A stretch of DNA of 64,000 nucleotides from Mesaphorura yosii. Taxonomy: Eukaryota; Arthropoda; Collembola; Poduromorpha; Tullbergiidae. Each line of letters opens with the position of its first letter. Position 1 is the first letter of the stretch. The stretch covers positions 1 to 64,000 of the forward strand of contig WIXG01000356.1 in the NCBI GenBank assembly GCA_009869945.1, read 5' to 3'. This document shows, piece by piece, positions 1-64,000 of this stretch. The position numbers and the translations under genes were made by a program. Below the pieces are notes generated by a model, which was not told the origin of the DNA, made no database searches, and worked only from the letters and a program-made list of their open reading frames with translations.

Positions 1-110
1 AGAGCGCGGATTGCGAGAATTTCGAGAATAATGCGAGAAGGCTTCGGTCGTTCTCGCGAGAACGATATTCTCGCAAATGCGAGGTTCTCGCGAGAACAAT
101 TCTCGAGAAT
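1..110. repeat. Cluster of TTCTCGCGAGAA-type palindromes
   Basis: The first 110 bases carry two perfect copies of the 12-base palindrome TTCTCGCGAGAA (51-62 and 85-96), the related palindrome ATTCTCGAGAAT (99-110) and several GCGAGAA half sites (13-19, 33-39). The pattern is far denser than elsewhere in the window. It could be the edge of a repeat array continuing to the left, or a cluster of protein binding sites. Confidence 0.6.
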
Positions 111-3100
111 GGATGCCCTAGTGTCGACAGAATTTGCTGATCGGTAGAAATTGCTTCATATATTTTGAAGTCTGAATTTTAAATGAATGAGAGTCTGTTG
201 TAGCTTCACCGCATTTGCATTCTCCAGAATTTCTAATCACTCGTGTCGTACGTTTGTGTATTGCCTTCTCTCGTTCAGAATACTGAACGGTCAGCGTGAA
301 TTGTGAATTTTAAGCGCAGCAAATGGCTTTAATGGCATGGCACGGGTCTTTGTGCTGATTAAACCCTCGCTCGGTTGTATTGCCGTCTCTCAACTCGCCC
401 AAGTTTAATGCCCATATCTTTCATTCACACATCTTCCTCCTGCAGTTGCAGTTGTAATATAATCTCTAAATTTATTACTGTGGATTTGCCCGAATTGTCG
501 CCGATGACGCGAGGCCACAACTCGTTCACACTTTCGCCTCTGCTCTGTCGTCGTCTGTCCCAGTCGCAGTATGCGTACTGCGTACAATTTTAAGCTGTGT
601 GTAATTTCAGACATTAAATGCATAACGTGATGTAAGCATCGAAATCGAATCGGATGAGCGAATGAATCATAAGGCATGACCAACACTTCTTTCACCCTGT
701 CTATGTCTCTGCCCCGTGCCAAATGCCAAATTTATTCATTCTAAAAATAGCCCGTACAAAGTAGATTTCATGCTTAGCATTAGCAACATATGTACCGGAT
801 GGATATGGAATGGACGTGAAATACGGCACGAGTTTTTCTCCATGTAATTTATACTTCTAATCTCCTGCCTGGATCGAACCTGATTAGAATCTATATGAGT
901 AATGTACACAACAGGAAATGTGGAGGCAGCCTGTCGCCTTCACTTGTACACTCATGGGCGTAGTATCAATATCAGATTAAAAATTTTGATGTCTTTATTA
1001 GTACGATTATAAATGTCACATTCGTGTGTTGCGTCACCGTCACACATTTTGTGGCTCTCAATCCGCCTCGGAAAATTTGATGAGGCTCTCTGATAGCCTA
1101 TTTTCGAGACAACAATAAATCACAGGCAGACTGTGCCATTCACGAAATGAAGACACATTTTCTTTAGGCAAAAAAATTGTAATTAAACATTTCTTCATTT
1201 CGTTCGTTACTGCATTGTCAGAGTTAGTAGTGGCCCCAATTGACCATGGTTTTGGCCTGCGCACTACAACAGAACAATAATGGCCGAGTCCGAGTTGGTA
1301 CAATTCGAATTTCAGTTTCACAAATGCATAAATCACATCCGAACCAATATTTCAAATCCTCGGGACTAAAAATGAACACGAAGGTCCGGAGAGGTGAAAA
1401 GAGTGTCAGGAACACATGTTCTACGGACTTTTATCATTTGTTGCTGTTCGGTCGTCGGGAATTATTGTGCTACAAAGGTGCACTCGATTCGCATCATTGC
1501 ATTATCTTCTCGTTCAAAACCTATTAAAAGATGGGTTTAAATCATGCCCGTTCGAAATGGAAAATATTTTTAATCTCGTATATCACGGAAGGGTCATATT
1601 TTGAAGGGGTCACGAAAAGTGTCAAAAGCAATTGCATTTTACATTGCACACGGTTACCGAAGTGTGGCACCGTGAGGATGAATGGGTCGATGAGTTGGGT
1701 AGATAAGAATTTCTCTTTCTGCTAATGACTACTTATCAGTTCACGAGTTCACACCTGGTCAGTCGTCAGTGTAATTCGGCGGTGCGGAGTCCATCTAAAT
1801 CATGTACCCAAGGGAAGCATAGTTTATGTTTATGTCTTTTGCGCTCAACCTTGAGTTCAGGTTTCGGAATTATTGCTGTTGCATGCTCAGGCAGGCCGTG
1901 ATGAGATTTGTAACAAGAAAAGGAGGTACAACTTACAACGGGCCGTAAAACGGCTTTCGTTGACATTAATGATGATTGGAAGGCAGGCAGATTCTAAATC
2001 ATTTTGCGCCTGGCGCCTGAAGGAATCAGAACTCAGCAGTTAGCATTCCAGTTCCAGTTAATTACTAACAAATACGCACTTGTAGAATGATAATTAGTAA
2101 ATTTAGCCCGGAAGCCTTAAGCAAGCACACAAGAAATTACCTTCATCTCGTACCTGCTCGTTATACGTGGGGGTTGCTAATAAGTTGATGAGTCGGCAAA
2201 CATGAAATGTGAATAATAACTCGAGTCAAATGTTTAATTACCCAACGGCAACAACGCGTAGGCCTCGTGCGGTTGCAGAATTCGTCGAAGGGGAACACTT
2301 GCCGACTTGCCGGCATGCCGGGCGCGAGAAAGACACCGAAACTTGTTGAGTTGTCTAGCAAGGCAACTTTCATTTTCACTGAGAGATAATTTATTGCTCC
2401 TGCCGCTGCCAGCCCTTTTATTTGTGATAATACAATTTCTTACACTAGACTTCGCATCGCCCTGCTTGGTTCGGCCCAGCGCAGCATAGTCTTATGTAAT
2501 AAAGTATATTATAAAAGTTGCTTGACATATGGGCGAATAATAAATAAAAATGCTGTTACTTTTACTCTACTTTAGTGTGCCCAAACGACGCGAGAAGAAG
2601 CAGTACAATCTTCCTCGACTGGAGAAAGATTTATATATAAATACCGAAATTAGACGTACAAACATTTTAGGACTAACCTCATGCTGCGTGAATGCATTCA
2701 TCTAAACTGGTCGCTCGCGTCTCGAGCTGCTATTATGGAAAGGCTTTGCTTCTCTGACTTTGAGCCTTCCAGACAATGACAATAGATATTCGCTAGCCTG
2801 CCTGCCGCAGAATTCAGTGAGTGAATACAATGCAGGGTCAAGTTGGGTGGGTGAAAAACTTATGCGTAGACACTCGCGAGTGCGACAGTCAAATAAGATC
2901 AAATTGAAGGATCATTTGCCCAGCAATTTTTCTCTTTTTTGAGATAAATCCGTCCTGCTTCTGGCTGATGTCCACTCTGATTGTACACTTGAATGCACTT
3001 CATTCACATTCTCGCTTTCAGTGACCATTTGTATTCTGCCGATCCAGAACAATCGAATGCAAATGATGTATACATTGTTCATAGCACACACAGAGCGTTA

Positions 3101-6100
3101 AAGTTGTTTGTACATTGGTAGCCCCATAATGGCCAATGCAGGCAGAGGTCAATTTATTTTATGGACAATTTCAGTGTAACTAAACACTGTTGGATCTAAT
3201 AATAAAAGCATATAATGCTCTAGAGTGACAAACACCAAAGTACAGCAAAAGACAAATACAGAGTGCAGCAAACGATTCAGTGATTCATTTGAATAGATTC
3301 ATTTCTCTTTGTTTCCTCTTTCCATGAAATCACTTGAATTCACATTTACACATACGCACTCGAGCTAGTACATGGACGTGGTGCAAATCTCTACTCATTC
3401 ATGGAAAGTCAACGCACACGAACGCATCACCGCACTGACAGCCTCTGACTGTCTGTCTTCGCTCACTTTTTGATGTAGATTGATGATGAGAAATATTATT
3501 TTAGAAGGCCCGATGCCAACGCAGTGTAAGCATGAGATTAGGCAGTCGAGTCGAGAGGTCTTGCCCTGACTTGTGAAAATTAATGAGCGCGTTGTGCTCA
3601 AGTTGAAGCGGCAAGGCAGACTCGCGATGCTCACGCACAATGGAATTCAAATCAAAAGAAGATTTATTTCCGTGGGACATGCGTGCTCGGAAATCCAGCT
3701 TGTCAACGTTAAAAATGAACCACAACCGCAAACTCTCCAGAGCACGACCCGGCTTGTATAAAAATTAGAGCCGCAAGACTCGACATTAAAATTGAATTAG
3801 AAGGTCTCCGCGTCCGCACGCGGCAGCCACTTCAAGCCAGTCACAAACTGCACGCCTTTAATTAGTGCACACAAAAGAAATCATGGAGATGCGAACTTTC
3901 TCTCGACATATTCTTCATGAACTTTCTTCGCCATCACTTTTGTTTCGGATGCTCGGACGGTATTAACAAAGTGCATTGCAGCGTAACTTTATTCATAATT
4001 TAATTAGCATTCGTCAGCCGACGGAGATTTTAGCCTTTAATTACTCCAGGCTGCGCAGAGGTTCTTTGAAACGAAAATCTTGCAATCAAGTAAGGCAAAG
4101 CCAAGAGATTTTGGCCTTTCGAAAGTTTTTGTGCAGATTCTCATGAATTGTCTAGGCAAGCGTGGAACGATTGGAATGACGGAGGAAAGAAGGCTGGATG
4201 ACTCAAAGACCCACAATGACATGACATACTGTAATAATGGCCCAGCACCCACAGCAAGAACATTCAAGCATCCTAACGACCTTTGCCCACACTGCACGGA
4301 CGCATAACAGAGTTTAATTTCGGAAGCTATTACGGCTTCCCATTGTAGTAAGCTTCCGCATCACTTCACGTTGCATATTGTGCTTCATTCATTCAGCGGT
4401 CTAGCTCCGCGCTCACTGCGTTGGTCCTGCTGGCTGGCCAGTCGACGCCGTGGCCGTGGCTGTGCCAAGCACAAATTACAAATTCAATTAGCTTCCTCTC
4501 TCCTGTATTGCAAAAATGCAAAGGGCGGTTATGGGTTATTTACAAATTTAATTACACGTTACATAAGCCTTCGTTATAAATACGCTCGGGTAACATCAAG
4601 AGTCAGGCCAAAGGCCTATCTGGCATTTGGCTTCATCTGGCACAGAGAACATGGTTTATTGCAATGTGTTGTGGACTAGCCTTCACTTCGTTCGGAACGG
4701 CGAAACATTTCAGTCAATAGTGTACTGGCATTCTCCCTTTTAATTTAGATTTTTATTTTACACATTGTGATTATAATACGCGCGATGATACGCCTTGAGT
4801 ATCGAAATTAGGGTTTTCTGCTCGTGGAGCACCGCGATTAATTCCCCTTCAGCGTGGTGTCATTTTATTATATCGATACGAAAGGATGAAATGCTGGAAG
4901 GAAGAAAAATTCATAAAACTGTAATTGTTGATCACGCTCGTGGTCGTGGTCCGCAATTATTCTCATCGCATCCCTTTGCTCTTGTTCTCTGCTATCAATG
5001 CAACAAGAAACTGGGCTGCAGTTTATGGTTTCCAGTTTATAGTTATGCCAGTTTATGGTTAATGGTCATATTTATACGCCCCGATGAAAGTCAGCTCAGC
5101 ATGAGCAGTAACATGGGTTTTCTCCCGGCTTTTCTTTGCATCGGGATAAATAATAGCCCACTATTTTATTATGTGTATACATCAGGCCTGACTCGACTCG
5201 AATAAATTTCTCATTACCCAAACACGAAGGCGAAGCGGTGCCGGCACAGCCGGCGTTGCTGTTACTGAATTTTATATTATTGCATCTGCATGCGAAAGAA
5301 ATATAATGCCCATCAATTATTCAAAAGTCTCATTTTTAAATAGCACCGTTCAACCACGCACGCAGTACGGCACGGTACTGTTTTCGGGTGCATGTTTCTT
5401 TTTTAATATTTCATCACGCATTCCATAAATAGAGCCTGAATGCGTGCCGTCTGCGTTATGACTGGGGAAAGGTTACTCATTACTCGCCACGTCCACGATC
5501 TTTTTATATTTCATTACCCCACACTGTTTGCATTTTACAGCCACATTGTTTACTTACCTCTTTCCCTGTGCTGTCTTTAAAAAAAACGCGTGTTTATGAA
5601 ATATGAGCCATAGCGAGTCGCGATCATAACAAGAACTTCGAGTACAATGTGTAACCCTTTTCACGCACGGCACATTTTATTTTTACAAGTTTATTCATTC
5701 ACGAAATTACGAATTTGAAAGACAGACAGGCAACCAAAATAGAAATCCATTCAGTATAATGGAGTACCACAAACGAAACAATACAAGTGCACATTGTTAA
5801 TGGGATCGTGGAAGTATTGATTCACAATCTACGATATTTTTATACCTTTCGAGAATAGATCACATTGACAGCAGAGAGCGGGTAAACAAAATATGCTTGC
5901 GCAAGAATGGAACCGCGACCAGTGAATCATTCGTATTTCGTCCGTAGCACTTTTAGTTTGCATTAGAATGGGTTAACACGCGTCGCGTTGGTCGCTGGAA
6001 GTGTGGTAACTATCTGCGAAAAATATCTCGCGTATTTTCTCTGTAAATATGAATGGTATTACTGATAATAATAAATGTAAACTTAAGTTGTATGGATTAC

Positions 6101-9100
6101 GCAACCCCGAATGCAGTGTGCAGACACACTCACGCAGTAGGCGATGTGCATCGCGCCTGCCTGCGCTTCGCGGTAAGCCAAAATAATGCATGTAGCAATA
6201 TCGATTACAATTTATTACCGTATGTATGATTTCAAAATAATAATCCCTCGCGCAAGCGTCGGCAGACTGCCTGCGCTGAGTCTGCGACTCGCATACACGC
6301 AGACTCTTTTTAAAAAATGAAAGTGTGGACAGTTGTATTGTTGCACTGCATATTCGTGAGAAACTATGCATAGAAAAATAGCGACAACTGACAACTGACA
6401 AAGGAACAACACGCAACATGAACCTGGACCTGGCCCTCGCTTTCGCTTTCGGATTTGGGGCTTCTGTCCATTTGATTATAAAAATATGAGTATTTAAGCT
6501 CTTTTTAGTAATAACGGCCACTCTTTCTCCAAACAAAACAAATACACGCTATGGTTCGGCGACTGCGGCTGGTGAAACGTACCCTACTATTTTCTCTATT
6601 GTACAAGAAGGAGGTGTGAGAGAAATTGTCTCGTGGTCGTATTATATCAAACGAAGGGACCACGCCTTGGTTCAACTTTTTTTTATCAGACCGGCAACTG
6701 AAACTAGGTCTTGAATGTTGTTAATGGAAGGACCGGTACTGAAATACGAAAAGAAAAATCCGGTTTCACTTTTTGCAGTTGAATTTTTGTCGCAGGAAAT
6801 AAAGAATTTGTCCCGAATTAAAGCAGGAGGTGTTGAAATGTCAAACGAAAATGTTGATTTACAATTTTGCACGGAAATGTTGTGAAATTCCCGCATTGTT
6901 TGCACTGGCACCCGGCTAAACATCGACCACATGTTGTTGCGTGTCTTAAAATTGTCAAGAAGAAAACCTGTGCAATGCAGTTTGTTTAATTTCCATAAAT
7001 TGTACCCATCAGCCAGTCGTCGAGAGACACAGTCGGCTATGCTAGACAAGATTCCTCAACGAAGAGTGACGACAATGAATGAGATTCACACAATGTCAAC
7101 GTCAGAACCGAATGTCAGCGTAGAAATGCAGCATGTCGACAAGACAAATGTGACACAGCAATCAACACCAAACGTTGTGGAAAGAAAATTTATGCCATTA
7201 ACGCATGCGCCGTTGATTTCATTCGAATTCAATACCTCATGCATTAAACAGGACCCAAAACAAGCCGGGCATAATTTATTGTGTTTTCCTAATCGGCTTA
7301 ATAATGTAGAAATGCGATGTAAACCTTATACTGTCTTTTCTAGTTCAGGAAATCTTTGCCAAGATCTCTCACAGCCTTTCTATCCGGAAGATTTGCAATT
7401 TGCAGACATTGCAGCAAAATTTTATTTGCTTAATGTCAAGTGCACACAACGCATTGCTTCATGATTACTGCAGCGTTACGCAGTGTTGAATGCACGCTTC
7501 TTTTGGCTAGGGTCAGGCAATTAACAATATTATGGTCGTATTCACCCAGAATTTATCGCCTTCAGATCTAACGCATGAGCTGTCTTCAAGTGATAAAACT
7601 GCAGCAGTGAAATGGTGGAATGATGAGCTCCGAATTTTCGATTCTTGTTCTGGTGGGAGCCCAGAGCAAAAGAGTTTGTATGTGCGTATGGTTGACTGCG
7701 TAATTTGAATCAAGTGAACGAGATATCTCTGATGGATTTTGCTCGAGTGCCCGCAGAATTCGAGATCAACAATGCCATGCGTGATGCGTGTATGATTGAA
7801 TGAGGACGAAATGAGAGAAAAATAGAGAGAAGACAAGAAACGCATCAAAATGATACGCTTGACTTGTCTAAATGAATCCTCGGATGCATTTTGTCCTTCC
7901 ATTCGATCTACTGATTTCTGGTCCTGGTTGCCTTCAAGCTAAATCAGTTTGGTCAACAAATACGGTGCGCTGCTGTCCAAATAAATACGATATTTGATAG
8001 TTTGATACACAGACCTTGATCTCTGTCAGATTGCAGAATTGCCGTCTCAATCTCCTTGCCCGCAGAGTTGCTTTCATGGAATGGCTTGAGGGTAAATCTA
8101 CAGTCAATCTGTATTTTATATATTAACTGATACAAATTTAATTTGGTATTCATGCCCCGAACTCTTTTGTCAGTCGGCGGCTGAGGCTGAAAATTCGTTT
8201 CGATCGTTGTTCCCCGCTTTGACTAACTCGTCTTGCGATTTGAAAACCACTGCGAATCAGTGCTTTCGCATTCGAAGTGCATTCCGGTGCCGGTTCCGGC
8301 GACAACAGCGCAGACCGACCCGCCTTTGTTTATGCTTATTAAGCCTACAAATGCAGTTTCTTGATTCAGTACCTCATAGTATGCAGTAAGTCTGCATGTC
8401 CTCTTCTGTGCTTGGAGATGCGAACATATTTATACCCAAAGGACTTTCACACAAGACTGAATTCCAATAAAATTCGTGGTATGAATAAAGGTGCACGTAT
8501 GGAATGAGTTGAAAGGAGGAAACAATCATAACAAGATTTTATCTCTTTTCTTTTATCTTGGATAACAATATTATTATTCTTCCGTGCCTGAACTTCAATT
8601 TTGGTCGATGCGGTGGGGGCAGTGGTTCTGAAATAAGAAAAAGCCAGCGTGGGCACTGTGATCTCCTTCCTTTTTGCATGTTTTGGTCATTTGTGCTTTT
8701 TCCGGAAATAGTGACAAGGTACAAAGGTCCATCCATCCATTCATCCTCGTCATCCGCCCACAATGACGCAAAGAAAGCTTGCTTTCACTTCACTATTCAA
8801 ATGCCGAAGTTTGCCCATTCACGAAACCCTGCATCGTGCATCTCTTAACGGTGCTCGGCTTGCGTCATGCGTCTTTCTTGGTGCGCTGGCACTCTGCATT
8901 CGTAACTACCCAATGTAAAATGATTAGGTTGGGAGGCTGGGAATTGAGTGAATGAAATCATGAAATGTGAGCGTTATTAAGGTTATGATTATTGCTCCGC
9001 AGGTTTTTATCATCTAATTTATTTGCTTGACAATTCGATTCGCGTCCTAATGACTTCTGGGTTTGAGTTCGAGCTGGGGCTGGATTCCCTTTCAGGCATC

Positions 9101-12100
9101 CAGGAGATTATTACGAACTTCATACGTTCATGGCGTTAGAGGTGACGGATTCAAATGCTAAGGGGTTGAAAGGATGCAAGGTATTTCAAATTGCGAATTC
9201 AATACACACTGCACTGTATTGTGACGCGAGAGGTGAATTTGAAAAGAAAAGTAAGAGCGTCAAACCTCAACTCACATTCAATATTGAAAAAAGTGTCAAA
9301 TATGTCAAGCATAGATTAATATTGTAAAACCCTCAGTGTATGTGTACGCTTGACGCTTTTAAAGAAGCCTGCCACTGTTACTGCGATGCTGCAGCTGGCA
9401 TGCATTACACACCTAGATTGATTGCTTACTCTATTACCAATACCACCGATAATATATGCAGCTTGCCTTGCCGTGTCTAGGCCGGGGCCATGCCCTGCCT
9501 AATCCAACTGGAAGGGTATTTTTGGAGCGAGTGGGAAACAGTTTCGATACAGATCGAACGATAAGACAGTAAAGCAGGATAGCAGGAGCACCACTCATGT
9601 ATCCATGGAGTACAGTTTCCGTGTATTTTCATCACCCCAAGAGTGCCATTACGCACTACACTGAAAAGAAACAAGAAATGCACCAAAAACTTCATCTCTC
9701 GTCTTGCAGCACGGCACGAGACCACACTTCAATCACATAAACTTGGGTTACCAAAATAACGAACCCAACCTCCGTCGCTGTGCTCTGCTTTGGAAGCCTT
9801 CAAAAATGCAGCAAAGGCAGTTTGCACTTAAACTAAACTCAAACTTAACATGACACGAGCGTAATCAATAGCGTTCGTTTCTATTATTTCTCCCGTTGCG
9901 TTGTTGCGTTGCATTCGCGTTGATGTTGATACTTGTTGTCTACTCTCAACGCAACAGCACGTCGGTCGGTTCTGACACTAAACTTCAGCCTGCCTGCTCA
10001 TTCTTCACAGTGAATGGCAAAACTGCACAAATGCAGATTCTTATCGGGTTTTATTCTTTCCTGGCAAGTTGTGTGGAGACAGTGAGGACCAATTCAGTAT
10101 GCTGCTGAAAGAACCTTGCACTTTTCGTCAATTTTGTAGATGACGACTTGATGACAAGGAATAAAACTGCCTCAATTCAATACTTCCTTCCTTTGAGAGT
10201 GGATGACGATAAATTGAAAGAAATATACGAGGCAATAGAAAAAGTGAAGAAGAGAACCGAAGAGAATGCATGAGTGTTGAAAGATTGCATCCATCCTTCG
10301 AGCATCTTTCTGATTCTGAAGCACGACACGAGCATCCATAATGCATAAGTGGCTGGCTGGCCGGCCGGCAGTTGCTGGTGTCTGCCTTTATTTTGGCAAA
10401 ATGTAAGCATTACACAATATCAAGCATCTTAATAGTTTTTTGAATGCACTCGAAAGTTTACGAGTATGAGACAAAACTTCTTTTATTATGCCATTTTTTC
10501 CGTAAATATTTTCCTTGATGGTTCCTCACGCAATGCACGCAAAACGTAATACAGTTCAGCTCCACGCGAGCGGCTAATGTTCTGCTGCCTGTCTGCAGAC
10601 AGTACGTACAGGGTACATCTCAAGCATGTGTCATCACCAATATAAACTTAGACGTCTGGTGTCTCGGAAGTCTCACGTCTGAAGTTATTCTAGGATAAGT
10701 TTACTTCGTTGTTGTTTCGCTGAACTGAGATTGAGATATTGAATTCTGTTCAAGCAATAATAAATCCGGTGCAGCTCGCCGCAGCGTGCTGCTTACACCA
10801 CTTTTTTCTGATGCTGCAAAGATTGCCGCTGTTTACTTATTGTACGGCAAGTATAATAGAAATTTTAATACATAATTTGGGTATCGGCACGAGAGCAGAA
10901 GCTAAATTTGAAGATTGAGATCGTGAGGTGAATAATAAGGGATGAGGTTTTGAAGGGAATATGAGAGGGGTTGAAATATCATGCAACAAGGCGAAAAGCA
11001 GGCTAAAATGAATTAGAGTTTAGCCTGACGTCTTTGCGAATATTTTGAACTTGAACTTTATGGTTTGGGCAACTTTCTCCGTTTGTAGTTTGTTAATGAG
11101 AAATAAGTGTGCGACTTGCATCGCGGCGCACATTGCAATACATGAATACACGAATCTTGATCCTTAATTTTCGAGTCTAATTCTTCTTTCCGGATTGCCT
11201 TCTTTGGTCTAGCATTTATAAGTAGATTACGCATTTAAATTGAAGTTGAGCGGATCCCAGATTCGCCACTCTCTGCAATTCAAATTCTGCTCTTCAATTC
11301 AATTGCGCATGCACTAAGCTCACAGAGTATACATCTTTTGAAATTCAGAAACTGATTCAAAAGATCAACAATAACACCAACAGTAAACAACAAGCAAAAA
11401 ATTCTGAAATTCTAACTGGAACGGTCGGATGCAGTCTATTCATTCTTGGATGGTTGAGTTAGTGTTAAGTTGGTTGTCGATGTTGAAAGATTGAATGGCA
11501 AGATAGATCAATCAAACGAAGTGTGATTTTTGTGTGTGTTTTGAAACGCAGCATATTAACATATGATATTCTTTTTGTTGGTTTTCAACGCTAAGCCGCA
11601 TATCGTGCGATGGTTCAAGTTCAAAGCACTCAATCTTTCACCGCCATCAGCATCGTATTTTCGTATTGGCATGATGCATATTTCATCGTTTCCATTCATT
11701 TGCAGTGCAGGCCGCGCTCCCGTCGAACTTGATACGAATCAAATCCCAAGGTGCTAAGCACACTGGGCCATGGTGTGCAGCGTGTTATGGATTTTTCAGA
11801 GTAATTATAATGAATTCGGGCTTAATGTGCGCAGAATTATTGATAAAAGGGTTGCATCTTGAAAGCACGCCGTCGTGCCGCGTGTTCTTCAGATTTTAAT
11901 AACCGAAAATGAAGTACTCAAATCTATTTAATAAAAAAGAGTCGCTAATGGATTTCTCCCTTGCCCATCATTTTTAATTCCCTCGAACACGAGTCTTGGT
12001 TTCGAGTTCTGTAAGAGGCTTCTTTCTCTGCTTGCTTACCCCATCACACCGGGAATAAACTCGTGGAGGCACCAAGCCGGGAGAAGAAGCGATAGCAATA

Positions 12101-13212
12101 TTTTATCAGAGGTATCTACAAGATAAGATATTTGCTGCGTGTTGGCATTTGGCACTTTGACATATTATCATTAGCTAATTGAAATTTTAATTACAAGTTC
12201 CACACCTTGTTACACAGCAACAAGGAGTCGGTTTCCTTTGTGAGGCGTTGCATTGAAAGGAAATGATGTTTAACAATTTCCCGACGACGACGAGACGTGG
12301 AAAGTTTTTCTTTGATGTTAATTCTATTGTATCAACAGAACAGATAACAAACCTTAATTCGTTTTCCTTCTACAAAGTTGAAGTTAGTATCAACGAACTG
12401 TTGGCAGTGCATTGTATTGTACGCATTGTACGTCATCCTTAGTTAACAAATTAAACCTGTGTCGTACTTTTCAATATCGAAATTACACCTACGCACTTCA
12501 TTGCAGTCAACTATAGTCTGCAGTCTGTACAAAAAGTTTTTGTGAAAAGGATTTGAATTGGCTCACAACCAAATCAATAATGCACTTCAGTAATGAAAAA
12601 CTTTTACCAATGCAATGCCAGTGGCAAGGCTGTGCTATGCCATAACAAAGCAGAAGTCATAGTCAGAAGTCAAAGTTTTTAAAAATTAAAGTGCCAAAAG
12701 TGCAATGTGCAGGAAGTGTGAATTTTACGAACTTGAATTTGAATGGAAACTTCTGCGTAAAGTTTGCATTTTGATGGGTTTCTTATGTTGGGTAGTTCTT
12801 TCTACTGCTATTAGTTTAAGTATTCTAATGATACGATTGTTGTTACAGAATTGCTGTTGTTAAGTCTACTTCAGATACTTGCGCGAGTTAGTTGGATACA
12901 CAGACGACGACGAAGACATGGCTGCTTTCCCATGCTGTCAAGAAAAGTTTGTCTGCCCCTTTTTGATTGAATAAAGTGTAATGTGCAATATGCAGGCATA
13001 AAATATTCCAGCGTACAGCCTTTTCCTGCATTGTCTGCGACGCTGGTTCGATGTCATTCCCATTTCTTGTCTCGTCTCCTTTTATCCTCAATCTTAAAAC
13101 TTCTAATGCATAATGGCATAATTTTAATGGAATTTATGATTCTTTCATTTTATATTTATACTAACTAAAGTTGTGCATCATGGACGCGATTCAATGCAGA
13201 GCAAGTGCAGGC

Positions 13213-13230
13213 GGAACCGGTGCCGGTTCC
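13213..13230. promoter_or_regulatory. Inverted repeat GGAACCGG-TG-CCGGTTCC
   Basis: Perfect 8-base arms around a 2-base centre. Each arm contains AACCGG/CCGGTT, which resembles the known Grainyhead binding core AACCGGTT. A related run, CCGGTGCCGGTTCCGG, lies at 8284-8299. The regulatory role is inference only. Confidence 0.3.
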
Positions 13231-15358
13231 AGTTTCCGTCATTCTCAAATTCGCATGCCTCCATATTGTACCGTCGTAATGTTCTTGACAAGCATATTAG
13301 ACAATAACGCTTCTATATTGTTGAATTTATCTTTGCAAATGCACGGGGCGCCCTAGCTTTAGCAAATATTACGAATAGGTCAAGTCAATCATGGACGAAT
13401 TGCTAGATTCACTCCAAATTCACTGAATGAATTAAAATGAACTAATGGCTGTATTTCATTTGTTGATTATAGGTAAGTCCAAGAATTTCTCTTCGACCTT
13501 AGGAATGGAAGAAAATGATAACCAATTCGGCCACATTTGAACTGCGAATCTCAAGTCACTCAAGTCAAAAGCCAACTCTTGGAAACCTACCTATCTACAG
13601 TAGTCATTGACTATAAGCCAATTTTGTACATAATGGAATTGGCGTTGTACGAAGCGCAAAATGCTTGATAGCCAATTTGACAATTGAATCTAGCGGAGAA
13701 GTCTTAAATTTTTTACTGTTCTGAATTCCATCCAGAATTAGCTTGCAGCCAGTGACACAACATGGATTGAACAGCTTACTATGCGGGACATTAAGGTGGT
13801 AGTGGCGTGTCGAGCATGTTCATGTGTAGCCATCAAGATCTTGCATTAAACATGATCGTCCAATTATCAAGCCAATTATTATGAAAAACTTGTTTTCAAT
13901 GCCCTGCTTCGAGTTCCAGTGGAAGCCTGATTCAGGTTCTCTCTGACCGAGAGCAAATGGTTGAGGCTAATAATAAATTTGTGTAAAGTGGTAAATGATG
14001 ATCATCATGATTGTTTTATTATTTCTTAATAATGACCACTTCTTACGACATTCTACCATCGTGTAGCTTCTCCAGCTGCTTCTCCGTTGGCTTCTGTGAA
14101 TCCGGCACGACGAAGGATAATGATTAGAATATCAAGCAGTTTTTTCTATCATTCTAATAATATCACTCCTCGAATGACTTTTCAATTTCCAAGCCCATGT
14201 CTTTAATTTGAATTCTTGCACTGTTCGTCCTCCAGGTACAACACGAAGATGTTTTTTTCCTTTCTCTTCGTGCGGATGCGGATTGTTACAATTCCAATCC
14301 CAGGTTCTAAAATCTGAAGAAGTTGATCTCGACTTTAATAGCCTCGTAATAAAATCTCAGCTGCTGCGACTGCTGTTAAGCTATAATCTTTTCTCTTGTT
14401 AAGGCTTGAGAATTGAACAATGGAAAATCTCAAATCTCTACGGTATGAAGTGAAGTACGATCGTTTGCCAACCAGCCAGCAGTAATAATATCCTTCTGTA
14501 ACAAGTTTGATAAGAAGGCAACAAAAGAGCACTCGAGTTCCAGCACCAGCATTTGATGTGGAATTGTGGAATGGAGATGTTCGAAATTGGTTGAGTCATG
14601 CTCCAGGAAGAGCAGGATTAAGACCAGCCAGCAGATACGCAACTCAAGAGGACGGATCACAGCGCTTGAAAATGGGATCTGTTTATTTCATTCTTTTCCG
14701 TCCTCACAGTTGTTTGCATAAAAAACAATCGGGCTGGGATCTCTTTTGTTTTGCTCGTTGCCATTCTTCGTCATCGTTATGATGATCATCTTCCTCCTTT
14801 AACTCTCTTCCCTTCTTCATTAGCCTCATCGTCATGCTCTGTTCTCAGTTCTCCATTTCCCATATGCCTTCTTTCCGGGACCTGTCGCTTTGAGACCCAG
14901 AGCGCTGAAGATATCGAGATAATGAATTTTCACACGCTGTTCTCTTCCTGCGTGCGATTGCCGCGGGTTAGCTGCGTATAGCGTATTTTTATAGAAAAAT
15001 GTTTTAAAATGCAATTCAATTTACTTTTCAATTATCTCCTTCGCGGGCACAGGCACAGATTTCCCGCCTCGACCCTTTTTGAGTACCACACTTCTGCTGC
15101 AAGTGTAGTCGGTACTAAATGGTAGGTGTGACGCTGTAACCCTTTGAACCAATTCAATTATGCTGAATAGAAAAATACTGCTGCTCTTCTGTCGTCTGGT
15201 AACTGCAGTTTATTGTCAGGCGGTTGCTGTCTGACTGTCTGCTGTCCCAGTGTCGGTTCGCACATGTTGTCACCAAGTAATGAATGGTCGGATGAATGAA
15301 CTTGTCAACTTCAAAGCTGTCAAAAATTCTGTGCGTATGTGTACAGTATTTAAATGAC

Positions 15359-15401
15359 ATGTTACAATGTTTACTGTTCCTTGTGGCTTTTAATCTTTCT
15401 G
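15359..15401 (+). CDS. Fas2: Probable first coding exon (signal peptide) of Fas2
   Basis: An ATG at 15359 opens MLQCLLFLVAFNLSG, a short N-terminus with a hydrophobic core typical of a secretory signal peptide. It is followed by a possible donor (G|GTACGG) after the first base of a codon. The next supported Fas2 exon at 24848 begins with the two bases needed to complete that codon (G+GA), giving ...NLSGLVTCQPQ, a plausible cleavage region. Phase, hydrophobicity and the expected position of a signal exon all agree. The donor is not ideal and the implied first intron is 9.4 kb, so another upstream exon could be used instead. Only a transcript would settle this. Confidence 0.55.
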
Positions 15402-18400
15402 GTACGGCACGGCGGCACGGGCGTGGGTCGGCATTCGTGCCCTTTAGCTCAGTCTGCCCGGTAGGGTTTCTGTCAAATGCACTTAAACACCTTTCAAGCG
15501 TAAAGACTCAACACAAACGTTGATGCTTTGAGCTGAGATGAGATGAAACCAAAAGCAAAATGTGTGTGCACATTAAATATGTACAATACTTTGATACTTG
15601 GCATTGGCCAAGAATGCATTGAGACCGGCTCAAAATAATTGGACGTTTTTCCTTAATGCTAATGCTAAACCAATCCAATCCAATAATATACCTCAAAGGC
15701 AGCAGAAGAGAATCGAAGAAGTTGAGCAAACGAGATTTCCAAACACTTTTCCAGCTTACAATTAACAATAGAATTTAAGGTAGCCAAAATCTGTTCCAGT
15801 TTTTATGTTGAATGCAATCTGAAATGTACTTGCTCTACAAGATGCAGTCTGGCTCAGTCCATTGACGAGTGCTTAGCTCATTGTTATAAGATTTACAGAC
15901 TTACCTGCGCAGTTTCAGTCTAAGTTTTACTCTTTACCCTTCAGAATTCAGCTTATTGAGTTTGGCTCACCAGATTATATTTGGGAACTGATTAAGTGTG
16001 GAATGTATGATTAATGTGCGGGTGGAGGTTCCGATAACGAGCCTTGTTTACAATTCGGATAGACCGACTATGCTTTTGCCGTAGATTTGGACGGACGAAC
16101 TCTCCCTTCCATCTTCTTCCAGAAAATTGACACATTTTTCACTGACAGCGTTCGAATTATAATCTAGTTGGACTTTGTAGTATTAGGGACCTTGCGGACA
16201 GAAACCGACAGGCAGTGCAGCTAGCAGCCCGAATAAAACGAGACATTCTGTGAAATGGATTGACATAAAACAGCGCCGAGCGTTTCCTATTGTTGTCCCA
16301 AGCCTATTTTCCTCCTTCTTCATTCCGCATTTCACTTCCTTCTTCCCCTTCCTCGTTTTGTCTCGTTTCAATCAATTATTCACATTGTAGTAAAGGGTTA
16401 GTCAATTGAGGAGATTCGGGCATGTATTTTAAAACACAACTTTACCCGGTTCGTTACTCCTTACACTGCCGCCGCTGCATTTTATCTTTTCTTTTCGCCA
16501 CGCTTAAATATTTCAGGCTCGATTTTCCGTTTTCTTTTCCGCACTGTAAAACGTGTCCTCAGGAGACTCCTTATTGCATTGACGATGACGATGATGATGT
16601 GAATTTGAAAAGACGGAATGCTGGAATTCCAAGCAGTAGGCTAGGAAATTGATTGAATTCTTCGCAGTGTAAGAGATCGGAGTTTCGAGTTTACGATGCA
16701 CCAGCAGATCCGTGAATCCATGATCCGTGAATAATAAGGTTCAAGTTCACGGGCACGGCTGTAAAAATGCATCCAATTGTCAGCACCATTGCTAATGTAG
16801 AAGGAAAGCTGATTTATTTAAGACGCTATTTAAAGAAAGATGACAGTTGCATTCAGTAGTTGACAAATACAATTACAAAATTTTGAGTCCGGAAAGATTA
16901 ACTTGGCATTGTGCGCAAGCTTGAGAAAACGGCAGAATATCTTCCGACTTTTTGCATGCCAGCGTAATTCCCATTATCATCATTTGAATCTGTCACAAAA
17001 CTTCTGAAATCTTCCCGAGAGTTTTTGAACTTGAAAATTTTGTTAATGCGAGTGAGGGTCTGTCTGTCTGCTCTGCATCTTGAAACTTGAAAGCTGTTCA
17101 ACTGTGTCTAATCTAATGAATAATTAAAGACTGCGTAAATGCACTGTAAACACAACCCTCTCACAGTTTTCCAATGTTAACGCACTCTGTGTCCTGTGCG
17201 CCCGCTATGCAAGCCATGAAGCCATAACAAATTAGGCACTTTAGAATACGCATTCTTTAATGTCGTCATTCCTGAAACAAAAGAGCAACGAGAAAGGATT
17301 TAAGGATATTTTCCTCCAAATTCCACCGTCGCTTTGGCGAAGAACCGCATGTCGTGATGAGAGGAACCCACTAATGAGCGTAGCAACCGATTTCTAGCCT
17401 TTACTTTCAGACCGGCCCGTTTCACCCGTTGACAAATTCAGTTAATAATACTCTTTTCCTGTACTGCGTCCCGGTGATTTGCTCGGTTCCGGTGATTTGC
17501 TGTTGTTTCATGTTCATGCCATGCTACTTGCGTTTGAAGTGAAACGCCTTTGATTACAGTAATTCCTTTGGAGCGTCGTACTCACTGGAAACTTAATCTG
17601 ATGAGTTGAGTGTTGAGCGTACAAGCACAATCTAATCTAGACACAAAAATTCCTAATTGCTTCAACTCCTACCAGCGCCAGCTCTCAGAATTACGAGCGT
17701 GGCTTGACATTCGTAGTATATAGTTACAGTCCTTTTTGAACCGATGTGCAAAGCTCAGTGTCCAATTTACTTTCTGATTTGGTTCTCACGACACAAGCCG
17801 AGTGAGCTGTGGCCAATTTAAGCTCTTTAATTTCCTGGCTTTAATCAAAGTCGTAGTGTTGTCGAATAAAACTGCTGCGGAGGCGCAAGTACGGAGTCCT
17901 GGGAAAGTAAACTTTGACGCTTCCGAAAACGACACGATCGTGATGATATCGTGTTGACCGTGCGTATGTACGAATGGCCCGCATAGTACGTGAAGATACT
18001 ATACACATAGTATGTTAGATTAGTTTTGTTTGCGTGAAGTATGAATGAATTAGATGCGTTCGCTGCGTTGCGTTATTCCGATTACGCACAGGAAATTGAT
18101 GATGGGACGCTAGCACAACGGGAATCAGGTGTAGGGTGTGTCGGCCGTTGCAGTATTGTACGTTCATTGATGAGTGTGTGAAGTTTTCCTGGAGAGCGTG
18201 AATTGTTAAAGGGTTACCCACTTCACATCACAACAAAACACACTTCACTCAAGTAATGACTTCCTTGCGCAGCTCAGCAGCACTCATCCCGGGCCTTTGT
18301 CTTGCTCACTTGTTTAAATTTACTCCGCGAGAGTTCATAAACGAGAAACCAGCACAATATGGCACAGGCACATCAGAAGAAGTTGTCAAGCGCTGCGTTG

Positions 18401-21400
18401 TGCTCGCGCCTCGAGTGCTTTAAGTACATCATGCAGCGTTGCAACTATACGACCAGGATCACGTAAATTAAAGTATCGGGCAGCGTGCCATGTGTAACTT
18501 CTGGCTGCATCCGTTTCTGAGTACCTGTTATTATATTGTCAAGTTAATATCCATCCAACTTCCAGCGAGCACCGAGTAGATTGACATCCAAACAAGACGT
18601 GGACCCCGTGGGAACCAGCTTCCCGTGACGCTGAGCCGGTTCCACCTCGATTAACCAAAAAATTGACCAGCGTTGTGAGCACCTTAAAATTATACTTCCT
18701 GGACACTTATGCATTTGAATAAATTTAATTTAAGATCTTCTCATTACATTTCGTATGCACAACTTGACTTCCTTCGAATAATTTCCAATTTATGGCGATA
18801 CTGCTACAACAGACCGAGACCGAGTACGTCTTGTTTTGTGTTGCGCATTTATTGTGACAGGAAGGATTACACTGGGTATTACTCGCATTATGTCCTGGTT
18901 TAAACTCGTTTAAATAAAGGCAATCATTTTCGAGAAGAGTTGAGAGTTGATGATGTTATTTGAGTGTGTTTCCTTTCTTATAATGAAATGAATAACGTTA
19001 ACTCATCTTGTTAGGAGTAATTTTCGAGAACCCCTTCTGTTCTTGAGAGTTTCCAGAATTGGACAACCGCTGGCTGACTTCTCTCGCGGAGCCTCCTTTC
19101 TTTACATAAGAAAGTGCCTAATAACAGTAATTTTACACAGACGGAGTCGCTCTGACAGACTGCTCTTCTTCCAATTTCCAATTGAGTTACTATTCTTACT
19201 CCAAGCCTCAATTGTGTAGGCCGCAGGCAGATGCGGAATGGATTATCATGTTTTAAACATGGCTCAATGACTTCTTCATTCTTCATATCCTATAGTCAAG
19301 ATGATCTTGATGATTAGTTGTAATTTGTTACTGTAGACTGTGGGCTTAAGCATTTCAGAAATTCATTCGATACGATCGAATAAAGGGTTGAATCTTGAAC
19401 CAGCACTTCCAGAACTGGAACTAGTCCATTCATTATGATGGTAATACTGTGGACGCGACGAGAATAAGACGAGAACTGACCATATTGTGGTAACAAGTCA
19501 ATTAAGAGTGTGTCGAAGTTTTCATAGATAATGAAAGGGTGCGATGTAATTTGTTTGCTTTTGTCTCGTGAATCGTGTTCAAATATTGAAATCGTGCTGG
19601 AACTTAATTACTTAATTACTAGTCTCAACTCGTCTCTGCCACTTTTGAGTTTCACGAATTTCACAGCATAACTCACTCGTGTTTGATGGTTTAGCACTTT
19701 TAGCTTTAACTTGAGATAAGATCGAGGTGGTTCGTATTTCTCTAAAGTTTCTTTAATCCAGCTGGGAAATAGGTGTGATAAAAGAGTAAACAACAGGCGA
19801 AAAAACGAAGCAGTAGAACAGCTCGTAAAGCTTTTACTGCGATCATTTGATCTCTCTAATGATATTAAACCATTTATTTCCTCATCCCCGTTGTACTCTC
19901 GCTCGTTTTCCTTAATCTCATTGTCCATCCCATGTCCGGTAAAAAGTTGGGCGCAATAAGTGTGAGGAAAATGAATTGCTGTAAAAAGAAGTGCAATGCA
20001 CAGAGCAGGAAGCACGATGGCGAGGGGAAAGAAGGAAGATCCTCGAAGAAAGGAAAGTGGTGAAATCGTATAATATCATCTTGTCTTTTGGTTTGTCGTG
20101 CCGGGCAGTCCAGCGTAGCCAGTAGCGAGATATCAAGTAATCAATCCCTTAATAATAGAGACGCCGCACCGTGGTCATTCATGGTCATAGTCTCAGAGTT
20201 CGTGAACAATTGATGTTTCTATTTCGTTGCATTCATTCCAAGTTTAGTTGCAGGAAGTTTGAAAGTTTCGACTTTCGACACAAAGCCTCTCCTTAGTTGC
20301 AAACTTGGGAACCTTAAAAGTGAAACTCATTTGCTATGCCCGCGCCCTAGCCTTTCATCACGTACTGCCATCATTTAGGATTACTGCTGAGACTCAATTC
20401 AACCAAGTTTGTTCGGTGCAATCGTGAATCAGAGAATTGTAAAAGCTTGTAAGATTTGTCTTGCATCTTCCTGAGTTTGGTAGCAACAAAGTGCAAGTTC
20501 AAGATCAAGCTCTCCGATCAATAAGTCATTATGTATTTATATGGGACTAAATATAGCTCAAGTTCAAGAAATGTCTCAATTTGTTAGACTGTTTCTTGAA
20601 GTCATAGAATTTATTACTCCACATGCAGTAGAATCTGTAAATCTGTATCAATATTAACCATAGTACAGGAGATGCACGCGTTTAACGATGAAAAATGTGC
20701 TTGTCATAAGTCCTGCTCTTTTACGCTCAATTAAAGTCCCATGTCTCCAGCCAAGATGATGGTAATGAAGGGTTAGATAGTCTGGTAAATGAACTCATTA
20801 CAAATTGTAAACAGACTCCCTTCCTGAAACATTTCTTGTACTATTTATGACTGGAAGTTCATAAAGGTGACGTGGCAAGCAACATAACAGATCACGTTTC
20901 ATGTGTCGTGACAAGGAGTCAGTACTTTGCGCGCTACGCCGACATTCCTCGCCTCAGATCATAGTGTTTTCGATATTTCTGTCATATTTTATGACCAGTC
21001 GTCAAGTTATGTCTTGCACAAGGAAGTTCATCCACAGTTATTGTTTACTTTTTAGGTATGTGCTAAACCAACTGACGATAAAATGTCTATATTTATTTTC
21101 ACAAAACTTGCAGTCGCAGTCGAGATCATCAGATCTTGAGAATCATAACGAACAGGAAAGGCATAGAAGGAAGTCATGCGAATCTTTATGACCGGTGCCG
21201 GTGAGAAGTAAAAGAGTTGTAAAACGCCGAATCTTTTCCTCCACGACGCGTTAATCTTTATGTGTTGTATTTACGCAGCCTTTTTATTATTTGTTCCTGT
21301 GAGACTGTGCAGTCTAACTCAGGCTAAGAACCTTTATGCTTGTTCCTCTTGTCCTTCCTCAGTGAATGAAGCCCATTATCATTATTGTCCGTCCAAATAC

Positions 21401-24400
21401 TTGCACTTTCGATGGATTAATTTTAGCCCTTGCTCTTGAACTTGAATACTCAAGGCTGGAAGAGCCACGAGCGAGTTGAATGGTACTTAGAGGAAATATA
21501 AAGAAAACACATGAAGACAGATTGATTCCCATTTCATCGGATTACAACGATTGGTAATTTTACTTTCCAAGTCTTTATATCTTCCTTGTGCACGCCGACG
21601 TCTAACGAATGTGTCCTGTAACATTGACCATGATCATCCTCTTGATGTATAAGTAAATGTCTCTTCTGGCTCAATGAGTCGGAAGGACTTTTATCCATAC
21701 ATGTACAAGTTAACATCTACTTCTACTGCACACAGTACAAGTTAAAATCACATTGCACGCAGTCTGTCTTCAGTCCGGTTTGCTAACTAAACTAGTTCAA
21801 TTTTATTGATGGTCTACGACAGGCTGGCTTGAATTTTGGAAATCACGAGTGCTAAACAACTTACTGTATCCAGGCAGGCTTCTTATTGCGTGATCTGTCA
21901 GCCTGGCGATGTGAGTGAGTGTCAGATTCTGTCGGCACGAAGCCGAGGTGAATGTTTAGAATTCAAGAAGGCGACTGTCCTCTTGAGACAAGAGAGGACC
22001 GAGTGATGGCAGCGTTCTGGTACTTTATTTGTATAGCCATGCGAGAAAAGATTGACGGACGAAGTGAGAAAAGCGCATTATGTGTGAAGTGAGCTTTTAA
22101 TACATAACGATGGAAAGCCTAGCAACTGGCAGTGGCTGTGGCGGAGTCCCAGAGTGTACTTCGGACGTACGTCTAACGAGTTTCTTACAGTCCACTCGCG
22201 CGAACGTGAATTCATTCTTGGATTTCGTGTTGATGTCTTCGTGGCTCGTTTTTCTTGAGCAAAGGACCGACTGACTACTGCATGCCCGGCACTGGCATCA
22301 GTAGCTCAGTATTGAGTTCTTGAGATAAAGTTTTATTGATTTCTTTTCTCTTAGACACCGTCATTATCATCAAATTACATCCTTACTGCCTGCTTTCTCC
22401 TTTCCCGCATTCATCCTCATGTCTTGAAGGAAATCTTGAGAACCCAAGCGGCATTAAAGTGGTATTAACATTGAAACACACTCAGGAAAAGTATTCATGA
22501 TTGAGATGTGAGTAAGAACAAAGCAAAACAAAAAAATAATGCACATAATGGGCTCAGGCTGAGTCATAAACAAAACTTGACAACCAAGTTCCTGTCTTGC
22601 AATGCAATGAGACATGACGCTAGCAGTGGGATTGAATTTCATTGACGTGTAATAAAATCTGTGCAAGTCATTATTCTAGATGCACACCGAGTAAAGTTAT
22701 CTGCGCTGTCCGTCTGACAGCGGACGCTGAGCAATTGTGAATCTTAAGAGCGAATCAAGCATATAATATCTTGTTATTTTTCACATCGCATTGTAATGTA
22801 TGAATACTTACTTACAATTTTGTCAGCACCCCGGCTGCGAAGGCACGAATGCAACGCAAGAGAGAAGAAAATACATGCAAGTATTTGTTGTCAAAACAGC
22901 ACATATCCAAGCACCAGCACGGGATAAAGTGCACTCATACAGGAGGATAAGATACAGATGGGAAATCGAAATCGAAACCGTAACAAATAACAACGAATCC
23001 TCCAAATGTAAATCACCTGTGTTCACTGTTCACTTCTGGTTCCCATTTCCATTAGGATTTTGTTAAAAACAACCCTCACCGACTCTTCCCTTGAGCGAGC
23101 TTGAGTGAAGCTTTCACACTGTGAACTGTGAGAAAGAGCTTTTTTACTTTTTACTATCGTCTCGGACTGAGCATTCATTGATTTTCATTGTGTTGGGGCA
23201 TCGCACGAGAGATCAATTTGTGGACAGGAGTTGTCCCCATGGTGTAGTGTTTGTCTGCCTGCACTTAAGTCCATGCTGAGCATGCGATGGAATTCGTTCA
23301 CACAAAGGACAACAACGAGAATGGAAGTGTCAAAGATGTTCATAAATAATAATTCCTGGAAGTACAAATTATCGAAATAAAATCGGTGCATCCAATTGCA
23401 ACGCATTATTTTGTGTTGTGACATGACAAACCCATTCTTCTGCATTATATTTGGGCGACCTGGTGCGATGCACTCAAATAGAAAGTAATGCATCCCTATG
23501 AAGAAGCTAGAAGCTTTTAGTATTTTGAATGAATAGGCAATTCTTGTCCTTTATAGCGCGGTGCATTGGAATTTACATAAAGCTCCAATAACACTTAATA
23601 ATACGGAGCAATAATAACATTATGGGTTTTATTGTAACACACTGCTAAGAAAGCATGAAAGGAAGAGATGGAATAGAGAGGTGTCATATAAATATTCTTG
23701 ACAATTGTGCACGATGCATGTAATCCGTTAGCATTCGCATTCCATGCATATTTAACTCCTTGAGAAGAGTCAATAAACGAGATTCTCTCTATCGTATTCC
23801 AATTTCAAAATCCATAATGCTCGGTTTTGAATGCATTTATTTATTTTGCAAAGTCAACAGCATTTCGGCCTTTAGGCGCAGGCTCATCTATTTTTCTAGG
23901 CAATGAAAATAGTGCAATTCCTATTATATTTGGATGAAATATATTTATTACACGGGATTCATCATAATGCGAGATAAATGCCAGACTTTCAAGTTCGGTT
24001 GTGTGAACAGGGGATAAAAGAACGCTAGAAATGCAATGCAGCGCAGCGCGGAGATGCACTTCTTCAAGACGTCTTCGTCTCAACTCAACACATTCTCGAA
24101 ATAATAAATTGAAACCGAAGCTCAGCTGCAGCGACCGAGGCAGGGCAGTGCAGGGCAAGGATTTGGTTTCATTTTTTCACCGGTTGCCGGTTTTCGCCCA
24201 GTGCTAGCGTCTTCTTATCTTGAATCTCGTTGTCAGCGCTGCTTTGATAACGCAACGCCTGAGCACACAAACGTGACTAGCTAGGATCCACCACCAGGCC
24301 AAGCAATTGAATGAGCTATGAATACGTAATCCGGTGCGCAGCGCGCGCGGCAGTGCGGGGGATGGAACGAATATATTTACGGCAGACAGCGTAAAAAGAG

Positions 24401-24847
24401 AAAGAAACAAAACGTCCTCAGTGATAATTTATGCATGACATTTTTATCATCGGTGCTTGTGTTTGTGAGTCGCAAAGTCGCGATGCAATAGCGCTGCAAA
24501 TAGCAAATACGAATTTGAATGCAATGTTTCATACTGTCAACTCTCCTTTTCCTAAAATGAGTAAATTATGCAACATTATGCAGAGAACAGGAAATGCAGG
24601 GATGAAAACTGCATTCAGATTGTACATGCAGCACTTTACGTGGCGGTGGTGTAACGAAAGCGAACAGCTTTCCCCACTCAGCAATATTATAAGTGGTTGC
24701 TTGAATTAAAGATGATGGGTCCAATGAAATACGTACAAATACGGCAATTTATTTAAAAGTAATTCTGCGGGTTGATTCTCAGTTCTCAGGTTTTGTGTGT
24801 GAACTGAAAGTAATTCTCCAATTATGTCTTTTGCCTCCTTGTTACAG
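15402..24847 (+). other. Inferred first intron of Fas2
   Basis: If the exon at 15359 is correct, these 9.4 kb are the first intron. I see no convincing exon in it on either strand. It holds one small direct repeat (17471-17501). Long first introns are common in neural adhesion genes and often carry enhancers, but nothing here shows that directly. Confidence 0.45.
17471..17501 (+). repeat. Direct repeat of CCGGTGATTTGCT
   Basis: Two exact 13-base copies at 17471-17483 and 17489-17501, 18 bases apart, inside the first intron of Fas2. No function is evident. Confidence 0.6.
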
Positions 24848-27800
24848 GACTCGTGACTTGTCAACCGCAGCCTAATGATGCAAGACTGGTTATACCAACT
24901 GGAGACCAATTAGCGGCTGTTGGGAAGCCGAAGATGTACACGTGCGAGGCTGAGGTCATCACGCCCGAGCTGGTCAAAGATCTCAAGTGGTACTGGCCCG
25001 ATGGACAAGAAGTACTTCCTCTCAGCTTGCTGAACAGGTAAATATTTAACAGTTGAGTTTCAGCCGGCAACCTCTGACTTTGCGCATTGTAATTGTCATT
25101 CATTCGCGCGTTACGACTTAAAGCACAATCGGCAATCGTGAGAGAGTACAAATGATTACTACTGAAAGATACGCGTTATAAATAGAAGTAGAGCGGTTGT
25201 CGGATATGCAGGTAATATCCACTTCCGCTCTTTGCTGATAATCATTCCCAAAATAAGGCGTACGTCAAATTATTAGAATAAACGCGTCAGTTACGTGCAC
25301 TCGATTTCAGTGTGCACGCTGGGAGAGCAGCCCCGCGCACAGTGAAGTAGGTAGGCACAGTGAGAACCCTCATTAAGTTCCTTCCACACCGAGTTTAACT
25401 TGTTTATTCTGGCGATTATTTAATTTCGCTGGTGCCGCTGCAATTTCTCTCTCACTCGACTCAACAGACGGAGGTAGACATTACGCACTGCATCATGTCA
25501 CGAACTTCCTGGAAAAGGAGCTGTTCATTGGACATTAATTTATGAGTCAGATGACGGCGATTATAATCGTACCATACCGATCATTAAAAGTGTCACTGGT
25601 ATTCCCCGTTTCCATTTCCCTTGCCAGGCTCGGCCAGGCAGCTACCGTCTTTCGTCTTTCAGTCTGATCGTGACTCGTGACTGCAACGCAAGCAGATTTT
25701 CTCTTGCTTTCTCAGGCCAATGGCAATGTTAATGTAATGCAATAGAAATGCTAAGAATGCTTTCAACGGAACAAGGGAGGACTTTTTTTTGCATTTGGGG
25801 AATGCCAGAATGATAACATCATTACCTTCACGTCCAAGTTTCCGTCTGGCTGTCTACGCAAATGCAAATCTTAATGGTTTACTCCGAGATTGAGGACAAA
25901 CCGCCGTATCAATTTACATGGGGTCTTAATAAGCGTCGTAGTCGTGTACACGTAATCACTCAATGTCATACCGTGCAAGGCAAGCAATATCGGGTTACAA
26001 GCTTATGCTTTGGATTTCTTGTAAACGGGGAAAGTAAACTAATTAGGCTGGCGTTTACTCCAAGTCGCGATCCACAATTCGTGGATTCCGATTATTTTAC
26101 ATTTGCGCCAGCGCTGGTTAAAATAATTTGTCAACTTGCATTAATGCAAGATGGCTTTAGAGATTTACTCTTTCTGTCCTTATACAATAGAGTAATTTTT
26201 ATTTACTCGCTGTTTCTATTTCTTTTCTTGTCTTGTGAATCTTTCCAAGTGAAGAATCGTGGCCCAGGTAAACACTTATCTTCGAAGTTTGCGTGGACTA
26301 ACTGTGTGCTAGCGATTACTCTACCCGCAGAATAGAACACATAGAACACAACGGTTTCATAGTGTAGCCTCATAGCCTATAGTAGACCTGCCTATGAGAT
26401 TTAGAAATTATTTAGCTACATATTAAATCCAAAAGCCAAGTTAGTGTGAATGTGCAAATGTCACCAGCCATGAACCCTAACGCTGTGAATATTTGATATC
26501 TGCTTGACTGAATGTGAGTATGGGAGCCTTTGACTATTACCGGTGAATGTTGAGAATGATTATATTATATGAGAGAAAAATTTCATACATTTTTAAAATG
26601 TCAACAGAGAGAAAAGATTAAGTTTTCCACTTTCAACATTCGCACCTTGTTAATTCCCTTGGTTTGGCGGAGATGGCAAAGTTAAAGCCTTTAAGCCATC
26701 ATTTTTGTTATTTTCCAAGCCCGAGTTCCCTTTACTAGAGCGCCTCTTTTTCTTTTTTGATGCTTCATCCTTTATTTGTCATCTTTCCTCTCCGGGATGA
26801 CACAATGGTCCATTTGTATTTACTTTATCTCTCTGGTTTGCTTTTTAATCTTGCCTGCGTCTACAATACAACTTTGTCAAGTGGGATGTTTGTTTTCGAG
26901 GTGTATTTCCCTTCTTGTGATCTCTTATTTTATGCTTCCTCTTCCTAAACTTTGGACTCCAGTGCGACTTTCTCAAACGCGTACCGTATGTGTGAATCGA
27001 ATGAATGACTACAAACGTGAGTAAACGGTTGTCTTGATTGCTGATGTAATAATATGTTGAATGAATGCAATAAGCGAATCAACATTTAATTGCCCGTTGA
27101 GTTGTGCAGAAAGTTTTTGACAAGAGTAAAAATGTCCGCCTGAATTTTCTGAATGACTGAAAGTGAAATGTTAATGACAGATGAATCTTTGATGGTTGAA
27201 AGCGTTGAGAGAATCCTTAACTAGTGTAAATTATTGTCAACCGTGGGAAATGTGCGTGGGTGTTGCTTGAGTGGGTGAAAGTCCATTGATTCTGTAGGCC
27301 CATAAAATTTAGCATTTCTAAGACGTTTGCTGATTTTCGCAGAGTGGAATTACTGACGGAACAAGCAGGAGCTCTGAGTCTTTACTTCAGTTCTGCACAG
27401 CCTGAAGATGAGGGAACCTACCGCTGTACAGCAACTTACGCCAACACGCAATATCTGACTGCGAACTTTACACTCAAAACTTACGGTTAGCCTGGGAACC
27501 AGCGTACAAAAAATGGAAAGCCTTTAGCGTGAACTGATTTCACTTCCTTCATTGCAGTTCCGATAACCTTTGAGGACGCGCCAACAAATCAATTCGCCGT
27601 CAAGAACTCCGACTACAAAATCAAATGCCGTGTTCGAGGAGATCCACAACCAATTATTGGTTTATATATTATAATTAATATTAATTATATATTAACTATA
27701 TATTAATTATATTAATTATTGATATAGATTGGAAGAAAGATCACCGTCCCATCGTGTCAACTGTTGATGATGGTAATACGGCGGTTCATTCAGCACGTTC

Positions 27801-30800
27801 GTGTTCATTGCTTGCGTTTCGTTTGCGCTTCGTCCTCGCCTTGCGCTCTGTACTTTTCTAATTTAATTAATGAAGTAGAGTCCCGGCTCCTTCAGGCTAG
27901 GCTAAGGAATCCCCGAGAAAGGCGAGGAAAGAAAGACGAGCACAAAATGAGCAGTGTAAAGGTCTCTATCAGTTTCAGCGCGTAGCGAGGCGATGCAGTG
28001 TCTTTATCCTTCCACCGTAGCCTAGGCCTGGCTTTATTTTCTCTCAATCTTGTCTTATGTCGAAGATAATAAGATTCAATGCAGCACCGTTGCAACTAAA
28101 GAATGAGAGATTACAGCAGCAGCTCGTTCATATCTAGCAAGTAAATCTGCGTACTCATCTTCTTCTTGTAAGTAATGTTCGTGTCGACGAGGACAAGACG
28201 GGGACGAGGAAGTAATCAACTCAGTGCAGCCTGACTGGGAATCATCCGCCAAACGAGCGGAGAAAGTCCATTGCAATCAAATTATTACAAAAGAATGTGA
28301 ATTGACTTTTGACTCATTCATTCGTTCCTTTCTCCTTGCGTGCTTCCCCAGAGAGATTAATTCTGCTGCATCGAGCACCGTGACTGTAAGAGAACAGAGC
28401 GGACAAAAGAGCCGAGAGCATCTTTTTATTCTGTCCCATGGCCACGGCATGCGTCGAAGGCTGCGCTCACAATAGAAGTAGTAATGCTTATAGGAAGTGA
28501 TGCTCAATTCTTTAATAAGAATTGTATCTAATTATCTTGATTGATGACAAGTTCGTGTCAAATGAACATAAAGCACAACAAAAGAGACAAATGCAGTTTT
28601 TTTTGGAATACAACGGAATGAAAGCCAAACGCACTTTCACTTTCACGTGTATTGCGTGTACTCGACGCACTTCATTCGTTCGTTGCATGTTTCTCTCATT
28701 GTACATTTACGATTTACGTGTTTAGCAATCTAATTCTATTATGTACTTTTGTAATTACATTAAATTACAGATCATATCGTTATTGACCACGACGGAATAC
28801 TAATCAAAGGTGTACGGGAAGAAGACGAAGGTGTGTACAATTGTCGAGTGCGAGTGGTTCAGTTGGGACATGTCGAGGAGCGTGCAATCACACTGGAAGT
28901 TCAGGAGAAGCCGAGAATAACGGATCCACCACCCAAGCAAGGAGACATGGTAAGTGGTGGAGTGATTCTGGAGATTGTTGCGAACCCAGGGTGGACACGC
29001 ATTAATTTGACCGGTTCGGTTTCTACGAATAGGTTGAAGGTGGCGATTTTGAGATGCGATGTACGGGTGTCGGCAAACCACCTCCGGAAATCCTTTGGAC
29101 AAGACGAGGACAAAACCTTTACGGAATCGAAAGACATACTGTCGATAAGTACGGATTTTAGGAATCCAAGGCTAGAGCTGTGTTATTTAACCCCTTCCAC
29201 ACAAACAGGTACACCGGCACGCTCCGAATTGACAATGTTCATGTTGAGGATGAAGGCGAGTATTATTGCCGCGCGCTCAATGCTGCAGGATTTGACGAAG
29301 TCATGGCCAACATGAAGGTTATTACAAAGCCAGTCATCATGGAATTCATTAACAAAACGTAAGGACAATTATAATTAGGTTACAAGTGGACAATTGAGAT
29401 GGAGGCATTTCCGGAGGATTTATACTTTTCAACGTCTTCTAGAACCCAAGTTGAAGGCTATGTCGAGCTGAATTGCAAGGCTCGAGGAAATCCGTTGCCA
29501 ACAATTTTGTTCCAGAAGGATAGCGTCCCATTCCGCTATAGTCAGGGAGGGCAAACTGATCAAAGAATCTTCCTCGAGCAAACAGTCGAAACATTTTCAT
29601 CTCGTGAGGGTGACTTCTATCATGGCGAAGTCACATCGGCAACTTTGAAGATTAGTGATGTTCTTCGAACGGATGATGGACTTTACAACTGCATCGCTAC
29701 GAATGGGCGTGTTGAAAGTACGCTAAAATTCAATTATTGCAATAAATAGAGAGAATTCATTGTAAAATGTTACCTTTTCCCTTTGTAGCCGAACGTTTGG
29801 GACATTTGACGGTGGAATATTTGCCAACTTTCCAAAATACACCAATGAAAGAAAACTGGTCTTGGGACGCTCGTCCGGTAAGCGAGAAACCGTTTACTGA
29901 TATGTAAAAGAAGTGTCTTGAAAGACAACAGAGTAACAGACATTTCATGCCTACTGTCCAATGAAGCATTTAAAATTTGTTGTGTTCCGTAGGTCAATCT
30001 CACTTGCCTTGCTGAAGCCATACCTAATGCCACCATTAACTGGTTCTTTGTCGAAGTTCCCGAACGTGAAGTTGTTGAAAGCATCAACATCAGACGATTT
30101 GGCTACGAGTCCGTGAGCTCACTCGAGGTATATCAGTGTTCATCCGACTTCTGGCCAGATCAATGCTAAATGTCGGGCCTACTTGCAGATTCGACCAGTT
30201 GATCGTCGCATGTTTGGACACTACCGTTGCGTCGCCACCAACAAACTGGGAACATCTCAGCATACAATTTATCTTCGGGAAGGCAGACGGCCTGGACACA
30301 TTCAACAAGTTATTGTTCAATACAAGACTGCAACCAGCATTGCATTCAAAATCGTTCCACCAACTGACGATGGTGGCCTTCCGATCGATTCCATTGTTGT
30401 GCAGTACAGACATGAACGTGACACCTGGGACAATCCTCAGGTTGTCAACTGGCCAGTTGGTAAGTATTCTTTATGAAACCGAGTGCGTGCATTCTGACTA
30501 AATTGGGTATCCTTATTTCTGTAGATCAAACCCTCTTCGTTATTGAAGGCTTGGAATCGCTGAGAACTTACGCTTTCCGATTTGCGGCAAGCAGTCAGGT
30601 CGGAATTGGAGACTGGGCACAGGAGAGACTCGAACTTATGCCAAGGCAGACTGTCCCAGGTAAAGTATAAACATGGTTCTCATGCACGTGTCTCGGGCTG
30701 CAGTGTTCAACAGCGTTACAATGAATTGTTCGTTACAGAGGCACCATTTATTAGAACCGAAAGTTATCAGGGAATCGCCCACACTCCATACCCGAACCAA

Positions 30801-33430
30801 TTTGAGCTTCTCTGGACTGTTCCACCAGATAATGGAGAACGCATAGAATATTTCAAGATATCTAGGATTCCCGTAAGTTCAGTTAATCCTTTGTTGATTT
30901 GTCTTAACTTAATTCCGGGTTTCCTTTCTTAACTTCGCTTGCATACGCTTGCAGGTCAGCAATTCATCAGGCTACTGGGCAACTTATGGAAGCGTTCGAG
31001 AGGAAATTCTTCCGTATGGGGAACCACGCCATATTCTCAGGGATCTTACAGCTGGCACATACTACAAAGTCGAAATACGAGCACACAATATCATTGGAGA
31101 TAGTGAGCCGGCTGAAATTATCATAAAGACTGCTCCGAATCCTGGCGGTAAGCACTCGTAATGTCATGACCATGTATGTCGGTCTAGTGCCGAACTAAAT
31201 TGGTTAGATTTTCTGTTCCATGAGTTACTCCAGCGTAGCGTAGCGAGAAATAGATAATCCGTAAATAGCGAATCCCATCATAGTTAAATAGTCCTGTCCT
31301 GTTATCAGTGATTTTCGAAATTCGAGCAGGCAGACTTTGCGCTTTCCCAATTCTAGCTAGCTTCAATTTATTGCGAAAGTTTCGCAATGGTCAATTCTTT
31401 GCGAGTGCACAGTTGAATGGCTTTTTGCATGAAAATGCTTACGACTCATCGTTTTTGTTTTTACTGCCTTTCGTGTAGAAAGTTGTGCGATCTCACCAAA
31501 AAATAGCCTGTGAAGTCAATCTAATGTTCGATGTCTTTGCTTTCAGCGTTTGAGAATCTATTTCAGTTTTTGTTTCTTCTTTCTGATTTCTAACACAGGA
31601 GCCGGTTATCCGCGGGGCGCATCCAGTTCGTTCTCAAGCTCCGCAAACCATTTGAAAATGTTGTACCATAGTTTAGCAAAATTTCTGCTTGTGTACTTTG
31701 GCATCCGAATGCGGGTCTCAACTTAATTTATCAACTTTTCATATCCCCTATAAATGGGTGTCAGCTTTACATGCCAGTCATTCAGTCTGAGGAGAAATTA
31801 GGAGATAGGACCCATAATTTTAGAGCTTCTTAATAAGTAACAAGAAAACCCATAATTACAACTAATTCAGAGCCGGGCGATGACATTCGTGGACACACTT
31901 CTGCATTGTTCGCATTTAAAAAGAGTGCCATCGTTTCTGGTTTAATCTGATGCTCTCTGCTTCGAGGTGTGATCGCAATCGCTTTCTTCTGACTTTGTCA
32001 ATTTGTATATGCAATAATTGAAATAATATGCAATAGGTTCAATTATTGAAATTCGAATAATCTTCTAACACACAAGCAATGTTCAAGTTTGAAGACAATA
32101 ACTAATAACTTAATGACACATGGCGGCGCAACGTCGCCTCTCTCAGCTCTCTATCGTACTGTTGTATACTTCTAACCGATAAGTCAGTACATAGCTCAGG
32201 TTTGTCTGAATAAATCTTTTTCACTGTATTGTTCAAGCGAATCCCTTTTGCTCAACTCGTTCGTGAGATTTTGTCGTTGGGCAGTTGCTCAAAAATCTTT
32301 CTGCCATTTTGTGATTTCTCTGACTGCTTAACTGTATGACTTATGCTTCCGTTCGTGCTCCAATTCCATTTCAGGTAAGTGTGTCACGTACTGATGATTT
32401 CTTGGCCATTTTGCTTTCTATCCGCTTGAGTTGCTTTGTTAGTATATCTTGCAAGATGCACTTATTTTGTTGGTTATTCGGGCATCGGGCTAATTTTGGA
32501 TAAACCGGAATCAGGAGAAATTAGAGCTAAGAGCTTACACTAGTTTAGGAAAAGGCGGTCCCGGACTATGGTTTTATATTATTAGTGAGGGTTTTGGATT
32601 GGTGTTTGATAGTAACTGATTTATTTAGTAGCCAATTTATGTAACTGATTTCAACTGCACAGGTTCCATCTACGATTCAGTCGTCAGCCGGAACAAGCAA
32701 GCAGCTTTAAGTTTCCCGGTGATTATTGCACTTGCCCTGATGCTCGTGCTTCTCACAGTCATTTTGGTTGACATAACCTGTTATCGCATGAAGCAGACAG
32801 GTGAGTAGCTTCTTCGGGTATGTTTGGTTTCATTTTGCAATTATTACCTTACCCATTTCTAGGTATAATTTGGGGAGTCAGTCACTGTGGGAAGAAACGC
32901 TCGAGCCACACCAACGGAAGCGCGCATAACGGGAAGGAAAAGTAAGTTAAAGCAAGAATTTGTTTGGAGAAGAACGGTTTGGGAGCGGTAGTTCGGCATG
33001 GCGTAGTCATTTGCACGCAGTATAGAAATTTTTGTAATCATTTCGCTTTGCAAGCATCGCATGCAATTAACTTTGCTCTCTTGTTCAGTTCGATAATTTT
33101 GATGCCTTCTTCCAGAGAATCTCGACCACTGAGATCTGATGAAAGGCAGCAAGTGACTCCTGATCAAGGAAATATTTACTCAGAACCCTTTATGAATGCT
33201 GCTGACGAATTTAATGAGTGAGCTTACTTTGGTTTATGATTTGTTTCTGTCGTTTTCACTGTCATGTCTGTTTTTGCTGTTTTGTTCATTCCGCTGACAT
33301 CTTGCACTCAGTTGTACGAATGGGAAGAGATGCTATTGTAATGCTTTGCTGTGATTTTAGTGGCAGTAACGCAAACGGCAGCCGGAAAGGCGTCGCCAAC
33401 CGAACTTCGGACAACGCTACACCAGTATAA
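24848..33430 (+). CDS. Fas2: Fasciclin 2 / NCAM-type neural cell adhesion molecule
   Basis: Homophilic cell-surface adhesion molecule of the Fasciclin II/NCAM family, known from axon bundling and synapse growth. Coding exons join in phase: 24848-25037, 27343-27485, 27558-27659, 27728-27772, 28771-28949, 29033-29148, 29209-29358, 29443-29717, 29789-29877, 29993-30127, 30189-30459, 30525-30659, 30739-30872, 30955-31147, 32663-32800, 32863-32941, 33116-33217, 33361-33430. With the signal exon at 15359 the protein has 862 residues. Five Ig domains (about residues 20-515, with Y-x-C motifs such as DEGTYRC, DEGVYNC, DEGEYYC, DDGLYNC, FGHYRC) precede two FN3 domains (about 520-730), a transmembrane segment (about 748-770, FPVIIALALMLVLL) and a cytoplasmic tail. 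The tail ends in ATPV, a class I PDZ ligand comparable with the C-terminus of insect Fas2 that binds Dlg. Family assignment is firm; individual splice sites are inferred. Confidence 0.95.
25038..27342 (+). other. Fas2 intron within Ig domain 1
   Basis: A 2.3 kb intron splitting the first Ig domain after an arginine codon (AG|A). It contains a 157-codon ATG-started open frame at 25862-26335 of unknown meaning, and otherwise nothing I recognise. Confidence 0.7.
27660..27727 (+). other. Fas2 micro-intron made almost only of A and T
   Basis: This 68-base intron between two Ig2 exons contains G only at its two ends and near the acceptor, and a single C. The rest is overlapping ATTAATTATAT-type units that are nearly self-complementary. 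The flanking coding sequence joins in phase (att g|at tgg, I-D-W). Confidence 0.85.
27773..28770 (+). other. Fas2 intron within Ig domain 2
   Basis: A roughly 1 kb intron joining ...STVDD to DHIVIDHDG in phase 1. I see no exon on either strand. Confidence 0.7.
31599..31726 (+). CDS. Fas2: Alternative 3'-terminal exon of Fas2, probable GPI-anchor tail
   Basis: Inside the 1.5 kb intron between the second FN3 exon and the transmembrane exon, a pyrimidine-rich acceptor (ttctaacacag) precedes a frame that accepts the same phase-1 donor used by exon 30955-31147. It encodes about 42 residues: a small-residue run (GASSSFSSSA) that could hold a GPI attachment site, a short spacer (NHLKM), a hydrophobic stretch (LAKFLLVYFGI) and a stop at 31724-31726. 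An AATAAA at 32209 would end such a transcript. Insect Fas2 is known to exist in both transmembrane and GPI-linked forms made by alternative 3' exons, and this exon fits that arrangement. The residues RMRVST after the hydrophobic part are less typical of GPI signals. Confidence 0.5.
32209..32214 (+). terminator. Poly(A) signal AATAAA, candidate end of the Fas2 GPI transcript
   Basis: It lies about 480 bases after the stop of the alternative exon at 31599 and within an intron of the transmembrane form, as expected for a separate terminal exon. Confidence 0.4.
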
Positions 33431-34501
33431 GGAGAGCCTTCGCGCGAAAGGAGAGAGAAGCTTCGAAGTTCAAGACCATTGAAAGAAAACGAAATTAAAT
33501 CGCGTCTCATCCTCATCCTTTGAAGGAATGATCTCACGAAGAATCCTGCAATTGGCTTTTTCTTTGTTACGTGAATTCTGGCTCTTGGTCCTTACACCCA
33601 CTAGAGACTAGGTTAGACTGCCGGAACGAGCAAGTTTTGTTGATTTGTTGTTTAAGGACGTGCATTCCAGCAATGCCTCTACTTACACTTTGCTTTAGAT
33701 TTTAGGCGCAGGTATCCAATTTGTACATTAGTCATGACACAGCATAACACTAATTTCTAGTACATGATTTATGTTATGCCTTTGAATTATGTCCTGAAAC
33801 CTTCTCTATCATTGTGAAACTAGTCCAACTTGAATTCAGAACGTCCAATCAACATCAGACTCGTTAAATATGCAAGGCTTTGGGTCTAGAATGTAATGTA
33901 AAGGCAACGGTTCATGGATAAGTAGATTTTGTATTTATACCGTACATTTAAGGGATCCTATAATGTGTTTTACTGTAGGATAAGTCTACGCTAAATTACA
34001 AATGTCTCGTATTTTGTATTCGATATTTTTGTTACCTTGCTACAAGCTGTTACATGTACAAAGTGTCGAACATTTGATAGCTCTCATTAATTCAATAGCT
34101 GTTAGAATGTGTGCCAGTGAGACAAAGGAATTTGTATGATTCTTGTAGGAGAGCAATTGATGTCTGGTAAGTTAACAGGCAATATTTGTAATCTGCTTAC
34201 TGGTGTGAAACTTTCCCCACTGGAAAAAATGCGAGACTATGGATGTTTATCATTCTTAATAACGTTTACCTTCTAGCGTGTAGCCTGAGGACTGCTCGTC
34301 TTCTGCCTTATAAGTCTCTGAAAAAGATAAGGGTGAGTGGGTGTATGAATGGTTAGGTGTGCATGCTTGATTTTAAGATTGTAACAAGATACATGTATTT
34401 TGTCAAGCGTTTTGATACCAATAACTTCAAAAATTCATCAAACTGTAAAATTCTCTTAAGTAGGCTAAAACTGAAAGTAAATTATGTACTCCAATGGAAC
34501 T

Positions 34502-34507
34502 AATAAA
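34502..34507 (+). terminator. Poly(A) signal AATAAA, end of Fas2
   Basis: It follows an AT-rich 3' untranslated region of about 1.07 kb (33431 onward) with no open frame. The opposing B3GAT signal lies only about 60 bases further on. Confidence 0.6.
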
Positions 34508-34564
34508 GTATTGTGAGCTTCATTTTTACTTGGCGCTTGGATTGGTTGTTGGTCAGATCTCGCT

Positions 34565-34570
34565 TTTATT
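34565..34570 (-). terminator. Poly(A) signal AATAAA, end of the B3GAT-type gene
   Basis: The plus strand reads TTTATT, about 310 bases downstream of the stop codon at 34877. The two convergent genes probably end within a few tens of bases of each other. Confidence 0.55.
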
Positions 34571-34876
34571 CGTGGTCAATTAATGTAAATGGCATCTAAA
34601 GATCCTGGAATTTAAAGCACAAACTTACTGACATAATCTTCAACTAAAATAACAAAAACCTCTCTTCATCAGAGCTCGCACAGCATGAGAATACATGAGA
34701 ATACATATTGAGACAAGATTTACAAAGATTGCTAATACAGTCTACTCGAAGGTCGAGAAATACCGGTCATTTTCGTCAATATTGCAAAACGACTTCGTTT
34801 AATGGCCCAAATTGGCCTCCTCCTCTCATTTTAAGTAATAATTTCCAGTTGTCTTGTTTCTTTGCTATCACATTGG

Positions 34877-36349
34877 TTACACTTCTAAACCAAAGTTAGA
34901 AGGCTTTTTTCCTTCTTTCTTCAGAGTCTTTTCCCGTATCAGATTGGGTGTTTCTGTTCTTGTATGCCATACTAAAACCTGCATCAATTCATTCATCGTA
35001 AATTAGTCTTGATGCGCCAGGCGGACCCTCGCGTTCAAATTCAGTAGTTAATGCAACCTACTTGAGTACAATTTTCTGCTTTAACCTCGAGCTCATCTAA
35101 TGACTTGACGAAATGCTTCAGCAATTCACTTTCTTGGTACCCCTTTTCTACTTCGAATGCAAACTTTCCATCTGGGACGCTGAGAAAGTGTTTTAAGTTG
35201 ATGGCAAATCCAGCCATGTCTAAAAAGAGAGCAACTTAATGAATTTAACGCTTGCTTTCATTATTCACTTGTCGATGATTTACCGGTAGCAAACGGTCGC
35301 TCTGGACTCCATACCGTCAGCCAACCTGTGACTTTGCCCTTTTCATTGATTCGTGGTCGCTCAACTAGGAGACCACCGACAAGCCCAACTGGCCAAACTC
35401 CGACTTTCTTAATATATCTCATCTAAATTAAGATGACATGAAAAATACCAACTGCAATACATACAGTATACCGAATTTCGAATATTTTGAGTTGCTTACT
35501 TCATCGAACACTTCTAAGGAGTACGTGTTATCGTCATCTAAGAAATAAATGACACCCTCCGGGCCATCAATACTAAGGTTGTCCCGAACCCACTGTAGTG
35601 CTGTATTTCTCTGTAAGACTCCGCGAGGCTTCGACCATCGCGGCTCCTAGGACAAATTACAGAGGAAAGAGCTTTAAGCATTATTACTCTGTACTATGTT
35701 ACAGATCAAAATGCAATTTACCTTCGACTTCAACCTCCAATTCTTAGGAGTAGCAATATTAAGGTGGGTATACTTAAGACCCGATTTAATTAGCAATTTT
35801 ATGACGAGGTCAGTCTTGTCTTCTGAATCTTCAATGATGATCCAATGCAAATTCGGTACCAATTTTAATGTGTTTGAGATTCTAGTTAATTCTGCTTTCT
35901 GTAGCTCTCTCGTGTAAGTTGGAGTAATAGCATAAATTATTGGAAGACTGTTTTCAATCAAGTAATCGTCTTCCGCATTTCCATTACATTTATGTAGTTT
36001 GTCTTTGTAGTATGAAAGCTGTAACCATATTTCACGGAAATTAGCACTGTAATGCACATGAGAACCGGATGGACAATGCCGACGTCGACTTACTTGCGTT
36101 TTTAGACTTGATATTAGCCTGTCGTTCTCGAATCTCGATTCAAGGTCGCGAACTTGTTTCAGGTATTCCGCCGACGGTGGAAGACGATAAAGGTCTGACG
36201 ACCATCCTTTACAAGAATGTTTTAGGACTCTAGTTCTAGTCAATACTCAAGTTTGTTTTTTAATTTCGAGTACCTTTCACACACCACAGAATAAACAGGA
36301 CAGTCGCAAAAATTAGGAAACCCCTCATCGTTAGCTTATTCATTGTCAT
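34877..36349 (-). CDS. Beta-1,3-glucuronosyltransferase (B3GAT / GlcAT family)
   Basis: Golgi type II membrane enzyme of glycosyltransferase family 43, which transfers glucuronic acid from UDP-GlcA to galactose. Family members finish the proteoglycan linker or the HNK-1-type epitope. Exons, 5' to 3': 36274-36349, 35722-36206, 35500-35646, 35284-35422, 35062-35219, 34877-34978; 368 residues. It starts with a short cytosolic part and a membrane anchor ([13 protein letters not shown]), then a stem, the donor motif region [22 protein letters not shown], the metal-binding DDDNTYS (about 224-230), [11 protein letters not shown]-x-x-DMAGF, GYQES and the terminal NCT[10 protein letters not shown]. 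The last motif lies on a small exon at 34877-34978; without it the frame would end early at 35041. The first intron (67 bases) is chosen by length and phase. Whether it is the GlcAT-I, -P or -S type cannot be decided here. Confidence 0.92.
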
Positions 36350-37506
36350 CGTGCTTGACTGGACCACTTGCGCTTGTCAGCTACCGTGCGTTTTCGGGTT
36401 CTCCTGTTGCAATTCACACCATTCTCAATTTCAGCATTTGGGTTCTGTGCAAGTAACGTGTAAGTTAGAGAGCGTGAGAGGAAGTTATCTGAGGTTAGCC
36501 CGAGGAGTCTCAATGGCTTACAAAACTTCGGTTTGTTACGCCTAAATCTGCTACAGGAGAGCTCTTCAGAGGATTTCAGAAATTTCTTTTCTCTGACGGA
36601 GTCGTGGTACGCCAAAACGGTTACCGGGCAAACATGTGAATCAGACTAGCGTAAGAGTTAGTGACGAAATTTAATGGGATGCACGAATTAATAACATAAT
36701 TCTCTATCTAAATAGCATTGGGTAAAAAAAACGGGTGTTTTTTCAGTCAGCAAATTGTTTGTTTTCGAGTCACCTTCTGACGAGCTCTCCTTCTATAGCA
36801 AGTTTGGGCAAGGCAAACAAAGTTTGGCGTAGCCATTGAGATTCCTCGGGTTAGCCTGTAGGTGAGTAAATTGAACTTACCCGAATTTATCTGTGTCCTG
36901 TATCATCTCTTTCTTAGCTGTCACACGACACCATTCACACGTTCGTTGTATTCCAGTCTCGCCAGTCAAGTTATTAGTTTGTTAGCTACGTGGTTCGGAA
37001 AAAATCACTCCGCATTGAGCTGGATTGTTGATCTCGGATGACGTTCACATCACGTCGCCTGGTTCTGTTGCAGAACAGGTGATGAAAGTGATGATGTGTC
37101 TATTGTTGCTTTTCAAGTTGTATACAATCGACAAATTCAATGACTTGTAAAGAATGTTGTTCAAAACCAAAGATTCGCATCCTTGCTCGTCCCTCGTCTC
37201 TTCTGTGCAGGAACGGAAGCTGATTGATTTGATCTTATGAACGAAAGAACGGAGCTAGCAGTAGCGGCGAATATCTGTTGTTGAAATCAATTCATTTTTG
37301 AAGTTCTTGAGATGTTATTGTTCGGCCAATTTCAACATTAGTTAGCAATACAGCTGGGCCGGGAAGGGAGTATTTCAAGACAGTGACAGAATTTTTGAAT
37401 CCTGCAACCATCCATCATAATCCGTAAGTGATTTTACCTGTTGCCAAAAACGGAATTCTCATTCATTAATTCTCGCCAAACTCACAATTTTTTGTGCGCG
37501 CAGGTA
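36350..37506. promoter_or_regulatory. Shared 5' region of B3GAT (-) and CSN8 (+)
   Basis: About 1.1 kb between the two start codons. It contains an untranslated first exon of CSN8 ending at a strong donor (37423|GTAAGT), spliced to an acceptor just before the CSN8 ATG (CAG at 37501-37503). It probably acts as a bidirectional promoter; I see no TATA-like element that I would call. Confidence 0.45.
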
Positions 37507-38161
37507 ATGGCACAACCCGTCGTCGTCGTACAAGACCAGACAGCGTTGTTGGAATTTCATGAATTGGAAGCCAAGCAGGCCGGAAGAGATTTTCCCGTTG
37601 AAGATTATGCAGAATTGCTTGCTCATTATTTGCTTCAGAATGATTTGTGCAACGGGAAATACTTGTGGAAACGCACTCCACCATTGTATAAGGAGCCGAC
37701 CACTGAAATCGCACACATTTGGTTAGTTGGACAGCATTTGTGGGTTAAGGACATGCCCAACTTTTACAATACAATACGGAGCTATCAGTGGACTCCAAGA
37801 ATTGCGCCAATAATGCAACAACTGTTAGGTAATAAATTGTTTCTCTCAATTGTATTATGGCAGGAGGGAGCTGCGGCTTTTGATGTAAAAACGTTTGTTC
37901 CGTTTCCGTTCCGCAGTGTCCACTCAAGAGAAAATGTGGAAACTCATCGGGACCGCTTATACATCCATCAGGCCGGGTGACGCAGCTGTCCTTCTTGGCA
38001 TTACAGAAGCGGACGTATTAGCAAAGGCACACGAACAACAATGGGCCATTGCTGATGGTTTAATTGAGCCAGTAGAGCCTGTGCCAGAAGAAGTTGAACC
38101 AAGCAGCGCAGAAGATCATTTGGGTAAATTAACATCTTTCGTCACTGTTCTAGAGAACTAA
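37507..38161 (+). CDS. CSN8: COP9 signalosome complex subunit 8
   Basis: Small PCI-type subunit of the COP9 signalosome, which removes NEDD8 from cullins and so tunes ubiquitin ligases in nucleus and cytoplasm. Two exons, 37507-37828 and 37917-38161, joined in phase 1 across an 88-base intron; 188 residues, slightly shorter than the human protein of about 209. Typical features are the helical N-terminal part (LHEL-type helices, FPVEDYAELLAHYLLQND), the segment IAHIWLVGQHLW-x-KD and the winged-helix-like C-terminal part (YTSIRPGDAAVLLGI) with an acidic linker. The ATG follows the acceptor of a 5' untranslated intron, so the start is well placed. It is divergent from B3GAT and convergent with COA6. 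Confidence 0.92.
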
Positions 38162-38348
38162 GCAGGACGAACTTCGGTGATAATTCTCATGTCTCATATT
38201 ATTTTCAATGAATACGTCAAGTAAGTAAGTTTTTACGGCAATTTCTTATAACAAGTGTTTCTGTCCAATAATACAGTTATTGAGACGGCATACTACAAAA
38301 AACGAAACCTTAATATTGTCATGGTATAACTGTAACATTAAAACCCAA

Positions 38349-38354
38349 AATAAA
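38349..38354 (+). terminator. Poly(A) signal AATAAA, end of CSN8
   Basis: It lies 188 bases after the CSN8 stop codon in AT-rich DNA. Confidence 0.55.
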
Positions 38355-38468
38355 ATGTCTTAAGCTCAGCTTGAAAGAATTTGAACAGTTAACATTTGAC
38401 AAGAATCAGACTTGATAGAAGTAATACCGGCCAGCCGTGATTACACTATTGTAAAAGTCTTCTTCGTG

Positions 38469-38727
38469 TTATATTGACGACAGTGAGGGAAATTTTCGGA
38501 TCACTCGGAGAGTCGTCCTATTATCTTTAGTGCTCAGAGTCCCCGATCCTCCTGGATCACAATTTCCGTTCAGTTCACCAGGTAGAGACGAAGTGGAGCG
38601 ACTTGTCTGGGTAGAAGCTAGCACGGTGAGGTGACTGCCATATCTCGTCTCATTCTCCGAACTCTGGCCGTGAACAGACCTTTCGCAGCTTAAATAGCCA
38701 CTAGACTCCTTTTGAACTGCATCTTGG
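38469..38727 (-). other. Candidate orphan terminal coding exon
   Basis: On the minus strand a frame of 86 codons runs from a possible acceptor (ttatgatcacag) to TAA at 38469-38471. It is noticeably more GC-rich than its flanks and encodes a Ser/Thr-rich tail ending in PSLSSI, whose last three residues would fit a class I PDZ ligand. It lies between the 3' ends of CSN8 and COA6, beyond the likely COA6 poly(A) signal, and I found no exon to join it to. The plus strand also has a 58-codon open frame here ending at a GTGAGG donor-like site, so the coding strand is uncertain. The length alone is not significant. Confidence 0.25.
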
Positions 38728-38984
38728 CTGTGATCATAACATGTTTACAGTTAGATTCCTAAATGACCGGTCAGACAGAAGTACTGTACTAAAGCGGATG
38801 GATTAGTTGGCTTTCAAAAAGCTTAATTAATGCTTTTTTGTATCGTGTGGAAAAATATCCCTTTGCCTCAAGATTTCACATTCCGTGGTGTTGGAAATCC
38901 ATTTCACTCCAGCAGCGGTTAGCGGAAATTGGTGCGAAGTTCAAGCCAATAAAACGGTTCGTTGTGTGTAAAAACATTATGAAG

Positions 38985-38990
38985 TTTATT
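38985..38990 (-). terminator. Poly(A) signal AATAAA, end of COA6
   Basis: The plus strand reads TTTATT, about 235 bases downstream of the COA6 stop codon at 39224. Confidence 0.5.
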
Positions 38991-39223
38991 CGGATTGACT
39001 AGTGAAGATAACCTTCGTGGTTCTTCTCATTCTAAGTGTACCTACGTACAAAATTGTTTCGTATTTACATTGCACAATCTACGACATTTTAACTGTTAAT
39101 GATTAATGATTTTCATGCTATCATAACGCAGGAAACTGATTTAGTGGATTTTAATCATTGAGCACGCCAGCATCAAGCTTAGATTCAATGTTATCAAAAA
39201 GTCAAGTGCAAGTTGTCAGGTTG

Positions 39224-40466
39224 TCATTTCTTAATCTTTTCTTCTTCCACATACCCTTCGTTGTTAATTGCTTCTTTGAATTTGAGGTACTCCCTCTTTC
39301 GGTCAAAGTGTTTCACCTGCAAGAACAAAAAGCCAAAATTATTCCTGAAAAATTCAATCCCAAATTATTTCTGAATTTTGTCAAATGAAGTTCGGCCAGC
39401 AGCTCGATATTGAATGCGACACAGGAATCATTCACAACATATTTTGACACACTCGAGCACGTAGCGTAAACATGTCTGGGAGTGGGACGACGGCCTAATT
39501 CCCATTCTACTTGGTTGCACAAATGCAAATTAAATGACCCGAGCATGAGTTATGGTTTATTTTCTATCTGGGAGTTTATTTTTAGATTGGTATTGAAATG
39601 TTATCAAAACACACTGCGTGTGATGTATAACACCTTGGACTTTCTGGCAATTAGAATGCTGTCTTCTATGGTGGGCTTTGGGTTTATTAATAATGGTCTT
39701 GCATAAATTCGAATATTATAAATAACATCAGAAAGCTCTTGGAGTTGAAATAAGATTGACTTTTGGCTCGTGCTCAAGAACACTCTAAGCTTATCATGCA
39801 CGAGCTATCGTATCATTTCACAAACATTTTAACAGGAAGGAGGAGGAGTTAAGTCGTCATCTGCGTTTGAAATAAAATGTCTTAGCATATTAAAGAAAAG
39901 CGCGAGAAATTGTTTATCTCACACTTGCAGCGAAAAGCAGGCTGCCTTCCGTTCTCTATTTAGCACTAAACACTTAAATGTAAATAAGATTTTATGATGC
40001 AACGAAATATTATTTATCTTTCAACCAGCACCCACGCTCTTCAAAATATCTCTCAACGCTTCACTTCTGCGGCTATTGATAGTCTCTTTAGCATAAAAGT
40101 TTCCAGTGTCTAATTCCACTGATCAGACGTTCGTTCAGAATGGTGTCATCATCACCATGCCTCACCATGCAGTTTAGTTTAACGCTTACGTTACCGTTGC
40201 ATTTGCAAAGCACGTGACATATCTGTGATTGATTTATGGCACATGTCTTCTTCGAGTCGAGAAAGGGAAACCATAATTTCGGTGTATCCTAAAAACTAAA
40301 TTTTTGGATTGTTTATCTTTACCCATTGGCTTGGACAGCTCTTTTCATATTGTGTACGAAATTCTTTACATAATTCTTGGTGCTTCTCCTGTTTCTCGTC
40401 CATGCAATTCCAAAGTAGGTCTCTTGCATTCCAGCATTTCTCGCGGTCCTCCTTCGATAATGCCAT
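39224..40466 (-). CDS. COA6: Cytochrome c oxidase assembly factor 6 (COA6)
   Basis: Small twin-cysteine protein of the mitochondrial intermembrane space that helps deliver copper to the CuA site of COX2. Two exons, 40323-40466 and 39224-39316, joined in phase 0 across a 1 kb intron; 78 residues, the family's usual size. The first exon encodes MALSKEDREKCWNARDLLW with a CX9C pair (C-W-N-A-R-D-L-L-W-N-C), followed by a CX10C pair (C-KEFRTQYEKS-C) and PSQW. The second gives VKHFDRKREYLKFKEAI, matching the conserved COA6 helix. CX9C plus CX10C spacing is the signature of COA6. The first exon is read in a frame different from the longer overlapping open frame, so the gene is easily missed. Its start faces NAA30 across about 0.8 kb. 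Confidence 0.9.
39317..40322 (-). other. Intron of COA6
   Basis: A 1 kb AT-rich intron between the two COA6 exons. The open frames in it (for example 39604-39801 minus) look random; I see no nested gene. Confidence 0.7.
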
Positions 40467-41291
40467 ATTACTGATGATGTGATCACAATGACAATGGAAT
40501 CTAAGATATCAAGAATCACGAGGGGTAGATTACATTGAGGCTGGAGGAATAATCGTATTATTATGTTTACCAAGTGTGGTGAGACCTGCAGCGTGGTTTC
40601 ACGATAATTGGAATGCAATTACTGTGTAGCCGAAGGTTGTTTGATCACAGGATCTTGTTGAAGGGGAAGGGCAACGCTTGGCTTGTGAAATTACGCCATG
40701 ATGGCCTCAATACGTCTGACACCCAAACTGGAACGAGATTAAAAATGGTGGTAAGATTGCCGTGGCATGACATGGCCGCGGTATCCTCACTCGGTTTAAG
40801 TATTAACTTACTCTAGAGTCACTCCACTTCTCTGCACGCGAGAGAGAATTGCGGATGTATCTTGGCTAAGAAGTATACTCGACGACCACCACACTGATAC
40901 TGAATGATAAGTTGTCAAAAATAGATTTTCTACGAGAGCTTTATGGGAGAAATTCCAAAAATAACTTCTCCCAAAGATCCTCTTCACTTCCGATTAGTTT
41001 GAACCATGAGAATTCAAATATCAGTCCCACGTGTGAAAGTTATTTGCGTACATGAGACAAGAGTGGGATTTGAACTTTGCCAATTCAAATCATCGTAGAT
41101 TTTTAATTTGTAATGAAGTTTACAGTTATTATTTTTGTAGTTAACGAAGACTCAATACGGCCACCTCTGAAAATCGTGAGATCGTGTTTTGACATCGACC
41201 TTCGACGTGGTGGGAAAGTGGGAATCCATTCACTATCAAGATCGTTTGGTGACAGTAACAATTTAACATTACGGAGGAAGCATTATCAACC
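40467..41291. promoter_or_regulatory. Shared 5' region of COA6 (-) and NAA30 (+)
   Basis: About 0.8 kb between two divergent start codons, presumably carrying both promoters and 5' untranslated sequence. No motif stands out. Confidence 0.4.
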
Positions 41292-42267
41292 ATGTCAGAA
41301 ACTTCAGCCACCGACGGGGTTCCTCTTCCCTATGGAGCTGCAGAGGGTAAAGAGACTGACCCTGAAATTGAAGCAGAAACTTCAGCAAGCTCGTGTCCTG
41401 GTCCCGGATCCAGCATGACGAAAACGCAGGAAGAAGAAGCTAAAGACACGTTAGACGCGATAAAGCGAATTGCCACAGAGTTACTTAATGGAGAAGTCGG
41501 AAATATCGCCAGTACAATCGAGAAATTGCAACTTGACAGCGGCGACCGTCAAAAGGACAGTATTACAAATGGGCCTCCAACGGCAACAATTCCTGACACG
41601 ATTACCCAACATGAAGCTGAAAATACCAATATTCAGTACATTTCTTATGAGTCCGAGCTACAAATGCCCAGTATAATGAAGTTGATCCAGAAGGATTTAT
41701 CAGAACCCTACTCGATTTACACATATCGTTACTTTATTCATAATTGGCCGAAATTGTGCTTCCTGGCAATTGACACCGATAGAAGCGACATGGTGGTTGG
41801 TGCAATTGTGTGCAAACTTGACATTCACAAGCAGAGCAATCGTAGAGGTTACATTGCAATGCTTGCTGTTGATGAAGCTTATCGTCGCAAAAAGATAGGT
41901 AAGTGACCCGGCCAGATAAAACATTGAAGCTTCGTTTTCGTTTCAATGCAGGCTTCTGATCGACCATATTACACGGTCTCCTTGCAGGCTCTAGTCTTGT
42001 CCTTCGTTCAATTCGTGCCATGGCGGTGGAAGATGCTGATGAGGTAAGTTCAAATTGTTCCGTCATACATCTTATTGGCAGGACGTACGCAGACAGGGAA
42101 TGCTAATCACTTTCATTCATTTATCGTAGATTGTCCTTGAAACTGAGATAACGAACAAATCCGCCTTGCGATTATATGAAAACTTGGGATTTGTGCGAGA
42201 CAAGAGACTATTCCGATACTACTTGAATGGTGTGGATGCACTTCGACTAAAATTATGGCTGAAGTGA
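41292..42267 (+). CDS. NAA30: N-alpha-acetyltransferase 30, catalytic subunit of NatC
   Basis: GNAT-fold enzyme that acetylates the N-terminal methionine of nascent proteins starting Met-hydrophobic, at the ribosome. Exons 41292-41898, 41988-42043 and 42130-42267 give 266 residues. The first 115 or so are low-complexity and acidic, as in other NAA30 proteins. The GNAT domain follows: [49 protein letters not shown] (written here in parts: the acetyl-CoA loop is RRKKIGS), [22 protein letters not shown] and [17 protein letters not shown] at the C-terminus. The ATG (context accATGt) begins the only long frame. The 3' end overlaps the antisense ESF1 transcript. Confidence 0.94.
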
Positions 42268-42293
42268 AATGTATAAGTCAAAGTCTTTACCTA

Positions 42294-42299
42294 TTTATT
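42294..42299 (-). terminator. Poly(A) signal AATAAA, end of ESF1
   Basis: The plus strand reads TTTATT, 110 bases past the ESF1 stop and only 27 bases beyond the NAA30 stop, so the two mRNAs probably overlap at their 3' ends. Confidence 0.5.
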
Positions 42300-42382
42300 A
42301 CGAACAGCAAAAAGTTAGCATTCAGTTCATGTGTTATCTGCTAAATAGAAACAGTCCATTTGTACTTTAATAATTGGTAAAT

Positions 42383-42388
42383 AATAAA
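42383..42388 (+). terminator. Poly(A) signal AATAAA, end of NAA30
   Basis: It lies 116 bases after the NAA30 stop codon and 21 bases before the last coding base of the antisense gene ESF1. Confidence 0.6.
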
Positions 42389-42408
42389 CAAGAGCCTAAC
42401 CATAATTC

Positions 42409-45400
42409 TTAAGACGTCTTCTTTTGGGTGACAACAAACCTGTTTTTCTTTTGCTTCAGATGTTCAGTATTTCGTTTAATAGATTTTACTAAAGAAGCAA
42501 GTTCAGATTTCCTTGAGATCTTCGTAGGAGGCTCGGGTTCGTTTAATTCGGGTGTTCCATTCGCAACGTCTAAATCAAGAACTCCACTTTTTGAAATCCG
42601 TTCCTCCTGGAATCGACAAAAAATTAGTCACATCACATAGCCACACCTTCCACTTTCAATGAAGTTACCTCTGATTTTTCAGGCACTGCTTGCCTCCTTT
42701 TCTGCTTCTCACTGATTATTGCACCCATCGACTTTGTATTTTTGAAATTTGGATCTGAGGGGTCAACATTAAACTTGTGGGATGTGTAGAGCGCACTGAA
42801 ACGATCATCCTCTAAATCAATTTGGAAGGTGTCCGCATTTTCCGCAGCTGTCGTATCATCTTGCTCGGTTGGAGTCTTCTTCTGTTTCCGTTTCTTTTTC
42901 GACTTCTTACCACCTTCATTTTGTTCAGTCTCCAAAATTTTCTTCATGCTGAAATGTCCCTTCTGATTGTCTTCGTTGTCCATCAAGAGGAGCTCCAAAG
43001 CTGCGGCCTAACAAACAATGAGTTAGCAAAGTTAAAAATCCTAACTGTAATTGTAAGTTGCAATCTTACATCTTCAGCTTCTTGCTTCAACTTCTGAGGA
43101 TCTTTTGACTCGTCAGTCTTTTTTAGTTTGTGCCTTTTCTTCTGCTTATTGTTGCTACCTGACTGCAACTCATCCTTAAAGAATGGGTCATTCAAATCAA
43201 TATCAACGTCATCATCGCTGAAAGGCTGATCCACATCTTCCTTTTCTTCCTCGTCATCCGCGGCGTCTTCGTCCTCACTACCGTCTTCAGCATTGTCCTT
43301 GTCCGTCCCCAACTTCTTCTTTATTTTCTTTTTCTCATGTTTCTTCGCCAACATCTCTTCCCAAGGTGTCATTTTTTTAGCTTTTTCCTCTCCTAACTTT
43401 TTCTTTACTAAACCTTCAGTAGTTTTCTTTAACCCAACACCCCATGTGATTTCCATTTCGACGTCTTTCTCCTTCTTTTTCTTTTCTTCGTCTTGAATAG
43501 ATTCTAGCAAATTGCGATATTTACTAATTGCATCAAGGTTGGATTTTGCGTCATCCGAATTATCTAGATTATGAATCAAACAGTCAAAAGGTGGGGAAAT
43601 ATGCATAGGTATAGGCATTGAAAATCTAACCTGCATCTGCTTCTTCTTTGCCTTCTTCGTCTGCTTCTTCATCGGACGAAGATGCTAGATACGCCCGTAT
43701 ATCTTCATCGTCAACTTTTTCTTTGGGGTCGTGTACTCGTGTTGTTAACATTTGTCGTTGTGGGTCTGTTTCATCCCATGTCAAGTCAACCTGAAATGGA
43801 AAAGAAGGACCGTAAGAGACAAGAAAGGTAAATAAAATAGAGCGAGAAGGGTTACATGAAAAATGCAAACAATAAATCAAACGAAAACAATATACCTTCA
43901 TTTGTTGGAGTGCTGTAGTCGTAAAGAACTTCGGGATATACTTTTCTGTTGATGGCAGTGCGTCACATTTATCCCTTGGCTCCTGGAGACACGACACATG
44001 AAGTGAACAATACAAAGTGAATCTGACTTCGTCTACGTCTTCAACATGTAAAATTGGTTACGCTGTGTCTTACCTCGTCAAACGTCAAGTCATCAGGAAT
44101 AAATCGGAGATCAATTTTGGTTGCACTTGATTCAAACTCAAACCCATCGCATTCAGTGTAAATTTTATTTGCCGTTTCTGGTGAATCAAACTCCATAACT
44201 GCGTAGTAGTACCTGGAGGGAGTAAATAGAACCGTACAAAGTTACGATACAAACAAATGAAGTACTTTTAGACCGGAAGCTTTTTTTTTACTTGAGACGA
44301 TTCAGCTGATACTTTCGCAGGCGTTCCATATGGAATGAGTTCCCCTCCTCTCCCTCCTCCACAACATATCCCTCAGAAATCTCATTATCGTCAACTCGAT
44401 CCGCTCCAGATGGAAGGGACTCGTCATCAGAATCCAAAGTCACCAAAGGGTTGCCGTCGTCGTCCTCTCGCAGTTCTTGTGGCCCATGAATTTCCTCCTC
44501 CTCTAATCGTTTCTTTCCAAATTCAGACGGGTAAATCTAGAGAACGATAGTTTGGTGTAAAGGAGGAACAATAACTCCACAACCATGTTCTCGACTGAAA
44601 CATACTGCCACATATTTTAGTGCTCCTCCAGGTGGTAAAAAGGAATGGAATAGAACAAACAAATCATCAGACTTTACACGATCCCAATCCATATTGCACA
44701 CTGCTAATCTGTATGTAACTTCATCATTGCGTTCGGCATCTCTGTCCAGTTCTCCCCACGCTGAAAAACAAATCTTATTTGCACACTGTTTCAATCAGCA
44801 CATGCAACAACAATTGGGTACGTCCTTACCATGGGACATGTCTTCTATTCCTTCGTCCTCCTCCGAGCTCGTGGAATCGTTACTGGTAGAGGAGTCATCC
44901 TCATCTTCAGTGTCAGAATCCAGTACTCCTTCGCCACGAGCGTAGTCAACTGTCAAATCTTGCAGCTTCTTCTTAGTCTTTTCTGACACCGTATCAGTGG
45001 AACCTGATTTTTGCACCTCATTTTCTTCCTCTTCGGATTCCTCACTTGGTTTAATAGAATTTTCATCAGGTTTTGCCGTGGATATGTCATCTTCGTTTTG
45101 ACCTGCTTGTCTTTCATTTGAATTGTCATCGTCATTTTGACCATCTTCAATCAGATTGTAGTATCTTTTCATGTTCTCATCAGAAGTTAAGTTTATAGGC
45201 TTTCCTCGTTTGTCAACTTTGTACTTCAACTTGAACTTGTCGTCCTGTAACGAAACAACATTCGGTCAATTCCCAAGTCGGTTGTCAGGAGCTTCAAATG
45301 ATGTGTGTCGCTTAATACTCCAAAAGACAAACCCTAACCATAAATATGTTTAAAATGCGTATCAGCATGAACCGGGCAGAAATGGACGTAGGCTGCCCTG

Positions 45401-45661
45401 TGCCTACGCACCTCCTCTTTGCGAGGGCAGATGGCAAACGCATTAGTTATTCTCCAAAATTACAAAATTCAATATTTTCTTCCTTACGTGAAACATTGCC
45501 CCAAACCGCGAATCGATGTTAACTCGCTTCTTGTCCTTCGGAACGCGCCGAAAGAGTGGATCCTGTCGTATATGAGCAAATCTGGCATCTTGCTCTGCCG
45601 TCGTTTGGGCAGCGTTCCGCTCGTCTTTTGATGTATGCGGCTTCTTTCTGGAACCTTTCAT
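42409..45661 (-). CDS. ESF1: ESF1 homolog, nucleolar pre-rRNA processing protein
   Basis: Nucleolar protein needed for 18S rRNA maturation in the small-subunit processome. Ten exons, 5' to 3': 45488-45661, 44830-45244, 44606-44760, 44292-44536, 44074-44212, 43896-43982, 43631-43790, 43070-43563, 42669-43007, 42409-42606; all phases agree and give 801 residues (human about 851). Features in order: basic start with [14 protein letters not shown] and RFGAMF; long acidic Ser/Glu/Asp stretch; the conserved core [11 protein letters not shown] and [74 protein letters not shown]; many Lys/Glu-rich segments; and the C-terminal motif [20 protein letters not shown]. The start at 45661 (MKGSRKK) is preferred over an in-frame ATG 12 codons upstream. 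It is divergent from LRRC57. Confidence 0.94.
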
Positions 45662-46214
45662 GTTGCTGATGACCGAAGTGCAGGTCTTGATGATCAACCT
45701 ATGAAGAAATAATCACACTATAAAAAATTGGAAATCACATTTCGAAACCACCCAAGCCTAAAATGACTGGCACCAGCCGAAACAAAAGGTATAATAAATA
45801 ATGCGGCGATTGTATAGTGTACAAATTGCGGCTTACCAAAATGAGGCAGGGAAATTAGACGTTACCTCGGATTGAATTGAAAGAGGGTCTTCGGTCTTAG
45901 AAGTTAGAAACCTCCAGATTACAATTACAATTCCAGGCGTGCTGAAACTGAGACGGTTAAGTGAGCTTTTTTCTGACTGTTTAGTTTCGAAGTTTTGACT
46001 TTCTATGCCCCAGAGTACATGTGCTTTCAGACTCGTTTATAATTTTCCACCAAGTCTCAGCTGCGCATCCTTTCTCGGAATTATCGCCTTGTCAAAACAT
46101 AATACGAAAATAGAATAACAGAATTATCATGAGATGAAGTGACATAAACTTTGAAGCGATTTATTGTATCGTCCAGAAATTAATAAAGGTGTCACTGATT
46201 TATTGCTTTAAAGT
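45662..46214. promoter_or_regulatory. Shared 5' region of ESF1 (-) and LRRC57 (+)
   Basis: About 550 bases between divergent start codons, AT-rich, probably a bidirectional promoter. No clear core element is visible. Confidence 0.4.
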
Positions 46215-47361
46215 ATGGGAAATCAAGGCATCCGACAGCATATAGAAACATCTGGCAAGACAGGCGTATTTCACTTATCCAAGGCGAAGCTCCAGCACGT
46301 AAATGCCACTTATTTTCTGAACATATTTATAGCTTACAACTTACACTTAATACTTTCCCAAATTCTTGACAGTTTCCACCAGAATTAGTAAACTTGGTCG
46401 GAGTTTTAAGGAACATTGACTTGTCCGAGAACAAAATCGTGTCTATACCAGAAAATATTGGAGCCTTTGTTAATTTGAAAGTCTTAAACCTCAGCCATAA
46501 TAATATAGGTGAGTTTAGTTTCACCAACAATGGCTTGTTATGCTGTCTTGTTAATTGCAATCATAGTACGATGTGAGATGCCAAATGCTGAAGTTATATG
46601 ACATGATTACTTTTCAGAACATTTGCCGGAGCAATTGGGAACGTTAGCAAAGCTAGAAACCCTGACGCTTTCCTGGAACAAAATTCGCACAGTCCCGTCG
46701 TCTCTTCAAAAGCTTCCTAAACTCCGGGATGTAAATTTAAGGTACGCTAGAAGCCAGACTGCATAGAGAGAGCTGAAGACAGTTTCCGTTGGTGGATCAC
46801 AAAGTTACAATCCTTTTCTATTTAATTTTTGCAGTGATAACCAAATCAGCGTTTTCCCGAAAGTGTTCTGTGGAATTAAATCCTTGGCGGTAATTGATTT
46901 AAGCAAAAACCGGATAACGGAAGTTCCTTCCGGAGTTGGTGGCTTGCAAGTCGTCGAGCTTATACTTAATTCCAATCAGGTAGAGTAAATTGGCGGTGGG
47001 TCTGACTATGGAGACTGTATGGAGTAGGACTGAGTGAGACTGACAAAATGATGCTTGTCATTTTCAGATAAAGAAAATATCTGAGGATTTGGCTCAGTGT
47101 CCAAACTTAAAGACTTTACGGGTGCAAGAGAACTGTTTAAGTCTGGAGGACTTCCCAGCAAAATTGTTAACTGATTCCCTGATTTCTCTAATCATGATTG
47201 AAGGAAATTTGTTCGACATGAAGCAGTTTCTGGAGCTCCCGGGTTATGATACGGTGAGTGCTCTTTTTATCTCCAAGTCTAATCTAATTTTAGTTATAAG
47301 TTTAATTCTTCTCTTTTAGTACATGGAAAGGTACACAGCCACGAAGAAGAAACTCATGTAA
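46215..47361 (+). CDS. LRRC57: Leucine-rich repeat-containing protein 57
   Basis: Small cytoplasmic or membrane-associated LRR protein of unknown precise function. Six exons, 46215-46298, 46373-46508, 46618-46741, 46835-46979, 47068-47253 and 47320-47361, join in phase to 238 residues; the human protein has 239. It begins MGNQGIRQHIETSGKTGVF, which matches the family and carries a glycine at position 2 suitable for N-myristoylation. About eight LxxLxLxxN-type repeats follow (for example LKVLNLSHNNI, LAVIDLSKNRI, VVELILNSNQI), then the family-specific end PGYDTYMERYTATKKKLM. The exon boundaries fall mostly inside repeats. Confidence 0.95.
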
Positions 47362-47517
47362 CACCATGAGCCAGCTAGTGGAGCTGGATAAAATGCTCCG
47401 TGGAGTGGAGAAATAGCGCACGGAATTTGCAAGCGGATCTTCATCTTTAACTGCGGTTTAAAGAATTCCACACGCACTCGATAATGACTTCGCTTACATT
47501 TTAAAAAATTGAATGAT

Positions 47518-47523
47518 TTTATT
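47518..47523 (-). terminator. Poly(A) signal AATAAA, end of the zinc-finger gene
   Basis: The plus strand reads TTTATT, about 290 bases beyond the minus-strand stop codon at 47810 and inside the LRRC57 3' untranslated region. Confidence 0.4.
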
Positions 47524-47676
47524 CATTAAAGCAACGCTCAGATCGCACCCATCTAGATTGGAGTAGTTTACCTTTAACCTTAATCTAGTCATATGCAGAA
47601 CTACAATTTAATGATCATAAGATAAGTTCTGAGTATTAATTATCGATGAGTTTGTTTCATAAGTAGATTCGCTTGA

Positions 47677-47682
47677 AATAAA
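47677..47682 (+). terminator. Poly(A) signal AATAAA, end of LRRC57
   Basis: It lies 316 bases after the LRRC57 stop. The minus-strand gene opposite probably ends at 47518, so the two transcripts would overlap by about 150 bases. Confidence 0.5.
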
Positions 47683-47809
47683 TCTGTTATATTTCACAGT
47701 TTCATAACCATTTGTAATGTTCTACATTCAAACAGGCGTCGGTGGAGCATTTTGACAAATGCATGTAAACTTTATGCAAATACTTATGCATTTGATGTAC
47801 CTCGTCACT

Positions 47810-50455
47810 CTAAATATCGGAGAATTTCTTTGGCTTGGGATTTTCACCGTTAGAGTTGTCCTGCTTGCACTTTGGATTCGCACCGCCCTTTCCTTCCGGG
47901 AACACGATATGGCTCAAGTACTTCGTTGTCCCAGAAAATTGTTGCGAGCAATGTTCACATGAAAATGAAGGCTGATGTTTGATGATTCCCTGATAAGTAC
48001 GAACAACGTGCCCGCTTGATTCCAGATGAATGCGGAACGCCTGTTCATTAAGTGTCTATGAGATAAAGGAAACGTGTGGGCCACTTCTTTCCTCTTACCA
48101 ATTCATCCTTCGCAGCGAAATTGCAGGGCGGACAGTAGTACATCATTTTCCCATTCATTTCACGTGCAAACGCGGAGAGCTGATCATAATGGGCTTCAAA
48201 CGCTAGGATTAAATCAGAGCCATGATAATCGAAAAGATATAACTCCTTCCACCCAACTATTTCACATATACCATTTAGTATTGGCCGACTTTTTCCAAAC
48301 GTAGTCGCTGATCTGAATTGATGAAGTCCATACCTGCGAGAAATGCGCATGCTTGATTTACTATTGGGTCCCAAATGCAAAACAAATTTCACGAAATATG
48401 CCATTTTTGTGTTTACCTTTGATGTAAATCAATCTGCAATTGGATGACTTCCTTTTGTTTGCGTACAACTCCTTCTAATTGCTCCCTTGTCTCGGAGTCG
48501 CAACCTGGACAATGGTTAAATGCAAGCGGATGATATGCACTATTGTTAGAGTATCAAAATATGACAGAAAGTTCTCGTGGAAGACGCAAGCACTCACAGC
48601 ACGGTTTCTCTTCGCATAAATTATTGTTCTGGCTGACTTTCCCCTGTAGAGCTCCTAAAAGTTGTAAGACTTCAGCTTCCAATAGGACCTGACGTTCCAA
48701 GACATGGTTCCATTGATGTTCAATGAGTTTGTGCTGAAATCTGAAATGTTTAGAGTAGACTACTACGCGCAAGGTAATGAAACTTTGGATTTTAGTTAAA
48801 AACTGACCTCGAGAAATACTCGAGAGACGGTGAGAGCGAACCAGTTTTTGTAATAGGCTTACGCTCTGTTGTTGTTGGTCGTTTGCGATGAGCACTGTTT
48901 AATGTGACTGGCGCTTTGATGCACGAAGTCGCGGATGTAGCTTCAATCATTTCAGTGATCTGTGATTGGGAAACAATTTCCTTTGCCTTGGCATCAGCTA
49001 GACTCTTACGTTTTCCCTTTTGTCTGGTGGCACTTGTTCTCTTTCTAGAAGAGCTGCTAGACCCCTTTCGCATTGCAGAAACTGACCCTGTGGCTGATCT
49101 CTGACTTTGAGCCCTCGAAAGTGTGCTCACTTGTGTTTTGGTTTTCTCTTGTCTTGACAGTTGACTGATGGCAGCTACGGCAGCTTTTACATCGTTTGAT
49201 AGCGGAAGGGTTTTGCCGTCTAGAAGTGGCTTTACCTTGGGTTTGACCAAAGGTTTAAGAGTCAGCGACACGGATTTCAGCAAATTCCTTAAGCCCAGTG
49301 CTGGCTTCCTGCTGCCTGGCCTTGTTTCTTTTGATTTTGGCCTTGGAGTAATACGTCTTGCAACTGGAGACAATTGTGGCGTATTGTTCTCTTCTACAGT
49401 GGCCATCTTTTCCGCTGGACTTTTACCGCCATGTTGTGCATATCGGTCCGAAAAAAGTAAATCCTGCCGCATTTGTTGGTAATTGATTTCGATAGTTGAC
49501 TGCAAGTAATAAAATACGATGCCAAATTCTATTCAGTAGTATGAGAGTATGATATTACAATCCCAGATGGGACAAACGAATCCGTACCATGGAGTTCTTT
49601 GGAATTACGGCCAAGGGAAACACTTTTGGGTGCCCAATAACTTCCCGAGCGTTGGAGGCTATATGCTGGAGCATGTCTTCCTTTGTAAGTTTTAGCAGCT
49701 CAGAGTCAGTATCACCTGTGGAGTCTACTGCATCGAATATTAGCTTCGTCGAAGCGGGACTTGATTTCATTGTCGTCTTTGCCTAAATGAGCTTCGTTAA
49801 TCAAGAGTTACAACTACCCAAAACTTTAAGTTGTGAGGAAGAGAGTGTAGATATGGCGACCGCAATACCTCATCGACTTGATTGCGTGCAACGGGAGATG
49901 ATTCTGGCATCCCTAATTTTGAGTGTTTCTTCTTGGACTTTGGCTTCGGACTCTGAGGATAGTATGCAGGCGGGTTCCATTAAGAAGGTATTCTGGCTAC
50001 AAACGTTCTCCAATTGCCTACCTGCTTAATAGCAAGGAAACTCTGTAACGGAGTCAATGAGCCCGTTGTCGGCCAAAAGATAAAACCTTATCGATGACTG
50101 CAGAAGCCATAACGTGATTCCTGCTCAAATAATTCATGATTTCGGTCTTCGCTTCCGCCGCCGCATCGGAGATTCCATGCATTGTATATTGTCCGCTTTT
50201 AGAACCTAAAATGTACGCATACTTGGTCATTACATGATGAAAGCGAGTCATGGGCTACCGGCCATTTCACTTACCGCTATGCTGGAGCGAGCTCTCTGGA
50301 CGGCTCGGCGGCGGCTGTGGCTGCCGAGGGGTCTCGGAGTTGGAACGGCCCCTTCGGGGTTTTGTACGAGCCTACAACAACGGCAGAGGAGTAAATCACA
50401 CTAACCCCTTTACAGAATTCCATACTCTGATCTGAGGAGAACATACTGAATTCAT
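47810..50455 (-). CDS. Unrecognised basic protein with coiled coil and C-terminal zinc finger
   Basis: I do not recognise this family. Ten exons join in phase: 50447-50455, 50275-50371, 50087-50205, 49869-49952, 49588-49782, 48808-49499, 48598-48740, 48417-48504, 48099-48333, 47810-48055; 635 residues. The first exon holds only three codons (MNS); the second is GC-rich and Arg/Pro-rich (PRQPQPPPSRP). A long Ser/Lys/Arg-rich, probably disordered and nuclear-type middle follows (KRKSLADAKAKEI, SRKRTSATRQKGKRK). A coiled-coil-like stretch (HQWNHVLERQVLLEAEVLQLL, then EQLEGVVRKQKEVIQLQIDL) precedes a folded-looking segment (CEIVGWKELYLFDYHG). The C-terminus has CPPC...H-x5-H, a matrin/U1-like finger, plus CEHC. 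A DNA- or RNA-binding or centrosomal role is conceivable, but nothing proves it. Confidence 0.75.
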
Positions 50456-50982
50456 TGTTGGGCCCAGGCAATTGTCAACGAGATAGATGAAGTGACTGAG
50501 AATGGCGATATCTTGGAATAGTACTAGAAAATTACTTCGTATGAATGATTATTGGTTTTACAGGCCAGAAAGTAAAGGCAAGTCGAGAACTTATCAAGAA
50601 ATCGGTAAAAATTATCGGTATCATGGCCAAAAAGTCAAACCATGCATTAGAACGGATGTCAAGCGCCCTGATCGAGTCGGGTTGAATTGCTTGGAGAAAC
50701 TCGTGTCAATATTCGTTACTATAATAATTTGACAACAGATATCGAGATCCGAAGATCAAAGATGCAAGATCCACGTCGGAAATTAATAAAATTAATGCCA
50801 AGCTGCATAGGTACAAAACAAGATTACTCAAGCCGCAACTACAAACTTTATTTCTTGACAAACGTAATTGCTGTAAAATAATAAATATTATAAATTGTGA
50901 GAAACGTGAAACTTAATTGATCACTAAGAAAATGACAAATGATTACACTCATTCTTTTGAGAAAGAAACACTGCTGTAGGCA
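50456..50982. other. Intergenic region between two minus-strand unrecognised genes
   Basis: About 530 bases between the start of the zinc-finger gene and the end of the 267-residue gene, containing the upstream promoter of the former and the 3' end of the latter. A plus-strand open frame at 50502-50732 resembles nothing I know. Confidence 0.5.
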
Positions 50983-51911
50983 TTAGCGCAGACGTCCACG
51001 TCCAGGTATGAAGTCTGAGTCTGAACCATTGCCGGCAGGGGAGAACGACGATGAAGATGATGAAGCAGAAGTACCATTTGTGTCTTCTGGCTCTCCATCA
51101 TCGTCCGAATAGGAAAGCCCATCGTCTGGAAGTCCATTGATGAACTGGACAAAGTTGACAGCCTTAAGAGCGTTTGTTGATAAATTTGAAGGAAAGAATT
51201 GAGCTAGAAAAGGCTCGACTGGATAGATAAAAGGATGGACTTACCAGAAGTTTCAAGCACTGCTCATACTTTTGTACTATGAACGAGTTCTCACGAGGAA
51301 TCGGTTGGGTTGAGGCAATAATCTTGTAGTCTTGTTCCTCCGAATTGTCCGAACACCGCTTTATAAGCACTGCAAGCCGTCTTCCTTCGGGATCATAAAA
51401 TTGTGTTTCGAAACGGGTTATCCTCTTCTTGAGGTACTGTATTTTTTGGTAAATTTCCATTGCTGAGTCGACGGTGTCTAATTTCTTCTGATATTCTGCG
51501 TTCAGCCCAATATGGATATTCTTGCGACTTCCGAAGGATGATTGTTGGCGCTGCTGCTGCTGCTCATTTGGATTGCAGCTACTAATTGTTGAGAGTGACC
51601 TCTTACATTTCTTTAGCTCAGACCCTACCGGATCCGGTGTTCCGACAGGACTTTGCAACGGAACTGGAACTGGCTGTTCCTCCTTCTTAACCACGACCAG
51701 TTGCACTTGTTCCTTTAAACAATAAGGACAGTGACCAGAGATGTCGGATGTTGTCTGCACATGTTAGAATCTGTAGTCTTAAACAAAATATGCTCACCAG
51801 TACCACCTTCAACACAGCTTCGCCGTCGACAGTCGCAATATTTTCATGTGACAGATATGGCAATGGCGACGCCTCCTCTGTTGCGCCCAATTCCATGCAT
51901 TTGGAAATCAT
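50983..51911 (-). CDS. Unrecognised 267-residue protein with CxxC pair and acidic serine tail
   Basis: I do not recognise this family. Exons 51798-51911, 51245-51754 and 50983-51162 join in phase 0 to 267 residues. The N-terminal part (SHENIATVDGEAVLKVVL) looks like a small beta structure, followed by GHCPYCLKEQVQLVVVKKEE with a single CxxC pair. A glutamine-rich linker (NEQQQQRQQ) leads to a helical, probably coiled-coil region (YQKKLDTVDSAMEIYQKIQY, KKRITRFETQFYDPEGRRL). The end is Ser/Asp-rich (DDGLSYSDDDGEPED, poly-Ser) and closes with the basic PGRGRLR. The acidic and basic low-complexity regions suggest a nuclear protein; this is inference. The ATG at 51911 follows a possible acceptor, so an upstream coding exon is not excluded. 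Confidence 0.7.
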
Positions 51912-53797
51912 TCTCACAGCTTATGGTCAATGTATGACGATCGACTTCTAAATGTCAATACGACAGTGTCCACAGATGCTATACTCCAAGATCAATGATT
52001 GTTGAATGGGTTTTGTAAAACCACGACTTTAGAACAAAGTTTGTGTCCACAAAATCCACAGGCGAGAAAGAGACTCTCTGACGCTAACTCCTCGAAAGCT
52101 GAACTCCAAATGAGCTAAGAGAGCATGAGGTCCTAGTAATTATACGACTCAGATCATGCCGTCACACAACAGCAAACTGGAAAAGAGATCATGAATCTCA
52201 CCTCCACTCCGCGAAAATTGCGTGAACTTACCCTGCATCATGCATGTTTACGCGTGCAAGGCTGAGTTCATTGACATGCAGGATTACACAATCACACCGA
52301 ACTGTACCTCCACTATCGTAACTGGGCAAAGTCCTACCGCAGTGGTGGGTGCAATGCATTCTGGATGTGATTGAACTTTATAAGATTCCTGATTCCCGAA
52401 CAATTTCATGAACATGACCCCAGTTAGCCGTGACCTTTGCGTACAAATTGTATTGCACTCGGGCCAGATCTCTACGGATATAATTGACCTTTTGAATATT
52501 GAGTTCCATAACACGTTCACTACAAGAAGTTGAAAGCCGGCATGACATCCTGGTCCTACCTCCTCATACCGCAAAGAAACGAGACATGACATGACTCCCG
52601 AATGAATGGTTGAAAATTCAACCCGGAAGAACCGGCTAACGTAACACATGGCAGGACAAAGGAAGGAAGAAGAAATGAAATGCGTGGAAATACCGAGTTT
52701 AACACACGGCAAAAAACCTACTCTTCTCATTACATAACTCGTTTTTGATTCTTTCGGTTTGTATTTGGTGTCGTGGCCAGACAGCGCAGGTGACAGCTCT
52801 CTGCTGTGAACAATGTGGCTTTAACCTTTGCTCATACATGTGAGAAAGATTTTTGCAAGCTGGCTGGCACCTTGATCGTATCCGAATCCTCTAATTATGA
52901 GTTACGACATGAGATTGCACGCTAATCCACTGAATCTGATCAACCCGATGCGCACAGGAAAAGCAGGTCTTGACTTACTGGGCAGGCGTGGGGTTTTCAG
53001 CTTTGCTGTTGCGATCATCTGACAACTGACATTGGACAAGAGTTGAATATTATTGTTGTTGTTTATGAGTATGCATAATAAACCTCAGATAATACTAAAG
53101 TTAAGAAGCACGAGACCTTCACTTTCATTTTCTTTGGTAATTGTGTTGCATTCTGCACTGCATGAATCATTCGAATAGTCTAACGTCAGAGTAGGATGCA
53201 ACGTGGAAAACATACGTAATCACCACACGCCAAGTCTAGTCTGACTGCTTTGTTACGTCTGTAATAACTTCACTAAAACACTAATGAGTAAAGCAGCTTG
53301 ATGAAGAATTTTATTTTGCTGACGTGCAATTTCATCTCGGGAGTGCGCAAATCGTCTCAGTTTGTGGTAGGCAAGACTGAAGGAACAATTTAAACTGTCG
53401 CTCAATCCATTGTTGCAAATAAGAGTAGCGTGCATATACGTGGCTAGAAACAGACGCTTGATTGCCACGAAGATCGCGTGTTCAAAGTCCGAAGACATTT
53501 ACTGGTAAAATCACAATCGTGGTTCGTAAACGCAAATCACCATGAGTAAACTTTAATTGTCACTTTTCTGTGTCAAGTACACGGAAAACAGCGAATATTC
53601 TCATTTTTCTCCATATTGTACAAGAGCGAAAACAAATAGGTTCTGAAGATCTTTGTGCTCAGGTTTCAGTCGCAATTTGAATCTCATCAGCAACAGTTCG
53701 AGCTCACAGTTCCCGAAAAGTACAAACTACATTTAGGCTAAGACAGAGTCTGCAAGCAAAGTGATATCGCTACATTTAATTTATTCCAACAATCAGC
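51912..53797. other. Intergenic region between the 267-residue gene (-) and the CRAL-TRIO gene (+)
   Basis: About 1.9 kb holding the divergent promoters. Two minus-strand open frames occur, at 52284-52730 (148 codons) and 53253-53498 (81 codons, ATG start, helical-looking). Neither resembles a family I know and neither joins obviously to a neighbour. Confidence 0.5.
53253..53498 (-). CDS. Hypothetical small protein, weak candidate
   Basis: An 81-codon frame with its own ATG (MSSDFEHAIFVAIKRLF) and stop, in the upstream region of the CRAL-TRIO gene. The translation looks amphipathic and helical (RRFAHSRDEIARQQNKIL). A frame of this length is expected by chance in a window this size, so it is only a candidate. 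Confidence 0.2.
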   Translation of the reverse strand: MSSDFEHAIFVAIKRLFLATYMHATLICNNGLSDSLNCSFSLAYHKLRRFAHSRDEIARQQNKILHQAALLISVLVKLLQT

Positions 53798-55750
53798 ATG
53801 GTTGCTTCCTCACTTCTGAGTAATGCGAAGGATGTGGATCCTGAAGATCAACTCCCTGTTCTCATTGCCAAGTTACGACAGATCCTCAAAGGTAACATTC
53901 GTAATATCAAATATCTTTCGCGTCGGTTTGAGAGTTGAGGCGAATTGAGACTTCGCTGAGACGCGACGATGCATTGTTTTGATCATTGCCATTTTCTTCA
54001 GGTGAAAAGACTTTAATGAAGTACAGATCGGACGACGAGTTCCTGTCAAAGTTCATTCGTGTTCGAGATTATGATGTCAACAGGGCACATAGTGGAGTAT
54101 GTGGACTAAAGGCGCTGATCTCTGATTCTCGTCCTTGCGACCTTGCAATAACCATGCATGTTATTTGCAGATACTCAAGTACTACAAGAATATTGACCGA
54201 AATCACGATCTGGTAACAAACATCAGACCGAGTCAATTCATCCCAGTGTTTGATGCCAGAATTACAATGGTCTTGAAGGGAAGGGACAGGTTTGGGTCCA
54301 CAGCCGGACTTGCCAGACTGGGTAAAGCGAATCACTTCCTTCCATTGAGACAAATTCTTGGAACGAATGTTGAAAACGACGTACGTGTCTCATTTCCACT
54401 TCCAGGGGCTTGGGATCCTAGTGAAATCAGTATTCATCAAGTCCAGCTGGCCACTTTGTTGCAAGCTGAAGAAGCAATTCGAGACAAAAGCACTCAATTA
54501 AATGGTGCTGCCGTCATATTCGACATGCAAGGTCTTTCACTCCAACACATTCGACAGTTGTCTGCCACAGAAATACGACGCATTATAGTCACTGCTCAGG
54601 TGAGCGACTGAGCGAGCAAGGTTATCCCGCATGTGCAATGTGCATAATGAACGTCACGAAGTCATGTTTCAACTCCGTATAAGGTCAGATGTCATGTTCT
54701 TTTCAGGAAGGACTCCCGCTGAAAGTTGCTGCTGTGCACTTTATTAATTACCCGTCAATATTTTGGGCACTTTACTACATCGTTCAAGGATTTCTTAAGG
54801 AAAAAATCCGGAAAAGAGTAAGTGTGCCACTGGCACTGTTAGCTTCTTCAATTATTGTCGTTACCTCGACTATATTGCGTGATATATGCTAATCATTCGT
54901 GTAGGCGTTTGTATCAGTGAGGCAGTGACTTATAAATAGCAACGTCAACTGAACCTCTTATTTAGTGATAGTTGATATTTTAGCGTAACGACGTGTGTCG
55001 TTCACGTTGAAAGGAAGAGTAGACATATTTGCTTTTATTAAAGGTGCAAAAAATCTCAATGGCAGGAGTCATAATGAAAAATGCCGAGTCATGAATTCAA
55101 TCTCAGCCGATTGCCGACTGAGCTAGTGACTCTCAATTTACTCTCACAAGGAGTATAAAATCTATGGCTAATAACGTGGGCAAACTGCGACTGTTTGCGT
55201 TTGTTTGAATCTGTAAATTCGAGCGCACGCTTACGAGAGTGGCTTCATTCTGTGCTGCGCCGCCGTCGTCTAGGGTTTGTTTGTATGCGGAAGTAATTAA
55301 AATTAAATCGGGATGCTAAACGATGGCTCGCATCTTTCCACTGTAGCGTGCTGTGATAATGTCCGCTATAAATTTTGAAAGTTACTTGACGAATTTACCG
55401 ACGTGGTGCTTTGATTGCAAAAATTGCAATGATGTAAGCCGTTAACTGTTAAACTGCCAGCCGTCATAAAATGAAATCCTGCACGAAATGCTATTCTATT
55501 TTCAGACTCATTTGCATGGCAGTGTTGAATCTTTGCACGAGTACTTCAGCCCAGATATGCTTCCCATTTCCCTTGGTGGTAAGTTGGAAATTGAGGAGGC
55601 TATGGAAAATGAGATTGTAGAAAGCCTTCTGAAGCAGGACAGAATGTATGAAGGTAAGCGTGTATGACGCCGACGCGTGCAACAATTTTGACAAAATTGA
55701 TGGATCTACTAAAATCATTTTCTCATGTTTATACAGATTACTTCCAATGA
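53798..55750 (+). CDS. CRAL-TRIO domain lipid-transfer protein (alpha-tocopherol transfer protein / clavesin-like)
   Basis: Cytosolic SEC14-like protein that binds a hydrophobic ligand such as a retinoid, tocopherol or phosphoinositide. Exons 53798-53891, 54002-54096, 54171-54321, 54406-54599, 54707-54817, 55506-55653 and 55737-55750 join in phase to 268 residues; human TTPA has 278. The N-terminal CRAL-TRIO-N helices (DDEFLSKFIRVRDYDVNRAH) precede the lipid-binding domain: LARLGAWDPSEI, AAVIFDMQGLSLQH, GLPLKVAAVHFINYP and the closing LHEYFSPDMLPISLGGKL. The intron at 54322-54405 is 84 bases, in frame and stop-free. Skipping it restores the family's RLG-x-WDPS junction. The last coding exon adds only DYFQ. 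The ligand cannot be told from sequence. Confidence 0.92.
54818..55505 (+). other. Fifth intron of the CRAL-TRIO gene
   Basis: A 688-base intron, by far the largest of this gene. It contains the tRNA-like minus-strand element at 55086-55132. Confidence 0.75.
55086..55132 (-). ncRNA. Shortened tRNA-like element with a perfect Pol III A box
   Basis: Read on the minus strand, TAGCTCAGTCGG (55114-55125) matches the tRNA A-box consensus TRGCNNAGYNGG exactly. It sits in a hairpin (CTCAGTCGG / TCGGCTGAG) enclosed by a second stem (GAGTCA / TGACTC), and is followed by a degenerate B-box-like GATTGAATTC. The whole is 47 bases, too short for a tRNA, so it resembles a tRNA-derived SINE head or tRNA fossil. 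No repeat copy is seen in the window. Confidence 0.3.
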
Positions 55751-57285
55751 AGCGCCGCATTGGAATTCAATCTTCAAGCTCAAAACAACTACAAAAGTTG
55801 CCGAAAACTCAACGCGAACAGTCATTTTCAGTTGTCTACAAATGCTACTTCAGACAGAAAATGTAGACAACTTGAAGACATGGCTCTACCTCTAGTTAAT
55901 TTAGAATTAATATATACGCATTTAAATTTTCTGAGCACCTGTGGAAGAAAATATCAAACCTTAGCTCAAGATCTTAGCATAAGCCACCCAAGTTGCCAGC
56001 AAGAGAGAAACCTGAAACTGCGATAAACATAAATATCTACAAATTTAACCACTGTCAGAATAAAAGAATAATTAAGTCTTTGCTTTTAGGCTTCTGTTTG
56101 ACGCAATGTTGAAATAATTCCATTGTTCGAATGTCGTAAAGTCCACTCCGCCGGCTGGGTGTCAAGAACATCCTCTGTCCAGTCGAACATGCGATTGTCG
56201 CTCAAAGCTTCAACGATTGTTCAGGGATGAGAATTGCGTATGAGACATGGCAATCAGCAAGCTTCGACACACAAAGACAGACAACTTCTTTAAAAGTCCC
56301 CGATTTTTGACTATTCAATGCAATGTGCAAGGGAATGGACAATGACGCACTATAATGGTGATTTATTCGCCAACGTCAAATCAACAACTATATAATCTAC
56401 GCTTCTAGTAAATAAGTTTCAAGAATGACTGGATTTGAGACCTTAAAATATGTGCTCGTGAAACGCTCGTCGCAATGGCTTGGAATAATTTTTGTGAACC
56501 TCTCAAATTGTGAAGTCTAAAAGCAGAATTAAATTATCCTTACCTAAGTCAGGCGTTATAAAATTTCTTTAGTGCAAACTTTACACAATTACATCATTGC
56601 GTACAACTTGAGTTGGTAGCATCATAAGTTTTGGGTAAAAAAGGTACTTTGTTAACATTGCTACTAAGGAATACAGTCGAATACATTAACCTCTTGGAAC
56701 TGTATTGTTGGTCTATGGTCGTACATTTTTCATAATTATTGGTGCAATAAATTCAAGCTGAGTAAATGCAATTGCTGATTGAAGTAGTTGAAGCTGGAAT
56801 TTGTTGCAAACGTATTTCAGTTTTTGGAAGTGGTTCATTCCTACTTAATACTATCAGTTCTTTGGTGTGTGACGAACTCGTTCTTGAAACTATCCTTACA
56901 ATTTAGAATTTACAACGTGCATAACAATAGGAATGTCTAGTAAAATCGAATCTTGAGAACAGGCATGAGTTAATCGGGGATGATTGGGGAATTCAGAAAT
57001 TATCAGAATTTTTAGGAGTAACAGCGAAGGGATAGCCAGAAACGACGGATGCGGAGCGCAGTAAACACTAACCGGAAGCATCGCGGTTTTGCCTCCCTAA
57101 TTCTTTGGCAATATTTCTAAGCCCGTACATTTGGAGAACGCATTCCAAAATCGTATAAAACGGGAAATCACAGCTGGAAAGTTACTGGTCGAAAACGTAC
57201 ATCATGGCAAAGTGTATGCGATAACCCTAGTCACAGTCACAATAAACAATACCGAGTCCTACTTAAAGCTAACATTATCAAGAAT
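55751..57285. other. 3' flanks of the convergent CRAL-TRIO (+) and FUT8 (-) genes
   Basis: About 1.5 kb holding both 3' untranslated regions. The CRAL-TRIO poly(A) signal is at 56059-56064. The best FUT8 candidate is TTTATT at 56362-56367. The plus-strand frame at 57131-57349 has no ATG and no known similarity. Confidence 0.5.
56059..56064 (+). terminator. Poly(A) signal AATAAA, end of the CRAL-TRIO gene
   Basis: It lies 309 bases after the stop codon. Confidence 0.5.
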
Positions 57286-59601
57286 TCAAGATGCATCTGA
57301 TTTGAGCCACCATTTATTTTCAGGAAAGTCTACTTTGTCGAACACGTAACGTGCCTTGAAGGAAGGAAACAGTCCCATCTACAAAAGAAAACCATACCGT
57401 TTAGAATCTTATGAAGAAGCTGAAAAGTAGAAATACTTAAAAGTTTGCTTACGCGATTAGTTCGCCGATTAGTTCCCTTCGACATACCATTCCAATGATT
57501 ACCAGCCAGTCCAATCAAATCTCCAGTTTTTAGCTCAATTTCATTGTTGTTTCGAGGCTCGTGATCTTCCACTGCAACTTGATTAACACCAATTCCCCCA
57601 CCATAATAATAAACATCGTCTAGCGAGACGAATCTTTCCGACGCATCAGCATGGCGAGCTTGTATCAATTCATAAGCTAATCGGCAAACCTAAATCAACA
57701 ATTGCGAACACGTTTAATAAGATATTCTAAACTTTAAACTAAAGCTGGTAGCAGCATCTTACCTGAGAAGAAAAGGTACAAATGACTAAATCACACTCAG
57801 CTAACAAGAGGACATCTTGAATTATTCCGACGAGACCATTATATCGTTGCGACACCGATGCAGACTGAGCAACGCTCTTATCACCAAGCACTTCCCAGCC
57901 TTCAGATCCGTATCTATTGTAAACCATGTCACAGTTGATTGAGTTGAGGAGATTGTTTCTAACCTACACGCTAGATTAATATTAACATCGATCGAACGTA
58001 CGTCCTCATTCCTTCATTAATAACTCCAGGATCGTCTGAAGCTATGAACACTCGTTTTTTGACTTCAGTTCCTTGAACATGCTTCAGAATATCAAAATAC
58101 TCTTGTGCGTGGTCCATGTAGTCTTTCAACGGATGGAAGGAGGCTTCGGTTCCAATTTTGTCGGTCCGACGGACGTGTATTCTGTTGAAGGATTCACTTG
58201 CTAATGTTAGTTCACGCTCAATTCATTTTGGATCATTTATTGCAAATTGCTTACCCAACAATCGGAGAATTACTGTGGAATCCCAACTTCTCCCTACTCT
58301 CATCAATGAGCTTTTGTGTTTGCGGCTGAAGTCGTAACAAGTAGATCATAAACTGGCCAACCCACCAAATATGTGGTTCTCCGTGACTGTTTTCGAGTCT
58401 GTCGCCTATATCAGCGGGAATGGCTACCGGCAGAAATGGCGGTCTCGGTTTCAAGAAGTCGACGATTGGTAATTGTATCACTTGAGCATCTGTTTTTCCA
58501 GCTACGTGCACAGAAGACAGATAAATATAGTCAAATGTTGCCACACATGCTTACAATGACTCACAGGATCCCAAGCGTATACTTACTTGCCCAGTCAGCT
58601 CTGGATCTTCCATTTTGTTTTTGACAGGTATCACTTAAAGGTAAGAAAACGTTTTCCCAGCCCTTTCTATTATACCTCCAACCTTTTGATTCCAACACTA
58701 ATGTTCGGGAGGTTGCGTATGCCATAATCAAGCAATAGCACACATGATGAACTTGACATCCGAAACCGCAACCTGGTGGGTATGAAGAATTTTCGTCAGT
58801 ATCAGTATCTAAATCTGTGATCTGTGGGATAGAGTACAGACTAATTACCTTTGTTTAGAGTACAGACTAATTTTTTCGCCGTATCACAGTCGTTGGGATT
58901 TTGTAGTTCATGTATGCGATTTTGGACAAGTTTGGACAGCGCGTCTGCTTCTCTTTGTCGAGCCGGTTCATAACCATCCTGTTGCCTTAAAGTTATTATG
59001 TGAGCCCTCAGATGCCTGCAATATTGACAAAAAAGCAATTAAATGTAATTCAATAATTCTTTCGGGAATGAGAATGAATCACGTACTTGTACACTTCTTC
59101 TATTTGCTTCATGTCTGTCTCGCCAATGTTCAAATTTTTGGACCTCACATTATACCAGAATTCTTTAAGATCCAGCTCAAGTAATCTCCTTGTTTTCTCA
59201 TATACAGTGGACGGTTCACCATTGTTGTGCGGCTGAATCGACTTGTCGTCTTTATTTAAGCTGGCTAGTAAGTCTGGTGGTAGGAGATCATTGCTCGAGC
59301 TTCTATCCCCCAAATCTCCGTCCTTGTTCTTGTTGGAGCTTATATAATGTGAAATGATTTTCTTCATTTCAATGTTATTATCCTTCAGAGCTTGGAACTC
59401 TCTGAACGCGTCGTCAAGTCTTCTCAGAAGCTCGGCACTATCTGCTATCGACTCAGAAGCGCCACCGCCCGTGGAGGGTAAATACCGGTTGTTTTGAACA
59501 GACGCCACATTTGGATACAATGATGTGATGCCCATCACCATAAACCAGAGAACAACCACAAAGCAAAATACTTTTGCAAAAAATACTGGCGACACCATCA
59601 T
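57286..59601 (-). CDS. FUT8: Alpha-1,6-fucosyltransferase (core fucosyltransferase)
   Basis: Golgi type II enzyme that adds fucose from GDP-fucose to the innermost GlcNAc of N-glycans. Eight exons, 5' to 3': 59087-59601, 58849-59015, 58587-58772, 58255-58501, 58002-58181, 57763-57913, 57453-57689, 57286-57378; all phases fit, 591 residues (human 575). A short cytosolic end and membrane anchor (AKVFCFVVVLWFMVMGI, about residues 9-26) precede a coiled stem, LRQQDGYEPARQREADALS, a cysteine-containing CGFGCQVHH region, the GDP-fucose motif IHVRRTDKIGTEA, FIASDDPGV, LVICTFSSQVCRLAYE, and a C-terminal SH3 domain (KTGDLIGLAGNHWNGMSKGTN, GLFPSFKARYVF). The first ATG is a tandem pair (ATGATG) at 59601. 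A duplicated segment straddles the donor of exon 2. Confidence 0.95.
58830..58872. repeat. Tandem microduplication across the FUT8 exon 2 donor
   Basis: The 17-base segment TAGAGTACAGACTAATT occurs at 58830-58846 and again at 58856-58872, 26 bases apart. One copy is coding sequence of FUT8 exon 2 and the other is the start of the following intron; the splice donor lies between them. Confidence 0.8.
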
Positions 59602-61235
59602 GACAGTTGCCTTGAGTGGGAGGGTTTTTAGTTCATCCAGAAACAACGAAGTATGAACATGATTCTGAGGAATCGAAGAAACGTCCCTAGTATTTGAACT
59701 AGTAGACTTCACAAGGGAATACTCCTTCAGAGAATAGGGCCACGTAAACCCACTATTCCATTAATCATTGCACTGGAACTGCAAGCTGCGAAAGTACTTG
59801 CATAACGTGCAGCCGAATTTTCCTCTAAAAAAAACAAATCAAACGCGCATCTTTAGTATTCACATGAACCGCCACTTCATGCTAGACAAGTGTCAATAAG
59901 GAACTACTCCTTTATAAAAAGTGAACTCGGACTTAGAGAGAGGTCAGATCGTTAAATGGTATATTAAGAACAGGATGTAATGTAGGTGACAGGATCTTAA
60001 TTACCTTCACGGCTTTTGTGCGCAGAACGACAAAAAACAATGTTGATGTAATACAAATTGGGTTCCGATCTTGTCTACTTATGGTCCGAATCCATCCAAT
60101 CACGAATGACGGTTAAGGCTATAATGAAGAATCGTATTGTCCGTCATATGAGATCTGATGGATCCTGGTCAGTGGTCACCGCTGTTCAATTAATCAAAAC
60201 TAACTTCACTTTCCATAATTCATTTTGCGGTGTATTTCTTAGGCGTGCACCTTACGTGAGTTCGCGAGACGGTATTTAAGCGTAGTTTTCCGATTCAGTC
60301 AATTCTTGCTGCCAGAATATGTGGATTGAAATTAAGCTGATCCCTTCTTAAAAGTATTTGCGGGCTTGTGTTCTTCGCAAATATGTGTTGCATGTTCTTT
60401 ACGATGGCAGATTCCTATTGCTTGCTGCTGCGGTGGACAGATAAACTCCAGCAAGTCTAAATCCACAGCTGAGTCGATTTAGTTCATTTTTGACACTTTC
60501 AACTTTAAATGGGATAATACGCGATAAATACCTCGCGAATTTCGATTCAGATGTACAACAGTGCAGCACAGCCTTCACTTCTGTTTCTGTATTTGCCATC
60601 AGGATTCGAGATTCGAGACAAATATACACGGTGATGATTTGATGACATAACATGCCTCTGAGCGGAGCTCATTCGAATGTTCACTACGTTGGCCTTGGCC
60701 TGTGTATAAAGTAGTAAAAAAAAAGCAGTGCTTCGAGCTGGTTTGGTTTGACAACTCAGTTAACTTTAGCGGAACTTTAACTTCTGACTCACGACTCACT
60801 CGGTGTTAAACATCGGGAAGGGGTGACTGCATTTACCGGCTTCGACTGATGCAATTTTCTCATCGGCTAAACGGCAGGTGTGTGCTACTTTATTTGCTAA
60901 CATTTATTGCAGCGAGGAAACATAGGCTTCATCTGCAAAATACCACTACAATTATTTTTGCACTTTGCAGGCAGTCGAATTGTGGAAAAAGCTAAAGTAC
61001 AACTGTCAGCGGCTCGCCACTGTATTCTATTCGCTGCCGTAAGTGTCAAGTGTCCTATTAGCTACTTTTCAAATTATTGATTGATAATGATTTGTGAACC
61101 AATATTGTTCACCCAGTCTAATCTAACCACACGACGCTTGACTTGACAGGTGAAGGAAGAAAGCATAACCAGGAAACTACTGTCCACTAAGATATTGGGG
61201 CGACCCTACGCAATTTGCGGCGACTGTCATCCTAA
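59602..61235. promoter_or_regulatory. Shared 5' region of FUT8 (-) and ACBD3 (+)
   Basis: About 1.6 kb between divergent start codons. On the ACBD3 side an untranslated exon appears to end at 61036 (gctgcc|GTAAGT) and to join an acceptor at 61148-61150 (cttgacag) before the ATG. A plus-strand frame at 60058-60279 has no ATG and no recognisable product. Confidence 0.4.
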
Positions 61236-63108
61236 ATGATTGTGGATTTAGCCGTCAACAACAGCGATTCCGCTGCTGCTCCTACGAACACAATCTTTGG
61301 GGCGAAATCGAAGAACGAGTCTTTAACTGTTCGTGAACTGAACGAAAGTGTGACAGAAATAATGTCACAGCATAAGAAATCAGTCACGGAGTCTCCTGAC
61401 CCTGATAATTCACCCTTCCTGGACGAATGGGGCTTTACGTTGAAGCAGTTGTATAATTTGGCTGTTTCATTCTTCAGGGGTTAGTGTGCTGAAAGGATAA
61501 CTGTCATACATGTCAGCTATGTACTAATGAAGGTTATCACCGTTTATTTAGAGAAGGACGGCAAGGCCATACATTTCTCGTATGAGGAAAGATTAAAGTT
61601 AGTCGCTCTCACTTGTCAAGGTAAATCCCTCCCTACTGCTGAATTTCAGGATTATGTCATATCAAACTCTCAACCTACTTATATTGTTTTGCAGTTTCTC
61701 ACGGAAAGTTTGACCCTCAAACTGCTTCACCTCTGGGAGTGTTGGATGTAATTGGGCGAGACCGAAGGTGAGATAAAGATCTGATAGCCTTTAGCTTTTT
61801 CTGATTAGACTGTCTCTAATTTGATCACTAGACTCGCTTGGCAAAATATTGGAGACAAATCAAAAGCTGATTGTATGTTTGAGTTCATTACAACTCTTAA
61901 CAAGCAGTGTCCATTATTCAAACCATTTGTTCAAGCACACAAAACGAGTACAGAGGAAAAATTGAGATTATTGAAGGAACGACAGGCACAAGAAGAAGAG
62001 AAATTGGAAGAATTTCAAGCTGCTAAACAAATAGAACGTCAGGTGGAACAGGAACGAATTATTATGGAAGAGGAAAAACGTAGAATTAAGGACGAATTAA
62101 ACAAGCAAACGTACTCCCAATTCAGACTTTACGCCTACCAGCAGTATCCCGGAAATCCCGAGCAGGTTGGTAGTTGCTTGTCAACCACCAAGAGGAACTT
62201 TTGGAAGGATTTCTAAATGTTTTAATATCTTATTTCAGCAAGCTGTGCTTGTTCGCCAACTCCAGGAACAACATTATGAGCAGTATATGAGACAAGTCCA
62301 ACAACAGCAATTATTTCCTGAAGCAACTCAGGACCAGTCTCAACAAAACGGACAATCCCAGTCAAATGAAGCCTCGAACAATGCTTCAGTCAGTGTTAAT
62401 CAGGCCACGGTACAAGCAGATGTTGCTAGCGATGGGGTGAATCGGTCACCGGTTGGTGCTGGTGCTGAAACTGTTGAACCAACTCGTGCTCCTGACGAGG
62501 AGGAAGACAAAACTGATAACGAAGATAGAAGTAGCCAGATTGCTGCCGCATCAATGTGGACGAGGAAAGATGTGAAGGAATTCAAAGACACCGTGAAAGC
62601 CGAAGGAGGGGAAGCGATTATCAGAGTTGGTCAAGGAGAATCAGTCACTGTAAGTCCCCGTTGTAATCTTCCAACGCAGTTGCCCGTTTAATTTTGTAAT
62701 CTCCAACATTAGATTCGAGTGCCAACTCATGTGGATGGAACATGCTTATTTTGGGAGTTCGCAACAGACTCTTACGACATTGGGTTCGGCCTTTCTTTTG
62801 AATGGACAAACGCAGATGAGCCAGTATCAGTGCAAGTGACGGAAGAAAATTCCTCCGATGAGGAAGAGGATGAGGAAGGACTCACCGAGATACAGGAGGA
62901 CATTGAGAAAGGAAATGACGTCCTCCTGAAGGATGTGACCAAAAATGTCGATATAATCATTCCGGTTTACAGAAGGGACGCTCATCAAGAGGTCTACGTT
63001 GGCAGTCATTTGTTCCCAGGCAAGGGTGTCTACCTCATGAAATTCGATAATAGTTACTCATTCTGGAGGTCAAAAACTCTGTATTATCGGGTTTATTACA
63101 CAAAGTGA
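61236..63108 (+). CDS. ACBD3: Golgi resident protein GCP60 / ACBD3
   Basis: Peripheral Golgi scaffold that binds giantin/golgin and PI4-kinase beta and holds Golgi structure. Six exons, 61236-61479, 61552-61620, 61695-61767, 61832-62165, 62239-62649 and 62713-63108, give 508 residues (human 528). Domains in order: N-terminal low-complexity part; acyl-CoA-binding domain (about 65-165, [52 protein letters not shown]); charged coiled coil ([20 protein letters not shown]); the Q-rich helix [23 protein letters not shown]; a Gln/Ser/Glu linker; [11 protein letters not shown]; and the GOLD domain (about 375-508) with [43 protein letters not shown] and the end LYYRVYYTK. An in-frame TAA immediately precedes the ATG, which fixes the start. 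Confidence 0.95.
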
Positions 63109-63236
63109 AGTTCGTAATATGTATTGATACTTAGACAGGTCATTGTATATTTGATGAACTGCGTTTAGTTACACTCTAGCCTTTCCATTTGTCACCCCGA
63201 TTTTGTAGCAATCGATCTGGGAGCTTCTTCATGAAA

Positions 63237-63318
63237 TGATAATTTATTGTTTGTCCGATTTCATTCGGAATTAATAATTTATTGTTTGTCCGATTTCATT
63301 CGGAATTAATAATTTATT
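63237..63318 (+). repeat. 35-base tandem repeat in the ACBD3 3' region
   Basis: Two full copies and a partial third copy of a 35-base unit containing AATTTATTG and TCCGATTTCATTCGGA. The latter is itself an inverted repeat (TCCGA / TCGGA). It lies between the ACBD3 stop and its poly(A) signal, so it would be transcribed as small hairpins. Confidence 0.85.
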
Positions 63319-63490
63319 CAGGTTCGCTCCTGCTCATTTTAGGAGTTGCAGAGGCTTGCTGATTAATATCGATTTCGACTGTCATCGAATATTTATTTTT
63401 TGCTCTAATGCAATGGTTCGGCTGATCCTGATACGAATATTTGCTTGGCTTCTATTGTGATTTGTATGAATGAAGAAACTTTAATTTGCT

Positions 63491-63496
63491 AATAAA
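63491..63496 (+). terminator. Poly(A) signal AATAAA, end of ACBD3
   Basis: It lies 383 bases after the stop codon, in AT-rich DNA just past the tandem repeat. Confidence 0.55.
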
Positions 63497-63928
63497 ATTT
63501 TGCAGCATTTACGACTAATAATGTTTAGTGAATTGTACAGAAACGATGATGCTGCAAGCTGAAATTCATTTTTGACACGTGCGAAACCGTTCAAAGGGAA
63601 GAGAACAAATGCATTTACAGTGGTAGGGCCAAAGAGTTGGGCAGTCTGCTACTGCATTGCAGTGAGCTATTGAGAATGGCTTCAACTCGTGACTTGGGCT
63701 CGCTCTGTGCTACGCAAATACACATACGGCATTCTGCTATTAGATAGATGGGCTGAATTGAATTGGAGCCTTTGGAGCAACTGAAAATATTTGAAGATGA
63801 ATTAAATTATTTAAAACCGACTAATTTACGTGCTGCAAGTAGAATTGCTTCATTTTTGAGACAGTGAATTGGAAATTGGTGCAAGCTTACTTTGTACAGT
63901 CCTGCAACGGAGTAAGGTAACATCAAGC
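63497..63928. other. Intergenic region downstream of ACBD3
   Basis: About 430 AT-rich bases with no open frame I can support; probably the promoter of the gene beginning at 63929. Confidence 0.5.
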
Positions 63929-63952
63929 ATGGCCCAACTACCGTTGATCCTT
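63929..63952 (+). CDS. Possible first coding exon of a further gene (partial)
   Basis: An ATG in a good context (atcaagcATGG) starts MAQLPLIL and is followed at once by a strong donor (CTT|GTAAGTC) in phase 0. The gene would continue beyond the window. Eight codons are too few to name the product. Confidence 0.35.
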
Positions 63953-64000
63953 GTAAGTCCCTAACATGTGTAAATTAATTGCAAAGAGAAGAGGACTGTT

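Follow-up and report, generated by a model that had tools for sequence, protein, structure and literature searches.

The window analysed here, a 64-kb stretch of DNA from Mesaphorura yosii, carries on its forward strand a gene of the Fas2/NCAM type. The gene model has 18 exons (24848–33430) that GT-AG splicing joins into a single open frame; its 847-residue product carries, in order, five Ig and two FN3 domains, a transmembrane (TM) segment and a cytoplasmic tail (Table 1). Pfam matched Ig_3 in five stretches of the product and fn3 in two, giving the five-Ig-then-two-FN3 order of the Fas2/NCAM family, and the TM exon and the three cytoplasmic exons run in frame to the stop, as the 3' exons of that family do. 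When the product was compared with PDB by sequence, the lowest E-values were those of Robo2 (6e-35) and Dscam, followed by NCAM2 (1.2e-34); the chains collinear with the ectodomain were NCAM2 2jll, over residues 299–717, and NCAM1 1qz1, over residues 15–298. Near 29159 and 29361 the ectodomain seems to be interrupted by in-frame stops, but these lie inside short introns and are gone after GT-AG splicing. Both the gene type and the exon coordinates proposed in an earlier note on this DNA hold. Calling the gene at 24848–33430 Fas2 appears right as a family call; the name itself, as against other NCAM-type genes, is our assumption from the domain order and a general resemblance.

Among the best candidates scored, a 170-residue C-terminal query against the 93-Mb, 1,127-contig genome matched the window alone, the stretch 31000–33450 likewise matched only itself, and neither a paralogue nor a second haplotype of Fas2 was seen in either search. 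A pattern search of viral contigs for relatives gave nine matches, none of them encoding a relative. Upstream of the modelled exons, a frame with weak support may be the signal-peptide exon; six ATG frames that combine a hydrophobic stretch with a phase-1 donor were listed, and among them this one ranks second in hydropathy and first in donor. At the other end of the gene, the TM form terminates in ...NATPV (33413–33427, +), which by the rule for PDZ ligands fits class I, as expected for a Dlg-binding Fas2.

Table 1. Features of the Fas2 gene and of the intron before its transmembrane exon.
Feature	Position	Strand	Basis
Putative Fas2 signal-peptide exon	15359..15401	+	MLQCLLFLVAFNLS and G/GA junction; weak
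14 shared ectodomain exons (five Ig, two FN3, one open frame)	24848..31147	+	GT-AG model, Pfam, PDB
5' splice site and read-through frame, GKHS then TAA at 31159–31161	31148..31161	+	Sequence
Intron preceding the TM exon, 1,515 nt	31148..32662	+	Gene model
Competing acceptor, 32 nt upstream of 31599, reading VFVSSF then stop	31567..31567	+	Matrix scores
Candidate alternative terminal exon, GAGYPRGASSSFSSSANHLKMLYHSLAKFLLVYFGIRMRVST then stop at 31724–31726	31599..31726	+	Gene model, acceptor and GPI-like scores
Putative short-form poly(A) signal AATAAA, then tctttttCActgTATTGTTC	32209..32214	+	Sequence
Zero-length-exon site, acceptor TTTCAG abutting donor GTAAGT	32375..32380	+	Matrix scores
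TM exon, phase-1 start	32663..32800	+	Gene model; acceptor below 31599 in both matrices
Three cytoplasmic exons, end ...DNATPV then stop	32863..33430	+	Gene model
Putative poly(A) signal AATAAA, TM form	34502..34507	+	Inference

The intron before the TM exon is long for this gene, in which 12 of the 16 other introns measure 60–115 nt, two 143 and 174 nt, and two 998 and 2,305 nt. Its donor, after 31147, is in phase 1 and, left unspliced, reads GGT AAG CAC TCG TAA, so that the protein would end in GKHS without a hydrophobic tail. A search of 31100–32700 against Rfam gave no family at its gathering score, mir-9428 appearing only below threshold (20.5 bits vs. 81). Within the intron, an acceptor at 31599 (...TTTCTGATTTCTAACACAG/GAGCC) opens a frame of 42 residues to a TAA, and a product joined there is predicted to stop ahead of the TM exon, without a TM or cytoplasmic domain.

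The earlier note had taken this stretch for a hidden exon encoding a GPI-anchored form of Fas2, pointing to a pyrimidine-rich acceptor, an open frame matching the phase-1 donor, a small-residue run followed by a hydrophobic stretch, a stop and the AATAAA at 32209. The acceptor, open frame, stop and AATAAA are all present in the sequence as described. The phase match, though real, is uninformative, because any acceptor sets its own frame and a terminal exon is free to begin at whichever AG is used. The AATAAA is likewise present but without weight, because the + strand of the window holds 53 copies of the hexamer, so that about 1.25 are expected by chance per 1,515 nt; CA and TATTGTT follow it downstream. 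The features that carry weight are the acceptor, the Ser/Ala run and the hydrophobic tail.

Acceptors were scored with two matrices, one trained on the gene's own 18 sites, for which leave-one-out scores are used, and an independent one from 47 distinct mined (putative) acceptors of this genome, minus those identical to Fas2 sites. The matrix was replaced once during the analysis and the replacement favoured 31599; both versions are given. By the Fas2 matrix, 31599 scored 3.96, a value that 10 of the 18 leave-one-out scores exceed and that places it 11th of the intron's AGs. By the independent matrix it scored 8.19, second of 81 intron AGs and higher than 16 of the gene's 18 sites; among 20,151 AGs this is the 98.75th percentile. 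Both matrices placed it above the acceptor of the TM exon at 32663 (3.96 vs. 1.87 leave-one-out by the Fas2 matrix, 8.19 vs. 3.44 by the independent matrix).

Likeness to a GPI signal was judged by a home-made rule rather than a validated predictor, combining small residues at omega and omega+2, a spacer and the mean hydropathy of the tail, to which we added the best 11-residue hydropathy and the Gly/Ala/Ser run. The first version permitted Pro at omega+1; it was altered after the result had been seen and the test was rerun, and both versions are given. The candidate tail consists of a Ser/Ala cleavage region, the stretch LAKFLLVYFGI with its internal Lys, and a terminal RMRVST. With the first scoring it reached 0.93, lower than any of seven human GPI tails (1.11–3.05), and ranked 14th of the frames that open behind an AG in this intron; its 11-residue hydropathy of 1.99 fell inside the range of the same human tails (1.53–2.96, n = 7). 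With the revised scoring it reached 1.03, with the same hydropathy of 1.99, placing it at the low end of six tails from the same genome (0.97–2.18 and 1.91–2.89, respectively) whose GPI status was assigned from their family and hydrophobic end. A Gly/Ala/Ser run of at least 5 was found in five of these six, and two had charged ends (SLRR and LRERHT). The six were drawn from 5 QVR matches and 8 contigs with alkaline phosphatase matches, of which 3 and 6, respectively, were read (L027, L028 and contigs C238 and C397 being left out) and 2 and 4 were kept, the rule being a hydrophobic end in the same frame, which L025, L035 and L039 lacked. The candidate GPI tail thus scored appears marginal. A divergent, marginal tail is still compatible with a GPI signal, because PredGPI and NetGPI call only 25% and 34%, respectively, of 32 fly Dpr/DIP proteins GPI-anchored, many of the misses being treated as false negatives, and because the C-termini of this GPI kind cannot be aligned, according to the available part of that study (PMC10863630).

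Codon usage does not support coding of 31599–31726, and amounts to weak evidence against it or to none. The stretch scored –0.068, below all 18 Fas2 exons (the lowest, –0.014, being the TM exon). Compared with 2,831 random open stretches it stood at the 38th percentile, and of its own three forward frames it ranked second. The six same-genome tails assigned as GPI signals ranged from –0.067 to 0.072, with one as low as the candidate.

We then asked how often the pattern arises in stretches of 1,515 nt drawn at random from this genome (n = 297 with the independent matrix, n = 311 with the Fas2 matrix) and in 500 dinucleotide shuffles of the intron (Fas2 matrix). Overall, 1–9% of the random stretches equalled or exceeded the candidate, the figure varying with the matrix, and 3–28% qualified at looser thresholds. 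With the independent matrix, an acceptor as strong as 31599 followed by an open frame of 15–80 codons was found in 116 of 297 stretches, and the combination of acceptor, GPI-like score and 11-residue hydropathy at the candidate's values in 3 of 297, rising to 36 of 297 when an acceptor of at least 5 was accepted. When all three thresholds were relaxed (acceptor at least 5, score at least 0.8, hydropathy at least 1.5), 82 of 297 stretches qualified, falling to 28 with a small-residue run of at least 5 and to 9 with an AATAAA as well. With the Fas2 matrix, 27 of 311 stretches had the triple at the candidate's values, as did 120 of 500 shuffles; with the acceptor lowered to at least 2 the counts were 51 of 311 and 186 of 500, and relaxed thresholds with a small-residue run of at least 6 gave 10 of 311 and 24 of 500. 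The cruder test with which the analysis began found the pattern in 1,566 of 3,847 stretches and, when an AATAAA was also required, in 550. The rarest combination was acceptor, hydropathy and a run with Gly, Ala or Ser at 9 of 10 positions (2 of 311 stretches, 0 of 500 shuffles; Fas2 matrix), a rarity that is partly post hoc because the run had been spotted before testing. The small-residue run and hydrophobic stretch of the earlier note are there, and the run in that dense form is rare, but the tail is marginal and the looser pattern common. Taken together, the scores put the evidence for the exon no more than moderately above chance; this much of the proposed identity as the GPI-form exon stands, on the acceptor and tail, against a marginal GPI signal and unsupportive codon usage.

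That insect Fas2 is made in TM and GPI-linked forms, as the earlier note had stated, is borne out by the available portions of four papers (PMC12847815, PMC4833865, PMC3405054 and PMC2746287), whereas that of PMC10635556 contains nothing on Fas2 isoforms. The first of these also gives isoform primers for fly FasII-A and FasII-C (PMC12847815). From the primers, the fly junction can be compared with that of M. yosii. The fly reading frame is presumably the one that gives T-R-G-I-D-V at the FasII-A junction. Reverse-complemented, the FasII-A primer reads CGACACGAG/GAATTGACGT, or T-R-G-I-D-V, a phase-1 junction as in M. yosii, and the FasII-C primer reads CACGAG/GTGAGTCCGATTC, compared with CACGAG/GAATTGACGT for FasII-A (PMC12847815). 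Because GTGAGT, a donor consensus, follows the exon end directly, the primers suggest that fly FasII-C continues through the unused donor of exon 7. The same source, in its available part, calls the GPI part of fly Fas2 "exon 8", which is at odds with plain donor read-through, and leaves unsettled why RNAi against exon 8 also lowered FasII-A (PMC12847815).

In Drosophila FasII-C (Fas2-RB), as in the candidate, an alternative C-terminus replaces the TM exon, at a phase-1 junction that follows the second FN3 domain and appears to be the same in both. The two differ in that the fly form apparently arises by donor read-through, as a composite terminal exon, while in M. yosii read-through ends at once in GKHS. 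The claim that the exon is conserved in position may thus be half right: the phase-1 junction is shared, but the fly primers point to a different way of using it. Because donor read-through gives GKHS and a stop, a GPI form in M. yosii, if it exists, needs a spliced terminal exon. Vertebrate NCAM-120 has such an exon, which follows the last ectodomain exon, precedes the TM exon and has its own poly(A) site. The candidate, if it is used, would share this layout with the GPI-linked NCAM-120. At the level of protein forms it can also be likened to Manduca sexta Fas II, for which TM and GPI-linked forms of one protein were distinguished with isoform-specific antibodies (PMC2746287, available part). 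Intronic polyadenylation isoforms in a human immune-cell atlas, in which an intronic poly(A) signal changes the C-terminus, offer a parallel without direct relation (PMC5928244, available part).

Our leading reading, held tentatively and at slightly under even probability, is that 31599–31726 is an alternative last exon of Fas2 encoding a GPI-anchored form. It is favoured by the length of the intron and its place, where a GPI exon is expected in a Fas2-type gene, by an acceptor stronger than that of the TM exon, by the rarity of the stricter combinations, by a tail within the range of the same-genome tails and by the known TM and GPI forms of insect Fas2. Counting against it are the codon usage, the marginal tail, the choice of comparison tails by their hydrophobic end, the acceptor rank and chance rates by the Fas2 matrix, the looser-threshold rates and the competing acceptor at 31567. 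From the gene structure, the open frame and the two acceptor sequences seen in the DNA, we infer how the exon would be used, polyadenylated and translated into a GPI-attached protein. The spliceosome would join the phase-1 donor at 31147 to 31599 and the transcript would be cut after the AATAAA at 32209. The protein would then end in the Ser/Ala-rich cleavage region and the short hydrophobic tail, which GPI transamidase would exchange for the lipid anchor, the likely omega site being FSS^SA. Joining 31147 to 32663 instead would give the TM/cytoplasmic form. The switch would thus be a choice between the acceptors 31599, the stronger by both matrices, and 32663, together with the poly(A) signal at 32209, with soluble forms arising from the competing AG at 31567 or from read-through.

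A possible explanation, to which we give appreciable though lower credence, is that 31599 is a decoy acceptor and the open frame behind it a product of chance, the intron being an ordinary one, with Fas2 made only as a TM form or its GPI exon located elsewhere. Pyrimidine-rich DNA tends toward Ser/Phe/Leu-rich frames that mimic GPI tails, codon usage in the stretch is not coding-like, the AATAAA and the phase match are without weight, and other such frames occur within the same intron. The chance frequencies point the same way for the looser pattern (9–82 of 297 random stretches), the crudest score (1,566 of 3,847) and the Fas2-matrix triple in shuffles (120 of 500), but not for the combination with the dense Gly/Ala/Ser run, rare in both controls even though it was noticed beforehand; nor does an ordinary intron account for one that is both long and at the position expected for a GPI exon.

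Alternatively, the intron might yield a soluble Fas2 without an anchor, either through an unspliced donor at 31147 or through joining to an acceptor such as 31567, the transcript being polyadenylated at 32209. Read-through meets a stop almost immediately, and 31567 nearly equals 31599 by the independent matrix (8.09 vs. 8.19). Fly FasII-B, described in the available part of its source as having neither a clear TM domain nor a GPI anchor, provides a precedent (PMC12847815). We nevertheless regard this outcome as improbable, since 31567 is weak by the Fas2 matrix (1.02 vs. 3.96 for 31599) and there is no specific sign of the 31147 donor being skipped. Less probable again is a GPI exon elsewhere in this intron, in a frame that opens at 31309, 31330 or 31357 and closes with ...NAYDSSFLFLLPFV. 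There, 31357 is the strongest acceptor of the intron by the Fas2 matrix (8.4), 31309 scores 7.14 by the independent matrix and the GPI-like score of 1.17 slightly exceeds the candidate's 1.03, but the hydrophobic end spans only about 10 residues (11-residue hydropathy 1.57), small residues number 4 of 10 and no AATAAA lies within 700 nt. The frames at 31547, 31924, 32285 and 32380 were rejected as GPI exons on account of short tails or weak acceptors, though several exceeded the candidate in tail hydropathy.

If 31599–31726 is indeed the GPI-form exon, it would plausibly be an ordinary feature of the Fas2 gene family with a possible twist in RNA processing. A GPI-anchored Fas2 form, easily missed by annotation, would be added in an animal with a compact genome, and the fly and M. 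yosii would seem to differ in the RNA-processing steps that lead to one and the same anchor switch. Missing such a form would hide part of Fas2 function, because the TM and GPI forms reportedly differ in place and role: the available parts of two papers place GPI forms mainly in glia (PMC13015403) and find Fas2-RB dominant in renal tubules (PMC4833865). If the reading is false, the case is a caution that frames behind pyrimidine-rich acceptors easily mimic GPI tails. A further step, rather unlikely in our estimate, is that the C-terminal switch was rewired with its protein outcome kept, the GPI form being made through a skipped, spliced terminal exon, as in NCAM-120, rather than through fly-like donor read-through; the CAG/GTAAGT at 32375, about 160 nt past the AATAAA, could contribute.

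At this last site an acceptor directly abuts a donor. The donor half scored 11.7, above the leave-one-out maximum of 10.2 for the 17 true Fas2 donors, and the acceptor half was ordinary to weak (3.63 vs. 4.4–13.3 for true acceptors). With thresholds taken from the 32375 site itself, only 2 of 1,271 AGGT sites in 528,000 scanned bases reached both scores, namely 32375 and 13473. Abutting acceptor–donor sites of this kind are called "ratchet-like". As a matter of speculation, the CAG/GTAAGT could be a U1-binding site close to the poly(A) signal, or a zero-length exon. A phase-keeping cassette exon ending at a donor after 32374 was rejected, there being no AG between the last in-frame stop (32329–32331) and the site. 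The second abutting site, ATTATAG/GTAAGT at 13473, is on the same strand as Fas2 (+), upstream of the putative signal-peptide exon, and may be outside the gene.

Among the neighbours, the product of the gene convergent with Fas2 (35677–36246, –) belongs to glycosyltransferase family 43 (Pfam, 5e-14), which includes the glucuronyltransferases making the HNK-1 epitope, which NCAM carries in vertebrates. A second gene of glycosyltransferase type in the window is an open frame at 59053–59760 (–) matching the N-terminal and catalytic domain of FUT8 (Pfam, 1.4e-9). Open frames at 41259–41903 (+) and 37432–37977 (+) match a GNAT acetyltransferase and the CSN8/PSMD8/EIF3K family, respectively (Pfam).
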